Assembly (NCBI RefSeq): GCF_900142765.1
Contig: NZ_FRCB01000001.1
Span: 248,001-312,000 of the forward strand
Direction: 5' to 3'
Origin: Roseovarius litoreus
GTDB lineage: Bacteria > Pseudomonadota > Alphaproteobacteria > Rhodobacterales > Rhodobacteraceae
DNA: 64,000 nt
Program-made: the position numbers and the translations under genes
Notes under the pieces: model-generated
The model's input: only the letters and a program-made list of their open reading frames with translations
The model's database searches: none
Told to the model about the DNA's origin: nothing
Shown here: positions 1 through 64,000 of the stretch, one piece after another
How positions within the stretch are numbered: the stretch's first letter is position 1
Layout of the letters: each line of letters starts with the position of its first letter

Positions 1-871
1 AAGTTGTCAAAATGGCAAGCGTGGCAAACCCGGCCACCTCGATTACTCCAATTGCATATTGGATCATTATGACGAAGCCAAAGACAAGGGCTCCCAGACA
101 TACCGCAAGCCCCAAACCCGCAATCCACCATAGCGGACGTTCCGAGTATGCAATTATGGCTTCCAAGGCAAGAGAAGCGAGCTTCAGATAAGTGTATGAC
201 GACTTGCCTTCCGGCCTTGTTGATCGCGGGACGCGGATTGAGCCTGTAGCGAAACCAACTTGAGCCATGATCGCCGGGAAAAGACGCAGTTGCTCGGGGT
301 AGGCGCGATATGCGTCCGCCACCTTATGTGAAAACAACCTGAAATTACCAATCTCAGAGGACACTTCCAGACCTGAAACCCAGCGAAACATGCCGTAGAA
401 CAATCTGGACCCGTAACTGCGGCGGCGTCCATGCCCGGAGGCAGAACGTTCAGCGATCACCACATCCAATTGGTTGTCCACAGCATGTTGGTAAAGTGCG
501 GGTATCTGCTCGGGGGGATCCTGAAGGTCACAATCCATAACGACGTACCACCGCGCCTGAGCATATGCGATCCCGGCGGAAATGGCTGCGTGTTGGCCGA
601 AATTCCGGCTAAGGCGTATGCCTACGACGCGGCTATCCGCGGCGGCGACGGCTTCGATTTCAGTCCAGTCGTTTCCGGGGCTTCGATCATCTACCAACAC
701 CAGCTGGAAAGACAGTCCCTGCTTTTCGAGTGCTTGATGAGTTCTGTCCACCAACTCCGAAACAAATACCGCCCCCTTGTAAAAGGGTACTATGACCGCG
801 ACGTCACATGCCTCCTTTTCGTCGGTCAACCCGACGTGAGGTGCTGCGATCCTGGCCGTGAAATCCGTCAT
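1..871 (-). CDS. GtrB-like family 2 glycosyltransferase (3' end beyond window)
   Basis: The minus strand is open from position 871 to the left edge (290 residues, no stop). It encodes a GT2 fold with VIVPFYKGA as the first strand, LVLVDDRSPG as the nucleotide-sugar motif, MDCDLQDPPEQIPAL as the metal-binding DxD region and GNFRLFSHKVADAY near the acceptor site. The last residues are hydrophobic (WWIAGLGLAVCLGALVFGF), like the C-terminal membrane helices of polyprenyl-phosphate glycosyltransferases of the GtrB/DPM1 class. It would load a sugar onto a lipid carrier at the inner face of the cytoplasmic membrane for surface polysaccharide decoration. An in-frame ATG at 916 is an alternative start, and neither start has a clear ribosome binding site. 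Base composition is lower in GC than the core genes further right. Confidence 0.85.
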   Translation of the reverse strand, partial: MTDFTARIAAPHVGLTDEKEACDVAVIVPFYKGAVFVSELVDRTHQALEKQGLSFQLVLVDDRSPGNDWTEIEAVAAADSRVVGIRLSRNFGQHAAISAGIAYAQARWYVVMDCDLQDPPEQIPALYQHAVDNQLDVVIAERSASGHGRRRSYGSRLFYGMFRWVSGLEVSSEIGNFRLFSHKVADAYRAYPEQLRLFPAIMAQVGFATGSIRVPRSTRPEGKSSYTYLKLASLALEAIIAYSERPLWWIAGLGLAVCLGALVFGFVIMIQYAIGVIEVAGFATLAILTT

Positions 872-1016
872 GTTGCGTTTGCTTCGCCCGGTCGGAATTT
901 GGTCTTTGAGCTGCATAGCGCGGATCACTAGTCACTCCAAGTCACCTTGTCACCATTTTAGTTAGGCAATTAGCAACGCACGCTGACGGCGACACACCTC
1001 AACGCGTACTCATACA

Positions 1017-1625
1017 TTGAATTGTATCGCAAACCGACACGCAACCAACGAAAACCCCTTTGTGGTAATCCTATCTGCCTATAGCGCGACACACGATCTT
1101 TACAGGCTCGCAGGTGATCTTGCGAGTGCCCGAGTGACGACGATGTTTCCCGATGAGGAACGGATGAACGTCACTCCGCCCGTTGCCGAACTTGTTGAAG
1201 TCATGAAATCACATTCATATGCCGGCCCAGAAGCCGAGGCACCAACGGTATTTGACTTCACAGGTCAATTACCCATCGCGGTCCACTTCCTGAATGGGCG
1301 TGCTCCCGGCGCACCGTGGTTCCTTGATTATTTCGGGCCCGGCTTCAGCCGTGCAATATTTGCCGAACTCGACAACAGCGTTTTCGTTAATGGCTGGGTC
1401 CTTGTTCGACAGGACGAAACGGGCGCAGTGGATCAAAACGCCCCCCACTTTCGTATGTTTCTGGAGCGCCTTGACGGTCTTGGTATTGTCTTCGAGGAGC
1501 TGTTCGAACGGGTCGCTATAGTATCTGCTCCGAATTGGGGAAGGTCTGATGAGACGTTCACCGTCAAACATTTCAAACCAGTGTCCCTGGATGCGACAAA
1601 AAACGGTGTTCCTTCCTCTCGTTGA
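1017..1625 (+). CDS. Hypothetical protein, probably the C-terminal remnant of a membrane glycosyltransferase-like gene
   Basis: This 202-residue frame opens with TTG just after an in-frame stop at 984-986 and has no ribosome binding site. From about residue 70 it reads like a real folded domain, with FDFTGQLPIAVHFLNGRAPG followed by PWFLDYFGPGF and a C-terminal block ending IVSAPNWG. Such segments resemble, from memory, periplasmic tails of multi-spanning membrane proteins that pair with GtrB-type transferases. No membrane helices are present here, and the first 40 residues look like non-coding sequence. I infer that the 5' part was lost or never belonged to it. The GtrB-like gene next door points the other way. 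The family is not firmly identified, and it could be an independent small protein. Confidence 0.4.
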   Translation: MNCIANRHATNENPFVVILSAYSATHDLYRLAGDLASARVTTMFPDEERMNVTPPVAELVEVMKSHSYAGPEAEAPTVFDFTGQLPIAVHFLNGRAPGAPWFLDYFGPGFSRAIFAELDNSVFVNGWVLVRQDETGAVDQNAPHFRMFLERLDGLGIVFEELFERVAIVSAPNWGRSDETFTVKHFKPVSLDATKNGVPSSR

Positions 1626-1935
1626 TTGGCGCTAATCGCCCCCGACCAAGCATATCATGGCACTTTCGCTTCCAGCCCTCGGGCCAATGCACCAAGACCC
1701 TGGCCAGGTTAATAACGAAGAAGCAGCTGGAAATACGCGTCGCATGGCGCCAGAAATCAACCTTCAGACATTTCGAAAATCCTGCCTCGACAGACGACTG
1801 TACTCATTTGCAATAGACTTTTATCCAATCGGGATAGTCGGCCTATGGTCTTATACAGACCTGAGGCAGGAATAAACTTCTAGATGTCCCTAATAAGTTC
1901 TCGGTTCCAATCTGGTATGGATAAAGTATCGCGTA
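1626..1935. other. Gene-poor stretch
   Basis: I see no convincing gene on either strand of this roughly 310-base stretch. Two short open frames (around 1622-1816 and 1657-1875) overlap each other, lack ribosome binding sites and show no recognisable motif. Base composition is lower in GC than the genes that follow. It separates the degraded left end from the polysaccharide genes. Confidence 0.5.
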
Positions 1936-1966
1936 TTGTGAACCAGTTGCCGATTTTTGATATAAT
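1936..1966 (+). promoter_or_regulatory. Candidate sigma-70-type promoter for the GT2 gene
   Basis: A perfect TATAAT at 1961-1966 has an extended -10 TG dinucleotide one base upstream. TTGTGA lies at 1936-1941 with a 19-base spacer. The start codon of the glycosyltransferase at 2000 is about 30 bases downstream. A 7-base inverted repeat, TGTGAAC (1937-1943) and GTTCACA (1970-1976), brackets the -10 box and could be an operator. Everything here is by inspection only. Confidence 0.5.
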
Positions 1967-1999
1967 GCTGTTCACAGCGAATGCACGACGAGATAGCTT

Positions 2000-2947
2000 A
2001 TGCCGGTGATGCCCAACCTCGTCTCCGTCCTCTGCGTCTCCTACAATCAAGCGGCCTATTCGGCGGCAGCATTGCGTTCGATTTTCGACCAGAGTTGCCG
2101 CGATCTCGAACTCGTCATCGTGGATGACGGATCGACAGACGGCAATCCTAACGTAATACGCGAAACCCTGAAAGACAGCCCCTTTCCCGCGCGCTTCATC
2201 GAACAGGCCAATACCGCAAACGTGCCGGGAAATTTCAACACCGCGCTCCGCGCAAGCACGGGCAGGTTCGTCACCTTCCTGTCGCTTGACGATCTGCTGC
2301 TGCCCGATTGCATCGACCGCAAGCTTGCGGTGATGCAGGCCGATGACAGCATCACCTTCGTGGCCGACCGCACCAATCGCGAGATCGACCCACAGGGCGC
2401 CACGATCACCGAACAGGCGCCGATGCCGATCAACGATGATGCTATCCAGACGGCGGATGATCTTCTGGATGTCGAATATGCCAATGCCCACAGCTTCTAT
2501 ATCCAGGGGCAGCTCTTCCGCCGCGATGCCATCGACGCGATAGGGGGCTTCGACGACACGCTGACCGGCGATGACATCATCCTGCGCACGCGCCTGTTTC
2601 GCCATCTCGCCGCACATCCCGAAAAGACATTCGCACTACTCCCCGGTCCCGGCTTCGCCTATCGCAAACATGGTGACAACCTGCATCGTAACAGCTTCAG
2701 ACAGGTCAAGACGCTGGTCGAATGGCATGGCGCGTTCTTTGCCGACAGACCCGCCCCGGAGGTCTTGCTTAAACTGCTCGATTCCTATTTCGAAGAGCTT
2801 CTGGCCTCGGGCAACCAAAGCGCGCTCGATGCCGCCTGCGCCTATCATCCGTTGGTCGCCCAAAGGCTGCATGACTACCGCACATCCTGGAAAGGCCGAC
2901 GCCGCGCGATCAAGCGCGGGATGCGCAAGCTTCTGTCGAAACCCTGA
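2000..2947 (+). CDS. Family 2 glycosyltransferase
   Basis: This 315-residue cytoplasmic GT-A enzyme begins with VSVLCVSYNQAAY, the usual first strand of GT2. VIVDDGSTDGNPNVI, the nucleotide-sugar binding motif, lies near residue 40, and LSLDDLLLPDCI serves as the DxD-type metal site near residue 95. The acceptor half has FRRDAIDAIGGFDDTLTGDD, typical of GT2 enzymes that extend O-antigen or capsule chains. A short basic tail (KGRRRAIKRGMRKLL) may hold it at the membrane. Sugar and acceptor cannot be told from sequence. It follows a well-formed candidate promoter, and a convergent acyltransferase gene ends three bases downstream. Confidence 0.9.
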   Translation: MPVMPNLVSVLCVSYNQAAYSAAALRSIFDQSCRDLELVIVDDGSTDGNPNVIRETLKDSPFPARFIEQANTANVPGNFNTALRASTGRFVTFLSLDDLLLPDCIDRKLAVMQADDSITFVADRTNREIDPQGATITEQAPMPINDDAIQTADDLLDVEYANAHSFYIQGQLFRRDAIDAIGGFDDTLTGDDIILRTRLFRHLAAHPEKTFALLPGPGFAYRKHGDNLHRNSFRQVKTLVEWHGAFFADRPAPEVLLKLLDSYFEELLASGNQSALDAACAYHPLVAQRLHDYRTSWKGRRRAIKRGMRKLLSKP

Positions 2948-2950
2948 GGA

Positions 2951-3436
2951 TCAGGCCCGCGTGCCGGGACGTTGACGCGCAGGATTTCCCGTCACGACGG
3001 CACCTGCAGGCACGTTTTTGGTCACTACGGCCCCGGCCCCGATCATGGCCCCCGCGCCAATGGTCAGGCCGGGAAGGATCGTGGCGCCCCCCCCGATCGA
3101 GGCTCCGACCCCCACGCGCGTCTTGAGAAACGCCTCGGGATACTCCTTGGATCGTGGGGTCTTGTCATTCGTGAAGGTGACATTGGGTCCGACGAACACG
3201 CGATCTTCAAGGGTCAGCCCATCGTAAAGCCGCACACCATTCTTGACGGTCACATCATCACCGATCGAGACGTCGTTCTCGATGAAGCAATGCGAACAGA
3301 TATTGACGTTTCGCCCGATACTCGCCCCTTCCAGCACAACACAGAACTGCCAGATGCGGGTGCCCGATCCGATCTGTGCCGTATGCACATCCGACAACGG
3401 ATGGATGAAAACGCCGTCTTCTTCCTTGTGGACCAT
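2951..3436 (-). CDS. Left-handed beta-helix (hexapeptide repeat) acyltransferase
   Basis: The 161-residue protein is built from hexapeptide repeats, visible as successive I-G-x-G/D-x turns ([57 protein letters not shown]). The [15 protein letters not shown] loop and the terminal GNPAR are typical of sugar O- or N-acetyltransferases of the WbbJ/WxcM/FdtC type. It probably transfers an acetyl group from acetyl-CoA to an amino-sugar nucleotide used in surface polysaccharide. Length and motifs are complete. It ends tail to tail with the GT2 gene, so it is transcribed separately. The substrate is unknown. Confidence 0.88.
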
Positions 3437-3886
3437 CCTTCACCCTCCGCCCCGGACCTCTCCAAGCCGTGCCATAACATGCCGCCATGTGCAACGGGCA
3501 GGGCCTGTGCCCCGCGTCTCGTCCATGGTATGTTCGGCGCTTGCCGCGCATCTGCGGCTTGCCCGATGTCACAGCGGACCGATCTGTGCCGCCACACCGG
3601 CCATGGACTTGAAAAATCGAAGATTTGGCAAGTGACAGCGACGTGCCGCATGACTAAAAGGCCTCGGAATACCCCGATGACCGGTCTTTGACGATATGTT
3701 CCTTAAGAAGTATGAAAACACGATGGGCCCGCATTCGGCCGGGCAGATCTCGGATCGAGATCTTCTCGCGATGCGCAGCATTACCCTGTCCATCGGCATC
3801 CGAGTGAAAACTCATGCCCAAGCGCTCTATCGGCATTCCACAACGGAAAACCGTGTGACAAGAATGTCGTGAAAGGGCCTTTGTAG
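3437..3886. other. Intergenic stretch without a recognised gene
   Basis: This 450-base interval lies upstream of both the leftward acyltransferase and the rightward GT61 gene, so it should hold both promoters. Small open frames on both strands overlap and have no motif. A short perfect inverted repeat, AGATCTC (3745-3751) and GAGATCT (3757-3763), is the only structure I noticed. I cannot assign -35/-10 boxes with confidence. Confidence 0.5.
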
Positions 3887-5167
3887 ATGTTCAACTTCCT
3901 GGTCAGAAAATATCAGCGCAAAACCTACAAGCTATGCGTGCGATCGCTGGCAAGGTTCTTTACCTATGAGGCGGATGAAGGCGACTTTCGCTGGTATCAT
4001 CACCTGTTTCTGAAACTCGCCTCCTTTCCGTCCCAGGGATTTCGCCACTGGCACATCCACGGCGCGCTCGAGCTGTCTAAACCCGTTGCCGATCTCGCCC
4101 CCGAAGAAGCTTACGAGTCGCGCGCGCCCACGCCTGTCGGCAAGGACAGCGCCGTCCACGATGGAGTATTCCCACCGATCAAGGCCCGCCAGCTCGACAA
4201 TATCGCGGCATCCGCCCTCAGCTCGTCTTTCCTCAAGTCGAAAACCGTCTACGTGCCGGATTATTACCTCGGCAAGAAAGGCCCGGTCATCGCCGACGGC
4301 AACGTGCTGTTCTGGTATGGCGTCCATGGGGAAGGCTTGGTCCATGAAGGCCCTCGGCATCCGCAACCAAAAGGTATCAAGGTCTTCGGCATGGGGGCCA
4401 ATAACTGGTACCATTGGCTTCTGGACATCCTTCCATCGGCCTATCTTGCCCAATCCCTTCCCGACCGGTTCAAGACATATCCGCTGATCGTCCCGCAGGC
4501 GGCTTTGGATATGCCGCAGTTCCGGGAAAGTGTGGAGCTGTTCAAGGGCACGCGCGAGCTGATTGGTATAGACACAGATCTCTATGACTTCGAAGACCTG
4601 ATTTCGATCGATCCGATCCTGCACGAACCGATCAACATGCGGCCCGGCTATTGGCCCGAAACAAGCGACTACTCATTCAACCCTCGTGTTCTGATGGCGT
4701 ATCGTCAGGACATTCTGGACAAGCTCCACATCAGCGAGCCAACCGGTCCCACCCGGCTTTTCCTTGCGCGCGGAAATGATCGCAGGCCCTACAATCAGGA
4801 TGAACTTCTGTCGATTGCCGAGGCGCGCGGCTTCGAGGCGGTTTATCCCGAACTTCTGTCCTTTCGCGAACAGGTCGCTTTATTTGCCGGGGCGCGGTTC
4901 ATCATGGGCCCGTCAGGTGCCGCTTTCGCAAATTCGCTCTTTTGCACCCCGGGCTGCCGGTTACTGAGCTGGCTCGTGCCGCAATATTCCGGCTTTTGTT
5001 CCTATTCCAATATCGCCAGCACGGTCGGAACCGAGCTGAGATACCTCTTCGGGAACCACACCACGCCCATTCACAGCACATTCGATGCGTTTCGCGCCAC
5101 CTACACCATCGATGTAGCCGAGTTTGAAACCGCGCTCGACAGGATGCTGAACGCGGACGATTTCTGA
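3887..5167 (+). CDS. GT61-family (DUF563) glycosyltransferase
   Basis: The 426-residue protein carries the hallmarks of the GT61/DUF563 family. A central NNWYHWLLDILPSAYLA segment is followed by a C-terminal domain with RLFLARGNDRRPYNQDELL. Next come FEAVYPELLSFREQVALFAG and the glycine-rich nucleotide-binding stretch IMGPSGAAFANSLFC. These enzymes are inverting transferases that build capsule or O-antigen in bacteria. The first 150 residues are less conserved. The gene stands alone, with 450 bases before it and a separate aldehyde dehydrogenase after it. The sugar donor is not evident. Confidence 0.88.
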   Translation: MFNFLVRKYQRKTYKLCVRSLARFFTYEADEGDFRWYHHLFLKLASFPSQGFRHWHIHGALELSKPVADLAPEEAYESRAPTPVGKDSAVHDGVFPPIKARQLDNIAASALSSSFLKSKTVYVPDYYLGKKGPVIADGNVLFWYGVHGEGLVHEGPRHPQPKGIKVFGMGANNWYHWLLDILPSAYLAQSLPDRFKTYPLIVPQAALDMPQFRESVELFKGTRELIGIDTDLYDFEDLISIDPILHEPINMRPGYWPETSDYSFNPRVLMAYRQDILDKLHISEPTGPTRLFLARGNDRRPYNQDELLSIAEARGFEAVYPELLSFREQVALFAGARFIMGPSGAAFANSLFCTPGCRLLSWLVPQYSGFCSYSNIASTVGTELRYLFGNHTTPIHSTFDAFRATYTIDVAEFETALDRMLNADDF

Positions 5168-5324
5168 AAGATCGCTACCAAGGCGCCCTGTCCTGCGCGC
5201 TTCCATCGGGCCGAACCCCGACCGCCATCACAATTTGATCAAATTCCACCCATCACCGCCTCTCCCGCCTTGCGGTCCCCGGATCCGCCTGACAAGCTGC
5301 TCCCAAATTCAAGGAGGTCAGCCA

Positions 5325-6767
5325 ATGATCGAAAAACGGCAATTCTACATTGATGGCGCCTGGGTCAACCCGCGCGCCGGCACCGATTACCACGTGATCG
5401 ACCCTTCCACCGAAGATCCCTGCGCTGTGATCTCGCTTGGCGGTCAGGCCGACACCGATGCGGCCGTCGCCGCCGCGCACGCGGCCTTTCCCTCATGGCG
5501 CCGCACCAGCAAGGCCGAGAGGCTGGCGCTCGTCGAAAAGCTCTATGACGTCTACAAGTCCCGCTCCGAAGAGATGGCCCAGGCCATCAGCATGGAAATG
5601 GGCGCGCCCATCGACATGGCCCGCCAGCAACAGGCCGGCGCGGGCCTCGGGCATATCAAGGCGTTCCTGACGGTGGCGAAGGATTTCGAATTCATCGAAC
5701 CGCTCGGCGATCACGCCCCCAATGACCGGATCGTGCATGAACCGATTGGCGTGGTGGCGATGATCACGCCCTGGAACTGGCCCATGAACCAGGTCACGCT
5801 CAAGGTGATCGCGGGCGCCATCGCGGGCTGCACCATGGTCCTCAAACCGTCCGAGGAATCGCCGCTCTCGGCCATGCTCTTCGCCGAGATGATGCATGAG
5901 GCGGGATTTCCCAAGGGGGTGTTCAACCTGGTGAATGGCGACGGCGCGGGCGTGGGCACGCAGCTGTCGACCCATGAGCATGTCGACATGGTCAGCTTCA
6001 CGGGCTCCTCGCGCGCCGGCAAGCTCATTTCCAAGGCCGCTGCCGACACGCTCAAGCGGGTCAGTCTCGAACTGGGCGGCAAGGGCGCGAACCTGATCTT
6101 TGCGGATGCCGACGACAAGGCCGTGAAGCGCGGTGTCCTGCATTGCATGAACAATTCCGGTCAGTCCTGTAACGCACCCACCCGAATGCTCGTTCAACGC
6201 GACATCTACGATCAGGCCGTCGAAACCGCAGCCGAAGTCGCCAATTCTGTTCAGGTCGGCTCGGGCCATGACGAAGGCCGGCACATGGGCCCCGTCGTCA
6301 ACGAGGTGCAGTTCAACAAGATCCAGGACCTGATCCAGAAGGGCATCGACGAAGGCGCGCGCCTTGTCGCGGGCGGCGTCGGGCGCCCCGACGGGCTCAA
6401 TCGCGGCTTCTATGTGCGCCCCACGGTCTTTGCGGATGTCACCAACGACATGACCATCGCCCGCGAGGAAATCTTCGGCCCCGTCCTGTCGATCATGGCC
6501 TTCGACACCGAGGAAGAGGCGCTCGCCATCGCCAATGACACGCCCTACGGGCTGACCAACTATGTCCAGACACAGGATCCCGCCCGCGCCAATCGCTGCG
6601 CGCTGGCCCTGCGATCGGGCATGGTCGAGATGAATGGCCAGAGCCGCGGTCTCGGCTCGCCCTTCGGCGGCATGAAACAGTCCGGCAATGGCCGCGAGGG
6701 CGGCAAATGGGGCATCGAGGACTTCCTCGAGGTCAAGGCCGTCTCCGGCTGGACCGAAGGCGCCTGA
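5325..6767 (+). CDS. NAD(P)-dependent aldehyde dehydrogenase
   Basis: I place the start at ATG 5325 because AAGGAGG lies seven to eight bases upstream. The in-frame codons from 5235 look non-coding. The 480-residue product has the complete ALDH fold. TPWNWPMNQVTLK and the KPSEESPLSA loop bind NAD(P), SFTGSSRAGK is the Rossmann-like turn, LELGGKGAN carries the general-base glutamate, and NNSGQSCNAP carries the nucleophilic cysteine. EEIFGPVLS and SPFGGMKQSGNGREGG complete the family signature. It oxidises an aldehyde to the carboxylate in the cytoplasm. The substrate cannot be named, and a link to polysaccharide synthesis is not implied by position alone. A strong GC hairpin follows. Confidence 0.93.
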   Translation: MIEKRQFYIDGAWVNPRAGTDYHVIDPSTEDPCAVISLGGQADTDAAVAAAHAAFPSWRRTSKAERLALVEKLYDVYKSRSEEMAQAISMEMGAPIDMARQQQAGAGLGHIKAFLTVAKDFEFIEPLGDHAPNDRIVHEPIGVVAMITPWNWPMNQVTLKVIAGAIAGCTMVLKPSEESPLSAMLFAEMMHEAGFPKGVFNLVNGDGAGVGTQLSTHEHVDMVSFTGSSRAGKLISKAAADTLKRVSLELGGKGANLIFADADDKAVKRGVLHCMNNSGQSCNAPTRMLVQRDIYDQAVETAAEVANSVQVGSGHDEGRHMGPVVNEVQFNKIQDLIQKGIDEGARLVAGGVGRPDGLNRGFYVRPTVFADVTNDMTIAREEIFGPVLSIMAFDTEEEALAIANDTPYGLTNYVQTQDPARANRCALALRSGMVEMNGQSRGLGSPFGGMKQSGNGREGGKWGIEDFLEVKAVSGWTEGA

Positions 6768-6781
6768 CCCAAGGCACCGAT

Positions 6782-6817
6782 CCGCGCGCGGGGTCGCCCA
6801 AAAGGCCCCGCGCGCGG
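6782..6817 (+). terminator. GC-rich hairpin after the aldehyde dehydrogenase
   Basis: CCGCGCGCGGGG at 6782-6793 pairs perfectly with CCCCGCGCGCGG at 6806-6817 across a 12-base loop, 15 bases after the stop codon. There is no clean U-tract directly behind it, so it could act with Rho or only protect the 3' end. Confidence 0.5.
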
Positions 6818-6888
6818 TCACAGCTGCGTCAAAGCGGCGTTTTTTCGCCCGGCCCGGCTTGCAAGCTGCCCCCACGTGGCTAATGAGG

Positions 6889-8073
6889 GGGCGCAACACG
6901 GATCAAACGGGAGCGTCGCGGCGCGCCATGAAATACAGAGCTGAGATCGACGGGCTGCGCACGGTGGCGGTGGTGCCGGTGGTGCTGTTCCATGCCGGAT
7001 GGGACGTGTTCTCGGGCGGCTATGTCGGCGTCGATGTGTTCTTCGTGATCTCGGGCTTTCTCATCACCTCGATCATCATCGGCGAACGCGCCGAGGGCCG
7101 TTTCTCGATCCTGCGCTTTTACGAGCGCCGCGCGCGCCGCATCCTGCCCGCCCTTTTCGTCGTGCTCGCCGCCACCCTGCCCTTCGCATGGGCCTGGATG
7201 CCACCCGACGCGTTCGAGGATTTCCTGCGCAGCCTCGCCTTTGCAGCGCTCTTCATCTCGAACGTTCATTTCTGGGAATATTCGGGCTATTTCGCGCAAG
7301 CCTCAGAAATGCGCCCGCTTCTGCACACCTGGAGCCTCGCGGTCGAGGAACAATACTACCTCCTCTTCCCGCTGCTGATGGCCGCTCTTGGCGCCTTCAG
7401 CCGCCGCAAGCATATCGCGGTGATCGGGGTTCTGGCCTTCCTGTCGCTCGCGCTCAGCGAATGGGGCTGGCGGAACTATCCGGAAGAAAACTTCTTCTTC
7501 ACATTCTCCCGCATGTGGGAGCTGTTTGCAGGCTCGCTTTGCGCCTTCATCGCCTTCCGCCGCGAGCTGCGCGGCAACCAGATCCTGTCGCTCATCGGCA
7601 TGGGCCTGATCCTGTGGTCGGTCTTCGCCTATGACGCCTCGGTGCCTTTTCCCTCGGTCTACACTTTGGTGCCGGTGGTGGGCACTGCCCTCGTTCTGCT
7701 CTTCGCACAACAAGGCACGGCCGTCGCATGGGTCCTGTCGCGCAAACTGCCCGTCGTGATCGGGCTGATCAGCTATTCGGCTTACCTTTGGCACCAGCCG
7801 CTTCTGGCCTTCGCCCGCATCCGCAGCCTGCATGAGCCATCCCTTTGGCTCATGAGCGGGCTGGCTCTCGCCAGTTTCGCGCTCGCCGCCCTCACCTGGC
7901 GCTATGTCGAACAGCCCTTCCGCTCGGGCCCCCACCGCATGCTCCTGCCCGCTCGCCCCGCGCTCTTCGGCGCCAGCCTCGCCGGCATCGCCGCCTTCGC
8001 CGCCTTCGGCTTCACCGGCCTCGCCGCCGACTGGAGCAACGCGCGCCTCACCGCGAAAATGACGCCGTTCTAC
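6889..8073 (+). repeat. Acyltransferase array, homologous unit 1
   Basis: This stretch, from the 5' leader through the membrane half of the first acyltransferase, is nearly identical in DNA to 9860-10971 and 11863-13014. It matches unit 2 in the 38-base leader before the start codon, and matches unit 3 through the TTCTAC at 8068-8073, after which the sequences part abruptly. Confidence 0.85.
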
Positions 8074-8967
8074 AGCACCGCGCTTTATCCGTCGGTCGAT
8101 CTGCGCCCCATTCCCAACTGCTACGACCTGAATGCCAATCCCGATCTCGATTCCTATAGCGAGGTCATCTGCCGCGTCTACGAAGCAGAGGGCGCCCCCT
8201 CCAGCACCATCGCCGTCTTCGGCGACAGCCATGCGCAGGCGATCCTGCCCGCGCTGGACAAATACGCCGCGACCCACAACGCCACCGTTCTCAAATCCGG
8301 CCTTCCCGGCTGTCCGCCGCTCTTGGACACCTATATCTGGGGCGGTCCCCTGAACCTCGGCACCTGTTACGCCACCGCCCGCGCGCAGGCCCGGTTCGTG
8401 GCGGAAAACGATGTCGATACCGTGATCCTCGTGGCCCGCTGGTCGGTCTATTCCCACGGCGAATACAACCCCGCCGACAACCTCATCTTCCTCACCGAAG
8501 AGCCGACACCCCAATCCTGGGGGATCGAGTCCTCGCATGACGTACTCAGCCGCAGCCTTCCCGCCACGGTGAGGCACTACCGCGACCTCGGCGTGAATGT
8601 GGTGGTCGTCGAGCAAGTGCCCCAGCAAAAGGCCGTGCCCGTCGACGTAACCTACAAGGCGATCTTCCGCCAATTGGACGAGACCGAGGCACAGGCATAT
8701 TTCCACGACACCGCCGTCAACGCCGATGAAAACGACCGCCTGCAGCAATCGGCCTCCGACATCATCCGCGCCCTCGATGGCGTCACCGTGATCGAAACCT
8801 CCGCACCCTTCATGCGGGACGGCAAATACCAGTGGTTCCTCGATGGCGCGCTGGCCTATACCGACGATGACCACCTGTCGACCTATGGCGCGGCCCTCCT
8901 GCAGGACACCTTCGCCGACGCCTTGCGCTCGCTCTCCGAGGTCAGCCAGACAACGGGGGGCAATTGA
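6928..8967 (+). CDS. Acyltransferase-3/SGNH fusion, copy 1
   Basis: The start is ATG 6928, the point where all three copies begin MKYRAEIDGLR. Upstream in-frame codons from 6688 lie in the aldehyde dehydrogenase and hairpin. The 679-residue protein has an OafA/YrhL-like acyltransferase-3 membrane domain (about residues 1-370, roughly ten helices). It includes VLFHAGWDVFSGGYVGVDVF with the catalytic histidine, and ERRARRILPALFV. A periplasmic SGNH domain starts at about residue 380, with GDSHAQAILPA near residue 432 and DDHLSTYGA near 648 supplying serine and histidine. The membrane part would carry an acyl group across the membrane and the SGNH part would place it on a surface glycan. A glycosyltransferase follows after seven bases, so the two are probably cotranscribed. 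Confidence 0.92.
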   Translation: MKYRAEIDGLRTVAVVPVVLFHAGWDVFSGGYVGVDVFFVISGFLITSIIIGERAEGRFSILRFYERRARRILPALFVVLAATLPFAWAWMPPDAFEDFLRSLAFAALFISNVHFWEYSGYFAQASEMRPLLHTWSLAVEEQYYLLFPLLMAALGAFSRRKHIAVIGVLAFLSLALSEWGWRNYPEENFFFTFSRMWELFAGSLCAFIAFRRELRGNQILSLIGMGLILWSVFAYDASVPFPSVYTLVPVVGTALVLLFAQQGTAVAWVLSRKLPVVIGLISYSAYLWHQPLLAFARIRSLHEPSLWLMSGLALASFALAALTWRYVEQPFRSGPHRMLLPARPALFGASLAGIAAFAAFGFTGLAADWSNARLTAKMTPFYSTALYPSVDLRPIPNCYDLNANPDLDSYSEVICRVYEAEGAPSSTIAVFGDSHAQAILPALDKYAATHNATVLKSGLPGCPPLLDTYIWGGPLNLGTCYATARAQARFVAENDVDTVILVARWSVYSHGEYNPADNLIFLTEEPTPQSWGIESSHDVLSRSLPATVRHYRDLGVNVVVVEQVPQQKAVPVDVTYKAIFRQLDETEAQAYFHDTAVNADENDRLQQSASDIIRALDGVTVIETSAPFMRDGKYQWFLDGALAYTDDDHLSTYGAALLQDTFADALRSLSEVSQTTGGN

Positions 8968-8974
8968 CGCGGTC

Positions 8975-9805
8975 ATGGTGCTTTCATCGCTCAAACGCTA
9001 CATCGCCTCGCTGCCGAAACGGCGGATCGAGGCGCGTCTCGCCCAAACGGGCAACCGGCTTTGTGTCCTCGGCATCGTCAAAAACGAGGTCGAGGCGATC
9101 GACGAGTGGGTCGAACATTACCTTTGGCAGGGCGCCGCCGGGATTTTCGTGATCGACAATGGCAGCGATGACGGCACCCTCGAGGCCCTGCAGAAATGGG
9201 TCGAGCGCGGCAAGGTCGAGCTTATCCAACTGAACAAACCGCACCGCCAGCGCCAGCATTACTGGACCGCGATCAAGGCTTTTCGGCTGCGCCAGCGATT
9301 TGAATGGCTGCTCATCGCCGATGCCGATGAATTCTGGTTCTGCCGCGATGGCAGCACCCTGCAGCACAAGCTCGACACGCTCGAGGGCATCGACTGGGTC
9401 AAGCTGATCTATGCCCGCTGGACACTCTTCGGCAGTTCCGGCCATGACGAACAGCCCGCCAGCATCCGCAAGGGCTTTGTCCATCGGCAAGAGGCGTTTG
9501 GCTCGCTGCTTCATGCGAAATGGATCTGCCGTACCGCCGATCTCAAACGCTTCGGCATGCTCGACATCCACCGTGTGCGCGGCATCTGCTCGTCCAAGAC
9601 CGTGATGCTGGACGATATCTTCCAGGTCAACCATTATCAGATCCAGAGCCGCTCATTCTACACGCGCAAGAAGCTTACACGCGGAGATGTGATTTCTGCA
9701 CGCAATATTCGTCACATACAAAATTTCGAGGAGCTGGACCAAAGATGCACTGTCCGGGACGATACGCTCGCCAATAGGGTGCCAGACGACTCCAGAAACA
9801 CGTAA
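8975..9805 (+). CDS. Glycosyltransferase (GT2/GT92-like)
   Basis: I choose ATG 8975, seven bases after the acyltransferase stop. Earlier in-frame codons overlap that gene. The 276-residue protein starts a GT-A fold at NRLCVLGIVKNEVEAIDEWV. It then has VIDNGSDDGTLEAL and the metal site LLIADADEFWF, the pattern of the GT92/DUF23-like branch of family 2 transferases. It has no membrane helix. The distance and direction suggest one transcript with acyltransferase copy 1, perhaps making the sugar residue that the acyltransferase modifies, which is inference. The last 40 residues, after the FYTRKKLTRGD segment, look poorly conserved, and the gene ends just before the duplicated leader of copy 2. 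Confidence 0.82.
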   Translation: MVLSSLKRYIASLPKRRIEARLAQTGNRLCVLGIVKNEVEAIDEWVEHYLWQGAAGIFVIDNGSDDGTLEALQKWVERGKVELIQLNKPHRQRQHYWTAIKAFRLRQRFEWLLIADADEFWFCRDGSTLQHKLDTLEGIDWVKLIYARWTLFGSSGHDEQPASIRKGFVHRQEAFGSLLHAKWICRTADLKRFGMLDIHRVRGICSSKTVMLDDIFQVNHYQIQSRSFYTRKKLTRGDVISARNIRHIQNFEELDQRCTVRDDTLANRVPDDSRNT

Positions 9806-9859
9806 GACCAGACATCATGCGAAACTTGGGCTTTATACTCGGTGCGCACGAAACTATGA

Positions 9860-10971
9860 GGGCGCAACACGGATCAAACGGGAGCGTCGCGGCGCGCCAT
9901 GAAATACAGAGCTGAGATCGACGGGCTGCGCACGGTGGCGGTGGTGCCGGTGGTGCTGTTCCATGCCGGCTGGGACGTGTTCTCGGGCGGTTATGTCGGC
10001 GTCGATGTGTTCTTCGTGATCTCGGGCTTTCTCATCACCTCGATCATCATCGGCGAACGCGCCGAGGGGCGTTTCTCCATCCTGCGCTTTTACGAGCGCC
10101 GCGCCCGCCGCATCCTGCCCGCCCTTTTCGTCGTGCTCGCCGCCACCCTGCCCTTCGCATGGGCCTGGATGCCGCCCGACGCGTTCGAGGATTTCCTGCG
10201 CAGCCTCGCTTTCGCAGCCCTTTTCATCTCGAACGTGCATTTCTGGGAATATTCGGGCTATTTCGCGCAAGCCTCGGAAATGCGCCCGCTTCTGCACACC
10301 TGGAGCCTCGCGGTCGAGGAGCAATATTACGTCTTTTTCCCGCTCCTGATGGCCGCCCTCGGCGCCTTCAGCCGCCGCAAGCATATCGCGGTGATCGGGG
10401 TTCTGGCCTTCCTGTCGCTCGCGCTCAGCGAATGGGGCTGGCGGAACTATCCGGAAGAAAACTTCTTCTTCACATTCTCCCGCATGTGGGAGCTGTTTGC
10501 AGGCTCGCTTTGCGCCTTCATCGCCTTCCGCCGCGAGCTGCGGGGCAACCAGATCCTGTCGCTCATCGGCATGGGCCTGATCCTGTGGTCAGTCTTCGCC
10601 TATGACGCCTCGGTGCCCTTTCCTTCGGTCTATACGCTGGTGCCGGTCATCGGCACGGCCCTAGTTCTGCTCTTTGCCCAACAGGGTACGGCGGTCGCCT
10701 GGGTCCTGTCGCGCAAGCTGCCGGTGGCCATCGGGCTGATCAGCTATTCGGCCTATCTCTGGCACCAGCCGCTTCTGGCCTTCGCGCGCATCCGCAGCCT
10801 GCATGAGCCATCCCTTTGGCTGATGAGCGGGCTAGCGCTGGCCAGTTTCGCGCTCGCCGCCCTTACCTGGCACTATGTCGAACAGCCCTTCCGCTCGGGC
10901 CCCCACCGCATGCTCCTGCCCGCGCGCCCCGCCCTCTTCGGCGCCAGCCTCGCCGGCATCGCCGCCTTCGC
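9860..10971 (+). repeat. Acyltransferase array, homologous unit 2
   Basis: This unit shares the GGCGCAACACGGATC leader with unit 1 and stays nearly identical to units 1 and 3 until about 10971. There GCCGCCTTCG runs into unrelated sequence. The break is about 75 bases earlier than the one separating units 1 and 3. Confidence 0.85.
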
Positions 10972-11824
10972 GGCAATCGGCATGGCCGGAAAATCCACCG
11001 ACTGGAGCAATGCCGCATTCGCCAGCCCGATGATGCGCGCCTATGGGCAATCCCTTCGCATCAATCACGGGCTGAACGATGCCTGCGCCGACAGTTTCAA
11101 GGCCCCCGAAGCCTGCCGCACCGGCGACGCGCCCGAGCTTCTGATCTGGGGCGACAGCTATGCCATGCATCTGGTGCCGGGCTTTCTGGCCTCGGACCCC
11201 GCCCCAGTTCTCAAGCAAAGCACGATCTATTCCTGCAGCCCCGTCCTCGGCGTGACCGCCACGACCGACCGGGCCACAGAACACGCGCTGCATTGTCTGA
11301 ATTTCAACGCGCGCACCCTTGATTGGCTGGCGGGCCAGGACAGCGTCACACATGTGGTGCTGTCCTCACCCTTCCATCTGGTCGGCACCAATCTGCTCAC
11401 CTCCGAGGGCAAGATCATCCCTGCAGGCGACAACACCGACCTGCTGATCGCGGCCATGCAGAATACCGTCACCGCCATTCGCGCGCTTGGCAAGAAGGTC
11501 ATCGTCTTTGCCCCCACGCCCAGCCTCGGCACGGATCTTGGCACTTGTGCGGTCAAGGCGATCGCCTATCTCAACGACGAAGCCTATTGCGACTTCGATC
11601 AGGCCAGCGCCCGCAACGCGGCACTCGAGACATTCTTCGACCGGCTGGCGCAAGTGGTGCCGGTCGTGACCCTCGAAGACATGATTTGCGACGGTACGCG
11701 CTGCGATGTGGTGCAGGACGGCGTCGTGCTCTATCGCGATGCGGGCCACCTGTCGATCCCCGGATCACGGTGGCTGGGTGCCCGACATGATTTCTGGGGC
11801 CTCACCCGTAACCGGGCCGAGTGA
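9899..11824 (+). CDS. Acyltransferase-3/SGNH fusion, copy 2 (different SGNH half)
   Basis: The 641-residue protein has a membrane half (residues 1 to about 358) almost identical to copies 1 and 3. The visible changes are few, such as QYYVFFPLL for QYYLLFPLL and TWHYVEQPF for TWRYVEQPF. The SGNH half is of another type, with LLIWGDSYAMHLVPGF near residue 418 and DAGHLSIPGSRW near residue 614. It is shorter and lacks the GCPPLL segment of the other two. The predicted reaction is O-acylation of a cell-envelope glycan, with a specificity distinct from its neighbours. It carries the same leader as copy 1. Copy 3 follows directly, with an in-frame GTG overlapping this stop by four bases. Confidence 0.92.
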   Translation: MKYRAEIDGLRTVAVVPVVLFHAGWDVFSGGYVGVDVFFVISGFLITSIIIGERAEGRFSILRFYERRARRILPALFVVLAATLPFAWAWMPPDAFEDFLRSLAFAALFISNVHFWEYSGYFAQASEMRPLLHTWSLAVEEQYYVFFPLLMAALGAFSRRKHIAVIGVLAFLSLALSEWGWRNYPEENFFFTFSRMWELFAGSLCAFIAFRRELRGNQILSLIGMGLILWSVFAYDASVPFPSVYTLVPVIGTALVLLFAQQGTAVAWVLSRKLPVAIGLISYSAYLWHQPLLAFARIRSLHEPSLWLMSGLALASFALAALTWHYVEQPFRSGPHRMLLPARPALFGASLAGIAAFAAIGMAGKSTDWSNAAFASPMMRAYGQSLRINHGLNDACADSFKAPEACRTGDAPELLIWGDSYAMHLVPGFLASDPAPVLKQSTIYSCSPVLGVTATTDRATEHALHCLNFNARTLDWLAGQDSVTHVVLSSPFHLVGTNLLTSEGKIIPAGDNTDLLIAAMQNTVTAIRALGKKVIVFAPTPSLGTDLGTCAVKAIAYLNDEAYCDFDQASARNAALETFFDRLAQVVPVVTLEDMICDGTRCDVVQDGVVLYRDAGHLSIPGSRWLGARHDFWGLTRNRAE

Positions 11825-11862
11825 GCGAGCGACATGATGAGCAACGAGACATCCAAAAGGCC

Positions 11863-13014
11863 CGCGCCATGAAGTACAGAGCTGAGATCGACGGGCTGCG
11901 CACGGTGGCGGTGGTGCCGGTGGTGCTGTTCCATGCCGGCTGGGACGTGTTCTCGGGCGGCTATGTCGGCGTCGATGTGTTCTTCGTGATCTCGGGCTTT
12001 CTCATCACCTCGATCATCATCGGCGAACGCGCCGAGGGCCGTTTCTCCATCCTGCGCTTTTACGAGCGCCGCGCCCGGCGCATTCTGCCCGCACTTTTCG
12101 TGGTGCTCGCCGCGACGCTACCCTTTGCATGGGCCTGGATGCCGCCCGACGCGTTCGAGGATTTCCTGCGCAGCCTCGCTTTCGCAGCCCTTTTCATCTC
12201 GAACGTGCATTTCTGGGAATATTCCGGCTATTTCGCCCAGGCCTCGGAAATGCGCCCACTTCTGCACACCTGGAGCCTCGCGGTCGAGGAACAATATTAC
12301 CTTCTCTTCCCGCTCTTGATGGCCGCCCTTGGCGCCTTCAGCCGCCGCAAGCATATCGCGGTGATCGGGGTGCTGGCCTTCCTGTCGCTCGCGCTTAGCG
12401 AATGGGGCTGGCGCAACTACCCGGAAGAAAACTTCTTCTTCACCTTCTCGCGCATGTGGGAGCTGTTTGCAGGCTCGCTTTGCGCCTTCATCGCCTTTCG
12501 CCGCGAGCTGCGCGGCAACCAGATCCTGTCGCTCATCGGCATGGGCCTGATCCTGTGGTCGGTCTTCGCCTATGACGCCTCGGTGCCCTTTCCTTCGGTC
12601 TACACACTGGTGCCGGTCATCGGCACAGCGCTGGTGCTGCTCTTTGCCCAACAGGGTACGGCCGTCGCCTGGGTGCTGTCGCGCAAGCTGCCCGTCGCAA
12701 TCGGACTGATCAGCTATTCGGCCTATCTCTGGCACCAGCCGCTTCTGGCCTTCGCGCGCATCCGCAGCCTGCATGAGCCCTCACTCTGGCTCATGAGCGG
12801 GCTGGCGCTGGCCAGTTTCGCGCTTGCCGCCCTCACCTGGCGCTATGTCGAACAGCCCTTCCGCTCGGGCCCCCACCGCATGCTCCTGCCCGCTCGCCCC
12901 GCCCTCTTCGGCGCCAGCCTCGCCGGAATCGCCGCCTTCGCCGCCTTCGGCTTCACCGGCCTCGCCGCCGACTGGAGCAACGCGCGCCTCACCGCGAAAA
13001 TGACGCCGTTCTAC
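11863..13014 (+). repeat. Acyltransferase array, homologous unit 3
   Basis: Homology to units 1 and 2 begins just before the start codon (CGCGCCATGAA) and, against unit 1, continues to TTCTAC at 13014. Silent differences are scattered in blocks that agree now with unit 1 and now with unit 2. Confidence 0.85.
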
Positions 13015-13890
13015 TCGGAATTTCTGCAAACTACCCACGGCATGTCCCACCCGGAAGGCTGCACCGGCTTTGGCGATGTCGGACAGGCGCCGCAACTGGT
13101 GTGCCCTGTCCATGATTACGCGGATGCGACGCAAACCATCGCCGTGTTCGGCGACAGCCATGCCGACGCGATCCTGCCCGCCTTCGAGGCTTTTGCCGAC
13201 AACACACGAACCAAGGTGGTCAAGATGGGAACGGCCGGCTGCCCGCCCCTTCTGGGCGTCTATGTTTGGAACGGAAATTATGCGCTTGGCGTTTGCCACG
13301 CAGCCGCCGAGGCACAGGCAAAATTCGTTCAGGAAAACGATATCTCGGCTGTGGTGCTGGTCGCCCGTTGGTCACTTTATACGCAAGCCGGTTACGAGGG
13401 GCATGGTCGGCACTATCTGCTCAATGACGAAAACGCACTGCAAACCGGCGGGCCGTCGGCCTCGCGCGCCGTATTCGAGGCAGCAGTCCGGCGCACCGCC
13501 GAGTTCTATGCGGGACTTGGCGTCAAGCTCTTCGTCGTCGAACAGATCCCTCAACTGACCTTCGAGCCGAAGGACATCGTCTATGCGGCCCTGTTCCAGG
13601 ACCGGAGCGGCGAAAGCGCCTTGAGCTTCTTTGATCTGCAAACCCTGCCCGCAGAGCGTCACCAGACCTTGCAAAGCTACAACTTGGGCGTTTTTCAGAG
13701 CGTCGAAGACCTGACGCTTGTATCCTTCGGAGATGCCTTCCTGCGCGATGGCGCCTTCCATTGGGCCTTTGACGGCAAAAGCGCCTATAGCGATGCCAAT
13801 CACCTCTCGATCCACGGCGCACGCATGTTGCAGGATCGGGTCCAACACATGCTCCAGAGCACACGGCAAGCCCCGGCCGTTACCGACTGA
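11869..13890 (+). CDS. Acyltransferase-3/SGNH fusion, copy 3
   Basis: I choose ATG 11869 because MKYRAEIDGLR begins here in all copies. A GTG at 11821 is in frame and overlaps the previous stop as GTGA, so translational coupling from there is possible and would add 16 residues. The 673-residue protein has the shared membrane acyltransferase-3 half and an SGNH half related to copy 1 but clearly diverged. AVFGDSHADAILPAF lies near residue 428, GCPPLLGVYVW is shared, and ANHLSIHGA lies near the end. Copies 1 and 3 also share the junction peptide ending TAKMTPFYS, which copy 2 lacks. The role is inferred to be O-acylation of a surface polysaccharide at the periplasmic face. Confidence 0.92.
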   Translation: MKYRAEIDGLRTVAVVPVVLFHAGWDVFSGGYVGVDVFFVISGFLITSIIIGERAEGRFSILRFYERRARRILPALFVVLAATLPFAWAWMPPDAFEDFLRSLAFAALFISNVHFWEYSGYFAQASEMRPLLHTWSLAVEEQYYLLFPLLMAALGAFSRRKHIAVIGVLAFLSLALSEWGWRNYPEENFFFTFSRMWELFAGSLCAFIAFRRELRGNQILSLIGMGLILWSVFAYDASVPFPSVYTLVPVIGTALVLLFAQQGTAVAWVLSRKLPVAIGLISYSAYLWHQPLLAFARIRSLHEPSLWLMSGLALASFALAALTWRYVEQPFRSGPHRMLLPARPALFGASLAGIAAFAAFGFTGLAADWSNARLTAKMTPFYSEFLQTTHGMSHPEGCTGFGDVGQAPQLVCPVHDYADATQTIAVFGDSHADAILPAFEAFADNTRTKVVKMGTAGCPPLLGVYVWNGNYALGVCHAAAEAQAKFVQENDISAVVLVARWSLYTQAGYEGHGRHYLLNDENALQTGGPSASRAVFEAAVRRTAEFYAGLGVKLFVVEQIPQLTFEPKDIVYAALFQDRSGESALSFFDLQTLPAERHQTLQSYNLGVFQSVEDLTLVSFGDAFLRDGAFHWAFDGKSAYSDANHLSIHGARMLQDRVQHMLQSTRQAPAVTD

Positions 13891-13959
13891 CGCGGTTCTG
13901 CATATGGCGGCCCTCGCATACTCTTTCCCTGTCCGGCGAAAACCCCTAAGACAATCGCG

Positions 13960-15006
13960 ATGAGCACGCGCCCCGATATCGCAATCAAAGCCTTCGTGCC
14001 CGAAACCGTGCACAAACGCGACATCTTCTCCGAGACCATCTCGGGGCATCTCGAAGGCGTCAGCGATTTTCCGGTCGTCCTGCGCAAACTCGACACCGTG
14101 CCGATCTATGCCCGTGCAATCGCGTGGGCGCTCGCGCGTCGCGAGACCCGTGCCCTGCGCGCCGTCACCGGGATCGAAGGCTGCCCCCTGCTGATCCGCG
14201 TCGATCGCAGTGGCCTGCTGCGCAGCTGGACCCAAGGGACACCGCTGCAGCTGGCAAAGCCCTCCGATCCGGCGTGGTACCGCGACGCAAAACGCCTGCT
14301 GCGCCAGATGCGCCGCGCCGGTGTGACCCATAACGACATCGCCAAACCGCAGAACTGGCTGATGACACCCGCAGGCCGCGCCGCAGTGATCGATTTTCAG
14401 CTGGCCACCGTGCATCGCCGCCGGGGCAAGCTCTTCCGGATCATGGCCCGCGAGGATCTGCGCCATCTGCTCAAGCAGAAACGCGCCTATGCCCCGGATC
14501 TGCTCACCCCTTCCGAATCCCGGATGCTGGCGCAAAAAGCGCTGCCTGCGCAAATCTGGATGGCCACCGGCAAGCGCCTTTACAATTTCATCACCCGACG
14601 CCTGATGAACTGGTCGGATGGGGAAGGCACCGAGGACCGGATCGAACGCGATGGCCCCGGCCTGCGCGCGGCGCTCCTGAAACACCCGAATGTCACGGAT
14701 ATCGCGCTTTACACCTACGCACGCCCTGCCAAGGGTGTGGGGCTTTACGCTTTCGTGGAAACCGATCTCGATGCCGGTCGCATCTCGGCGCTGACCCCCG
14801 ATCCCGCCCCCGATCTCATGCAGCCGGTCGCAAGACTGCCGCGCGACGCCGCCGGCGCCATCCGCCATGACGCCTTGCAGCTTGTCGCCACGAACCGGCT
14901 CGACGAGCTCACCGGCCTGACCGCCACAGACCCCGAGCTCGAGCGCGTGCTGAAACCGATCGTCGCGGACCGGCTCAACCTGACCGACCGTGTGCTTCGG
15001 TCCTGA
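13960..15006 (+). CDS. Kinase-fold protein (RIO/LPS-kinase-like)
   Basis: The 348-residue protein has a protein-kinase-like catalytic core. THNDIAKPQNWLM near residue 128 gives the catalytic aspartate and the asparagine, and AAVIDFQLATVHRR near residue 145 gives the metal-binding aspartate. The N-terminal lobe (residues 20-100) is short, and the C-terminal 150 residues are a separate region with no motif I recognise. Such small kinases in Gram-negative bacteria act either on proteins or on lipopolysaccharide core sugars. The position at the end of a polysaccharide block favours the latter, but this is inference. A conserved intergenic hairpin unit lies between it and the convergent pseudouridine synthase. 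Confidence 0.75.
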   Translation: MSTRPDIAIKAFVPETVHKRDIFSETISGHLEGVSDFPVVLRKLDTVPIYARAIAWALARRETRALRAVTGIEGCPLLIRVDRSGLLRSWTQGTPLQLAKPSDPAWYRDAKRLLRQMRRAGVTHNDIAKPQNWLMTPAGRAAVIDFQLATVHRRRGKLFRIMAREDLRHLLKQKRAYAPDLLTPSESRMLAQKALPAQIWMATGKRLYNFITRRLMNWSDGEGTEDRIERDGPGLRAALLKHPNVTDIALYTYARPAKGVGLYAFVETDLDAGRISALTPDPAPDLMQPVARLPRDAAGAIRHDALQLVATNRLDELTGLTATDPELERVLKPIVADRLNLTDRVLRS

Positions 15007-15014
15007 CCGGGTTT

Positions 15015-15090
15015 GGGGGCCTTGCCCCCGACATTGAAATCCTTGCGGGATTTCAATGCCTCCCCCAGGATATTTCCAGCCAGAAGAAAC
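15015..15090 (+). repeat. Intergenic hairpin repeat, copy R1
   Basis: A GGGGGC/GCCCCC stem (15015-15029) is followed by an ATTGAAATCC/GGATTTCAAT stem (15033-15057) and then CAGGATATTT and CAGCCAGAAGAAAC. Three further copies occur at 21458-21508, 35144-35216 and 37891-38055. This one sits between two convergent genes and probably ends transcription from one or both sides. Confidence 0.75.
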
Positions 15091-15163
15091 ATGAGCGCGG
15101 CGCGTCTTTCATCGTTCCCCAAATACTCCCGCCGGAGGCCCCCACCCGCCCGAAGCACGCCGC

Positions 15164-15811
15164 TCAGAAAGGGGTCTTGGCCCGAAACCGCAGGCCCATG
15201 CCGCCATCGGGATGACGCAGGCGCAATTCTTCGGAATGCAGCATCAAGCGGGGATGATCCGCGGCGGCACCGCTGGCATAGAGCGGATCGCCCAGGATGG
15301 GATGCCCAAGCGCCAGCATATGCACTCGCAACTGGTGGCTGCGCCCGGTCTTCGGCGCCAGCCGCACCCTTGTCTCGCCTTGCGCATGGCGCAGCACCCG
15401 CCAATCGGTCAGCGCGGGTTTGCCGGTCTCGTGGCACACTTTCTGCAGCGGACGGTTCGGCCAGTCGACGATCAGCGGCAGATCCACCGTGCCGGCCTTC
15501 GGCTCAAGCATCCCCCAGACCCGGGCCACATAGGTCTTCTTCATCTGCCGTTTTTCGAATTGCAGGCCCAGATGCCGTTGCGCATGCGGGCTCAGCGCAA
15601 AGACCATGACACCCGATGTGTCGCGGTCCAGACGATGCACCAGCAGCGCATTCGGAAACGCCTCCTGCACCCGCGCGATCAGGCAATCGGCCAGATGCGG
15701 CCCCTTGCCCGGCACCGACAGAAGACCCGCAGGCTTGTTGACCACGAGGATCTCGTGATCATCGTGCAGCACCTCGAGAGGCACCTGTGGCGGTGAGTAT
15801 GCACTGTCCAT
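15164..15811 (-). CDS. RluA-family RNA pseudouridine synthase
   Basis: The 215-residue protein has the RluA core. ILVVNKPAGLLSVPGKGP opens the domain, and LLVHRLDRDTSGVMVFAL near residue 60 has the catalytic aspartate in HRLDRDTSG. KKTYVARVWG and GRSHQLRVHMLALGHPILGD follow. Its small size and lack of an S4 domain fit the RluA (23S rRNA 746/tRNA 32) branch rather than RluC or RluD, although the exact target base is not decidable by eye. It is divergent from the methionine sulfoxide reductase gene, with about 80 bases between their starts. Confidence 0.93.
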   Translation of the reverse strand: MDSAYSPPQVPLEVLHDDHEILVVNKPAGLLSVPGKGPHLADCLIARVQEAFPNALLVHRLDRDTSGVMVFALSPHAQRHLGLQFEKRQMKKTYVARVWGMLEPKAGTVDLPLIVDWPNRPLQKVCHETGKPALTDWRVLRHAQGETRVRLAPKTGRSHQLRVHMLALGHPILGDPLYASGAAADHPRLMLHSEELRLRHPDGGMGLRFRAKTPF

Positions 15812-15891
15812 GCGCGGCGCTCTACAGCACCTTGAGCGGTGATGCCACAGCCCTCTGGTCTCGTGGCGCGGCCTGTGGCATGAGAGGACCC

Positions 15892-16347
15892 ATGCGCATC
15901 GATTATCCCACCATCTCGAAAACCATTGCAGCCCTGACCGAAGGCGAAACCGATGCCATCGCCCTGATGGCCACGATCGTCTGCGAGCTGCATCATGCAG
16001 ATGACCGCTTCGACTGGACCGGGTTCTACAGGGTCACCGCTCCCGAGCTTTTGAAGATCGGCCCCTATCAGGGCGGGCATGGCTGTCTTGTGATCCCCTT
16101 CTCGCGGGGGGTTTGCGGGGCTGCGGCCCGCACGCGAGAGGTGCAGCTTGTCGACGATGTCGATGCGTTCGCCGATCACATCGCCTGTTCCAGCTCGACC
16201 CGTTCGGAAATCGTGCTGCCTGTCTTCGATGGCGCTGGCCGGGTCATCGCCGTTCTGGATATCGACAGCGACCGTCCCGCCGCTTTCGATCAGGCCGATG
16301 CCGACGGGCTGGCCGCGATCCTGAGCGACGTGTTCGGCAAGCTCTGA
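15892..16347 (+). CDS. msrC: Free methionine-(R)-sulfoxide reductase (GAF domain)
   Basis: I choose ATG 15892, preceded by GAGAGGA, since the in-frame codons from 15787 overlap the divergent gene's start. The 151-residue GAF-domain protein contains DWTGFYRV, GGHGCLVIPFSRGVCGAAAR and ADHIACSSSTRSEIVLPVF. Its cysteines at 65, 75 and 99 reproduce the 10- and 24-residue spacing of the three redox cysteines of the E. coli and yeast enzymes. It reduces free methionine-R-sulfoxide in the cytoplasm, probably with thioredoxin as donor. It appears monocistronic, and the next gene has its own operator region. Confidence 0.93.
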   Translation: MRIDYPTISKTIAALTEGETDAIALMATIVCELHHADDRFDWTGFYRVTAPELLKIGPYQGGHGCLVIPFSRGVCGAAARTREVQLVDDVDAFADHIACSSSTRSEIVLPVFDGAGRVIAVLDIDSDRPAAFDQADADGLAAILSDVFGKL

Positions 16348-16410
16348 ACCAGCCTTCCGCGCAACGCCTGTACCCGGTCCACCGACATCTCGCATGCGCT
16401 GCAGCGCGGC

Positions 16411-16435
16411 GTGAAATTTCCTTTGATTTTTTCAC
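16411..16435 (+). promoter_or_regulatory. Candidate operator 1 for the XRE-cupin regulator
   Basis: GTGAAA at 16411-16416 and TTTCAC at 16430-16435 form an inverted repeat with a 13-base spacer. An identically built site starts 39 bases downstream. Such paired palindromes in front of a regulator gene usually mean autoregulation, which is inference here. Confidence 0.6.
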
Positions 16436-16449
16436 GGAATCGCGCCACC

Positions 16450-16474
16450 GTGAAATTCGACGCCGATTTTTCAC
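16450..16474 (+). promoter_or_regulatory. Candidate operator 2 for the XRE-cupin regulator
   Basis: GTGAAA at 16450-16455 and TTTCAC at 16469-16474, again with a 13-base spacer, repeat the layout of operator 1. The start codon of the regulator lies 24 bases downstream, so a bound protein would block the promoter or the leader. Confidence 0.6.
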
Positions 16475-16497
16475 AGCCGACCGAAAGCCGCCACCGC

Positions 16498-17070
16498 ATG
16501 CATCAGACAGATGTCAGCCGCGCCCAGACCCTCGGGGCCGATCTGCGCGCCCTGCGCAAGGCGCGCGGCCTGACGCTGGCCGAGCTTGCCGACAGTCTCG
16601 GTCGCTCGGTCGGCTGGCTCAGCCAGGTGGAGCGCGATCTTTCCGAGCCGTCGATCTCGGATCTGCGCCTGATCGCCGAGCAGCTTGGTGTGCCGATGTC
16701 CCTGCTTTTCGGCCATGCAAGCGCGCCCGCCAATGAACAGGGCTATGTGGTGCGCGCCGGCGCCCGCCGCCCCATGGGATCGGGCGAGGAAGGGCTGATC
16801 GAGGAATTGCTCTCGCCCGATCTCACCGATGATTTCGAGGTCATTCACTCCACCTTCCGGCCCGGCTCGCGCATGCAATCCCCGGCCCAACGCCCGACGC
16901 AGGAAGTGGGCTACATCATCTCGGGTCGGCTGGAGCTGAGCATCGGCAATCGCCGCTTCAGCGTGGGTCCGGGCGACAGTTTCCGCTTTCGTGGCGAGCC
17001 CTACAGCTGGGCCAATCCGCATGACACCCCCTGCGTTGCGATCTGGGTCATCGCGCCGCCGGTTTATTGA
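16498..17070 (+). CDS. XRE-family HTH regulator with C-terminal cupin domain
   Basis: The start is ATG 16498. Upstream in-frame codons would translate the two palindromes. Residues about 13-68 are a Cro/C1-type helix-turn-helix (LRALRKARGLTLAELADSLG, then WLSQVERDLSEPSISDL). Residues about 110-187 form a cupin with EVGYIISGRLELSIG and FSVGPGDSFRFRGEPYSW, a small-molecule sensor fold. Proteins with this layout (PuuR/SutR type) often control amine or amino acid catabolism and transport. The LysE exporter starts 11 bases downstream and the demethylation genes follow in the same direction, so it is a likely local regulator of that set, by inference. Confidence 0.9.
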   Translation: MHQTDVSRAQTLGADLRALRKARGLTLAELADSLGRSVGWLSQVERDLSEPSISDLRLIAEQLGVPMSLLFGHASAPANEQGYVVRAGARRPMGSGEEGLIEELLSPDLTDDFEVIHSTFRPGSRMQSPAQRPTQEVGYIISGRLELSIGNRRFSVGPGDSFRFRGEPYSWANPHDTPCVAIWVIAPPVY

Positions 17071-17080
17071 GAGCGCGCGC

Positions 17081-17704
17081 ATGAGCTTCGAGGCATGGAC
17101 CATTTTCGCGATGTTCTGGGTGGTGTTCGTGGTGACACCGGGACCGAACCATCTCAATTGCATCCAGACCGGCATGGCGCATGGGATGCGCCGGGGTCTG
17201 TGGGCGGTGGCGGCGATCCTCACCCAGGCGGTGCTGTTCCTGACCCTGTCGGCGGCGGGCATCACGGCGCTGATCGCGGCCTTGCCCCTGGCTTTCGACG
17301 CCGCAAGACTGCTTGGCGCGGCGGTGCTCATATGGCTCGGCCTGCGCGGCTGGCTGCTGGCGCGGCGGCCGGTCACGGCCGACATGGCGCCGTCCGGATC
17401 GATCTATTGGCGCGCCTTCGCAATCGCCACGATCAATCCCAAAAGCGTCGCGGGCTATCTCGCGGCCTTCAGTCAGTTCGTCCAACCCGATGTGCCGATC
17501 TGGACCCAGATGTGGGTGATCTTTCCCACCGCCCTCACGATCACCGCGCTCAGCTATACGGGCTTCACCGCCCTTGGCGCGGGGCTGGGGCGCGCGGCCC
17601 TGGGGGCTATCTTCAACATCTGGCTGCGGCGCGCATTGGCCAGCTGTTTCATCGCCTACGGCGTGCTTCTGGGCAGCGCCGCCACAGCGGCGGGGAGGGC
17701 GTAG
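17081..17704 (+). CDS. LysE/RhtB-family amino acid exporter
   Basis: The 207-residue integral membrane protein has about six hydrophobic segments and the family signature VVTPGPNHLNCIQTGMAHG near the N-terminus, followed by GLRGWLLARRP and INPKSVAGYLAAFSQF. LysE/RhtB proteins export amino acids or related compounds from the cytoplasm. ATG 17081 lies 11 bases after the regulator's stop, so the two are almost certainly one operon. The substrate is not shown. An amino acid or methylated amine derivative would fit the catabolic genes downstream. Confidence 0.9.
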   Translation: MSFEAWTIFAMFWVVFVVTPGPNHLNCIQTGMAHGMRRGLWAVAAILTQAVLFLTLSAAGITALIAALPLAFDAARLLGAAVLIWLGLRGWLLARRPVTADMAPSGSIYWRAFAIATINPKSVAGYLAAFSQFVQPDVPIWTQMWVIFPTALTITALSYTGFTALGAGLGRAALGAIFNIWLRRALASCFIAYGVLLGSAATAAGRA

Positions 17705-17707
17705 GCC

Positions 17708-18082
17708 ATGCACCACGGATCATGCCTCTGCGGCGACATCGCCTTTACGGTGCGCGGCCAGCCGCAAGGCGCCTCGGTGTGTCATTGCAGCCAGTGTCGC
17801 AAGCAATCGGGGCATCTATGGGCCTCGGCCCATGTGCCGCGGGCGGACATCACCATCACCGGCCCTGTTCGCTGGTTCGAGGCGACGCCCACCGCCACAC
17901 GCGGCTTTTGTCCGCGCTGCGGGTCTTCGCTCTTCTGGGCGGCCCATGACGAGGACAGGATCAGTTTCGCGCTCGGCGCTTTGAACGCGCCCACGGGCCT
18001 CACGCTGACCAAGCATATCTTCACCGCCTCCAAGGGCGATTACTACGACATCGCGGACGATCTGCCGCAAATCGATCACTAG
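17708..18082 (+). CDS. GFA/CENP-V-family zinc protein
   Basis: The 124-residue protein has the cysteine pattern of the GFA family. SCLCGDIAF, VCHCSQCRKQSG and FCPRCGSSLFW are the ligands of two structural zinc sites. The family is named after a glutathione-dependent formaldehyde-activating protein, though many members have no proven activity. It starts four bases after the exporter's stop and 28 bases before a flavoprotein whose chemistry releases formaldehyde equivalents. A role in handling that product is therefore plausible, but it is only context. Confidence 0.88.
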   Translation: MHHGSCLCGDIAFTVRGQPQGASVCHCSQCRKQSGHLWASAHVPRADITITGPVRWFEATPTATRGFCPRCGSSLFWAAHDEDRISFALGALNAPTGLTLTKHIFTASKGDYYDIADDLPQIDH

Positions 18083-18109
18083 AAAACCAAACGGGGAGGC
18101 ACCCAAACC

Positions 18110-20554
18110 ATGGCCGATTTTCCGACAACAGCCCGCGTGGTCATCATCGGCGGCGGCGCCGTGGGCGCATCCTGTCTCTATCATCTGGCCAAGGCCGGAT
18201 GGTCCGACAGCGTGCTGCTGGAAAAGAACGAGCTCACCGCAGGCTCCACATGGCACGCGGCAGGCAATGTGCCCACCTTCTCGACCTCATGGTCGGTGAT
18301 GAACATGCAGCGCTATTCGACCGAGCTTTATGCCCGCCTGGGCGACGAGGTGGATTACCCGATGAACTACCACCAGACCGGCTCGATCCGGCTGGGCCAT
18401 AGCCGCGAACGCATGCAGGAATTCGAACGCGCCCGCGGCATGGGCCGCTATCAGGGGATGGATCTCGAGATCCTCGCCACCGACGAGATCAAGGCCCGCT
18501 ACCCGTTCATCGAAACCCACGATCTGCAAGGCGCGCTCTATGATCCCAACGATGGCGATATCGACCCCGCACAGCTGACACAGGCGCTGGCCAAGGGCGC
18601 GCGCGACATGGGCGCCACCATCCTGCGCTTCTGCCCGGCCACCGGCGTCAGCCGCGAGAATGGCGAATGGATCGTGCATACCGACAAGGGCGACATTCGC
18701 TGCGAATACGTGGTCAACGCCGCCGGGTACTATGCGCAGCGCGTCGGAGAATGGTTCAAGCCCTTCGGTGGGCGCACCGTGCCGATGATGGTGATGAGCC
18801 ACCAATACCTGCTGACCGACGAAATCCCCGAGCTCGAAGCCTGGAGCCGCGAGGCCGGTCACAAGCTGCCCCTGCTGCGCGATGTCGACAGCTCCTATTA
18901 TCTGCGACAGGAAAAATACGGGCTAAACCTCGGCCCCTACGAACGGCACGGCCGCGCGCATTGGGTCGATCCTTCGGATCCGATGCCCGACGATTTCAGC
19001 TTCCAGCTCTATCCTGACGATCTCGATCGCATCGAATGGTATGTCGAAGACGCCATGGCCCGCGTCCCGCTTCTGGGCACCGGTGGCGTCAACAAGGTGA
19101 TCAACGGCCCGATCCCCTATGCCCCCGATGGCCTGCCCCTGATCGGCCCGATGCCCGGTGTGCCCAACGCCTTCGAGGCCTGCGTCTTCACCTTCGGCAT
19201 CGCTCAGGGCGGCGGCGCCGGCAAGGTGCTGGCCGAATGGGTCACAGAAGGCGCCACCGAATGGGATATGTGGGCCTGCGATCCGCGCCGCTACACCGAC
19301 TACACCGATACCGAGTACTGCATCGCCAAGGGGCTCGAGGTCTACGGCCATGAATACGCTATGCATTTCCCCTGGCACGAATGGCCCGCAGGCCGCGACC
19401 GCAAGCTCTCGCCGGTGCATGATCGCATCAAGGACCTCGGCGGGGTGATGGGCGCCTATAACGGCTGGGAACGGGCCAACTGGTTCGCCAAACCCGGCGA
19501 CGACACCTCCGAAGAGGCGACCCAGACCTGGAACCGCGCCGGCCCCTGGGAGCCGCGCATCGCCGAAGAATGTGCCGCCGTGCGCGACGCCTGCGGCGTG
19601 CTCGACCTGCCCGGCTTCACCCGCCTCTGGATCGAAGGTGCGGGCGCCGATGACTGGCTGCGCGGCTTCGTCACCGGCGGCCTGCCCAAGGTGGGCCGCA
19701 TAAACCTCGTCTACGTGGCCGATGCCCGCGGCCGTGTCCTGACCGAATTCTCCTGCATCCGCCTTGCGCCCGACAGCTTCGTGCTGATCACCGCCGCCAC
19801 CGCCCAATGGCATGACGGCGAGCTGGTGCGTAACGCGCTGCCCGGAGGCCTCAGCTTGCGCGAAACCACCGCCGAGCGCGACGCGCTCCTGCTGGCTGGC
19901 CCCACCTCCCGCGCGGTTCTCGGCCCGCTCACCGATGCCGATCTCTCGCTGCCATGGCTCAGCCATCAGCACTGCACCGTGGCGGGGCAAAAGGCCTTCC
20001 TGATCCGCGTCAGTTTCACCGGCGAACTGGGCTGGGAAATCCACGCCGAGAACGCCGCCATCCCCGCGATCTACGATGCGCTGCTGGCGGCAGGGGCCAA
20101 ACCCTTCGGCATGTATGCGCTCAATTCCCTGCGCATCGAAAAAGGCTACCGCGCCTGGAAGGGCGATCTGTCGACCGATTATTCAATGCTCGAAGCCGGG
20201 CTCGAGCGGTTCGTCAAATTCGACAAGCCTCAGGACTTCCCCGGCAAGGCCGCCCTGCGCGCCGAACAGCAGCGTGGCCCTTCCAAGCGCTTCGTCACCC
20301 TGATCGTCGAGGCAGGCGAGGCCGACGCCCCCTATATGTCGACCCTCTGGCATGACGGGCAGATCGTCGGCGAGACGACATCGGGCGCCTGGGGCTACCG
20401 GGTCGGGGCCTCGGTGGCTCTGGCCATGGTCCGCGCCGATCTGGCGCAGCCCGGCACCACGCTCGAGGTCGAGATCTACGGCACCCGCCACCGTGCCACC
20501 GTACAACCCGACGGCTCGCTCTGGGATCCGTCCAATGAAAGACTGCGCGCATGA
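18110..20554 (+). CDS. Dimethylglycine/sarcosine dehydrogenase-like flavoprotein, GcvT fusion (A)
   Basis: The 814-residue protein starts with a Rossmann FAD site (VVIIGGGAVGASCLYHLAKAG) followed by TAGSTWHAAG, where His49 corresponds to the histidine that binds FAD covalently in dimethylglycine and sarcosine dehydrogenases. From about residue 430 there is a GcvT-like aminomethyltransferase domain that binds tetrahydrofolate, with the FTGELGWEIHAEN and SLRIEKGYRAWKGDL motifs. It would oxidise an N-methyl group of a methylated glycine and pass the carbon to tetrahydrofolate. A GGGGAGG-type ribosome site precedes ATG 18110. The stop overlaps the homocysteine methyltransferase start, so translation is coupled. 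Which methylamine is used cannot be fixed by eye. Confidence 0.9.
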   Translation: MADFPTTARVVIIGGGAVGASCLYHLAKAGWSDSVLLEKNELTAGSTWHAAGNVPTFSTSWSVMNMQRYSTELYARLGDEVDYPMNYHQTGSIRLGHSRERMQEFERARGMGRYQGMDLEILATDEIKARYPFIETHDLQGALYDPNDGDIDPAQLTQALAKGARDMGATILRFCPATGVSRENGEWIVHTDKGDIRCEYVVNAAGYYAQRVGEWFKPFGGRTVPMMVMSHQYLLTDEIPELEAWSREAGHKLPLLRDVDSSYYLRQEKYGLNLGPYERHGRAHWVDPSDPMPDDFSFQLYPDDLDRIEWYVEDAMARVPLLGTGGVNKVINGPIPYAPDGLPLIGPMPGVPNAFEACVFTFGIAQGGGAGKVLAEWVTEGATEWDMWACDPRRYTDYTDTEYCIAKGLEVYGHEYAMHFPWHEWPAGRDRKLSPVHDRIKDLGGVMGAYNGWERANWFAKPGDDTSEEATQTWNRAGPWEPRIAEECAAVRDACGVLDLPGFTRLWIEGAGADDWLRGFVTGGLPKVGRINLVYVADARGRVLTEFSCIRLAPDSFVLITAATAQWHDGELVRNALPGGLSLRETTAERDALLLAGPTSRAVLGPLTDADLSLPWLSHQHCTVAGQKAFLIRVSFTGELGWEIHAENAAIPAIYDALLAAGAKPFGMYALNSLRIEKGYRAWKGDLSTDYSMLEAGLERFVKFDKPQDFPGKAALRAEQQRGPSKRFVTLIVEAGEADAPYMSTLWHDGQIVGETTSGAWGYRVGASVALAMVRADLAQPGTTLEVEIYGTRHRATVQPDGSLWDPSNERLRA

Positions 20555-21450
20555 CAGCGATCACGCTTCTCGACGGCTCCATCGGACAGGAACTGGTCCG
20601 CCGCGCAGGGGATCCGCCCACCCCGCTCTGGTCGACGCAGACAATGCTCGATCACCCTCATCTCGTCCGCGAGGTGCATGACGCCTATTTCTCTGCAGGG
20701 GCCACGGTCGCCACGACCAACACCTATGCCGTGCTCGAAGACCGGCTGGCGCGCGTCGGGCTCGAAGCGCGCATGGCCGACCTGACCCAGACCGCCGTCA
20801 TGGCGGCGCGCGCCGCGCGCGAAGCGGCGGGCAAGGGCCGTGTGGCCGGTGTCGTCGGCCCGCTCATCGCCTCCTATCGCCCCGACATCTGCCCCGCGCC
20901 CGACATCGCGGCCGGGATCTATGACCGCCCCGTGGGGTTGCTGGCCGATGCCGGCGTCGATCTGCTGCTGCTGGAAACCATGTCCTCGGTCGCGCAGGCC
21001 GACGGCGCGCTGCGCGCCGCCTGCGGGCGCGGCCTGCCGGTATGGCTCGCCCTCACCGTAAACGACACCGACGGCACATGCCTGCGCTCGGGCGAGCCGC
21101 TCGGCGCCATCGCGCCCCTGATCGACCGCTTCGCTCCCGATGCCCTGCTGATCAACTGCTCCCGCCCCGAGGCGATCGCGCCCGCGCTCGACATCCTCGG
21201 CAAGTTCGGGCTGCCCTTCGGTGCCTATGCCAACGGCTTCACCGAAATCAGCACGGACTTCCTGACCGACGCGCCCACCGTGGACGCGCTCGACGCCCGC
21301 ACCGATCTCGGCCCTGCGCGCTATGCCGAGGCGGCGATGGGCTGGCTGTCCCAAGGCGCCACGATCCTCGGCGGCTGCTGCGAAATCGGCCCCGCTCATA
21401 TCGCCGAGCTGGCGCGCCGCCTGACCGCGGCGGGGCATCGCCTGCAATGA
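20551..21450 (+). CDS. Homocysteine S-methyltransferase (betaine-type candidate)
   Basis: The 299-residue TIM barrel has LLDGSIGQELVRR at the N-terminus. The three zinc ligands are visible as the cysteine of LINCSRPEAI and the two of ILGGCCEIGP. It moves a methyl group from a donor (S-methylmethionine or betaine type) to homocysteine, giving methionine. ATGA overlap with flavoprotein A and a second flavoprotein downstream suggest it performs the first demethylation of glycine betaine, releasing dimethylglycine for its neighbours. The donor is inferred from this context. An intergenic hairpin repeat follows the gene. Confidence 0.88.
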   Translation: MTAITLLDGSIGQELVRRAGDPPTPLWSTQTMLDHPHLVREVHDAYFSAGATVATTNTYAVLEDRLARVGLEARMADLTQTAVMAARAAREAAGKGRVAGVVGPLIASYRPDICPAPDIAAGIYDRPVGLLADAGVDLLLLETMSSVAQADGALRAACGRGLPVWLALTVNDTDGTCLRSGEPLGAIAPLIDRFAPDALLINCSRPEAIAPALDILGKFGLPFGAYANGFTEISTDFLTDAPTVDALDARTDLGPARYAEAAMGWLSQGATILGGCCEIGPAHIAELARRLTAAGHRLQ

Positions 21451-21457
21451 CCGGGCG

Positions 21458-21508
21458 TTTCTTCTGGCCCCAAATATCCAGGGGGGTCCGGGGGGCCGCG
21501 CCCCCCGG
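21458..21508 (-). repeat. Intergenic hairpin repeat, copy R3
   Basis: TTTCTTCTGGCC, CAAATATCC and a CCGGGGGGC/GCCCCCCGG hairpin (21488-21508) form a shorter, reverse-oriented copy of the unit at 15015-15090. The middle AAATCC stem is missing. It lies between two codirectional genes and may reduce read-through into the second flavoprotein. Confidence 0.65.
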
Positions 21509-21562
21509 TCGCCTCGCCCCGATCTCCACCGCTCCCTCATGCGTCCAACCCAAGGCTCACCC

Positions 21563-24010
21563 ATGACCGATATCCCGACCAAAGCCCGCGCCGTCATCAT
21601 CGGCGGCGGCGTCATCGGCTGCTCCGTTGCCTATCACCTGACGAAACTCGGCTGGCAGGATGTGGTCCTGCTGGAACGCAAGCAGCTCACCTCCGGCACC
21701 ACATGGCATGCCGCGGGCCTGATCGCACAGCTGCGCGCCACCGCGAACATGACGAAGCTCGCGAAATATTCCCAGGAACTCTACGGCAATCTCGAAGCCG
21801 AAACCGGCGTCGCCACCGGGTTCAAGCGCGTGGGCTCGATCACCGTGGCCCTGACCGAGGAACGCCGCGAGGAAATCTGGCGACAGGCCGCCATGGCCCG
21901 CGCCTTCGGCGTCGCGGTCGAGGAAATCTCGCCCGCCGAGGTCAAGGCCAAATACCCCCACCTGAATATCGAGGGCGTGACCGGCGCGGTCTATCTCGAC
22001 AAGGACGGTCAGGGCGATCCGGCCAATATCGCACTGGCCATGGCCAAGGGCGCGCGCCTGCGCGGCGCCGTGGTGACTGAGCGCACCCGCGCCACCGGCG
22101 TGACCCGTCAGGGCCGGCGCATCACCGGCGTGGACTGGCAGGCCGAAGATGGGCGGTCCGGCCATATCGAGGCCGAACACGTGGTCAATTGCGCCGGCAT
22201 GTGGGGCCGCGAGCTTGGCGCGATGCTGGGCGTCAACGTGCCCTTGCAGGCCTGCGAGCATTTCTACATCGTTTCCGAGCCGATCGCAGGCCTTGGCCCC
22301 CTGCCCGTGCTGCGCGTGCCCGATGAATGCGCCTATTACAAGGAAGACGCGGGCAAGATGATGCTCGGCGCCTTCGAGCCGGTCTCCAAACCCTGGGCGC
22401 TCTCGGGCATCCCCGCGGATTTCGAATTCGACCAGCTGCCCGAGGATTTCGACCATTTCGAACCGATCCTGGAATGGGCCGTGAAGCGTATGCCCATGCT
22501 GGGCGAGGCCGGCATTCACACCTTCTTCAACGGCCCTGAATCCTTCACCCCCGATGACGCCTATCATCTCGGGCTGTGCCCCGAGATGGACAATGTCTGG
22601 GTCGCCGCCGGGTTCAACTCCATCGGCATCCAGTCGGCGGGCGGCGCGGGAATGGCGCTGGCGCAATGGATGGAGGATGGCGCGAAACCCTTCGATCTGG
22701 GCGACGTGGACATCTCGCGCATGCAGCCCTTTCAGGGCAACCGCACCTATCTTGCGCGCCGCTCCACCGAAACGCTGGGGCTGCTCTACGCCGATCACTT
22801 CCCCTACCGCCAGAAAGCCACCGCGCGCGGCGTGCGCCGCAGCCCGCTGCATGCCCATCTGCTCGACCATGGCGCCGTCATGGGCGAGATCGCCGGCTGG
22901 GAGCGTGCCAACTGGTTCGCCACTCCCGGTCAGGACCGCGAATATGCCTATTCCTGGGGCCGGCAGAACTGGTTCGCCAATGCCGCCGCCGAACATGCCG
23001 CGATCCGGGGCGGCGTGGGGATGTATGACATGTCCTCCTTCGGCAAGCTGCGCGTCGAAGGCCCCGAGGCCGAGGCGTTTCTCAACCATGTCTGCGGCGC
23101 GGATATCTCGGTGCCGGTGGGCCGCATCGTCTATACCCAGTTCCTCAATCCTCTCGGCGGGATCGAGGCAGATGTGACCGTCACCCGCCTCTCCGAGAGC
23201 GCCTGGATGGTGGTCACCCCCGCCGCCACGCGGCTGGCCGATGAAACCTGGCTGCGCCGCCATCTTTCGGGGCGCATGGCGGTCATCACCGATGTCACCG
23301 CCGCCGAGGCCGTGCTGGCCGTGATGGGGCCCAAGGCGCGCGATGTGATGCGCGCCGTCTCACCGGATGACTTTTCAAACGACGCGCATCCTTTCGGCAT
23401 GGCCCGCCAGATCGAAATCGGCATGGCGCTCGCGCGCGCGCACCGCGTGTCCTATGTGGGCGAGCTTGGGTGGGAGATCTACATCTCCGCCGACATGGCC
23501 GGCCATGTCTTCGAAACCCTGATCGAGGCCGGGGCTGATCACGGGCTGAAGCTCTGCGGGATGCATGTGATGGACAGCTGCCGCATCGAAAAGGGCTTTC
23601 GCCATTTCGGCCATGACATTACCTGCGAGGATCATGTGCTCGAGGCCGGTCTCGGCTTTGCGGTGTCAAAGACCAAGCCCGATTTCATCGGCCGCGACGC
23701 GGTCGCGCACAAGCGCGACGCAGGGCTCGACACCCGCATGATGCAATTCCGCCTGACCGATCCCGAACCGCTGCTCTATCATAACGAGCCGATCCTTCGC
23801 GACGGGCAGATCGTGGGCTTTCTCAGCTCCGGCAGCTACGGCCACCACCTGGGCGGGGCGATCGGGCTGGGCTATGTCCCCTGCAAGGGCGAAACCCCCG
23901 ATCAGCTTCTCGCCTCCAGCTACGAGATCGACGTGGCGGGTACCCGCGTGCAGGCCGAGGCCAGCCTCAAACCGCTCTACGATCCAACCGGCGCCCACGT
24001 GAAAGCCTGA
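21563..24010 (+). CDS. Dimethylglycine/sarcosine dehydrogenase-like flavoprotein, GcvT fusion (B)
   Basis: I choose ATG 21563 (MTDIPTKARAVIIGGG), which aligns with paralogue A. The eight upstream in-frame codons are not conserved. The 815-residue protein repeats the plan of A. It has an FAD Rossmann motif, TSGTTWHAAG with the covalent-FAD histidine at residue 49, a substrate-oxidation domain, then a GcvT domain with SYVGELGWEIYIS and DSCRIEKGFRHFGHDI. The two proteins are clearly diverged, so they probably act on successive substrates such as dimethylglycine and sarcosine. A perfect 10-base stem separates it from the convergent thiolase. Confidence 0.9.
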   Translation: MTDIPTKARAVIIGGGVIGCSVAYHLTKLGWQDVVLLERKQLTSGTTWHAAGLIAQLRATANMTKLAKYSQELYGNLEAETGVATGFKRVGSITVALTEERREEIWRQAAMARAFGVAVEEISPAEVKAKYPHLNIEGVTGAVYLDKDGQGDPANIALAMAKGARLRGAVVTERTRATGVTRQGRRITGVDWQAEDGRSGHIEAEHVVNCAGMWGRELGAMLGVNVPLQACEHFYIVSEPIAGLGPLPVLRVPDECAYYKEDAGKMMLGAFEPVSKPWALSGIPADFEFDQLPEDFDHFEPILEWAVKRMPMLGEAGIHTFFNGPESFTPDDAYHLGLCPEMDNVWVAAGFNSIGIQSAGGAGMALAQWMEDGAKPFDLGDVDISRMQPFQGNRTYLARRSTETLGLLYADHFPYRQKATARGVRRSPLHAHLLDHGAVMGEIAGWERANWFATPGQDREYAYSWGRQNWFANAAAEHAAIRGGVGMYDMSSFGKLRVEGPEAEAFLNHVCGADISVPVGRIVYTQFLNPLGGIEADVTVTRLSESAWMVVTPAATRLADETWLRRHLSGRMAVITDVTAAEAVLAVMGPKARDVMRAVSPDDFSNDAHPFGMARQIEIGMALARAHRVSYVGELGWEIYISADMAGHVFETLIEAGADHGLKLCGMHVMDSCRIEKGFRHFGHDITCEDHVLEAGLGFAVSKTKPDFIGRDAVAHKRDAGLDTRMMQFRLTDPEPLLYHNEPILRDGQIVGFLSSGSYGHHLGGAIGLGYVPCKGETPDQLLASSYEIDVAGTRVQAEASLKPLYDPTGAHVKA

Positions 24011-24018
24011 CAGTGACC

Positions 24019-24047
24019 GCCCCCGACCCGGATCATCGGTCGGGGGC
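24019..24047. terminator. Hairpin between convergent flavoprotein B and thiolase genes
   Basis: GCCCCCGACC at 24019-24028 pairs perfectly with GGTCGGGGGC at 24038-24047. There is no strong T-run on either side, so termination could be bidirectional but weak or Rho-aided. Confidence 0.55.
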
Positions 24048-24055
24048 ACGTCCCC

Positions 24056-25228
24056 TTACATCCGCTCGATCGCGATCGCCGTGCCCTCTCCGCCGCCGAT
24101 GCAGATCGCCGCGACCCCGCGCCTGAGCCCACGCTTTTCTAGCGCATTGAGCAGCGTCACCATGATCCGCGCTCCGCTGGCGCCGATCGGATGACCAAGC
24201 GCACAGGCCCCGCCATTCACGTTCACGATATCGCGCGGCAAACCCATTTCGCGCATGAAGGCCATCGGCACCACCGCGAAGGCCTCATTCACCTCCCACA
24301 GGTCCACATCGCCCACGCTCCAGCCGATCCGCTCCAGCAGCTTTTTCGCTGCGGGCACCGGCGCCGTGGTGAACCAGCCGGGCGCCTGCGCATGGCTGGC
24401 ATGGCCAACAATACGCGCACGTATGTTCAGCCCCGTCTCCTCGGCCGCAGCACGTGAGGCCAGCACAAGCGCCGCCGCCCCATCGCTGATCGAGCTGGAA
24501 TTGGCCGGCGTCACCGTGCCGTCCTTGCGGAACGCGGGCTTCAGATGCGGGATCTTTTCGGGCCGCGCCTTGCCGGGCTGTTCGTCCTCGGTCACCGTCA
24601 CCTCGCCCTTGCGGGTGGCAATGGTCACTGGCGTGATCTCGCCCTCGAACGCGCCCGACGCCTGCGCCGCCAGCGCCCCCTCGAGCGACGCGATGGCATA
24701 GGCATCCTGCGCCTCTCGGGTGAACTGGAAATGCTCGGCGCAATCCTCGGCGAAGGTCCCCATCAGCCGACCCGTATCATAGGCATCCTCCAACCCGTCG
24801 AGAAACATGTGGTCGATCACCTGCGCATGGCCAAGCCGCGCGCCGCCGCGCATCTTGGGCAAAAGATACGGCGCACAGGACATACTCTCCATGCCGCCCG
24901 CAATCATGCTGTCCGCATGGCCAAGCGCGATCCGGTCAAAGCCCAGCATCGCCGCCTTCATCCCCGACCCGCACATCTTGTTGAGCGTGGTGGCCGGCAC
25001 CTCCTCGCCCAGACCGCCGGCGAAACCCGCCTGCCGTGCCGGCGCCTGCCCCTGCCCTGCGGGCAGAACGCAGCCCATCAGCACCTCGTCCACACTCTGG
25101 GCGCGCGCATCCGCCAGCGCCGCCGCGATCGACGCCCCCCCCAGAACCGAGGCCGCGACACCGTCGAAATCCCCCTGAAACCCGCCCATGGGCGTGCGGG
25201 ATGCCCCCGCGATGACAACCTCTTTCAT
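24056..25228 (-). CDS. Acetyl-CoA C-acetyltransferase (thiolase)
   Basis: The 390-residue protein is a full-length type II thiolase. TLNKMCGSGMKAA has the nucleophilic Cys86, while NVNGGACALGHPIGASGAR and CIGGGEGTAIAIE supply the histidine and the second cysteine. It condenses or cleaves acetoacetyl-CoA in the cytoplasm, serving fatty acid or ketone-body breakdown or the entry to polyhydroxybutyrate. It stands alone on the minus strand, and no reductase gene of the polyhydroxybutyrate route is next to it. GGAGGACGC precedes the start. It is divergent from the STAS-domain gene with about 90 bases between starts. Confidence 0.93.
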   Translation of the reverse strand: MKEVVIAGASRTPMGGFQGDFDGVAASVLGGASIAAALADARAQSVDEVLMGCVLPAGQGQAPARQAGFAGGLGEEVPATTLNKMCGSGMKAAMLGFDRIALGHADSMIAGGMESMSCAPYLLPKMRGGARLGHAQVIDHMFLDGLEDAYDTGRLMGTFAEDCAEHFQFTREAQDAYAIASLEGALAAQASGAFEGEITPVTIATRKGEVTVTEDEQPGKARPEKIPHLKPAFRKDGTVTPANSSSISDGAAALVLASRAAAEETGLNIRARIVGHASHAQAPGWFTTAPVPAAKKLLERIGWSVGDVDLWEVNEAFAVVPMAFMREMGLPRDIVNVNGGACALGHPIGASGARIMVTLLNALEKRGLRRGVAAICIGGGEGTAIAIERM

Positions 25229-25320
25229 TCTGCGTCCTCCTGTTTCTGGGTCTTGAATACCGAATGGTAAGGAATGGGGTCTAGCCTCGCCCGTATTACT
25301 ACCTACCGCCCGGAGGCATC

Positions 25321-25659
25321 ATGAACCTGCACAGCACCTATAACAATGACATCAATCTCATCGCCGTCAGCGAAACCCGAATCGATTCCGGCGTCGCGAT
25401 TCGCTTCAAGGATCTCATGCGCAGCTTGACCGAAACAGGCCCCGATCATGTGATCCTCGATCTCTCCGCCGTCACCTTCATCGATTCCAGCGGGCTTGGG
25501 GCGCTCGTCGGCGCGCTCAAGCAAATGCCCACCGGCAAGCGGCTTGAACTGGCCGGGCTGACGCGCGATGTCGCAAAGGTGTTCCGCCTGACCCGGATGG
25601 ATACCGTGTTCACCATTCATGCCGATACAACGCACTGCCTGTCTCGTGCTGCGGGCTGA
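25321..25659 (+). CDS. STAS-domain anti-anti-sigma factor (RsbV-like)
   Basis: The 112-residue protein is a single STAS domain, with VILDLSAVTFIDSSGLGALV near residue 50. The serine of DSSG is the residue phosphorylated by the partner kinase in RsbV/SpoIIAA proteins. A GGAGG site lies eight bases before ATG 25321. The next gene is an RsbW-type kinase, giving the usual partner-switch pair in one operon. The unphosphorylated form would sequester the kinase and free its target, a sigma factor or another regulator. No PP2C phosphatase is in the window. Confidence 0.9.
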   Translation: MNLHSTYNNDINLIAVSETRIDSGVAIRFKDLMRSLTETGPDHVILDLSAVTFIDSSGLGALVGALKQMPTGKRLELAGLTRDVAKVFRLTRMDTVFTIHADTTHCLSRAAG

Positions 25660-25666
25660 TCCCGCC

Positions 25667-26188
25667 ATGGGCGCGGCGAAAGCGGCTGAAACCGGTTCGG
25701 GCTCTGCTTCGGGCGACAGCTCGGGCTCGGACCGGGGCTCCGGCGATCCCCCCACACGGGCCACGAAGGGAAAGCTGACGCTGCGCTTTTCCGGCGCCAC
25801 GGACAATATCCGCGCAGCATTGCGGCAGGCCCGGCGCCATCTGGCCAGCCTCCCCGTACCCGAGGACCGGCTGGCCACCATCGAACTGGTGCTGGCCGAG
25901 GCGCTGAACAACGTGGCCGAACACGCCTATGCCGGCACGCGGCCCGGTCCGGTCACCCTGAACGCGCGCCATGATGGCGACCGGCTGTGCATCGTGCTGC
26001 GCGATATGGGCCGTCCCTTGCCGGGGCTTGTCCCCCCGATCGGCACGCCGCCGGATGTGAACCGGCCCGTCGACGATCTGCCCGAGGGCGGATTTGGCTG
26101 GTTTCTGATTCGCGACCTCACAGACCATGTGGACTATGTGCGCCACGGCTCGGAAAACCGTCTGACCCTCGAATTTTCGACACCCTGA
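25667..26188 (+). CDS. Anti-sigma regulatory kinase (RsbW-like HATPase)
   Basis: I take ATG 25667, eight bases after the STAS stop. ATG 25619 is an alternative that would overlap that gene by 41 bases. The 173-residue protein has a variable serine/glycine-rich N-terminus, then a GHKL ATPase fold. VLAEALNNVAEHAYAG is the N-box that binds ATP-Mg, LRDMGRPLPG corresponds to the G1 box, and PEGGFGWFLIRDLTDHVDY to the G2 box. It should phosphorylate the STAS partner and bind an unknown target. Pairing and spacing are strong evidence for a partner-switching module. Confidence 0.85.
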   Translation: MGAAKAAETGSGSASGDSSGSDRGSGDPPTRATKGKLTLRFSGATDNIRAALRQARRHLASLPVPEDRLATIELVLAEALNNVAEHAYAGTRPGPVTLNARHDGDRLCIVLRDMGRPLPGLVPPIGTPPDVNRPVDDLPEGGFGWFLIRDLTDHVDYVRHGSENRLTLEFSTP

Positions 26189-26421
26189 CAGGGATTTTTC
26201 GACCTTCGGGGCCGAAGACACCGTATTGCCCCATTCTACCCGAAATGCTGCCTGAAAGACCGCGCATAAATGATCCTGTAGCTGCATATGGCTTCCCTCG
26301 GCGCCGCGTTTTACAGCCCCCACCCAGTGCGCGGCGTCGAGGTCTTGAACTTCCTTCCCCGGATTGGCATTCCCCCGACACGCCCCTAATGTGCGGCCCG
26401 CCACGAGCTGAAGGATTTTCC

Positions 26422-27999
26422 ATGCGCGATTTCCACCAACCCGGCCGCTCGGCCGTCTACGCCACCAACGGCATGTGCGCCACGTCGCACCCTCTGGCCG
26501 CAAAAACCGCCATCGACATTCTCGAACGGGGCGGCAACGCCATGGACGCGGCCATCGCCGGCGCCGTGCTTCTCGGCATTTGCGAGCCTCAGATGACCGG
26601 GATCGGCGGCGATTGCTTTGCCCTGTTCACCAAACCCGGCAGCGATGAGATCCACGCGCTCAACGGCTCGGGCCGGGCGCCCGCCGCCGCCAGTGCCGCC
26701 GCCCTGCGCGATCAGGGCCATGACACCGTGCCCCTCAACAGCCCCGCCGCCGTCACCATCCCCGGCGCCATCGACGCCTTCTGCCGCCTGTCCGACGATC
26801 ACGGCAAACTGGGCCTCGACACGCTTCTGGCACCCGCGATCCGCTATGCCGAAGACGGCGTGCCCGTGGCACCCCGTGTGGCCTTCGACTGGCCCGACGC
26901 CGCCAAGGCGCTGCAGGGGCATGGCCTGACCCATTTCTCCATCGCGGGCGCACCGCTGAGCGTTGGGCAGATGTTCCGCGCCCCCGGTCAGGCCGAGGTG
27001 CTGCGCCGCATCGCCGCCCAGGGCCGCGACGGGTTCTACAAGGGCGACGTGGCCGAGGATATGATTGCCGCTCTCACCGCCCTTGGCGGGGTACACACGG
27101 CCGATGATTTCGCCGCAACCGCCTGCGACTACACCACCCCCATCTCCGGCGACTACAAGGGCGTCGATCTGGTCGAGCATCCGCCCAATGGCCACGGCGC
27201 CACCGCGATCCTGATGCTCAACATACTGAAACACTTCGATATTGCGCGGATGGACCCGTTCGGCAGCCAGCGCGCCCATATCGAAGCCGAGGCCACGAAA
27301 CTGGCCTATGACGCGCGCAACCGGATCATCGCGGACCCCGATCATACGACGCGGCTTGCCCATATGCTCGCCCCGGAAACCGCCGCCAAACTGGCCGCCC
27401 TCATCGATCCGTCGAACGCCATGCCCGCCGCGGCCCCGCTCACCGAAGAGGTCCATCGCGAAACCGTCTACATCACCGTGGTCGACCGTGACCGCATGGC
27501 CGTGTCGCTGATCTATTCGATCTTCCACGGCTTTGGCTCAGGCATTGCATCGGAAAAATTCGGCGTCCTTTTCCAGAACCGTGGCGCGGGGTTCAACCTG
27601 ACGCCGGGCCACCCCAACGAGCTGGCAGGCGGCAAGCGCCCGATGCACACCATCATCCCCGGCATGCTGCGCGAAGATGGCCGCGCCTCCATGCCCTTCG
27701 GCGTGATGGGCGGCGCCTATCAGCCCACCGGCCATGCCCGTGTCGTGTCGAACCTGCGCGATTTCGGGATGGCGCCTCAAGCCGCGCTCGACGCCCCCCG
27801 CAGCTATGCCGAGGCCGGTCAGCTGCGCGTCGAAAGCGGATATGCCGACACCGTGCGCGCCGAACTGGCCGAGCTGGGCCATGACGTCATCGTGCCCAAG
27901 GGGCCGATCGGCGGCGCTCAGGCCATCGTCATCCGTCCCGATGGCGTGCTCGAAGGGGCCAGCGATCCACGCAAGGATGGCTGCGCTCTTGGCTACTGA
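26422..27999 (+). CDS. ggt: Gamma-glutamyltransferase family protein
   Basis: I start at ATG 26422 (MRDFHQPGRSAVYATNGMCA), since earlier in-frame codons back to 25987 overlap the kinase gene and read as non-coding. The 525-residue protein has ILERGGNAMDAAIAGAV and GIGGDCFALF near the N-terminus. The autoprocessing site is at about residue 350 (HRETVYITVVDRD), where the threonine becomes the N-terminal nucleophile of the small subunit. KRPMHTIIPGML follows. No signal peptide is evident, so a cytoplasmic member or a non-glutathione substrate is possible. It is probably transcribed alone. Confidence 0.88.
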   Translation: MRDFHQPGRSAVYATNGMCATSHPLAAKTAIDILERGGNAMDAAIAGAVLLGICEPQMTGIGGDCFALFTKPGSDEIHALNGSGRAPAAASAAALRDQGHDTVPLNSPAAVTIPGAIDAFCRLSDDHGKLGLDTLLAPAIRYAEDGVPVAPRVAFDWPDAAKALQGHGLTHFSIAGAPLSVGQMFRAPGQAEVLRRIAAQGRDGFYKGDVAEDMIAALTALGGVHTADDFAATACDYTTPISGDYKGVDLVEHPPNGHGATAILMLNILKHFDIARMDPFGSQRAHIEAEATKLAYDARNRIIADPDHTTRLAHMLAPETAAKLAALIDPSNAMPAAAPLTEEVHRETVYITVVDRDRMAVSLIYSIFHGFGSGIASEKFGVLFQNRGAGFNLTPGHPNELAGGKRPMHTIIPGMLREDGRASMPFGVMGGAYQPTGHARVVSNLRDFGMAPQAALDAPRSYAEAGQLRVESGYADTVRAELAELGHDVIVPKGPIGGAQAIVIRPDGVLEGASDPRKDGCALGY

Positions 28000-28060
28000 T
28001 CACGGCTCAGGGGCGCGGCCAATCGGTCGCGCCTCGCCCGGGTCACCCGGTTGTGCAAGC

Positions 28061-28387
28061 TCAGTTCAGTTGGAAATGCAGCGGATAGTGACCGTCCTCG
28101 AACGGTCCGAAGAGATCCGGAATATCGGGATGATCCACCGGCTCCCCGGAATAGTCCGCCACAAGGTTCTGCTCCGAGACATAGGCCACGTAATAGCTCT
28201 GTTCGTTCTCGGCCAGCAGATGATAGAACGGCTGCTGGCGCGACGGACGGCTGTCCTCGGGGATGGCGTGATACCATTCCTCGGTATTCGCGAATTCGGG
28301 ATCCACATCAAAAACCACCCCGCGGAACGGGTGTTTCTTGTGCCGGACCACTTGGCCCAGAGAATATTTAGCGCGTGCTTTCATCAT
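28061..28387 (-). CDS. hspQ: Heat shock protein HspQ
   Basis: The 108-residue protein begins MMKARAKYSLGQVVRHKKHP and has RGVVFDVDPEF, WYHAIPED and QPFYHLLAENEQ, followed by YVSEQNLVAD. These are the conserved blocks of HspQ/YccV, a small hemimethylated-DNA-binding-like fold that adjusts Lon protease activity in enterics. I choose the ATG at 28387, although the next codon (28384) is also ATG. Upstream in-frame codons to 28633 overlap the divergent transporter and are ignored. Confidence 0.9.
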   Translation of the reverse strand: MMKARAKYSLGQVVRHKKHPFRGVVFDVDPEFANTEEWYHAIPEDSRPSRQQPFYHLLAENEQSYYVAYVSEQNLVADYSGEPVDHPDIPDLFGPFEDGHYPLHFQLN

Positions 28388-28472
28388 CACATTGTAGCCC
28401 CTACTCGCCAAGACTAATGGTTTCAAGGGGCGTTTGTCCAACCCCAGAAGAGAAAAACACGGGAAACAGTTT

Positions 28473-29354
28473 GTGAGCCTTGCCTTTACAGTCCTCGAAA
28501 TCGTCGCTCCGGTTTTCCTGCTGGCGGCCTGCGGTTTCCTCTGGGTGAAACTGGGATTCGAATACCGCGTGGAGTTCGTCACACGGATGGCGATGACCCT
28601 GTCGGTACCCTGCCTGATCTTCGTCTCGCTCATGCAGACCGAGATCGCACCCGCCGCCCTTACGGCGCTGTCGGCGGCCGCGATGGCCGGCTATGGCGCC
28701 CTGACCGTGACGACATGGCTTCTGACCCGCGCTCTGCGGCTGGAAACCCGGACCTACACCGCACCGCTGATCTTCGGCAATACAGGCAATCTGGGCCTGC
28801 CTCTGGCGCTGTTCGCCTTCGGCGAAATCGGGCTGGACTATGCCGTGGTGGTCTTTGCCGTCATGGCGATCTGCTCGTTCACCTACGGGATCTGGCTTGT
28901 CTCGGGCGGCGGGTCGATACTCAAGGTCCTGAAAGAGCCCCTTGTCGGTGCAACCGTTCTTGGCGGCCTGTTCCTGTGGCAGGGCTGGCAAACCCCGACT
29001 TTCCTTACAAATACCCTGAGCCTCTGCGGCCAGATGGCGATCCCGCTGATGCTGATCACATTGGGCGTTGCGGTGGCCCGCTTGACACCGGGGCGCCTTG
29101 GACAGGCCGCTGCCTTGTCACTCGTCAAGGTCTGCCTGTGTGCCGGAATCGGCTGGGCGATCGGCACGTGGTTCACCCTCGACAAGACGGCTTTTGCCGT
29201 TCTGGTTCTGCAACTGGCGACCCCGGTGGCCGTCACATCCTACCTGCTGGCCGAGAAATACGGCGCTGATTCAGATGCCGTCGCCGGGCTGGTCGTCGCC
29301 TCTACGCTGATGTCCGTCGTGGCGTTGCCACTACTTCTTGCCGTTTTGCTCTGA
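28473..29354 (+). CDS. AEC-family (auxin efflux carrier-like) transporter
   Basis: I choose the GTG at 28473 (reading VSLAFTVLEIVAPVFLLAA), which opens the first helix. A TTG at 28434 is an alternative that adds 13 hydrophilic residues. The 293-residue protein has about ten helices in the two-half AEC layout. PLIFGNTGNLGLPLALFAFG lies in the first half and MAIPLMLITLGVAVA in the second. AEC permeases move organic acids or amino acid derivatives across the inner membrane. The neighbours do not define the substrate. Confidence 0.88.
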   Translation: MSLAFTVLEIVAPVFLLAACGFLWVKLGFEYRVEFVTRMAMTLSVPCLIFVSLMQTEIAPAALTALSAAAMAGYGALTVTTWLLTRALRLETRTYTAPLIFGNTGNLGLPLALFAFGEIGLDYAVVVFAVMAICSFTYGIWLVSGGGSILKVLKEPLVGATVLGGLFLWQGWQTPTFLTNTLSLCGQMAIPLMLITLGVAVARLTPGRLGQAAALSLVKVCLCAGIGWAIGTWFTLDKTAFAVLVLQLATPVAVTSYLLAEKYGADSDAVAGLVVASTLMSVVALPLLLAVLL

Positions 29355-29431
29355 CACCCCCTGATTTCTTGTTTCCCACGCGCGCCTGTTTCCGCTAAAG
29401 TTGCAGAAAAACAAATCAAAGCGAGAGGCAG

Positions 29432-30031
29432 ATGAGCAGAACTCTTCGCGCAGTCATGATCATTCTTCTGGTGGCGTCCTGCGGTCAACGGGGCGGCCCG
29501 CCGCCCAGCAACCTCGACAACGCCTGCTCGATCATCGAGCAGCGTCCTAATTACCTGCGCGCCTTCAACGCGGCCGAACGCCGTTGGGGCGTGCCCATCC
29601 ATGTGCAGATGGCCACGATCCACCAGGAAAGCAGCTTCCGCAGCGATGCGCGCACACCGTTCCGCTGGACACTCGGCGTGATCCCGATGGGCCGGCAAAG
29701 TTCGGCCTATGGCTACAGTCAGGCGCTCGACGGCACCTGGGACGAATACCGCCGGGAAACCCGCCGCTTCGGGGCGCGCCGGGACGACATCTTCGACGCC
29801 ACGGATTTCATGGGCTGGTACATGACCCAGTCCAACCGCCGCCTCGGCATCGCGCTCAACGACACGCGCAACCAGTATCTCGCCTATCACGAAGGCCGGA
29901 CCGGCTTTGCGCGCGGCACCTATAACAGCAAACCATGGCTGTTGCGCGTGGCCGACCGGGTCGAGGATCGCTCCCGCATGTACGAAGCACAATTGCGGGC
30001 CTGCAATGGCCGGGGCTTCGGCGTCTTCTGA
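29432..30031 (+). CDS. Lytic-transglycosylase-like lipoprotein
   Basis: The 199-residue protein starts with a lipoprotein signal (MSRTLRAVMIILLVASCG, lipobox VASC). It then has an SLT-like domain, with VQMATIHQESSFRSDARTPF carrying the probable catalytic glutamate, SSAYGYSQALDGTWDEYRRE, and YLAYHEGRTGFARG. It would cleave peptidoglycan glycan strands at the inner face of the outer membrane. A GAGAGGCAG site precedes ATG 29432. The lolA gene next to it, which supports lipoprotein sorting, is on the other strand. Confidence 0.85.
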   Translation: MSRTLRAVMIILLVASCGQRGGPPPSNLDNACSIIEQRPNYLRAFNAAERRWGVPIHVQMATIHQESSFRSDARTPFRWTLGVIPMGRQSSAYGYSQALDGTWDEYRRETRRFGARRDDIFDATDFMGWYMTQSNRRLGIALNDTRNQYLAYHEGRTGFARGTYNSKPWLLRVADRVEDRSRMYEAQLRACNGRGFGVF

Positions 30032-30090
30032 CGACGGCCCCCGGCCCTTTGCCCTCATGACCGCCGTGCCGGCTCAGCCCGGCGCGGGTT

Positions 30091-30699
30091 TTACCTGTCC
30101 TGACGGATTTCCGGGCCCTTGCCGGGAATGACGAACCGGTCATTCGCCAACTGCATGCCCGTCCGCAAATCGCCCAGCACGACCGTGGTGCGCCCGCCGC
30201 CGCTGTCGTTGATGACCCATTGGCGCAGCTCTATCGGGTCGGCGGTGAACACCAGATCGATACTGCCATATTCGGGATTGTCGGGGTCTTGTGCACGGAT
30301 CGTGGTGCTCTTGCCGTCGCTCGCATGCCCGGTGACCATGCGCTCCCGCGTCAGATCGACATTGCGCGCCAGAATGATCTTCAGCGGCGTGCGATGCAGC
30401 GGATAGGCTTCCGGCCCCGTGTTCGACTTGGGATCGACGATGCCCACCGTATCGCCATCCGCCACCACCAGCGTCTCATCCGGCGGATCATATTCGAACC
30501 GCACCCGTCCGGGCCGCTTGATATAGATGCGCCCGGTGCTGATCGTGCCGTCATCATTGATCTGGGTGAACGCACCCTGCGCCGTCTGCAATCCATTCAG
30601 ATAGCCCGAGATCGCCCCCAAAGACAGCTTTTCCGCCGCCGCAGGCAGCGCTATCGCCACGCTCAGCGCGATGGATGTCAGGAAAGCCAGAGTTTTCAT
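30091..30699 (-). CDS. lolA: Outer-membrane lipoprotein carrier LolA
   Basis: The 202-residue protein has a Sec signal peptide (MKTLAFLTSIALSVAIALPAAAE). The LolA fold follows, with LQTAQGAFTQINDDGTISTG, then RIYIKRPGRVRFEYDPP and LVVADGDTVGIVDP. LolA carries lipoproteins through the periplasm from the LolCDE complex to the outer membrane. It lies downstream of ftsK on the same strand with a hairpin in between, an order that is, from memory, common in this bacterial group. Confidence 0.92.
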   Translation of the reverse strand: MKTLAFLTSIALSVAIALPAAAEKLSLGAISGYLNGLQTAQGAFTQINDDGTISTGRIYIKRPGRVRFEYDPPDETLVVADGDTVGIVDPKSNTGPEAYPLHRTPLKIILARNVDLTRERMVTGHASDGKSTTIRAQDPDNPEYGSIDLVFTADPIELRQWVINDSGGGRTTVVLGDLRTGMQLANDRFVIPGKGPEIRQDR

Positions 30700-30813
30700 A
30701 CGGTCAGGTTCCTCTCGATCAGACGGGGCATTTCGATCAACTTAATGCCCTATCACGGCCTGCTATGCGATATCAGGCCGGTGAAGACCGTAATCAAGCC
30801 CACGAGGTCCCGT

Positions 30814-30851
30814 CAGCGCGTCCGACGGCATCAACTTGCCGTCAGACGCTG
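30814..30851 (-). terminator. Imperfect hairpin between ftsK and lolA
   Basis: CAGCG…GACGGCA (30814-30830) and TGCCGTC…CGCTG (30837-30851) form an imperfect stem with a 6-base loop, 16 bases beyond the ftsK stop. No U-tract follows, so termination strength is doubtful. Confidence 0.35.
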
Positions 30852-30866
30852 CCGCACCCCGGAAGA

Positions 30867-33806
30867 TTACTGCTCGGGAACAAGGATTTCGCGTTTGCCC
30901 ACATGGTTGGCAGGTGTCACGACGCCCTGTTCCTCCATCTGCTCGACCAGCCTTGCCGCCTTGTTATAGCCGATCGCCAACTTGCGCTGGATATACGAGG
31001 TGGAACATTTGCGATCCTTGATCACGATCGCGACCGCCTGATCGTAAAGCGCATCCTCGCCATCCGTGTTGCCGCCGGTGTTCAGGCCCAGCACCGCGTC
31101 GATACTGTCGGCGCGATCCTCGTCGGGTCCATCCTGCACACCGTTCACATAGGTCGGCGGGCCATAGGCTTTCAGATGGTTGACCACCTCCTCGACCTCT
31201 TCATCGCTGACGAACGGCCCGTGGCAGCGGGTGATCTTGCCACCGCCCGCCATATAGAGCATGTCGCCCATCCCCAACAGCTGCTCGGCGCCCATCTCGC
31301 CCAGAATGGTGCGGCTGTCGATCTTGCTGGTGACCTGGAAACTGATCCGCGTCGGGAAGTTCGCCTTGATCGTGCCGGTGATGACATCCACCGACGGGCG
31401 CTGCGTCGCCATGATCAGGTGAATGCCGCTGGCGCGGGCCATCTGTGCCAGACGCTGGATGCAGGCCTCGATCTCCTTGCCCGCGACCATCATCAGATCG
31501 GCCATCTCGTCGACGATCACGACGATATAGGGCATCTTCTCGGGCGCGAATTCCTCGGTCTCGAAAACGGGCTCCCCGGTCTCGTCATCAAAGCCCGTCT
31601 GCACCGTGCGGCTGAACAATTCGCCCTTGCGCTGCGCATCCGCCACCCGGCCATTATAGCCGTCGATGTTGCGGACACCCATCTTGGACATCTTGCGATA
31701 CCGCTCCTCCATCTCGGCCACGACCCATTTCAGGGCAACGACCGCTTTCTTGGGATCGGTCACAACCGGACTCAGAAGATGCGGAATGCCGTCATACACG
31801 CTCAGTTCCAGCATCTTGGGGTCGATCATGATCAGCCGGCATTCATCCGGCGTCAGCTTGTAGAGCAAGCTCAGGATCATCGTGTTGATCGCCACCGACT
31901 TGCCCGACCCCGTCGTGCCCGCGATCAGCAGATGGGGCATCTTGGCCAGGTTCTGCACCACCGGATCGCCGCCGATATCCTTGCCAAGCGCCAGCGGCAG
32001 CTTGTGGTTGCCATCGCCATAATCCCGGCTCGACAGGATTTCGCGGAAACTCACCATCTCGCGGTGATCGTTGGGCAGTTCGATCCCGATCACGCTGCGC
32101 CCCGGCACCGTCGAAACCCGCGCCGACAGCGCCGACATCGAGCGCGCGATATCATCCGCCAGCCCGATCACCCGGCTCGCCTTCAGACCCGGTGCAGGCT
32201 CCAGCTCGTACATGGTGACCACCGGTCCGGGCCGCACACTGACGATCTCGCCCTTGACGCCGTAATCGTCCAGCACGTTCTCCAGCATCCGCGCGTTTTC
32301 CTCGAGCGCATCATCGCTCAGATGATGCCGCGTGATGTTCTCGGGACTGGACAGAAGGCTCAGCGGCGGCAGGTCGTAATCGGCCTGCGCGCTCTCCTCG
32401 AATTGCAACCGGGGCTGCGCCTCGGCCAAGGCCCGCGTCGAGGGCTGCGGCGCCCGGCGCGGCGCGTGCTGCACGACCTTTTTCGGCTCGGCCACAGGAA
32501 TCCTCGGCGCCTCCGCGGTCTGATAGCCGCGCTCGCGCTCGGACAACTCCATCTCCGCCCCATAGGCATCATATGCATCGTAAGCATCATCCGACCCATA
32601 GGGATCATCCACCATCACATACGGATCGGCCTGCAGATATGCATCGGTCGGCATCGCGGCATGGGCGGCGGTCAGCGGCGGCTCGGGCGGCAATCCTCCC
32701 GCGCTGCGCGCGGTGTTCAGCACCAGAGGTTCCGGCCCCCGGCCCCGCCCCTTGGTAAGCGGCGCCACCGATGGCACCTGCACCGCCGGGCTCTGACGCA
32801 CGCGGGTCTTGATGACATCCGCGATCTTGGCGCGGATGCGATCATCCCCCGGCGCTTCCACATCGCCCTCCGGCCCGTAACTCTCGATCAGTTCCGGCTC
32901 GGGATCGGCACGCCGCGTCAGCGACGGCAAACGCGACAGCAAGCCACCCGATTTCTCCTCGGGCGCGGCTGTCCTCGCGCTCAATGGCGGCTCGGCGGCA
33001 TATGTGGCCGCAGGGCGGCGCACCACCGGCTGAACCGGAATGGCGGCCTCTGCGCGGGCATAGGCATCGGCCTCCGCCTGCTCGGCCGCACGGCGCGCAC
33101 GCGCATCCGCGGCCTTGTCCTTCAAACCCTGCGCCGCACCAAGCGCCCCCGTGGCGCCGCGCCCCGCCAGCGTCATCAGCCAGGCATAGGTCATGATGAC
33201 ACCCACCATCAGGAACCGCGCCAGCCGCATCAATTCGCCCCGCGTGAAGCCCAGCACGAAGGCGCCCAGCATCAGCATCCCAAGCCCCAGCACCACAGAC
33301 AGAAGCTTCAGCCCAAGGCTCGCCCCGAGCGGCAAAATGCCCAGCATGGCCCCAAGGATCGTATCCCCGAACAAGCCGCCAAGCCCGAAACTATGGGTCG
33401 TGGCCCAGGCGTCGCCCGGCGCCAGCGACGATGCATGAAGCGACAGCAGCGCAATCCAGATCGGCGCAAAGATCAGACGGCCCACCGCGCGCTCCTGCCC
33501 GCGATGCAGCACGAATCTCAGCCCCCAGGCGCCCAGCACGATCGCCAGCCCCCAGGCGCCCCATCCCACGATCATGAAAAGCGGCGCCGCGATCGAGGCG
33601 CCCATCCGCCCCATCCAGTTCTGCACCGGCGCATCGGTGGCCGACATCCAGCTCGGATCGTCGGGGTGATACGAGGCGATCATCGCCGCCGCCATGGCCC
33701 CCAGCACCAACAAGGCAAGCCCCAGCAATTCCTTGCCGCGCTTCTCGATCGCCTCGGCCATGGTGCTGTCAAGCAGCGGGTCGCGCCCACGTGTCTGATA
33801 TGCCAT
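30867..33806 (-). CDS. ftsK: DNA translocase FtsK
   Basis: I choose ATG 33806 ([10 protein letters not shown]), preceded by GAGGACAAG. The in-frame codons to 33932 overlap the upstream gene. The 979-residue protein has four membrane helices in the first 200 residues. A long low-complexity linker to about residue 480 follows. The motor domain has Walker [17 protein letters not shown], Walker [14 protein letters not shown] and [13 protein letters not shown]. The C-terminal gamma domain ([20 protein letters not shown]) reads KOPS sites. FtsK moves DNA at the division septum and activates chromosome dimer resolution. Confidence 0.97.
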
Positions 33807-33825
33807 CTTGTCCCTCGTCCTCACT

Positions 33826-35004
33826 TCATGCGTAAAGACAGTCGCGCAAGGCACCAAGCCCGCGCGCCATCTCGTCTTTCGGGGCCACAAGCGCGACCCG
33901 GATGAATCCCTGTCCCGGATTATGTCCCGCAACCTCCCGGCTCAGATAGGCACCGGGCAGAACCCTCACGCCGGTCTCCTGCCACAGCTTTAGCGCCGCC
34001 GCCTCGCCATCCTCGACCGGCAACCACAGGAAAAACCCCGCCTCCGGGCTGACATAGCCGGGCACATCGCCCAGGATGCTGTCCGCCAGGGCGTATTTCT
34101 CGGCATAAAGCCTGCGGTTGTCCTCGACATGCGCCTCATCGGCCCAGACCCGCTCGGCCACACGCTGCAGCGGCAGCGGCAAGGGCGCGCCCGCGTAATT
34201 GCGCAACTGCTTGATGCGGGCCATGCTCTGCGGCCCCGCCGCCACGAAGCCCGACCGCAGCCCCGGCAGGTTCGAGCGTTTCGACAGGCTGTGAAAGATC
34301 GCCACGCGCTCGGGGTCGGCGCCCATCGCATGGGCCACGTCCAGCGCCCCCGCAGGCGGCGTGCCTCGATAGATCTCCGAATAGCACTCATCGGCGAAGA
34401 CCTGGAAATCGTGCCGCTCCGCCAAACCAATGAGATCGCGCCAATAGGACGCGCTCGCCACAGCCCCCTGCGGGTTCGAGGGCGAGCAGAGATAAACGAC
34501 CGCCGTGCGCTCCAGCACCGCCTCGGGCACCGCCGCGAAATCCGGCAGATGCCCGGTCTCGGGCGTGGCCGGCAGCAACACAGGCTCGGCACCCACGCTC
34601 AGGGCTGCCACCATGTAGACCTGGTAGAACGGGTTGGGCAACAAGACCACGGGCCGCCCGCCCGCCTTCTCTTCGGGGCACAGCGCCATCATGGCATTAT
34701 AGAGCCCCTCGCGCGTGCCGTTCAGCGCCATGACATGCCGCTCCGGCTCCAGCGTCACGCCATAGCGCCGCTGCGTCCAGTCGCAGATCGCCTGCCGCAG
34801 CTCGATCGTGCCCTCGTTCGCCGGGTAGCGGCCGAACTCATGCGCGTGCTCGGCCACCACATCGCCCACCCAGTCCGGAAAGGGATGCGTCGGCTCGCCG
34901 ATGGTCATATGCAAGACCTCGCCGCCCGGCGCATGGGCGTCGAGCAGGCTCCGCAGGCGCGGAAACGCATAGGCCGGTAGGTTCGAAAACCGCTCGGGAA
35001 ACAT
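33826..35004 (-). CDS. Class I/II aminotransferase (DapC-like)
   Basis: The 392-residue PLP enzyme has [17 protein letters not shown] at the N-terminus and [13 protein letters not shown]-type substrate loop residues ([14 protein letters not shown]). [13 protein letters not shown] precedes the PLP lysine in [15 protein letters not shown]. The set resembles N-succinyldiaminopimelate aminotransferase of the lysine and peptidoglycan precursor route. That specificity is inferred, since other class I aminotransferases look similar. It ends 20 bases before the ftsK start on the same strand and may be cotranscribed with it. Confidence 0.88.
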
Positions 35005-35143
35005 CTGTTACTGCCTCAAGCTTCGGGATCGTTGCGTCCCGATTTGCCATGAATCTACTCAAGCACCCGGCTTGCGTCCAGCAAAACCAATGCCTTGACA
35101 GCGTGATTGTGGCATTTTCGCAGAGGCCTGCGCGGGCATCCGG

Positions 35144-35216
35144 GTTTCTTCTGGCCGCAAATATCCCGGGGGGGCGGTCAAATCCCGCGGATTTGACCTG
35201 CGGGGGCAGAGCCCCC
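35144..35216 (-). repeat. Intergenic hairpin repeat, copy R4
   Basis: Read on the minus strand, it runs GGGGGC/GCCCCC stem, GTCAAATCC/GGATTTGAC stem, GGGATATTTGCGGCC and AGAAGAAAC, the same order as copy R1 relative to the gene it follows. It starts 14 bases after the amidase stop. Confidence 0.72.
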
Positions 35217-35229
35217 ACCCCGCTCCGGT

Positions 35230-36561
35230 TCAGCCCAAAGCCGCCTCGGCGGCCTTGCACAGGCGCAAAAGCCGCTCTTCCTGCATCGGTGCGCCGCACA
35301 GCATCACCCCGCAGGAGGGCCGCCCCGCAGGCAGGCTCACCGCCGGAAGCCCCATCAGGTTGCCCACTCGGGTGTTGCGCAATGTCAACAGGTTCTCGGT
35401 GACGTAATAGGCATCGTCCTGCATCAGCTTGGCCGCATCGGGCGGCAGGTTGGGCGCCGTGGGCATGATGACCGCATCATATCCCGCCATCCGCGCGTGC
35501 CATGCGCAGCGCAACTCCTCGAGCCTGCGCCACGCGGCCACATACTCCGCCGCCGGCACGTCTCGTCCGCCCCTGAACCGCTCGAGGATCGGCGCGAACA
35601 TCTTGTCCGGGGCGGCCTCGATCACCTCCGACCAAGTGCCATAGGCCTCCGCCGTATAGAGCGCCGCCGACATCGGCATCGCCTCGAGCAGTTCCGGCGC
35701 CTCCACCGGCTCGACGATCGCACCTGCCGCCTCCAGCCGGGCAACCGCCGCCTCATAGGCCGCCAGCGGCTCGGGGCGGATGTCGTCCAGCACCACGGTC
35801 CGCAACGCCGCCAGCCGCCGCCCCTTGAGGCTCGCGCCGCGCAGATCGGCGGCACGCCCGTGCCCCTCCAGCGCCGCCAGCATCAGCGCCGCGTCCTCGA
35901 CCGTGCGCGCAAGCGGCCCCACCGTGTCGAACTTTTCGGCCAGCGGCACGACCCCTTCCAGGGACACCCGGCCAGCGGTGGTCTTCAATCCCACAAGATC
36001 GTTCCATGCGGCGGGAATGCGCACCGACCCGCCCGTGTCGCTGCCGATGCCGCAGGCCGCAAGCCCAAAGGCGACGCTGGCCGCGGCCCCCGAGCTTGAG
36101 CCACCGGGCACCGCCTCTGCATCGTTCACGCAAGGCGGCGTCGCCGTCATCGGATTGAGCCCCAGCCCCGAAAAGGCCAGCTCGCTCATATGCGTCTTGC
36201 CCAGACAGACCAGCCCGGCCCTCGTGGCATTGCGCAGCACCCGCGCATCGCGCTCCGGCACACGGCCCGCCAGCAGGCGCGTGCCCGCCTCGGTGGCCAC
36301 GCCTGCCGTGTCAAAAAGGTCCTTCCAGCTGATCGGCACCCCGTCGAGCGGCCCCAGCCGCAGGCCTGCCCTCGCCCGATCGGACGCTGCGCGCGCCTCG
36401 GCCCGGGCGCGCTCGGCGGTCACCACCGAATAGATGCGGTCGCGCGCGGCATGGCCCTCGATGGCGTCAAGATAGGTCTCGGTCAGTGCCACCGGATCGA
36501 TATCCCCCTTGCCGATACCGCGCCCCAATTCCGCAGCACTCATGCTCAGCCACTCGGTCAT
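35230..36561 (-). CDS. Amidase (amidase signature family)
   Basis: I choose ATG 36561 (MTEWLSMSAAELGRGIGKGD). The much longer upstream frame overlaps a divergent gene. The 443-residue protein has the Ser-cisSer-Lys triad: the lysine in PISWKDLFDTAG, and the serines in PGGSSSGAAASVAFG and IGSDTGGSVRIPAAW. It resembles GatA but has no GatB/GatC neighbours, so it is more likely a stand-alone amide or carbamoyl hydrolase. The substrate is unknown. It is divergent from the FAD hydroxylase, with about 100 bases between starts. Confidence 0.9.
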   Translation of the reverse strand: MTEWLSMSAAELGRGIGKGDIDPVALTETYLDAIEGHAARDRIYSVVTAERARAEARAASDRARAGLRLGPLDGVPISWKDLFDTAGVATEAGTRLLAGRVPERDARVLRNATRAGLVCLGKTHMSELAFSGLGLNPMTATPPCVNDAEAVPGGSSSGAAASVAFGLAACGIGSDTGGSVRIPAAWNDLVGLKTTAGRVSLEGVVPLAEKFDTVGPLARTVEDAALMLAALEGHGRAADLRGASLKGRRLAALRTVVLDDIRPEPLAAYEAAVARLEAAGAIVEPVEAPELLEAMPMSAALYTAEAYGTWSEVIEAAPDKMFAPILERFRGGRDVPAAEYVAAWRRLEELRCAWHARMAGYDAVIMPTAPNLPPDAAKLMQDDAYYVTENLLTLRNTRVGNLMGLPAVSLPAGRPSCGVMLCGAPMQEERLLRLCKAAEAALG

Positions 36562-36660
36562 CCTGATGCTCCCCGCGTTCTTGTGATTGATCCCTGCCCC
36601 GCGACGGTAGCGGCACCGCGGCGCATGGACAATCCCGCGCGAACCGCCATATTGCCGGCT

Positions 36661-37875
36661 ATGATGCATGACACCGATATCGCGATCGTCGGCGGCGGGC
36701 TGAACGGCCCGGCCCTCGCCCTTGCCCTGGCGCAGACAGGCCTGTCTGTGACCGTGATCGACGCGCTGCCCGAAACCGTCCGCAAGAACGCCGCCTTCGA
36801 CGGGCGGTCCTATGCGCTGGCGCTGGCCTCGACCCGGCTTCTGGCCGCCATCGGCATCTGGGACAGGGTCCGCGACAACGCCCAGCCGATGCTCGAGATC
36901 AAGGTGAGCGACGGGCGCGCCGGCGAAGGCCCTTCGCCGTTCTTTCTGCATTTCGACCATGCCGAGATCGAGGAAGGCCCGATGGGCCATATGCTCGAGG
37001 ATCGCTTCCTGCGCCGCGCCTTTCTCGAGGCCATGGCCGACCACCCCGGCATCACCCAGATCCGCGACACCGTCGTGGCGCAGCAGGCCGAAGCGCAGGG
37101 CGCCAGCCTGACACTGGTCTCGGGCGATACGGTCCACGCAAGGCTGATCGTCGGCTCGGACGGGCGCGCCTCGGGCACGGCGCGGCGCGCGGGCATCAGG
37201 CGCACCGGCTGGGGCTATGGCCAGACCGCCCTTGTGGCCGCCATCGAGCACGAGCTGCCCCATAATGGCATCGCACATCAGTTCTTCATGCCGCCCGGCC
37301 CACTGGCGATCCTGCCGCTGCCGGGCAATGTGAGCTCGATCGTCTGGAGCGAGAGCGACCAGACCGCCCGCGAGTTCGTCGCCCTGGATGACGCGGATTT
37401 CCTCAAGGTGCTGCGCCCGCGCTTCGGCGATTTTCTGGGCGACATCCGCCTGCGCGGCAAACGCTATACCTATCCGCTGAACCTGACGCTGGCCAACAGC
37501 CTCGTGGCCCCGCGCGTGGCGCTGATCGGTGACGCGGCCCATGGGTTGCACCCGATCGCCGGTCAGGGGCTGAACGCGGGCCTGCGCGATGTCGGCGCCT
37601 TGGCGCAGGTGATCGCCGACGCGCGCCACAGGGGCGAGGATTTCGCCGCTGCGGACGTGCTGGCGCGCTACCAGCAATGGCGCCGCTTTGACACCGCGAC
37701 ACTGGCGCTGGTGACCGATGCCACCAACCGGCTGTTTTCCAACGACAACCCGCTCCTGCGTCTGGGGCGCGATCTTGGCATGGGCGCGCTCAACGCATGG
37801 CCCAAACTGCGCCGCGGCTTCATCCGCGAGGCCGCGGGGCTGACCGGCGATCTGCCTGACCTGATGAAAGGCTGA
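36661..37875 (+). CDS. UbiH/UbiF/Coq6-family FAD hydroxylase
   Basis: I choose ATG 36661. The following ATG at 36664 is also possible. The 404-residue flavoprotein has the dinucleotide fold DIAIVGGGLNGPALALALA, the mid-protein IVGSDGRASGTAR and the FAD-ribityl motif VALIGDAAHGLHPIAGQGLN with NAGLRDVGALA. This is the ubiquinone-biosynthesis hydroxylase signature. Which ring position it hydroxylates cannot be told. It is convergent with rsmD, and a composite repeat fills the gap. Confidence 0.93.
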   Translation: MMHDTDIAIVGGGLNGPALALALAQTGLSVTVIDALPETVRKNAAFDGRSYALALASTRLLAAIGIWDRVRDNAQPMLEIKVSDGRAGEGPSPFFLHFDHAEIEEGPMGHMLEDRFLRRAFLEAMADHPGITQIRDTVVAQQAEAQGASLTLVSGDTVHARLIVGSDGRASGTARRAGIRRTGWGYGQTALVAAIEHELPHNGIAHQFFMPPGPLAILPLPGNVSSIVWSESDQTAREFVALDDADFLKVLRPRFGDFLGDIRLRGKRYTYPLNLTLANSLVAPRVALIGDAAHGLHPIAGQGLNAGLRDVGALAQVIADARHRGEDFAAADVLARYQQWRRFDTATLALVTDATNRLFSNDNPLLRLGRDLGMGALNAWPKLRRGFIREAAGLTGDLPDLMKG

Positions 37876-37890
37876 AGGGCTGCGGCGGCA

Positions 37891-38055
37891 GGGGGCCAGC
37901 CCCCGCCGTCGAAATCCCGATAGGGGATTTCAACGGCTCCCCTAAAGCGTTTCGCGAAATGCAGTGCTCCGTTCAATCGTTGCGCGTGTTCCGCCTCCAG
38001 CTGATGCCTCAGGTTAAAGGCGGAACGCTTTAGGATATTTTCGGCCAGAAGAAAC
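37891..38055 (+). repeat. Intergenic hairpin repeat, copy R2, split by an insertion
   Basis: The unit starts with GGGGGCCAGCCCCC and a GAAATCCC/GGGGATTTC stem and ends GATATTTTCGGCCAGAAGAAAC, as in copy R1. Between CTCCCC and GGATATTT lies an extra inverted-repeat element of about 94 bases (37941-38034) that is absent from the other three copies. Confidence 0.75.
37941..38034. mobile_element. Small inverted-repeat element (MITE/REP-like)
   Basis: The ends CCTAAAGCGTTTCGC (37941-37955) and GCGGAACGCTTTAGG (38020-38034) are imperfect inverted repeats around a short non-coding core. It interrupts the R2 repeat, which shows that it inserted later. No transposase is present, so it would have to be mobilised in trans. 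Confidence 0.55.
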
Positions 38056-38062
38056 CGCAGGG

Positions 38063-38620
38063 TCAGGCGTTCTGGAAGATGCGGATCACGGTATCGCCAT
38101 GGCGCCGCTCGTCCTGCAGAGCAAGGCCGGCGGGCGGCGTGATGGCGGCACTTTCCTCCCAGACGATCAACGCGCCCGGCGCGATCCAGCCCGCGTCCAG
38201 CGCCGCCGCCATCGCCGCCTCTCCGAGGGCCTTGCCATAGGGCGGATCGAGAAACACCAGCGTCGCCGCCTGACCCGGGCAGGCGCCGATCTTGCGCGCG
38301 TCGCGCTGCAGGATGCGCGCCCGGTCCGCGACATCGCACAGGGCGATATTCTGGCGCAAGAGGCCCAGCGCCGTGCGACCGTTTTCCACGAAGACAGCGC
38401 TTGCCGCGCCGCGCGACAGCGCCTCGAGCCCCAGCGCCCCGGTGCCGGCGAAAAGATCGAGCACAACCGCGCCCGAGCAGGGATCGTCGAACCGGCTGGT
38501 GAGCACGTTGAACAGGCTTTCGCGGACCCTGTCGGCCGTGGGGCGCAGATGCGCGCCCGCGTCGCCCTTGCCCACACTGGCCAGCCGTCGGCCCCGGAAT
38601 GCGCCCGCGATGATCCTCAC
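38063..38620 (-). CDS. rsmD: 16S rRNA (guanine966-N2)-methyltransferase RsmD
   Basis: The 185-residue methyltransferase begins MRIIAGAFRGRRL, the usual RsmD start. It has LRPTADRVRESLFNVL, the SAM-binding motif VLDLFAGTGALGLEALSRGA and the catalytic FLDPPYGKAL. It methylates G966 of 16S rRNA in the 30S subunit. Its first four bases overlap the end of the upstream flavoprotein gene (ATGA), so they form one transcript. Confidence 0.95.
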   Translation of the reverse strand: MRIIAGAFRGRRLASVGKGDAGAHLRPTADRVRESLFNVLTSRFDDPCSGAVVLDLFAGTGALGLEALSRGAASAVFVENGRTALGLLRQNIALCDVADRARILQRDARKIGACPGQAATLVFLDPPYGKALGEAAMAAALDAGWIAPGALIVWEESAAITPPAGLALQDERRHGDTVIRIFQNA

Positions 38621-39828
38621 GCGCTCAGCAATGCCTTGAGGTCGGTGGCAGGATCGGCCACGAGCGCGGGATCGGCCGATTTGCCCGCATCGATCAGCCG
38701 CTTGCCCACCATATAGGCGCGCGGCTCGTTCATGGCGTCGACCGCAAGCAGCCGGTCGCCCTTGTAATACCAGAACGACACATGCCCCGCGCCATCGCCC
38801 GGCCGCGTGACGATCCGGTCATAGCCGGTGTTCAGCCCGGCGATCTGCAGCTTGACGTCATACTGATCCGACCAGAACCACGGCTGCGGCACATAGGGCG
38901 TCTCGGCGCCGAGAATGTTCGCCGCGACGCATTCGGCCATGTCGATCGCATTGGGCACGCTTTCCAGCCGGAGGCGCCCGTCCTCATGCGGGAAAGACGC
39001 GCAATCGCCCGCCGCCCAGATATGCGGATCGCTGGTGCGCCCGAACGCATCGGTGCGGATGCCGTTCTCGATCTCGAGCCCCGCCATTTCGGCCAGTTCC
39101 GTCGCCGGCGTGATGCCCACCCCCACGATCACGAAATCCACGTCGATCTCTGTGCCGTCGCTCAGCCGCGCTGCGGTCACCCGGGTTTCGCCCAGCAAGG
39201 TCTCGAGCCCGATCCCTTCGCGGATATCGACCCCGTGCGCGCGGTGCAGCGCGCGGAAATACTCCGAGGTTTCCGGCGCGGCCACCCGTTGCAGGATGCG
39301 CGCGCCCATTTCCACCAGCGTCACCTTCAGACCCCGGCTCGCCGCCACCGCCGCCGCCTCGAGCCCGATATAGCCGCCACCGACGATCAGCACATGGCGG
39401 CCCGCCACGAATTCGGGCGCCATGCTGTCGGCATCCCTGAGATCGCGCACCACATGGACACCCGCCAATTCGCCACCGATGCGCCCCGGCAGGCGGCGCG
39501 GCACCGAGCCTGTGGTGAGCACCAGATCGTCATAGCCGATGGCCTGCCCACCTGCGATCACCACCCGGTCCTTGCGGTCGATCGCCGTCACGGTGCAATT
39601 GAGATGCAAGGCGATATCCGCCTCGGCGTAAAAGCTCTCGGGCCGCAGAAAGAGCCGCTCGAGCGCCATCTCGCCTAGCAGGTATTTCTTGCTGAGCGGC
39701 GGGCGCTGATAGGGCGGCACGGGTTCCTCGCCGATCAGGGTGATCGGGCCGTCATGCCCAAGGGCGCGCAGTTTCGCCGCACAGGACGCCCCCGCCTGCC
39801 CTGCCCCGATCACAACGATACCGGCCAT
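38617..39828 (-). CDS. Ferredoxin/rubredoxin reductase-like FAD oxidoreductase
   Basis: The 403-residue protein has two Rossmann motifs, VVIGAGQAGASCAAKLRALG for FAD and VLIVGGGYIGLEAAAVA for NADH, plus PPYQRPPLSKKYL and the IWAAGDCASFP motif. This is the pattern of putidaredoxin/rhodocoxin reductases that feed electrons to ferredoxins for P450s or dioxygenases. No ferredoxin or P450 gene is nearby, so the partner is unknown. It is divergent from the peroxiredoxin gene and cotranscribed with rsmD. Confidence 0.9.
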   Translation of the reverse strand: MAGIVVIGAGQAGASCAAKLRALGHDGPITLIGEEPVPPYQRPPLSKKYLLGEMALERLFLRPESFYAEADIALHLNCTVTAIDRKDRVVIAGGQAIGYDDLVLTTGSVPRRLPGRIGGELAGVHVVRDLRDADSMAPEFVAGRHVLIVGGGYIGLEAAAVAASRGLKVTLVEMGARILQRVAAPETSEYFRALHRAHGVDIREGIGLETLLGETRVTAARLSDGTEIDVDFVIVGVGITPATELAEMAGLEIENGIRTDAFGRTSDPHIWAAGDCASFPHEDGRLRLESVPNAIDMAECVAANILGAETPYVPQPWFWSDQYDVKLQIAGLNTGYDRIVTRPGDGAGHVSFWYYKGDRLLAVDAMNEPRAYMVGKRLIDAGKSADPALVADPATDLKALLSA

Positions 39829-39918
39829 CTTGAATCTCCTGATTTTTCGTGGTCACCCGATCCTGCTGACCCTATAACCAGCTTCAGTCGAAACGCAATT
39901 CACAGACAGGGACGAACC

Positions 39919-40407
39919 ATGACAATTTCCAAAGGCGACAAACTCCCCGACGCGACACTTCTTCAGATGGGCGAGAACGGCCCCGAGAGCGTGACGCTGT
40001 CCGACAAGACCGCGGGCCGCAAGGTGGTGATCTTCGCCGTGCCGGGTGCCTTTACGCCGACATGCCATTCCGCACATGTGCCCAGCTTCATACGCACCAA
40101 GGACCAGTTCGCCGAAAAGGGCGTGGACGAGATCATGTGCATCTCGGTCAATGACCCGTTCGTGATGCGCGCCTGGGGCAAGGACACCGGCGCTGCGGAT
40201 GCCGGGATCACCATGCTGGGCGATCCTGATTCGGCCTTCACCAAAGCCATCGGCATGGATTTCGACGCCCCGCCCGCAGGCCTCGTGGCACGCTCGAAGC
40301 GCTACGCGATGCTGGTCGAGGATGGGACCGTGACCGTGCTGCATCAGGAAGAAAGCCCCGGCACCTGTGAGGTCAGCGGCGGCGAGGCGATGCTTGCGGC
40401 GCTGTAA
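39919..40407 (+). CDS. Peroxiredoxin (Prx5/AhpE-like)
   Basis: I choose ATG 39919, with GGGACGAACC just upstream. The 162-residue thioredoxin-fold enzyme has the peroxidatic cysteine in PGAFTPTCHSAHVP and a C-terminal cysteine in SPGTCEVSGG that may resolve the disulfide, as in atypical 2-Cys Prx5. It reduces hydrogen peroxide and alkyl hydroperoxides in the cytoplasm. A strong intrinsic terminator follows 30 bases after the stop. Confidence 0.94.
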   Translation: MTISKGDKLPDATLLQMGENGPESVTLSDKTAGRKVVIFAVPGAFTPTCHSAHVPSFIRTKDQFAEKGVDEIMCISVNDPFVMRAWGKDTGAADAGITMLGDPDSAFTKAIGMDFDAPPAGLVARSKRYAMLVEDGTVTVLHQEESPGTCEVSGGEAMLAAL

Positions 40408-40436
40408 GCCCGGGCTATCAAAACCCGATGACATTC

Positions 40437-40469
40437 ACCGGCGGCCCTTGGGCCGCCGGTTTCGTTTTT
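40437..40469 (+). terminator. Intrinsic terminator after the peroxiredoxin gene
   Basis: ACCGGCGGCCC (40437-40447) pairs perfectly with GGGCCGCCGGT (40450-40460) and is followed by TTCGTTTTT. Confidence 0.9.
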
Positions 40470-40498
40470 GCCGCCGATGGCGTCAGTTGTGTACGGAA

Positions 40499-40570
40499 TG
40501 GACACAAATCCACGTAACGCTTGCGAGGGTTGTACAAAACCCGCGTAGGTTTCGTACGGATCGTACGGAT
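40499..40570 (-). repeat. 71-bp stop-codon-adjacent element, copy A
   Basis: Conserved ends TGGACACAAAT (40499-40509) and CGCGTAGGTTTCGTACGG followed by ATCGTACGGA (from 40542) flank a 32-base core. The same ends with the same 32-base spacing but a different core occur in reverse at 44988-45059. Copy A ends one to two bases from the phhB stop codon. Confidence 0.7.
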
Positions 40571-40571
40571 C

Positions 40572-40874
40572 TCACCCCTGGCCAGCCAGCAGGTCGAACT
40601 TGCGCGCCAGCTTGACATCCAGCGCGCTCAGACCGCCCACATCATGGGTCGTCAGGGTCACGTCGACCTTGTTGTAGACATTGAACCATTCGGGATGGTG
40701 GTTCCACTTCTCGGCCCAGATGGCGGCGCGGGTCATGAAACCGAACGCTTCGGTGAAGTCACTGAATTTATAGGATTTTGTCATGGCATCCCGGGTGTCA
40801 TCCAGGCTCCAGCCCGCCTCCAGAAGGGGGCGCAGGGTGGTGTCTCGAGCCGTCTCGCTGAGTTTCTCTGTCAT
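40572..40874 (-). CDS. phhB: Pterin-4a-carbinolamine dehydratase
   Basis: The 100-residue protein has the family core. [20 protein letters not shown] contains the histidine pair of the active site, and [19 protein letters not shown] follows. The enzyme recycles tetrahydrobiopterin-type cofactors after aromatic hydroxylation. The same protein in eukaryotes doubles as a transcription cofactor (DCoH). No phenylalanine hydroxylase is nearby. Its start overlaps the stop of the GNAT gene by four bases. The 71-bp element lies directly after its stop. Confidence 0.93.
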
Positions 40875-42058
40875 TGGTGCTCCTCCACTTCGGTTTTCTT
40901 GAATGGTCCAAAACTCGTAAGAATTTCAATGTCTTCTTCGACAGCGGCGCGTTCCGCCTCAAGGTACCGGTCAATCGCCGCGCGCAATCCGGGATCGTTG
41001 ATCCAGTGCAGCGAATGGGTCGGCGTGGGCAGGTAGCCGCGGGCCAGCTTGTGTTCCCCCTGGGCTCCGGCCTCGACGGTCTTCAAGCCATGGGCAATCG
41101 AAAAATCCATTGCCTGGTAATAACATAGCTCGAAATGCAGGCAGGGGTGATGCTCGGAACAGCCCCAGTACCGCCCATAAAGCCGGTCCCGACCGATGAG
41201 GTTCATCGCCCCAGCAACCGGCCTTCCATCGCGTTCAGCCAGCACCAGAAGGATGTCATCGCGCAAATCCCGGTGGGCGATATCGAAGAAGGCCCGCGTG
41301 AGATAGGGCATCCCCCATTTGCGCGCGCCGGTGTCCTGATAGAATTGCCAGATGGCATCCCAATGGTGCCTTTCGATGGCATCCCCGGTCAACTGTTTGA
41401 TTTCACCTCCGAATTCCTGCGCAACGCGCCGCTCTTTTCGGATGGTCTTGCGCTTGCGCGAGCTCAGCGAGTCCAGAAACCCTTCGAAATCCGGGTAGTT
41501 GCGGTTGACCCAGTGGTATTGCTGCGTGCGCCGGGGCATCAGGCCCATGGCGGCGCCAGCGTCGAGTTCCTCTTGGGTGCAAAAGGTCACGTGAAGCGAG
41601 GAAAGCCCATTGTTTTCCGCCAGTTGCACAGCCCCCTGGACCAGCGCGGCACGGCCTTGCTGCTCGAAACCGGGCCGGGTCAGGAAGCGCCGCCCGGTGA
41701 CCGGTGTAAACGGAACCGCGATTTGCAGCTTGGGGTAATAGCGCCCGCCTGCCCGTTCATAGGCATGGCCCCAATTATGGTCGAAGATATATTCGCCCTG
41801 ACTGTGGGACTTGAGAAAAAGTGGCGCAACTCCAATGGTTTGACCGTCGCACTCGGCGGTCATGTAATAGGGCGTCCAACCGGTTCCCGTGCCCACTGAC
41901 CGGCTGTCCTCGAGCGCCTTGAGGAAGCGATATGTGGTGAACGGATCGAAAGGCCTGCCGCCATCCGCCGCTTCGGGACAGGCGCAAGCATCCCAGACCT
42001 CGGCATCGACCTGCGCAAGGCTGTGGTGGATTGTGATCTCGACCTGATGCTCTGCCAT
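40871..42058 (-). CDS. GNAT-superfamily N-acetyltransferase (DUF482-like)
   Basis: I choose ATG 42058 ([20 protein letters not shown]). Upstream in-frame codons read as non-coding. The 395-residue protein matches the DUF482/peptidoglycan-recognition branch of GNAT proteins. Markers are [20 protein letters not shown], the [15 protein letters not shown] segment, [20 protein letters not shown] and a [19 protein letters not shown] motif. The substrate is unknown. It is transcribed with phhB through a four-base overlap, and a GDPD gene precedes it by about 50 bases. Confidence 0.87.
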
Positions 42059-42110
42059 GACCGTTCGCTTTGTGACCCTTGCCTGCAATCTGTGGCCGGC
42101 GCGGTGCGGA

Positions 42111-42878
42111 TCAAGATGGAATTTCAGGCAAATAGCCCTCGAACGTGATGTTGTCGGCCACCTTGCGCGCCTGTGTTTCTTCAGCGCCGGAACGAACGGT
42201 CCAGCACAAGACAGCCGCGCCCGCCGCCTTGAGTTCCGCAACCCTCGGCTGATCCAGCCCTTTCGCGGAATGGCTGATGAAGCTGGCGTCCACGCGGTCA
42301 TAGTCCGGAATGTCGCGCAGCCGGTGCCGCACCCCGCGCCTGAGCAGCGGCCAGTCGATACGGCGATACCGGCAAGTGACCAGCCCACGCGGCACATCCG
42401 GCACCAGATCACGCAGCAGGGCCACGCAATGCGGATTGAACGACATCAGCGCAACAGGCCCGGCATATCCCTGCAGGTCTCTTGCGACAGCCTGCTCAAG
42501 CTGCCCATCGGTTTCACCCATCTGACCGTGCTGATCCTTGAGTTCGACCAGCAATGGCGCGCGCCCCGCAACGTGATCGAGCAGCGCTGCAAAGGTCGGA
42601 ATGCCCCCGGTTCCGCCAAGCAGGGGCATGGCGGTCAGGTCCTGCGCTGTTCTTTGGCGGATCGGCCCCTTGATACCAGTCAGCCGGGTCAGGTCGTAAT
42701 CATGAAAGACCATCGCCCTTGCATCGGAGGAAAGCTGCAGGTCGATCTCGATCCCGTAGCCGGCCTCGATCGCGGCACTGACAGCCTCGACCGAGTTTTC
42801 CGGCCGCCCGGATCGCACATCATGCAATCCGCGATGGGCCATGGGCAGGCGGCGGAAAACCTCGGGAAGAGTGCTCAT
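42111..42878 (-). CDS. Glycerophosphodiester phosphodiesterase family protein
   Basis: The 255-residue TIM-barrel enzyme starts its fold at MAHRGLHDVRSGRPENSVEA, with the catalytic HRG and the metal-binding glutamate. IEIDLQLSSDARAMVFHDYD follows, with the EIDLQ and HD residues that bind metal and act as acid/base. It hydrolyses glycerophosphodiesters to glycerol-3-phosphate and an alcohol. No signal peptide is present, so it is probably cytoplasmic. Its start overlaps the RidA stop by four bases. Confidence 0.92.
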   Translation of the reverse strand: MSTLPEVFRRLPMAHRGLHDVRSGRPENSVEAVSAAIEAGYGIEIDLQLSSDARAMVFHDYDLTRLTGIKGPIRQRTAQDLTAMPLLGGTGGIPTFAALLDHVAGRAPLLVELKDQHGQMGETDGQLEQAVARDLQGYAGPVALMSFNPHCVALLRDLVPDVPRGLVTCRYRRIDWPLLRRGVRHRLRDIPDYDRVDASFISHSAKGLDQPRVAELKAAGAAVLCWTVRSGAEETQARKVADNITFEGYLPEIPS

Positions 42879-43342
42879 CCGATCTGGAATATCCCTTCGA
42901 TTTCAACAGCTACGCCAAAGGGAAGCGCCGCCGCCGACACCGCCGAGCGTGAATGTTTGCCCGCATCCCCAAGCGCTGCACCAATGAAATCCGAGGCGCC
43001 GTTGATGACCTGCGGCTGTTCAGTGTACTCCGGGGTGGAGTTGACGAAACCGGTGAGTTTGACCACCCGCTTCAACCGGTCCAGATCACCACCGCACGCC
43101 GCCTTGACCTGCGCCAGCAGAGCGATGGCGCAAACCTTGGCAGCCTCGGCGCCTGCTGCCGTGTCCATGTCCTGCCCGAGCTTTCCGGTGATCAACGTGT
43201 CACCGTCCTTTGAAATCTGGCCGGAGACGAACAGCATGTCGCCCACCTGCACATAAGGGACATAATTGGCCGCCGGCGCCGGAGCATCGGGCAATGTCAC
43301 GCCAAGCTCGGCCAGTTTCGCTTCGAATGTTCCCATAGTCAT
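42875..43342 (-). CDS. RidA-family (YjgF/YER057c/UK114) protein
   Basis: The 155-residue protein has YVPYVQVGDMLFVSGQISKD, LAQVKAACGGDLDRLKRVVK and the C-terminal SAVSAAALPFGVAVEIEG block. RidA proteins hydrolyse reactive enamine/imine intermediates from PLP enzymes. The longer N-terminus and divergent end suggest one of the Rid subfamilies rather than archetypal RidA. It heads a minus-strand run RidA-GDPD-GNAT-phhB joined by short overlaps, and is divergent from mlaA. Confidence 0.9.
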   Translation of the reverse strand: MTMGTFEAKLAELGVTLPDAPAPAANYVPYVQVGDMLFVSGQISKDGDTLITGKLGQDMDTAAGAEAAKVCAIALLAQVKAACGGDLDRLKRVVKLTGFVNSTPEYTEQPQVINGASDFIGAALGDAGKHSRSAVSAAALPFGVAVEIEGIFQIG

Positions 43343-43485
43343 GTCCTCGCTTGTTCAGGTTTCGCCGGACGCTAGCCCGTGAACCGCAGGAAGGAAATCA
43401 AAAAAATGCCTTGAAAAAGGGCGCGGCCAGCGGAAATGCCGCTCAATCGGGGGTGGGGCGTTGTCACTTGATTGCAACAACAAAA

Positions 43486-44391
43486 ATGACTCGCTTTACG
43501 GCTTTATGGGCATCATGCTTGGATGCGTTATGTACGCCCTACGTTGCATTTGAATTGGTCTTATCCTTGTCTGCTGCCCTGACCCTTATATCCCGTCCTT
43601 TCCGACTGGCTCCCGCATTGGGAGCTTTGCTGCTTATGGCTGCTTGCGCGGCACCCGGCCCCGGACATTCCCCCGAAGAGCCGTTCGATCCTTATGAAAA
43701 GACGAATCGCAAGATCCATGAATTCAACAGATCGCTCGACCGCGCGGTGATCCGTCCGGCGGGGCGGGGGTATTCCAACTTTCTTCCGGACGATATCGAA
43801 ACGCTGATCGGGCGTTTCGCCTTCAACCTTTCGCTGCCGGGATCCATTGTTAACAATATCTTGCAGGGCAATGGCCGGGGCGCGACGGAGGACACCTATC
43901 GCTTCGTGGTGAACTCGACCATGGGGCTTGGCGGGTTCTTCGATCCGGCAACCGAAATTGGCATGCCCGAAGCGACGGACGCCGATTTCGGTGAGACGCT
44001 TTATGTATGGGGCGTGCGCGAGGGGGGCTATGTGGAATTGCCGCTGCTTGGCCCGTCGACCGAACGGGCGGCATGGGGCAAGGTCGTGGATGTTTTCACC
44101 AATCCCCTGACCTATGCGCTGGATTCGCCGGAAAACTATTACGGAACAGTGGCTTCGGTATCGTCGCGGCTGAGTGACCGGGGGCGGTTCTCGGATACGA
44201 TCGATTCCATTCTTTACGAGAGTGCCGACAGCTACGCACAGGCCCGATCACTTTATCTTCAGAATCGACGGTTCGAGCTAGGCCAGGGCCGGGAGGGTTC
44301 TTATCTGGACCCCTATGATGCACCATACGGAACGGCGGAGGATCCGTACGACCTGCCGACCGGAAGTTACGGGGACCCTTATGATGAATGA
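43486..44391 (+). CDS. mlaA: MlaA/VacJ-family outer-membrane lipoprotein
   Basis: The product has a lipobox (LLLMAACAAPG), then FDPYEKTNRKIHEFNRSLD, NFLPDDIETLIGRFAFNLSL and NSTMGLGGFFDPATEIGMP, all MlaA hallmarks. A repetitive acidic tail (YDAPYGTAEDPYDLP) ends it. The start is uncertain. ATG 43486 gives 301 residues with a long N-region, while a TTG at 43567 gives a more typical 30-residue signal. MlaA extracts misplaced phospholipids from the outer leaflet. mlaC starts inside its last codons, so the two are coupled. Confidence 0.9.
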   Translation: MTRFTALWASCLDALCTPYVAFELVLSLSAALTLISRPFRLAPALGALLLMAACAAPGPGHSPEEPFDPYEKTNRKIHEFNRSLDRAVIRPAGRGYSNFLPDDIETLIGRFAFNLSLPGSIVNNILQGNGRGATEDTYRFVVNSTMGLGGFFDPATEIGMPEATDADFGETLYVWGVREGGYVELPLLGPSTERAAWGKVVDVFTNPLTYALDSPENYYGTVASVSSRLSDRGRFSDTIDSILYESADSYAQARSLYLQNRRFELGQGREGSYLDPYDAPYGTAEDPYDLPTGSYGDPYDE

Positions 44392-44986
44392 TCTATCGAG
44401 ACGCGGTTTTATCGTGACAGGGCTTGCGCTTACGGGGCTTGTGACCGCACCCGGCGCAGCGCTTGCGTTGACCGATGCCAAAGCCAAGGCGCTGGTGAAC
44501 CAGGTTGTGGACGAGATCAACCGCGTGATCAGCTCGGGCAAGCCTGTGGGCGCGATGATCAGCGACTTCGAGCGCATTTTCTCGCGCTATGCGGATGTGA
44601 ACATCATCGCTCAATCGACGCTCGGGCCGGATTCGCGGCGGTTGAGCTCGGGGCAGATGCGGGCCTTCGTGGACGCCTTCCGTGGCTACATTGCGCGGAA
44701 ATATGGCAAGCGTTTCAATGAGTTCGTCGGGGGCCGGATCGAGGTCAAGGGCGTGCGTCAGGTCAAGTCCTGGCACGAGGTCGCCTCGACGGTCTACCTG
44801 CGCGGAGAGTCGCCCTTCGAGGTGCGTTTCCTCGTGTCGGACCGGTCTGGACAGGATCTTTTCTTCGATATGGTGATCGAAGGGGTCAGCCTGCGTCTGA
44901 GCGAACGGACCGAGATCGGCGCGATGCTGGACCGCCGCCGAGGCGATATCGACGGGCTGATTCAAGACCTGCGCAGCGCCGGATAG
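44381..44986 (+). CDS. mlaC: MlaC/Ttg2D-family phospholipid-binding protein
   Basis: The 201-residue protein starts at ATG 44381, overlapping mlaA by 11 bases. Its signal (LSRRGFIVTGLALTG) has a twin-arginine SRRGF motif, so Tat export is possible. The MlaC body has AKALVNQVVDEINRVISSG, DVNIIAQSTLG, AFRGYIARKYGKRFNEF and LRGESPFEVRFLVSD. MlaC carries phospholipid between MlaA and the MlaFEDB transporter, whose genes are not in the window. The 71-bp element begins one to two bases after the stop. Confidence 0.92.
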   Translation: MMNDLSRRGFIVTGLALTGLVTAPGAALALTDAKAKALVNQVVDEINRVISSGKPVGAMISDFERIFSRYADVNIIAQSTLGPDSRRLSSGQMRAFVDAFRGYIARKYGKRFNEFVGGRIEVKGVRQVKSWHEVASTVYLRGESPFEVRFLVSDRSGQDLFFDMVIEGVSLRLSERTEIGAMLDRRRGDIDGLIQDLRSAG

Positions 44987-44987
44987 G

Positions 44988-45059
44988 TCCGTACGAACCG
45001 TACGAAACCTACGCGCGTTTAGGACGAAGAACCGCTCCGAAACCCGAATTTGTGTCCAC
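44988..45059 (+). repeat. 71-bp stop-codon-adjacent element, copy B
   Basis: Read in the mlaC direction it starts TCCGTACGAACCGTACG and AAACCTACGCG, then a 32-base core, then ATTTGTGTCCA. Both ends and the core length match copy A at 40499-40570, while the core sequence differs. Two CGTACG palindromes three bases apart can form a small hairpin right after the stop codon. Confidence 0.7.
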
Positions 45060-45103
45060 AAGTCCCTCAGCGCCGGATTATCCGGGCTGTAAGGACACCG
45101 CCG

Positions 45104-47242
45104 TCATTGCGCGCCGAACAGACCGCGCAGCAGATTTTCGATCGCGTTGCCGCTTTGAGGCTCTCGGCGGACCGGCTGGGAGGGGGCCGGTTTGGGAGCG
45201 GGGCGCAGCATGGGCAGTGGGCGCGGTTCGACCCCCTCGTGCACCCGCAGCATCGTCTCGTGCCAGATTTCAGCCGGAAGCCCGCTTCCGGTGACACCGG
45301 TCAGCGGCGTGTTGTCGTCATAGCCCATCCAGACCCCGGCGACATAATCGGCGGTGAAGCCAAGGAACCATGCATCGCGCGCAGCCTGTGTCGTGCCCGT
45401 CTTGCCCGCCACTTCACGGTCGGGCAGTTTTGCGCGCCCGCCCGTGCCGCTTTGGACCACCTGATGCATCATCCAGATCAGCTCGCGCGCGGCGTCTTCC
45501 TGAATGACGCGCTCGCGGATGCCGCCCGTGGTTCCCATCAGCGACTCCTCATCGCCCAGAAGGCGCAATTCGACCAGACCATAGGGCGTGACCGACGAGC
45601 CGCCGTTCAGGATGCCGGCATAGGCGCCGGTCATTTCGATCAGCGTGCTTTCCGACGTGCCGAGCGCGAGTGCCGGACCTGCGTCCAGATCGCTTTCGAT
45701 CCCGAAATCGCTGGCCACCTTGCGCACCAGATCACGGCCCACGCTTTCCGAGATCTTCACAGCCGGAATGTTGAGCGAGTTCTTGAGCGCGTCGGTCAGC
45801 GTGACGCGGCCGTAATAGTTTCGGGTGTAGTTTTCCGGGCACCAGCGGCCGGAGCCGGGAACATCGAGGCAGAAGGGCTCATCCACCACCGTCGAATCGT
45901 GCGAGTAGCCCAATTCGAGCGCCGTGGCATAGATGAAGGGCTTGAAGGCCGAGCCGGTCTGGCGCTTGGCTTGCGTGGCGCGGTTGAAGGCGCCGGTGAC
46001 GCGGGTCTTGCGCCCGCCCACCATCGCCCGCACAGCGCCATCCGCCGACATCACCACGATCGCCGCCTGCGCCTTGGAGCCTTCGCGCACCTTGTTTTCG
46101 AAGATGTAGCTGAGCGCCTCTTCGGCGGCGGTCTGCATGCGTTGATCGAGCGTGGTGCGGATAATCACGTCTTCGGTGGTGTCGCGGGTGAAGAATTCCG
46201 GCCCTGACGACATTACCCAATCGGCGAAATAGCCGCCCGCCTGCCGTTCGGCGGCTTCGCTGAGTTCGGCGGGTTGGGCCAGGGCCGTGGCCGCGTCAGA
46301 GGCCGAGATATACCCCTGATCGCGCATCAGCCGGACCACGACCGAGGCGCGGTTCTGCGAGCGTTCCAGATTGGCGGTCGGCGCAAGGGTAGACGGCGCG
46401 GTCAGAAGACCCGCCAGCATCGCGCCTTCGGAAATCGACAATTGCGCGGCGCCCTTGCCGAAAAACCTCTGGGACGCGGCCTCGGCGCCGTAAGCCCCGC
46501 CGCCCAGATAGGCCCGGTTGAGATAGATCGAGAGGATCTCGTCCTTGGTATACTTGGCCTCCATGGCCATCGCATAGACCGCTTCCTTGAGCTTGCGCGC
46601 AAGCGAGGTGCGGCGGCAGTCGCGGATATAGGCGGCTTCGCTTTCCCATTGGGTGCGGTCGTATTTGACCCCGAAGCAGAGCAGTTTCGCGGCCTGTTGC
46701 GTGATGGTCGAGCCGCCATGGCCCTGAAGCGGGCCGCGCCCTTCGCTCAGGTTGATTCGGATGGCGCTGGCGATGCCGATGGGATCGACGCCGGGATGCA
46801 TGTAGAAGCGCTTGTCCTCGGTGGCGATGACGGCATTCTTGAGATGCGGGCTGACGGTGTCGGCGGTGACCACGCCACCGAACTGATCGCCCCGCCACGC
46901 AAAGACATCGCCTTCGCGGTCCAGAAGCGTGACCGAGCCGCGCGCACGCCCGTCGAGGAATTCATCGACCTCGGGCAAGGTGGTGTAGGTATAGCCCACG
47001 GCGAGGCCGAGAAGCAGAAAAACAACGGCTCCGAGCCGCCAGCCGATGCCCCAGACCAGCCGGAACACCCAGGAAAAGACGCCCGAGACAAAGCGCACGA
47101 TCGGATTGCGCGACCGCGATTTGCGGGGCCGCGCCGCGCGCTTGGGCGAGGGTTTACGCGGTTTGGCGCCGGAGGACGCCTTGGGCGCGCCATAGCGCTT
47201 GTCCGCCACGAGACGGGGTTTCTTGCGACCTGAATTACTCAT
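45104..47242 (-). CDS. Bifunctional penicillin-binding protein (GT51 + transpeptidase)
   Basis: The 712-residue protein has a very basic N-terminal tail (about 45 residues), one membrane anchor (VVFLLLGLAVGYTYTTLP), and a GT51 domain with TEDKRFYMHPGVDPIG and GGSTITQQAAKLL. The transpeptidase domain shows the SxxK motif in TGSAFKPFIYA, the SLN motif in KNSLNIPAVK and the KTGTTQAARDAWF motif. It polymerises and crosslinks peptidoglycan in the periplasm (class A PBP, PBP1 group). A small GC hairpin lies about 60 bases upstream of the start. Confidence 0.94.
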   Translation of the reverse strand: MSNSGRKKPRLVADKRYGAPKASSGAKPRKPSPKRAARPRKSRSRNPIVRFVSGVFSWVFRLVWGIGWRLGAVVFLLLGLAVGYTYTTLPEVDEFLDGRARGSVTLLDREGDVFAWRGDQFGGVVTADTVSPHLKNAVIATEDKRFYMHPGVDPIGIASAIRINLSEGRGPLQGHGGSTITQQAAKLLCFGVKYDRTQWESEAAYIRDCRRTSLARKLKEAVYAMAMEAKYTKDEILSIYLNRAYLGGGAYGAEAASQRFFGKGAAQLSISEGAMLAGLLTAPSTLAPTANLERSQNRASVVVRLMRDQGYISASDAATALAQPAELSEAAERQAGGYFADWVMSSGPEFFTRDTTEDVIIRTTLDQRMQTAAEEALSYIFENKVREGSKAQAAIVVMSADGAVRAMVGGRKTRVTGAFNRATQAKRQTGSAFKPFIYATALELGYSHDSTVVDEPFCLDVPGSGRWCPENYTRNYYGRVTLTDALKNSLNIPAVKISESVGRDLVRKVASDFGIESDLDAGPALALGTSESTLIEMTGAYAGILNGGSSVTPYGLVELRLLGDEESLMGTTGGIRERVIQEDAARELIWMMHQVVQSGTGGRAKLPDREVAGKTGTTQAARDAWFLGFTADYVAGVWMGYDDNTPLTGVTGSGLPAEIWHETMLRVHEGVEPRPLPMLRPAPKPAPSQPVRREPQSGNAIENLLRGLFGAQ

Positions 47243-47304
47243 GTGGGTCCTGCCCGGGACTTGTCTGTTTTGGGGATATTATACCGTCGAAAAACAAAAG
47301 TAGA

Positions 47305-47321
47305 CCCCTGCCGAACAGGGG
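47305..47321 (-). terminator. Terminator-like hairpin in the leader of the PBP gene
   Basis: On the minus strand CCCCTG and CAGGGG flank a five-base loop and are followed by TCTACTTTTGTTTTT. The hairpin is 63 bases upstream of the PBP start, so it may be an attenuator or stop antisense transcription from the glnK side. Confidence 0.4.
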
Positions 47322-47347
47322 GGCCGCCTTCCATATTTGATTATTTT

Positions 47348-47373
47348 ATGTGCATTTTAATTTTATTGCACAT
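47348..47373 (+). promoter_or_regulatory. Candidate NtrC-type palindrome upstream of glnK
   Basis: ATGTGCA (47348-47354) and TGCACAT (47367-47373) form perfect 7-base arms around a 12-base AT-only spacer, in an AT-rich stretch about 125 bases before glnK. NtrC sites have GCAC…GTGC-like arms, and glnK-amtB is a classic NtrC target. I could not find a properly spaced sigma-54 promoter. Confidence 0.45.
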
Positions 47374-47496
47374 TATTTAATCATTTAGTCCTGAGAAGTA
47401 ACGATCTTTCCGCCGAGTCGCCTTCCGGATTCGAGATTCACGGCATTTGCTGCAAGTGCAAACCGCACAGGGTGAACGTAACCGAAAGGGACACCA

Positions 47497-47835
47497 GTGA
47501 AACTCATCATTGCGACAATCAAACCGTTCAAGCTGGAGGAGGTCCGCGAGGCGCTGACCGAGATCGGCGTACGCGGGATGATGGTGACGGAAATCAAGGG
47601 CTTCGGCTCGCAGTCGGGTCACACGGAAATCTATCGCGGCGCCGAATACGCCGTGAATTTCGTGCCCAAGGTCAAACTTGAAATCGCGGTCTCGGCGTCG
47701 ATGGCGGATCAGGTGATCGAGACGATCACGAATACGGCCCGCACCGGCAAGATCGGCGACGGCAAGATTTTCGTTCTCGACATCCAGCAGGCCGTGCGCG
47801 TGCGCACCGGCGAAACCAACGAAGACGCGCTTTGA
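47497..47835 (+). CDS. glnK: Nitrogen regulatory protein P-II (GlnK)
   Basis: The 112-residue protein uses a GTG start with AAAGGG seven bases upstream. It has the PII pattern MKLIIATIKPFKLEEVREAL, the T-loop IYRGAEYAVNFVPK with uridylylation Tyr51, and the C-terminal TGKIGDGKIFVLDIQQAVRV. It senses ATP/ADP and 2-oxoglutarate and blocks the AmtB channel when nitrogen is plentiful. It lies 21 bases before amtB, which together with linkage supports GlnK over GlnB. Confidence 0.96.
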   Translation: MKLIIATIKPFKLEEVREALTEIGVRGMMVTEIKGFGSQSGHTEIYRGAEYAVNFVPKVKLEIAVSASMADQVIETITNTARTGKIGDGKIFVLDIQQAVRVRTGETNEDAL

Positions 47836-47855
47836 GACGCGTGGGGGAAAGGATA

Positions 47856-49187
47856 ATGGACATGAAACGATACACGAAGACCGGCCTTGCGGCTGCGGCC
47901 CTGACCGCGCTGCCGACGCTGGCGCTTGCGCAGGACGCGGCACCCAGCTTCGACGAGATTGGCCCTTATATCATGACGACCCTGCTGTTCTGCATGGCGG
48001 GCTTTCTGGTCTTCTTCATGGCCGCGGGCTTTGCGATGCTCGAAGGCGGGCTGGTGCGGTCGAAGAACGTCACCATGCAGATGACGAAGAACATCGCGCT
48101 CTATTCCTTTGCAGCGATCATGTACTGGCTCATCGGCTTCAACCTGATGTATCCGGGCGATGGCTGGATGGTTGCAGGCTGGGTCGGGCCGTTCTTCTCG
48201 ACCACGGTTCTGGATCCGGTGGGTGTCGCGGCGGCCGATGCGGCGCTGGACTATGCCTCGATCGGGTCGGATTTCTTCTTCCAGCTGGTGTTCGTCGCCG
48301 CCACGGCCTCGATCGTGTCGGGCGCGCTGGCCGAGCGGATCAAGCTGTGGCCCTTCCTGATCTTCGTGATCCTGCTGACCGGTGTCATGTACCCGATCTC
48401 GGGCTCGTGGCAGTGGGGCGGCGGCTGGCTGTCGGAAGCCGGGTTCTCGGACTTCGCCGGCTCGACCGTCGTGCACTCGGTGGGTGGCTGGGCCGCTCTG
48501 GCGGGCGCCATCGTGCTGGGACCGCGTCTTGGCAAGTACAGCAAGGACGGCAAGGTCAACCCGATGCCGGGTTCCAACCTGGCGCTGGCCACTCTGGGCA
48601 CGTTCATCCTGTGGCTGGGCTGGTTCGGGTTCAATGGCGGCTCGCAGCTGGCCATGGGCACCGTGGGTGACGTGTCGGACGTGTCGCGCATCTTCGCCAA
48701 CACCAACATGGCGGCTGCGGCCGGTGCGGTGACCGCGCTGATCCTGACGCAGGTTGTCTATAAGAAGCCCGACCTGACCATGGTGCTCAACGGCGCGCTG
48801 GCTGGTCTGGTGTCGATCACGGCCGAGCCTCTGGCGCCCTCGCTCTTCGGTGCGCTTTGGATCGGTGCCATCGGTGGTGTGATCGTGGTCTTCACGGTGC
48901 CGCTGCTGGACAAGCTGAAGATCGACGACGTTGTCGGCGCGATCCCGGTGCACCTGTTCGCAGGTATCTGGGGCACGATCGCGGTGATCTTCTACGGCGA
49001 GGCCAGCCTGGGCACACAGCTGATGGGCATCATCGCCTATGGTGTGTTCACCTTCGTCGGCAGCCTGATCCTGTGGTTCATCCTCAAGGCCGTGATGGGC
49101 ATTCGCGTCAGCGAAGAAGCCGAGATCAACGGTCTGGACAAGGCCGAACTGGGGATGGAAGCCTATCCCGAATTCTCGAAAGGCTGA
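47856..49187 (+). CDS. amtB: Ammonium transporter AmtB
   Basis: I choose ATG 47856, with GGGGGAAAGGA upstream. The 443-residue membrane protein starts with a cleavable signal (ALTALPTLALAQD) and has about eleven helices. Family motifs include FFMAAGFAMLEGGLVRSKN, VHSVGGWAALAGAIVLGPR with one pore histidine, LWLGWFGFNGGS, and HLFAGIWGTIAVI with the second. It conducts ammonium into the cell under GlnK control. A perfect intrinsic terminator closes the operon. Confidence 0.97.
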   Translation: MDMKRYTKTGLAAAALTALPTLALAQDAAPSFDEIGPYIMTTLLFCMAGFLVFFMAAGFAMLEGGLVRSKNVTMQMTKNIALYSFAAIMYWLIGFNLMYPGDGWMVAGWVGPFFSTTVLDPVGVAAADAALDYASIGSDFFFQLVFVAATASIVSGALAERIKLWPFLIFVILLTGVMYPISGSWQWGGGWLSEAGFSDFAGSTVVHSVGGWAALAGAIVLGPRLGKYSKDGKVNPMPGSNLALATLGTFILWLGWFGFNGGSQLAMGTVGDVSDVSRIFANTNMAAAAGAVTALILTQVVYKKPDLTMVLNGALAGLVSITAEPLAPSLFGALWIGAIGGVIVVFTVPLLDKLKIDDVVGAIPVHLFAGIWGTIAVIFYGEASLGTQLMGIIAYGVFTFVGSLILWFILKAVMGIRVSEEAEINGLDKAELGMEAYPEFSKG

Positions 49188-49219
49188 TATCCTTCCGATC
49201 AGCGACTTGCGAGAGAGAG

Positions 49220-49250
49220 ATCCCGGGCGTCAGCGCCCGGGATTTTTCTT
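49220..49250 (+). terminator. Intrinsic terminator of glnK-amtB
   Basis: ATCCCGGGCG (49220-49229) pairs perfectly with CGCCCGGGAT (49234-49243) over a four-base loop and runs into TTTTTCTT. Confidence 0.93.
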
Positions 49251-49267
49251 GTCTGACGCCGAAGCGA

Positions 49268-49645
49268 TCAGCCGTTGACGCGCTGCGGTGCGCCGGTGGC
49301 CATGTTGGTGCCGATGAAGGGCAGCCCCGCTTGTTTCCAAGCGGCGAACCCGCCTTCCATATGGGCGATCCGGTCGATCCCGGCGTCGAGAGCCGCGCGC
49401 GCCACCTTGTCCGAGCGTATGCCCGAGCCGCAATGAAACACGATCTTCTTGTCGCTCTGTCCCGGCAGCTTTTCGGCGTTGAAGAACGGCAAGGGCAGAA
49501 GCAGCGCGCCTTCGATATGCTCGAACATGTATTCCTGCGGCGTACGCACGTCGATCAGCACGATCTCGTTGCGCGCCCAGGCCTGCGCCACCTCGTCGAC
49601 GGTCCAGATCTGCAATTCGGCGGAACCTATGGTTTCGGTTTTCAT
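49268..49645 (-). CDS. Single-domain rhodanese
   Basis: The 125-residue protein has VDEVAQAWARNEIVLIDVRT and the active-site loop IVFHCGSGIRSDKVA, where the cysteine carries the persulfide. It ends with AAWKQAGLPFIG. It moves sulfane sulfur between thiols or to cyanide-type acceptors. It lies 18 bases downstream of the metallo-beta-lactamase gene on the same strand, the pairing known from sulfide-detoxification operons. Confidence 0.92.
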   Translation of the reverse strand: MKTETIGSAELQIWTVDEVAQAWARNEIVLIDVRTPQEYMFEHIEGALLLPLPFFNAEKLPGQSDKKIVFHCGSGIRSDKVARAALDAGIDRIAHMEGGFAAWKQAGLPFIGTNMATGAPQRVNG

Positions 49646-49663
49646 TCTTGGTCCTTTCGGGTC

Positions 49664-50563
49664 TCAGAAACGGTTTGCGGGGATCTTGAAGTAGCGATAC
49701 CCGTCGCCTTCGGGATCGGGCAGGCGACCGCCGCGCAGGTTGATCTGCAAGGCGTAGAGCATCCTGTCCGGCAGGCCGAGCGTGGCATCGCGATCATCGC
49801 GCAGCCGGGTGAAGGCTTCCCGCGTCGCCTTGCCCCCGACATGCGGATTGTCGGCCTTGTGGCTGGCCACGGTCGCTTCCCACGCAGGCTCTGTGCGATC
49901 CCTGACGGGCGGGTAATCATGGCCGATGAAGAGCCGTGTCTGATCGGGCAGCGCCAGGATCGCCTGCAGGCTGTCGTAAAGCTCGTTCGACGATCCGCCG
50001 GGGAAATCCGCACGAGAGGTGCCGACATCCACATGCATCAGCGTGTCATGCACGAAAGCCGCGTCATCGCCCACCACATAGGTGATCGAGCCAAGCGTGT
50101 GCCCCGGCGAGAGCATCACGCGCACATCCAGATTGCCCAGCTTGAAGGTGTCGCCATCCTCGAACAGGCGGTCGAAATCGCGGTCGGGATCGAAGGCACC
50201 GGGCGTGTTGTAGATCTTTTCCCAAAGCCGGGCGATGTCGCGCACACGCGCGCCGATGGCGGCGGGCGCGCCAAGCTGTTCCTTGAGCCAGGCCGAAGCC
50301 ATGAGGTGATCGGCATGCGGGTGGGTGTCCAGAATCCACTCGACCTCGAGCCCTTCGCTGCGGACGAAATCCACGATCTCCTGCGCCGAGTCGTGGCGGG
50401 TGCGGGCCTCGGCCGGGTCGAAATCAAGCACCACGTCGATCAGGGCCGCCTTCTTGGTGCTGTCATCCGCAACGACATACTGGATCGATCCGGTGGCGGG
50501 GTCGTGAAACCCGGTCACGGTGGGAGAGTGTGCGCCCGTGCCGGGGCTGGTGCGGCTGAACAT
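49664..50563 (-). CDS. Persulfide dioxygenase-like metallo-beta-lactamase (Blh/ETHE1 type)
   Basis: I choose the ATG at 50563 (MFSRTSPGTGAH) because GGAGGA lies seven bases before it. ATG 50569 is the alternative. The 299-residue hydrolase has ILDTHPHADHLMAS (HxHxDH), LSPGHTLGSITYVVGDDAAF with another ligand histidine and aspartate, and LFIGHDYPP. These proteins oxidise glutathione persulfide to sulfite. With the rhodanese downstream it forms a likely sulfide/persulfide-handling operon. The first ligands fit the mono-iron ETHE1 pattern, but assignment is at family level. Confidence 0.88.
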   Translation of the reverse strand: MFSRTSPGTGAHSPTVTGFHDPATGSIQYVVADDSTKKAALIDVVLDFDPAEARTRHDSAQEIVDFVRSEGLEVEWILDTHPHADHLMASAWLKEQLGAPAAIGARVRDIARLWEKIYNTPGAFDPDRDFDRLFEDGDTFKLGNLDVRVMLSPGHTLGSITYVVGDDAAFVHDTLMHVDVGTSRADFPGGSSNELYDSLQAILALPDQTRLFIGHDYPPVRDRTEPAWEATVASHKADNPHVGGKATREAFTRLRDDRDATLGLPDRMLYALQINLRGGRLPDPEGDGYRYFKIPANRF

Positions 50564-50728
50564 CGGCATGTCCTCCATGTGGTTGAATGAATGGTCATCA
50601 AACAGCTTTGCATTCACATAATTGAATACAATAGCATTCCAACCCGCAACGTGGGTCTTTTTCGACCACCGCGGCAGACCCAAGAGTGATCTGGCAGAAT
50701 CGGCGTCACCCATGCTAGGTATTGGGGC

Positions 50729-52585
50729 ATGAACACAGTCAGCCCCAATATAAGCCAGTCGCAGCCGGTGATCCGGCAGCTCGACGACGCGGCGATCAAC
50801 CGCATCGCGGCGGGCGAGGTTGTGGAAAGACCGGCCTCGGCGGTCAAGGAACTGGTGGAAAACGCGCTGGACGCAGGCGCGCGGCGAATCGACGTGGCCT
50901 ATGCGGATGGCGGCAAGACGCTGATCCGGGTGACCGATGATGGCTGCGGCATCGCGCCTGACAGCCTGGCGCTTGCGCTGTCGCGGCACGCCACATCGAA
51001 GATCGACGGCTCGGACCTGCTCAACATCCACACATTCGGGTTTCGCGGCGAGGCGCTGCCCAGCCTTGGGGCGGTGGGGCGTCTGACGATCACCTCGCGC
51101 GCGAGGGGTCACGAGGCCGCCGAGATCGCCGTCAGCGGCGGACAGATGGGCAAGGTGAAGCCCGCAGCGTTGAATGGCGGCACGATCGTCACGCTGCGCG
51201 ATCTGTTTCATGCCACGCCTGCGCGGCTGAAATTCATGCGCTCGGACCGGGCCGAGGCCCAGGCAATCGGCGATATCGTGCGACGGCTGGCGATGGCCGA
51301 GCCCTTCGTGGGCTTTACCCTGCGCGATGTGTCGGGCGGCGGCGAGGGACGGATGGTGTTTCGCGCCGATGCCGAAACGGGCGATATGTTCGATGCGCTG
51401 CACGGGCGGTTGGGGCGGATCCTGGGCAGCGATTTCGCGGATAACGCTCTGAGGATCGATGCCACGCGCGACGGGCTGCGGATGACGGGCTATGCCGCGC
51501 TGCCCACCTATTCGCGGGGATCGGCGGTGGCGCAATACCTGTTCGTGAATGGCAGGCCGGTGCGCGACCGGATGATGATCGGCGCGCTGCGCGCGGCCTA
51601 TATGGATGTGCTGAGCCGGGATCGGCACCCGGCGGCGGCGCTGTTTGTGGAGTGCGATCCGATGCTGGTGGATGTGAACGTGCATCCCGCGAAATCCGAG
51701 GTACGGTTCCGCGATCCGGGTCTGGCGCGCGGGCTGATCGTGTCGGGGCTGCGTCATGCGCTGGCCGAGGCGGGGCATCGCGCCTCGAGCACCGTGGCGG
51801 GCGCTACGCTTGGCGCGATGCGGCCCCAACCGGCAGGGCCGGCCCGGGTCTATCAGATGGACCGCCCGTCGGCACAGGCGCGCGTCGCGGCCTATCAGGC
51901 GCAGGCGCCGGGCTTTGCCGAGATGACAGGCGCATTCAGCGCGCGGGTCGAGCCGGTGAACGATCCGGCCGACGAGACCGCGCCCGATGACGTGCCACCC
52001 GAGGCGCTGCCGCTTGGCGCGGCGCGCGCGCAGCTTCATGAAAATTACATCCTTGCGCAGACGACGGACGGGATCGTGATCGTCGATGCCCATGCCGCGC
52101 ATGAGCGGATCGTCTATGAAAAGCTCAAGCGGCAGATGGCCGAGACCGGCGTGGCCAGCCAGGCGCTCTTGATCCCCGAGATCGTCGAGATGTCGGCGGA
52201 GGATGCCGCGAGCCTGCTGGAGCTGGCCGAGGATCTGGCGCGTCTGGGGCTGGTGATCGAGCCGTTCGGCGGCGGCGCGGTGGCGGTGCGAGAAACACCG
52301 GCGATCCTTGGGGCCTGCGATGCGCGGGCGATGCTGCTGGATATCCTCGATGAGCTGGCCGATCAGGGCGACAGCGGATCGGTGCAGGCGCGGATCGAGG
52401 CGATCCTGAGCCGGGTCGCCTGTCACGGATCGGTGCGCAGCGGGCGGCGGCTGCGGGCCGAGGAGATGAACGCCCTGCTGCGCGAGATGGAGGCGACGCC
52501 CCATTCGGGACAGTGCAACCATGGCCGGCCCACCTATGTGGATCTCAAGCTGGCCGATATCGAGAGGCTGTTCGGACGCACATGA
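50729..52585 (+). CDS. mutL: DNA mismatch repair protein MutL
   Basis: The 618-residue protein has the GHKL ATPase core ([57 protein letters not shown]). A C-terminal domain has [15 protein letters not shown] and CNHGRP. The former fits the D-x-HA-x2-E-x4-E endonuclease motif, so this MutL probably nicks DNA itself, as expected in bacteria without MutH. It links mismatch recognition by MutS to strand removal. rmuC overlaps its stop by four bases. Confidence 0.96.
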
Positions 52586-53751
52586 TCCAGATCGGCGAGA
52601 CAAGCTATGCCTTCGATGATCCCGTGGTGCTGGCGGCTATGGCGGCGGCGGGGCTGATCGTGCTGGTGCTGATCCTGCTGATGATGGCCGTCCGCATGGC
52701 GGCGCGCACGGCACGGATGACCGAACCGCTGGCGCAGCAGGTGGGCCAGCTGGGGCAGAACGTGCAGATGCTGAGCCATGGGCAACAGCAGCTTGCGGGC
52801 GGGTTGAACCACGTGTCCGAGGCACAGGCGGCGGCGCAGTCGCATCTGCTGCAGCTGATGGAAAAGCGGTTGTCGGACGTGTCGGGGCAGATGGCCGAGA
52901 ACCTGCAAGGCTCGGCCCGGCGCACGGCGCAATCGCTGGGGGATCTGCAGCAACGGCTGATGGCGATCGACAAGGCGCAGGAGAACATCACCAAGCTGTC
53001 GGGCGATGTGCTGAGCCTGCAGGATATCCTGTCGAACAAGCAGACGCGCGGCGCGTTCGGGGAAATCCAGCTGCATGACATCGTGACCAAGGCGCTGCCC
53101 TCGGACAGCTACACGTTGCAGGCGACCTTGAGCAACGGGCGGCGGGCGGATTGCCTGATCCATCTGCCCAACCCGCCGGGGCCGATCTGCATCGACAGCA
53201 AGTTCCCGCTGGAGGCCTATGAGGCGCTGCGCCGGGCCAAGACCGACTGGGAGGTGAACGAGGCCGCCAAGTTCCTGCGCGTCTCGGTGCGCAAGCACCT
53301 GCGGGACATTTCCGAGAAATACATCCTCGATGGCGAGACGGCGGATGGGGCGCTGATGTTCCTGCCCTCCGAGGCGGTCTATGCCGAGTTGCACGCCAAT
53401 TTCCCCGAACTGGTGCGCGAGGGCTTTGACAAGCGGGTGTGGATCGTGTCGCCGACCACCTGCATGGCGACGCTGAACACGATGCGTGCGATCCTCAAGG
53501 ACGCGCGGATGCGCGAACAGGCCGGGGCGATCCGGCGCGAATTGGGGCTGCTTTTCGGGGATGTGGAACGGCTGGGGACGCGGGTGGAGAACCTCGACCG
53601 GCATTTCAGCCAGGCCGCCAAGGATATCAGCGAGATCAAGATCTCGGCCGACAAGGCCGGCCGCCGCGCCCGCCGTCTGGACAATTTCGACTTCGAGGAA
53701 CTGGCCCCCGAGACCGAACCCACGATCGTTTCCCTGCCCAAGGGGGGGTGA
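52582..53751 (+). CDS. rmuC: DNA recombination protein RmuC
   Basis: The 389-residue protein has one N-terminal membrane helix ([17 protein letters not shown]), a coiled-coil of about 130 residues, then the RmuC nuclease-like core. The core shows [37 protein letters not shown] and [19 protein letters not shown], followed by [19 protein letters not shown]. RmuC limits inversions at short repeats and resembles restriction-type nuclease folds. Translation is coupled to mutL by ATGA, so both are made together. Confidence 0.94.
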
Positions 53752-53942
53752 TTGGGGGGTGGTCCTGATGGCAGAGGTGGGTGGGAAAACGACTTTCGCG
53801 GCACTGGATACGAACGCCTGCTCTGCGAGGTAAGCTCATGTTGCAGTATGTAACCGATCACATATCACTAAATTTGAGAGCACTGGCTTTCATCACAAAG
53901 CTTGATACACTTTGGCACCAACGCGGTTGAGACTGGGTACCC

Positions 53943-55763
53943 ATGCAACTTATAAAGAAAGTAGAAATCCACTACTTGCGTTCGATATACTCAACGTCAC
54001 TTGACACCGTAGGCGACCTTAACCTGTTTTTTGGCCGAAACGATTCTGGAAAGTCAAACATCCTCCGTGGCCTCAACCTGTTCTTCAATGAACAAACTGA
54101 TCCAGGTTCAGGTTTTGATTTCGATATTGATATGTCTGACCTGCGAAAGCGAAAAGCTACGGAAGCCAAGGGGCGGCAGTTTGTATGGATCAAAGTCACA
54201 TTCAACGTGCCGCCTAATTATCAGAAATCTCTTGGCCGCGAGATAAGTGTAAAAAAACAATGGAATCGGTATGGTGGTGACGTAAATGTTTCCTCATATC
54301 CTGCGCTTTCCGGCGGGAAAACATCAATACTCACTCGCTTTCTTAATCAAATTGACTTCACGTATATTCCAGCAATCAAAGATCTTGAAGTATATGCTGA
54401 CCTCATCGAGCGAATGTATTCGTCAGCTTCAGAAAACACCGCTATGTTAGACGCCACCAAACAATTCATCGACGCTATTGGTGAGCAAACCGAGACTCTA
54501 ACACAGCAGTTGCGAAGGATTTTCGCGGCCAAAGCATCACTGTCAGCGCCTACCAACATGGCAGTTTTATTTCGAAATCTCGATTTTGTTCACGGTGAGG
54601 ATGGGCATTCTTTGTTCAAACAAAAGGGAGATGGAGTCAAAGCGCGACACCTTCCAGAGCTTCTCCGGTTCATAAACGAGAATGAAGCAAGCAAGAAATA
54701 CTTCCTTTGGGGTTTCGAAGAGCCAGAAAATTCGCTCGATTTGTCCGCCGCCTCTCTCGAAGCGCAAAGGTTTGCTTCGTTTGCGTCTCGTAGCGACACG
54801 CAGATTTTCATAAGCAGTCATTCACCGGCCTTCTATTTGGCACCTTCCGAGGAGGGGTGCAGCACCAAGAGGTTCTTTGTTGAAAAACAATTTTTGGACG
54901 AAGAAAACGAGATAACGCCTGATCGCGCGACATCCGCAATAGACAAATTGGAAGATGCAGACAGAACAATGCGCGCGGCTGGATTGATGCAACTCCCTTA
55001 CGTCATTAGATCTCTAAAGGATCAGCAAGACGCATTTAGTAGAAGCCAAAAGGAAATCCAAGATTTAACAGCACAGCTCGCAACCTTGTCAAAGCCAACA
55101 CTATTTGTAGAAGGTAAACACGATGTTAAGTCTTATCCGAGACTTTTGTCCGCGTTCGGCGTGAATGACTTTTTCGAGGTAAGGCAATTTTCGGGAACGC
55201 CCAAGAATACGAAAGAAATCATCAGCGCTATCTCTCTGGCAGGTGGACTTTCGCCAAGTTCAAGAACGCTCTTTCTATTTGATAATGATCCAGCGGGAAG
55301 AAGTTCTCTAGCGGCTTTTGCAGGGAACGGTTCTGATACTTCTGGTTCGCCGGTAAATATTGGTAACGGAAACCTGTATGCGGCAGTGCTGCCATACCAG
55401 ACTGATCCGTTCGAACAATTCATGATTGAGTGTGGCTTGAAAGAGTCCGAAATCAAGTTTCCATTTGAGATGCTGTTCGTAAACGAAGAGACGCTGAATT
55501 TCGTTGAAGAGAAGACAAAAGACGACACGGATTGGCTCGATAGTATTCACGATGATTACTATCGCAGGCCGCAAGCCTTCACCAATAAATTGCGGAAGTT
55601 TGCTCCGGGAACTCCTGGCTGGCTGTATGCACGTATGGTTCCAGATGGTCTCAAATCAAAATTCATCACTATAGCATTGCAATCACCAAACAAGAATTGT
55701 GAGGCCTTGAAGAAGCTGACTGACACAGTGAGCGACGCACTTCAACTTTCCCACGATCAGTGA
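53943..55763 (+). CDS. OLD-family ATP-dependent nuclease (AAA ATPase + TOPRIM)
   Basis: The 606-residue protein has an ABC-type ATPase with Walker A FFGRNDSGKSNILRG near residue 30, an LWGFEEPENSLDLSA Walker B/signature region and ISSHSPAFYLAP. A TOPRIM nuclease domain follows, with TLFVEGKHDVKSYPRLL giving the first glutamate and LFLFDNDPAGRSS the aspartates. OLD nucleases are often phage or plasmid defence factors. The gene is strikingly AT-rich and uses AT-ending codons, unlike rmuC before it and yaeQ after it, so it was probably acquired horizontally. No UvrD-type helicase follows, so it is not a Gabija pair. Confidence 0.87.
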   Translation: MQLIKKVEIHYLRSIYSTSLDTVGDLNLFFGRNDSGKSNILRGLNLFFNEQTDPGSGFDFDIDMSDLRKRKATEAKGRQFVWIKVTFNVPPNYQKSLGREISVKKQWNRYGGDVNVSSYPALSGGKTSILTRFLNQIDFTYIPAIKDLEVYADLIERMYSSASENTAMLDATKQFIDAIGEQTETLTQQLRRIFAAKASLSAPTNMAVLFRNLDFVHGEDGHSLFKQKGDGVKARHLPELLRFINENEASKKYFLWGFEEPENSLDLSAASLEAQRFASFASRSDTQIFISSHSPAFYLAPSEEGCSTKRFFVEKQFLDEENEITPDRATSAIDKLEDADRTMRAAGLMQLPYVIRSLKDQQDAFSRSQKEIQDLTAQLATLSKPTLFVEGKHDVKSYPRLLSAFGVNDFFEVRQFSGTPKNTKEIISAISLAGGLSPSSRTLFLFDNDPAGRSSLAAFAGNGSDTSGSPVNIGNGNLYAAVLPYQTDPFEQFMIECGLKESEIKFPFEMLFVNEETLNFVEEKTKDDTDWLDSIHDDYYRRPQAFTNKLRKFAPGTPGWLYARMVPDGLKSKFITIALQSPNKNCEALKKLTDTVSDALQLSHDQ

Positions 55764-55895
55764 AAATGTCCTGTTCAGCCTGGTATCAATCGTGTAAATA
55801 GGGCGGCCCCAACGGCAGCAAAGGCCCCACTCCCCCCTTTCACAATCCCCCAAGACACTGTAGGCATCGCGATCTTTGCAGGGTCGGGACATCGC

Positions 55896-56441
55896 ATGGC
55901 GCAGAATGCTACCATTTATAAAGTCGAGCTGTCGGTCAGTGACATGGATCGTCACTATTACGAGACCCACAAGCTGACCATCGCCAGGCACCCTTCGGAA
56001 ACCGATGAGCGGATGATGCTGCGCATCGTCGCCTTTGCGCTCAATGCCCATGAGCATCTGGAGATGACACGCGGGCTGTCCACCGATGACGAGCCGGATA
56101 TCTGGCAAAAAAGCCTGAGCGGGGAGCTGGATGTCTGGGTCACGCTCGGGCTGCCCAGTGACAAGGTGGTGCGGCAATCCTGCAGCAAGGCGGGGCGGGT
56201 GATCCTCTATCCTTATGGCGGCAGGACCGCCGAGATCTGGTGGGACAAGATCAAGGGCAGCACCGCGCGCTTCGACAATCTGCAGGTGATCGGGTTTTCC
56301 GAAGCGGAGACCGGCGCCTTGGCGAAGCTTGCCAGGCGCGCGATGAAGATTCAGGTCAATATCCAGGACGGCGAGGTGATGGTGAGTGTCGGGGACGGCA
56401 TGGTGTATCTCACGCCGCTGACATGGAAGGGGGCGGCGTAG
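55896..56441 (+). CDS. yaeQ: YaeQ-family protein
   Basis: The 181-residue protein begins MAQNATIYKVELSVSDMDRH and carries YETHKLTIARHPSETDERMM, DEPDIWQKSLSGELDVWVTLG and RVILYPYGGRTAEIWWDKI, the YaeQ family blocks. The fold is related to PD-(D/E)xK nucleases, and the function is unclear. Composition returns to the high-GC norm here, so the AT-rich island ends between 55764 and 55895. Confidence 0.9.
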   Translation: MAQNATIYKVELSVSDMDRHYYETHKLTIARHPSETDERMMLRIVAFALNAHEHLEMTRGLSTDDEPDIWQKSLSGELDVWVTLGLPSDKVVRQSCSKAGRVILYPYGGRTAEIWWDKIKGSTARFDNLQVIGFSEAETGALAKLARRAMKIQVNIQDGEVMVSVGDGMVYLTPLTWKGAA

Positions 56442-56474
56442 GCCCCCCGATCCGGCACCGGCCCGGCCCGAGCC

Positions 56475-56852
56475 TTACATCGTCTCGAGGCAATGCCGGC
56501 GGAAGGCGCGTTTGAGCATGTCGAGTTCCTCGCGCAGGAGCGTCACCTCGGCGCGGATGTCGTCGCTCAGCGCGTCGCCGGCGATCAGCGTGAAGCTGTC
56601 CAGTGTCTCGCCGGTCTTGCGGTCGAGGATCAGGAAGGTCTGCACCCCGTCGGCGATCTTTTCCGGGGGGATCGGGATGCGGAGGGTCCAGAGCTTTTGC
56701 TCGGGGTTTTCCACGATCTCGACGCCGGGGATATCCTCTTGCAGGTGGGTCACCTGAATATCGGGCTGGTAATTGCCCTCGCCCTCGCAGGTCAGGACGC
56801 CTTGCCAGACGCCTTCGAGCAGCCGTGTCTTGGTCAGTGTGAGCTTGGACAT
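56475..56852 (-). CDS. Hypothetical protein
   Basis: The 125-residue soluble protein (ATG 56852, start MSKLTLTKTRLLEGVWQGVL) has no motif I recognise. It is rich in acidic residues (PDIQVTHLQEDIPGVEIVEN), has a probable beta-rich first half, and a C-terminal helix with IRAEVTLLREELDMLKRAF that could form a coiled coil. It follows the DUF6478-like gene by 14 bases on the same strand and is probably in the ilvD transcript. Codon use matches the genome, so it looks like a genuine lineage-specific gene. Confidence 0.75.
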   Translation of the reverse strand: MSKLTLTKTRLLEGVWQGVLTCEGEGNYQPDIQVTHLQEDIPGVEIVENPEQKLWTLRIPIPPEKIADGVQTFLILDRKTGETLDSFTLIAGDALSDDIRAEVTLLREELDMLKRAFRRHCLETM

Positions 56853-56866
56853 GCGAAACCTCTGGA

Positions 56867-57640
56867 TCAGAACTCGGCGCGGGGGTGACGGCAGAAGGTC
56901 AGGTCGCGGATGATCACCTGACTCATCTGCGGGTTCTCGAAGATCAGATCGACCCATGCGCGCTCGACCCGCTTTTCGTTGATGTTGGAATAGGCCAGAT
57001 CGAATTCGACGGCGATCTCGTCTTCGTGCAGGGGCAATTCGCGCACGAGCTGTTCGGTGTTCGGGCCGTGCTTGATGTTGAGACGGATGAAGATCTCGAT
57101 CGGCTTTTCCAGTTCGATGATCGTGTCGAGCCGGATCAGGTGGCGGCGTTGGAGGCCCATCATCGCCTGCTCGGGCAGATCCAGCAACAGCGACAGGAAA
57201 GAGCCGTCGAAGCGGAACACGTCCATGCGCAGCCCGAACGGGGCAAGATCGGCCTCGCTCTGGTTTCGGACCTGGCGCAGGGTGAGTTCGGATTGTTCGC
57301 AATCGTGATACAATGTCACCACATCGCCGAGGCGGGTCTTGCTGGCCACGGTGGACATGCCGGGCATCGCCAGAGGCTGGCACCAGAGGTTCGGGCGCCA
57401 TGACCAGTCGGTGCCATGCGGCTTGTGAAAGATGTTCGAGCCGATCATCGGCAAGGCCAGACGGTTGTCGGCCACCGAGATCACCTCGTTCAGACTGTGC
57501 CGCAGGTGACGGGCGCGCCCACGCTCGATGCGCAATTGCGACAGGCTGAGGTCATGAGCCTTGCGGGCCACCTTGCGCCAGCGACGCAAATTGCGCCGAT
57601 GCATGAGCCAGTCCAGAACGGCAGTGCCCTTGTAAATCAT
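56867..57640 (-). CDS. DUF6478-like hypothetical protein
   Basis: I choose ATG 57640 (MIYKGTAVLDWLMHRRNLRR). The ten codons upstream are not convincing. The 257-residue protein has an N-terminal helical, arginine-rich part. A block with ALPMIGSNIFHKPHGTDWSW follows, then WRPNLWCQPLAMPG, and a later beta-rich half. From memory this resembles a family found mainly in Rhodobacterales (DUF6478), of unknown function. No signal or membrane segment is seen. It sits between a lipoprotein gene and another hypothetical gene, all on one strand. Confidence 0.7.
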   Translation of the reverse strand: MIYKGTAVLDWLMHRRNLRRWRKVARKAHDLSLSQLRIERGRARHLRHSLNEVISVADNRLALPMIGSNIFHKPHGTDWSWRPNLWCQPLAMPGMSTVASKTRLGDVVTLYHDCEQSELTLRQVRNQSEADLAPFGLRMDVFRFDGSFLSLLLDLPEQAMMGLQRRHLIRLDTIIELEKPIEIFIRLNIKHGPNTEQLVRELPLHEDEIAVEFDLAYSNINEKRVERAWVDLIFENPQMSQVIIRDLTFCRHPRAEF

Positions 57641-57697
57641 GCAGATGTCATCCCGGCTCGACCCGCCCAACTTGTCCCGACACGATCTGTCATAGCA

Positions 57698-58444
57698 CTA
57701 ACCTGAATTCCGAAACAATCCACTCAATAGCGAGCGCAACCCGGTTGGGCGCGGGTCGGTATCGGGATCGGTGGAGGATGTGTCCGCGCCTGAGTCGTCC
57801 GATGGCTCGGGAGCGGCGTCCGGGGTCTGGGCGGGAGGCTCTGATGTCGCGCTCTCGGAGGCCGAAACGAGGACCAGATCGGGGCTACCCGCCTGCAGCG
57901 CCTGAGCCAGATCCGACAAAAGGCGCCGCCCGTCCGTGCCGGCAAGAGAGCTGCCCGCGGGTCCGTAGACCGAAAGGCCCAGAAGATGCCCGTTGATGAC
58001 CATACCGCCCCGCCAGTAGCGCGGATCGCCGCCCGGCAGGAGCTGCCCGCCGCCCATGGCGAAGCGGACCATCGACAGATCCGGGCCGTCGATCACGTCA
58101 AGCGCCTCGATGGGTGCCATCGAGGCGGCAATCTCTTGCGCGGTGGGACGTTGGGCGGGGGCGCCTGTGCGCGGCAGCACCGACACGGTCATCAGAGCCG
58201 CCTGCACGGGCACGCCCGGCGTACCTGTCAGGCTTTCGCAACTGGCCATCGGAACGAAGGCCCCCGAGGCACCGCGCCGGATATGCGCGCCATCGATGCA
58301 ATAGCCCGGCGGCCCGGAGACCACCACTTCGCCATCATAAAGCGCCACCTGCTGCAACACATCCGACTGCGACCGGGTCTGAGGCGCGATCACGCAACCC
58401 GCAAGTGACAGACACACACCAAGCACAAAGGCCCGGCGCACCAT
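57698..58444 (-). CDS. Putative lipoprotein
   Basis: I choose ATG 58444 (MVRRAFVLGVCLSLAGCVIA), which puts the lipobox SLAGC at a normal distance. ATG 58483 is in frame but overlaps ilvD. The 248-residue protein has a compact domain (residues 20-180) with VVVSGPPGYCIDGAHI, then an acidic proline/serine-rich tail (residues 185-240). The function is unknown. It starts 19 bases after ilvD and is probably cotranscribed. Confidence 0.78.
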   Translation of the reverse strand: MVRRAFVLGVCLSLAGCVIAPQTRSQSDVLQQVALYDGEVVVSGPPGYCIDGAHIRRGASGAFVPMASCESLTGTPGVPVQAALMTVSVLPRTGAPAQRPTAQEIAASMAPIEALDVIDGPDLSMVRFAMGGGQLLPGGDPRYWRGGMVINGHLLGLSVYGPAGSSLAGTDGRRLLSDLAQALQAGSPDLVLVSASESATSEPPAQTPDAAPEPSDDSGADTSSTDPDTDPRPTGLRSLLSGLFRNSG

Positions 58445-58463
58445 GCGCCGGGCCGCTGGCCCG

Positions 58464-60221
58464 TCAAAGGTCCATGTAGACATGCCGCTCGGCCTTGCCG
58501 CCGGGATGGGTCACAGCCCCCTTGTAGGTCTCGCCCACAAGCTTCGCGAATTTCCAGATCGCACCGGTGGCATAGATCGTCTCGCGCGGGCCGGCCCAGT
58601 TTTCCTTGCGCTTGGCCAGTTCCTCGTCCGAGAGATCGACGCTCAGTTCGCCCTTGATCGCGTCGATGGTGACCACATCGCCGGTCTGGATCAGGGCGAT
58701 CGGGCCGCCATGCGCCGCTTCGGGGCCGACATGGCCCACACAGAACCCGCGTGTGGCGCCCGAAAAGCGCCCATCGGTGATCAGAGCGACCTTCTTGCCC
58801 ATGCCCTGCCCGGACAGCGCGGCGGTCGTGGACAGCATCTCGCGCATACCGGGGCCGCCTGCGGGGCCTTCGTTGCGGATCACGATGACCTCGCCTTCCT
58901 TGTACTGGCGTGCCTTGACCGCCTCGAACGCGTCCTCTTCGCATTCGAACACGCGCGCCGGGCCGGTGAAGACCTGATGCTCGGGGGCGATGCCCGCGAC
59001 CTTCACGATGGCGCCCTGCGGCGCAAGATTGCCCTTGAGGCCGACGACGCCGCCGGTCTTGGTGATCGGCTTTTCGATCGGATAGATCACGCGGCCATCG
59101 GCCTCGCGTTCGATCAGGTCAAGCTCTTCGCCGATGGAACGGCCCGAGGCGGTGATGCAATCCTCGTGGATGAGCCCGGCCTTGCGCAGCTCTTTCATCA
59201 CGACGGGAATGCCGCCCGCATCATAGAGATCCTTGGCCACATACTGACCACCGGGCTTGAGATCGACGAAATAGGGCGTGTCGCGGAAAATCTCGCAGAC
59301 ATCTTCGAGGAAGAAGTCGATCCCCGCCTCATGGGCGATGGCCGGAAGGTGCAGGCCCGCATTGGTGGAGCCGCCGGTGCAGGCCACGACGCGTGCGGCG
59401 TTCTGCAGGCTCTTGAGCGTGACCACGTCCCGCGCACGGATGTTCTTTTCCAGAAGGTTCATCACCGCGCGGCCCGATGCCTCGGCATATTGGTCGCGGG
59501 ATTCGTAGGGCGCGGGCATGCCGGAGCTGTTCATCAGCGCAAGGCCGATCGCCTCGGAGACGCAGGCCATTGTGTTGGCGGTGAACTGCCCGCCGCAAGC
59601 GCCGGCCGAGGGGCAGGCGACGCGTTCGAGCATATCGAGCGCCTTGTCGGACATCTGATCATTCTGGTGCCAACCGACGGCTTCGAACATGTCCTGCACC
59701 GTCAGATCACGGTTGCGGAATTCTTCGGGGATTTCGTTCACCTGAGGCGCCTTGCCCGGCAGGATCGACCCGCCATAGATGAACACCGACGGCACATTGA
59801 GCCGCACCATCGCCATCATCATGCCCGGCAGCGACTTGTCACAGCCCGCAAGACCCACAAGCGCGTCATAGCAATGGCCCCGCATGGTCAGCTCGACGGT
59901 GTCGGCAATCGCCTCGCGGCTGGCAAGCGAGCTGCGCATCCCTTCATGGCCCATGGCGATCCCGTCGGTCACGGTGATCGTGGTGAATTCACGCGGGCTG
60001 CCATGCGCTTCCTTGACGCCGCCCTTGACGGCCTGCGCCTGACGGTTGAGCGCGATGTTGCAGGGGGCTGCCTCGTTCCAGCAGGTGGCCACGCCGACCA
60101 GCGGCTGATGGATCTCGGTCTCGGTCATGCCCATGGCGTAGTAATAGGACCGATGCGGCGCGCGGGCCGGTCCTTCGGTCACGTAACGGCTGGGCAGTTT
60201 GGATTTGTCGAATTTGGTCAT
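58464..60221 (-). CDS. ilvD: Dihydroxy-acid dehydratase IlvD
   Basis: I choose ATG 60221 ([18 protein letters not shown]). The 585-residue enzyme has the Fe-S cysteines in [28 protein letters not shown] and [16 protein letters not shown], then [20 protein letters not shown]. It dehydrates dihydroxy acids in valine, leucine and isoleucine synthesis. It heads a minus-strand run with a lipoprotein and two hypothetical genes. It is divergent from the CPBP protease gene, with about 120 bases between starts. Confidence 0.97.
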
Positions 60222-60342
60222 CAGGGCCTCCCGGACAATGTTGCAACCCGGTTTAAGTGACGCGGCATCGCTGGACAAGGGCGACTTGGCGCGTGGCGCG
60301 ATGACTGTTTCGCGCGGCCCCGCGATGCTTTAGCGTCCAAGC

Positions 60343-61230
60343 ATGAGCTATGAGCCCCATGAACAGCTGGTCGTCCCGGCGCGACCCTCGGCGCATCCCT
60401 TGCGGCTTTTGGCCGGGGTCGTGCTGACGGCGGTGCTGTTCATCAGCTTAAGCCGGCTTTGGTCGCGGCTCTATCGTGCGGTGATTGGTCCGGAAGCCTG
60501 GGACAGGCTGGCAGACGGGATGATGCAGGGCGCAACGCCGGCGGGTGTGCTCATCAACCTGTTCCTGTTCGGGCTGCTGATTGTAGCGCTGGCGATCACG
60601 CTGAAGGTGCTGCACCGGCGCAGGCTGCGCGAGCTGATCGGGCCGCCCGCGCTGGCGCTGCGGCAGTTCCGACAGGTGACGGTGGCGCTGCTGATGCTGT
60701 TCGCGGTGGTCATGCTGCTGCCGGGCGATGCCAGCACCGCCCCCCAGCCCAACATGCCCTTCGGGCGCTGGCTGCTGTTGCTGCCGCTGGGGCTGATCGG
60801 ACTGATGATCCAGACCAGCGCCGAAGAGATTGCCTTTCGCGGCTATCTGCAAAGCCAGCTTGCCGCATGGGTCAGCCATCCGGCGGTCTGGATGGGGGTG
60901 CCTTCGGCGCTTTTCGCGATGCTGCATTACGATCCGGTGACAAACGGGACGAACACCTGGCTGGTGGTGGGCTGGGCCTTTGGTTTCGGGCTGGCGGCGG
61001 CGGATCTCACGGCGCGGTCGGGCACGCTTGGACCAGCGATCGCGCTGCATCTGGTGAACAATTTTGGCGCGGTGCTGATCGCGGCGCCGGGGGGCAATTT
61101 CGATGGGCTGGCGCTGTATGTCTATCCGTTCTCATTGGGCGATGACGACGTGCTGTGGCAGTGGTTTCCCATCGACCTGATGATGCTGGCGTGCAGCTGG
61201 CTGGCGGCGCGGGTCGCGATGCGCTGCTGA
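60343..61230 (+). CDS. CPBP-family intramembrane protease
   Basis: The 295-residue protein has about seven to eight hydrophobic segments. The CAAX-protease/bacteriocin-processing motifs are TSAEEIAFRGYLQSQ (EExxxR), SALFAMLHYDP and AIALHLVNNFGAVLI, which supply the glutamates and histidines of the metal site. It cleaves proteins within the membrane, and natural substrates in Proteobacteria are mostly unknown. It precedes accD by 60 bases in the same direction, though a functional link is not evident. Confidence 0.9.
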   Translation: MSYEPHEQLVVPARPSAHPLRLLAGVVLTAVLFISLSRLWSRLYRAVIGPEAWDRLADGMMQGATPAGVLINLFLFGLLIVALAITLKVLHRRRLRELIGPPALALRQFRQVTVALLMLFAVVMLLPGDASTAPQPNMPFGRWLLLLPLGLIGLMIQTSAEEIAFRGYLQSQLAAWVSHPAVWMGVPSALFAMLHYDPVTNGTNTWLVVGWAFGFGLAAADLTARSGTLGPAIALHLVNNFGAVLIAAPGGNFDGLALYVYPFSLGDDDVLWQWFPIDLMMLACSWLAARVAMRC

Positions 61231-61290
61231 TTGCATTCCGCGCATCAGCCCATTATCTGAAGGCAGCGAGGCAAAAGGGGACACCGCCGC

Positions 61291-62265
61291 ATGAACTGGA
61301 TCACGAATTACGTGCGCCCGCGCATCAACTCGATCTTCTCGCGGCGCGAGATGCCCGAGAACTTGTGGTCCAAATGCGATGACTGCGGCACCATGCTGTT
61401 TCACCGCGAATTGAGCGACAATCTGAACGTCTGCACGAATTGCGGCCACCATATGCCGATCAGCCCGCGCGACCGGTTCAAGGCGCTGTTCGACGGCGGG
61501 ATTTTCTCGGAGATCGCGGTGCCTGCGCCTGTGGTCGATCCGCTGCAATTCCGCGACCAGAAGAAATATCCCGACCGCATGAAAGCCGCGCAGAAAGCCA
61601 CCGGCGAGAAAGAGGCCATGCTGGTCGCCCATGGCGAGATGGGCCGCACGCCAATCGTGGCGGCGGCGCAGGATTTCAGCTTCATGGGCGGCTCGATGGG
61701 GATGTATGTGGGCAATGCCATCATCGCCGCCGCGCAGGAAGCGGTGAAGATGAACCGCCCGCTGATTCTGTTTTCCGCCGCCGGGGGCGCCCGGATGCAG
61801 GAAGGGATCCTGAGCCTGATGCAGATGCCGCGCAGCACGGTGGCGATCCAGATGCTCAAGGAGGCAGGGCTGCCGTATATCGTGGTGCTGACCCATCCCA
61901 CGACGGGGGGCGTCACCGCGTCCTATGCGATGCTGGGCGATGTGCATATCGCCGAACCCAATGCGCTGATCTGCTTTGCCGGGCCGCGCGTGATCGAGCA
62001 GACCATCCGCGAGAAACTGCCCGAAGGGTTCCAGCGCGCCGAATACCTGCTGGATCACGGGATGCTGGACCGGGTGACGCCGCGCGGCCAGATGCGCAAC
62101 GAACTGATCACCATCACCCGGATGCTTCTGGGCCTGTCCCCTGCTGTCAGGGGCGAATTGCCAGCGCCCGAAGCCGATGCCGATGCCGGGAACGAGGCCG
62201 CAACCGGCGGCGCCGAGACGCAGACGGCTGACGTGCAGACCGACAAGCCAAACGCCACCGAATGA
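61291..62265 (+). CDS. accD: Acetyl-CoA carboxylase carboxyltransferase subunit beta
   Basis: The 324-residue protein has an N-terminal zinc ribbon ([11 protein letters not shown] and [11 protein letters not shown]). The carboxyltransferase core follows, with [51 protein letters not shown] and [11 protein letters not shown]. With AccA it transfers the carboxyl group from biotin to acetyl-CoA, the first step of fatty acid synthesis. The C-terminal 35 residues are acidic and variable. Its stop overlaps the folC start by ATGA. Confidence 0.97.
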
Positions 62266-63536
62266 GCGGCCTTCATTCCGACGCCATCCTTGAACGGATG
62301 ATGGCGCTGCACCCCAAGATCATCGACCTCACGCTGGACCGGGTCTGGCGTCTGCTGGAGCGGCTGGACAACCCACAGGACCGCTTGCCGCCGGTGATCC
62401 ATATCGCAGGCACCAACGGCAAGGGCTCGACGCTGGCGATGATCCGCGCCGGGATCGAGGGGGCGGGGCTGCGCGCCCATGCCTATACCTCGCCGCATCT
62501 GGCGCGGTTTCACGAACGTATCCGGCTGGCCGGAGAGCTGATTTCGGAACCCGATCTGAGCGCCGTTCTCGACGAATGCTATGCCGCCAATGGCGGCGAG
62601 CCGATCACCTATTTCGAGATCACCACCTGTGCCGCGTTCCTGGCGATGTCGCGCATCGAAGCCGATTACACCCTGCTCGAGGTGGGTCTTGGCGGGCGGC
62701 TGGATGCGACGAATGTGATCCCGCGCCCTGCCCTCACAGTCATCACCCCGGTGTCGATGGATCACGAGCAATATCTGGGCGACACGATTGCCAAGATCGC
62801 AGGCGAAAAGGCCGGGATCCTCAAGCGCGGCGTTCCTTGCGTCGTCGGCCCGCAGGAAGAGGCGGCGGAGGCCGCGATCGAGGCCCGCGCGCAGGCGCTT
62901 GGCGCGCCCTTGATCGCGCAGGGGCAGCATTGGCATGTCAGCGAGGATCACGGGCGGCTGGTGTTTCAGGACGAAACCGGGCTGGCCGATCTGCCGCTGC
63001 CCAATCTTCCGGGCGCGCACCAGATCGACAATGCCGGCGCCGCGCTGGCGGCGCTGCGCCATCTGGGTCTGGGAGAGGCTGCACAGGAGGCTGCGGTCAC
63101 CCGCGCCGAATGGCCCGCCCGGATGCAGAAGCTGCGGCACGGCCCGCTGATCGAGGCCGCGCCCGAGGCCGAGCTGTGGCTTGATGGCGGGCATAACGCG
63201 GCGGCGGGACAGGCGCTCGGGCGACATCTGGCCACCCTGCCCGCACGGCCCACGCATCTGATCTGCGGGATGCTGAACACCAAGGATATCGCGGGCTACC
63301 TGGCGCCGCTGGCGGCGCAGGCGGCCAGCCTGACCGCAGTGTCGATACCCGGCGAGGCCAATACCCTGCCCGCCGAGACGACCGCCGCCGCCGCCCGCGC
63401 CGCCGGGATGGAAGCGCATGTGGCAAACACCGTGCTGGACGCGGTGAAGCGGATCACGTCCGCGGACCCCAAGGCACGCATCCTGATTTGCGGCTCGCTC
63501 TATCTGGCGGGCGGTGTTCTGCGCGAGAACGGCTGA
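62262..63536 (+). CDS. folC: Folylpolyglutamate/dihydrofolate synthase
   Basis: The 424-residue Mur-ligase-fold enzyme has the P-loop [51 protein letters not shown] and [20 protein letters not shown], and [15 protein letters not shown]. It adds glutamate to dihydropteroate or folates, feeding tetrahydrofolate to pathways such as the demethylases above. The four-base overlap with accD indicates one operon, a common pairing. A hairpin lies six bases after its stop. Confidence 0.96.
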
Positions 63537-63541
63537 CAGGG

Positions 63542-63564
63542 GACCGGCAACGCGCCTGCCGGTC
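63542..63564 (+). terminator. Hairpin after folC
   Basis: GACCGGCA (63542-63549) pairs perfectly with TGCCGGTC (63557-63564). There is no U-tract, so it may be a weak terminator. Confidence 0.5.
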
Positions 63565-63599
63565 ACAACCGCGCCTCTCTCGAGAGCGTTTTGCAGGTC

Positions 63600-63804
63600 A
63601 CTTTCGCGCTCATGCGGGAAATTTCGTACAATCGAATCACTAGGCGTTGACCGATTCGATCTGAGTCGCCAATATCTTCGCAACGGTTCCGATACGGGAC
63701 GACCGGGCAGCACTCGGAACATGCCCTCTCGCGTATCACAAGGTGTTCAGTGTCAACGTGGCAGGAATGATCGAGGGGCCGAACCAACGGCCCCCTTTCA
63801 TTTT
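63600..63804 (+). ncRNA. Candidate small transcript between folC and a strong terminator
   Basis: After the folC hairpin there are about 210 bases ending in a good intrinsic terminator. No gene with a ribosome binding site fills them. TACAAT at about 63628-63633 is a possible -10 box, but I cannot match a -35. The layout would suit a small RNA or a short unrecognised ORF. This is speculative. Confidence 0.25.
63775..63804 (+). terminator. Intrinsic terminator on the plus strand
   Basis: GGGGCCG (63775-63781) and CGGCCCC (63788-63794) form a stem followed by CTTTCATTTT. It lies 240 bases beyond folC, past an earlier hairpin. Confidence 0.7.
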
Positions 63805-63857
63805 CGGCGCCCGACAAATGAGCCCCCGCTCACCGCTCCCCCCGGCCCAAAAGAAAA

Positions 63858-63881
63858 AGCCCGGTCACTCAGGACCGGGCT
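63858..63881 (-). terminator. Intrinsic terminator of the gene entering from the right
   Basis: AGCCCGGTC (63858-63866) pairs perfectly with GACCGGGCT (63873-63881). On the minus strand it runs into TTTTTCTT. It is 27 bases after the stop of the partial gene. Confidence 0.9.
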
Positions 63882-63907
63882 TGTTCATTCCTGGACTGCG
63901 GCAAGCG

Positions 63908-64000
63908 TCAGTGCAGCTTGGCGTCGACCTGTCCGATGGCGTCGTCGATCAGCTTGTTGCCGTCGGCGGCGGTCATGTTCTTGGCGATCACATCGGTGGC
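63908..64000 (-). CDS. Unidentified gene, C-terminal 30 codons only
   Basis: The minus strand is open from the right edge to a TGA at 63908-63910 and encodes a short helical acidic tail (…MTAADGNKLIDDAIGQVDAK). A perfect intrinsic terminator follows, which supports a real expressed gene. The visible part is too short to name a family. Confidence 0.6.
   Translation of the reverse strand, partial: ATDVIAKNMTAADGNKLIDDAIGQVDAKLH

What the first reader, a model, noticed from the sequence alone, without database searches (positions are those of the whole stretch)
6889..13890. Three tandem acyltransferases with a shared membrane half and exchangeable SGNH halves
The genes at 6928, 9899 and 11869 have almost identical acyltransferase-3 halves (about 360-380 residues, only a handful of substitutions seen) but different periplasmic SGNH halves. 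Families of this type O-acylate surface glycans. A constant membrane donor half joined to swappable specificity halves would let a strain diversify its surface acylation by recombination, much like a cassette system.
Basis: partly seen in the sequence, partly recalled or inferred. Interest (0 to 1): 0.75.

Follow-up and report, generated by a model that had tools for sequence, protein, structure and literature searches.

The report
Three acyltransferases, one membrane half
A marine bacterium carries three neighbouring enzymes that probably decorate its surface sugars; they share almost the same membrane half but have quite different outer halves, so protein halves were joined anew by recombination, which offers a natural test of which half picks the sugar.

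Summary
Genes A (6928), B (9899) and C (11869) are intact AT3-SGNH acyltransferases. Their first 358 residues differ at only 2-5 positions, while the SGNH halves are 21-38% identical. Identity breaks at codon 358 (A/B, B/C; inside the 11th membrane helix) and codon 383 (A/C; in the linker). In 141 related proteins, the 29 other pairs with AT3 identity of at least 90% all have SGNH identity of 72-94%. The SGNH data reject an A+B+C clade; B's outer half is nearest to that of a fourth copy upstream, whose AT3 half is not close to B's. So the halves have different histories. The AT3 halves are not fresh copies: they differ at 5-6% of bases, nearly all silent, in a patchwork that suggests later gene conversion. 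The array fills a site between two core Roseovarius genes; none of 19 relatives' versions of that gap holds such genes. Exchange of halves in the past is supported; a working cassette system is not (no lone SGNH half found, no recombinase among the neighbours scanned, no strain data). Most likely: three O-acyltransferases of a surface glycan sharing one acyl-delivering membrane half and differing in acceptor.

The parts
6928..8967 (+). Gene A, AT3-SGNH acyltransferase (679 aa)
   Evidence: PF01757 and PF19040; GDS at 432 and DxxH at 646; AF2 pLDDT 93.7
9899..11824 (+). Gene B, AT3-SGNH acyltransferase (641 aa); AT3 half as in A and C, SGNH half of another subfamily
   Evidence: PF01757 and PF19040; GDS at 418, DxxH at 614; trees; AF2 pLDDT 91.0
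11869..13890 (+). Gene C, AT3-SGNH acyltransferase (673 aa)
   Evidence: PF01757 and PF19040; GDS at 428, DxxH at 642
6928..8000 (+). Shared AT3 half of A (B: 9899-10971; C: 11869-12941); 93.6-95.0% identical DNA over 1,065 nt, 98.5-99.4% identical protein over 340 aligned columns
8001..8074 (+). Junction region in A: A/B and B/C identity breaks at codon 358 (A 8001; B 10972; C 12942), inside TM helix 11; A/C identity runs on to codon 383 (A 8074; C 13015), in the linker before the SGNH domain
   Evidence: helices
6889..6927 (+). 39-base leader of A, identical to the leader of B
9860..9898 (+). 39-base leader of B, identical to the leader of A
8975..9805 (+). Glycosyltransferase (Glyco_tranf_2_4 / GT92) between A and B; likely start ATG at 8975
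   Evidence: scanned from 8984; start codon read
5325..6767 (+). Aldehyde dehydrogenase, core-gene anchor left of the array
   Evidence: PF00171; upstream of the kinase-like gene in 19 of 20 relatives' loci
13960..15006 (+). Kinase-like gene, core-gene anchor right of the array
   Evidence: weak PF01636, below cut-off; matched in 65 of 83 genus genomes, own included

Best explanation
A, B and C are three O-acyltransferases of the OafA/OafB type, set between two core genes of a Roseovarius chromosome near other surface-glycan genes. Shown: their AT3 halves share a far more recent ancestry than their SGNH halves, with sharp junctions at the 11th membrane helix (B) and in the linker (A/C). So recombination joined one AT3 lineage to at least two SGNH subfamilies, and the AT3 halves have since kept nearly the same protein. 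Moderately supported: after formation, tracts were exchanged between the three AT3 halves (gene conversion), giving a patchwork of silent differences. Inferred: the common half takes the acyl group from the cytoplasm through the membrane, and each SGNH half with its linker passes it to a different sugar or position, so the strain makes up to three acylations with one donor module. Exchange is historical; no programmed switching is claimed.
For: Pairs: window pairs 98.5-99.4% AT3 against 21-38% SGNH; the 29 other pairs with AT3 of at least 90% have SGNH 71.8-93.8%. Silent divergence, which protein selection should hardly touch, differs about sixfold between the halves (dS 0.21-0.30 in AT3, 1.27-1.80 in SGNH); in the 39 other close pairs it is at most twofold in 33 and 2.2-3.8-fold in six. 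Trees of 49 proteins: AT3 A+B+C 100%; SGNH A+B+C rejected (p-AU 0.0003); AT3 B + fourth copy rejected (p-AU 5e-76), while B's SGNH is closest to the fourth copy's, 43%. A/C SGNH 38.2% is below their 39.8-44.4% to five other genomes' SGNH. Patchwork: 43 runs of odd-copy labels against 56.9 +/- 4.0 in shuffles, 10 of 20,000 as low, one label per codon; A/B dS 0 in codons 166-195, 0.86 in 241-270. GDS and DxxH present in all three. Acceptor choice limited by linker and SGNH in OafA/OafB: PMC7448272 (passages). Insert site.
Against: The SGNH tree does not reject A+C as sisters (p-AU 0.287), so for that pair an old duplication with AT3 homogenisation fits as well as exchange of the outer half. MaxChi found no significant single breakpoint (40-83 of 300 shuffles as high), so the conversion step rests on the run test and on clustering. 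A 5-6% DNA difference means no very recent exchange of the whole AT3 half. The SGNH dS values rest on poor alignments. Acyl group, acceptors and expression are untested. The direction (AT3 copied onto old genes, or SGNH halves placed behind AT3 copies) is open.
Confidence: 0.77

Rival explanations
1. Old whole-gene duplicates whose AT3 halves stayed alike by purifying selection alone, with a fast-evolving SGNH half; no recombination.
For: AT3 differences are nearly all silent; dN/dS 0.011-0.034 is the lowest among 42 pairs with AT3 of at least 88% (other 39: 0.035-0.263; A/B and the lowest control are practically tied), so constraint is strong.
Against: Silent divergence also differs about sixfold between the halves; in 33 of 39 other close pairs it differs at most twofold, in the other six 2.2-3.8-fold. 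SGNH A+B+C rejected, p-AU 0.0003.
Confidence: 0.05
2. Recent whole-gene triplication followed by diversifying selection on the SGNH half.
For: Tandem arrangement; acceptor-binding surfaces may be under diversifying pressure (inference).
Against: SGNH of B groups with the fourth copy and six other proteins, one of the same genus, one of the same family and four of other groups, not with A or C; A and C SGNH are nearer to other species' than to each other; AT3 dS of 0.2-0.3 is too low for SGNH identities of 21-38%, judged by the other close pairs.
Confidence: 0.04
3. Programmed cassette or shuffling system: SGNH halves are exchanged at present by a recombinase or from silent copies to switch surface acylation.
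For: Constant half plus variable halves in tandem; patchwork in the constant half.
Against: No SGNH half without AT3 in the own genome at the thresholds used; no recombinase among the 20 proteins scanned (not every ORF was scanned); only three imperfect inverted repeats of 19-23 nt; all three genes look intact and co-directional.
Confidence: 0.07
4. Assembly error: reads of similar AT3 halves misjoined to SGNH halves.
For: Repeats of about 1.07 kb at 94-95% identity could mislead a short-read assembly.
Against: The copies differ at about one base in 16-20, the array lies inside an 864-kb contig, and the only further AT3 match in the genome is 59%. A misjoin cannot itself create three near-identical AT3 halves.
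Confidence: 0.04

Closest known systems
OafA / OafB, Salmonella O-antigen acetyltransferases (AT3-SGNH; SGNH part of OafB solved as 6SE1)
   Same: Same domain order and, for the window genes, the Pfam families named for it; 6SE1 is the only PDB sequence match of the profile at E 0.001 (E 4e-7) and the best fold match of the model of A; same TM11-linker-SGNH layout (against passages of PMC9833829).
   Different: No array of near-identical AT3 halves with different SGNH halves is described in the passages read.
Concerted evolution by gene conversion between prokaryotic paralogues (PMC6053082, passages)
   Same: Paralogues in one genome are more alike than to relatives' genes.
   Different: There silent and non-silent sites are both alike in most cases; here only one domain is homogenised and silent sites differ in patches.
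Constant-plus-variable recombination systems such as HsdS specificity subunits, S-layer sap genes, pilin or fibre cassettes (recalled, no call)
   Same: A constant part and exchangeable specificity parts.
   Different: No silent cassette, recombinase or switching was found here; all copies are full length.

Membership tests
AT3-SGNH acyltransferases (OafA/OafB type) | N-terminal Acyl_transf_3 (PF01757) fused to SGNH (PF19040) | tested here: met
   All three genes, above cut-offs
AT3-SGNH acyltransferases (OafA/OafB type) | 11th membrane helix and linker before a SGNH fold with catalytic Ser, Asp, His | tested here: met
   AF2 models of A and B; GDS and DxxH in A, B, C; 6SE1 best match for the model of A. 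C was not modelled; the model of B was not searched.
AT3-SGNH acyltransferases (OafA/OafB type) | Transfers an acyl group to a surface glycan | not testable with these tools
   No activity data; glycan genes nearby
Domain-limited concerted evolution / gene conversion | Silent sites far more alike in one segment than in the rest, with another history in the rest | tested here: met
Domain-limited concerted evolution / gene conversion | Patchwork of exchange tracts between copies | tested here: inconclusive
   Run test positive (10 of 20,000), MaxChi not significant
Cassette or shuffling system | Silent donor copies | tested here: not met
   No lone SGNH half in the own genome at E 1e-10 / 1e-20
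Cassette or shuffling system | A dedicated recombinase nearby | tested here: inconclusive
   None among the 20 proteins scanned with Pfam; not every ORF was scanned
Cassette or shuffling system | Different arrangements between cells or strains | not testable with these tools
   One genome per species; no reads

The most novel reading that the evidence does not exclude
A one-donor, many-heads acylation module: gene conversion keeps exposing each AT3 variant to three different SGNH partners, so AT3 is held to a generalist sequence that works with all of them (hence the lowest dN/dS in the comparison set), while new SGNH heads can be plugged in behind it, giving a strain several acceptor specificities that spread and change between strains.
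Probability: 0.2. Interest if true: 0.75.

Novelty: new variant of a known kind. Interest (0 to 1): 0.52.

Why it matters
In AT3-SGNH enzymes it is unsettled how the acyl group passes from the membrane half to the SGNH half (PMC9558356, passages), and what fixes the acceptor is known only in part (PMC7448272, passages). Here nature has joined one membrane half to three heads, from two SGNH subfamilies, with the catalytic motifs intact. If the three act on different sugars, acceptor choice lies in the SGNH half and linker, and the contact surface to AT3 must be generic. It also shows where natural junctions fall (TM11 and linker).

Tried and rejected
Synteny around 13 loci with relatives' AT3 genes: one search found no array neighbour beside them (only weak DMGDH-like matches in two, L127 and L133); in that call my SGNH-B and SGNH-C queries were in the wrong frame, so their absence there means nothing; searches used right frames. 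A LysE feature query was also out of frame and is not used.

Plasmids as source: of 519 records matched, one is above 60% (62.5%), so no near donor in that collection.

Other arrays: family (394 genomes, E 1e-60, capped listing), class (385, E 1e-75) and phylum (398, E 1e-75) searches plus fetched within-genome pairs gave no second case; many genomes with two or more hits were not fetched, so a second case is not excluded.

Inverted repeat between the leader (6904-6926) and gene C (12105-12127), 87% over 23 nt: by my own estimate, computed by no call, about what chance gives here; dropped.

MaxChi: no significant breakpoint. In the divergent patch alone (codons 226-300) 12 of 16 control comparisons of dN/dS are not significant.

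My notes gave 44 and 41 for the dN/dS pairs; recounted it is 42 and 39.

fourth protein: coordinates on the wrong strand; result ignored.

Full report
What is there. Three genes on the + strand have their shared ATG at 6928, 9899 and 11869 and end in TGA at 8967, 11824 and 13890; the longest ORFs of A and C begin further upstream, at 6688 and 11821. Each matches Acyl_transf_3 (PF01757) and the SGNH domain fused to AT3 (PF19040) above Pfam's cut-offs. Between A and B lies a glycosyltransferase (8975-9805); an aldehyde dehydrogenase precedes the array and a kinase-like gene follows. The gaps between these six genes are 7 to 160 bases, all on one strand, so an operon is likely (inference). The window lies in contig C1 of a genome of the genus Roseovarius: same-genus genome G033 has a contig of exactly the length of R. 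pacificus NZ_FRBR01000001.1 with the match at the same place.

The two halves. In the first 358 residues A/B differ at five positions, A/C at two, B/C at three. A MAFFT alignment shows the collapse of identity in 60-base steps. By a stricter rule identity breaks at codon 358 for A/B and B/C and at codon 383 for A/C. In the AlphaFold2 model of A (63 sequences, pLDDT 93.7) I read helix 343-366 as the 11th membrane helix, helices 369-377 and 380-390 as the linker, and the SGNH fold from about 415; so the B junction lies inside TM11 and the A/C junction in the linker. The model of B is nearly as confident (43 sequences, pLDDT 91.0). All three keep GDS and DxxH.

More than chance. From L001-L176 I took ORFs of at least 560 aa whose AT3 half aligns; proteins identical beyond the first five residues were dropped, leaving 141 proteins, the three window genes included, and 9,870 pairs. 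Of these, 32 pairs have AT3 identity of at least 90%. The three window pairs have SGNH identity of 38.2, 20.8 and 21.7%; the other 29 have 71.8-93.8%. Lower down, AT3 and SGNH also come apart: of 235 pairs with AT3 of at least 70%, 71 have SGNH under 30%, seven of them with a window gene, so exchange of SGNH halves may be common at greater depth; the window is the only near case in this set. Within genomes, 46 pairs (three of them the window's own and three of window genes with the fourth copy) and ten more show no other such case; the highest AT3 identity elsewhere is 76.6%. One pair of identical proteins (G051, inside a stretch identical over the whole 20 kb fetched) was removed as a duplicate.

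Different histories. In trees of 49 of these proteins the AT3 halves of A, B and C form one clade (100%), next to one gene each of five Roseovarius genomes at 75.5-78.2%. The SGNH halves do not: A and C fall in a seven-row clade with those five, while B falls in an eight-row clade with the genome's own fourth copy (C1:240350, upstream of the window; in L123), one gene of the same genus, one of the same family and four of other groups. Holding A, B and C together in the SGNH tree is rejected (p-AU 0.0003); holding B with the fourth copy in the AT3 tree is rejected (p-AU 5e-76). Holding A and C together in the SGNH tree is not rejected (p-AU 0.287). A/C SGNH identity (38.2%) is still below that of either to the five relatives (39.8-44.4%). 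Silent divergence agrees: dS 0.21-0.30 in AT3 against 1.27-1.80 in SGNH, about sixfold. In the 39 other pairs with AT3 of at least 88%, SGNH dS is at most twice AT3 dS in 33 and 2.2-3.8 times in six.

Not fresh copies. The AT3 halves differ at 55, 68 and 53 of 1,065 bases, nearly all silent. The 86 variable sites are clustered (variance/mean 2.94 per 60 bases), and the odd copy comes in runs: 45 against 59.2 +/- 4.1 in shuffles (11 of 20,000 as low); with one label per codon 43 against 56.9 +/- 4.0 (10 of 20,000). A/B have no difference over 182 bases and dS of 0.86 in codons 241-270. This fits exchange of tracts between copies; MaxChi gave no significant breakpoint (40-83 of 300 shuffles as high), so I call it moderate evidence. 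dN/dS of 0.011-0.034 is the lowest of the 42 pairs (other 39: 0.035-0.263, the lowest of them practically a tie with A/B). Against 16 control pairs that I chose, A/C has relatively fewer non-silent changes in each (Fisher p 0.037 to 1.7e-10, not corrected for number of tests); in codons 226-300 alone 12 of the 16 comparisons are not significant.

The place in the genome. The kinase-like gene is matched in 65 of 83 genus genomes, own included. I fetched its surroundings in 20 of the 64 others. The aldehyde dehydrogenase lies upstream of it in 19 of 20 (not within reach in L219), with a gap of 191-2,442 bases against 7.2 kb here. None of the 19 gaps holds an AT3 or SGNH match at E 1e-10; the one AT3 match in these loci, 36% in L206, lies beyond the aldehyde dehydrogenase. 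In one relative (L218) the gap holds GT25 and GT11 glycosyltransferases; a 248-aa ORF in the gap of L205 had no Pfam match; the other gaps were judged only by eye. So the array is an insert, not seen in the sampled relatives, at a site whose content varies and at least in part concerns glycans. Upstream of the window, around the fourth copy, lie an ABC transporter, RgpF-like, nucleotidyltransferase, DegT aminotransferase, methyltransferase and hexapeptide genes, as in surface-glycan clusters (inference).

How it most likely works. In OafA/OafB the AT3 part is thought to bring the acyl group across the membrane and the SGNH part to transfer it to the sugar; the structured linker narrows the acceptor choice (PMC7448272 and PMC9558356, passages). 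By this, A, B and C share one donor half and differ in the part that chooses the acceptor: in B from the middle of TM11 on, in A against C from within the linker on. That they acylate different sugars is inference.

Verdict. It is a new variant of a known kind: a domain-limited, homogenised tandem array of AT3-SGNH enzymes. Literature searches listed no such report, but only open-access papers are held and only passages of four were seen.

Noticed in passing
L123:12350-14263 (G000:C1:240350, about 7.7 kb upstream of the window): A fourth AT3-SGNH gene; its SGNH half is the nearest found to that of B (43%), its AT3 half only 58%.
   Followed up: yes
window 6767-13960, and L204-L223: The gap between the aldehyde dehydrogenase and the kinase-like gene varies from 191 to 2,442 bases in 19 relatives and holds GT25 and GT11 genes in the one that was identified; it looks like a site where glycan genes are exchanged.
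   Followed up: partly
L067 and L068 (Vreelandella/Halomonas): Two nearby, oppositely oriented AT3-SGNH genes with AT3 70-73% and SGNH 18-20% alike: perhaps an older exchange of halves.
   Followed up: no
L055, L056, L060, L064 (Aliiroseovarius): AT3 92-96% alike throughout, but SGNH about 72-75% between L055/L060 and L056/L064 against 88-90% within each pair, with SGNH dS 2.2-3.8 times AT3 dS across: perhaps a milder exchange of the outer half.
   Followed up: no
L104 (Endozoicomonas), L079 (SAR86), L092 (Methylophilaceae): AT3 halves 78-81% identical across distant bacteria with SGNH halves at 16-18%, suggesting transfer with exchange of SGNH halves.
   Followed up: no
L134 and L135 (G051): Two stretches 43 kb apart, identical over the whole 20 kb fetched, each with an AT3-SGNH gene.
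   Followed up: partly
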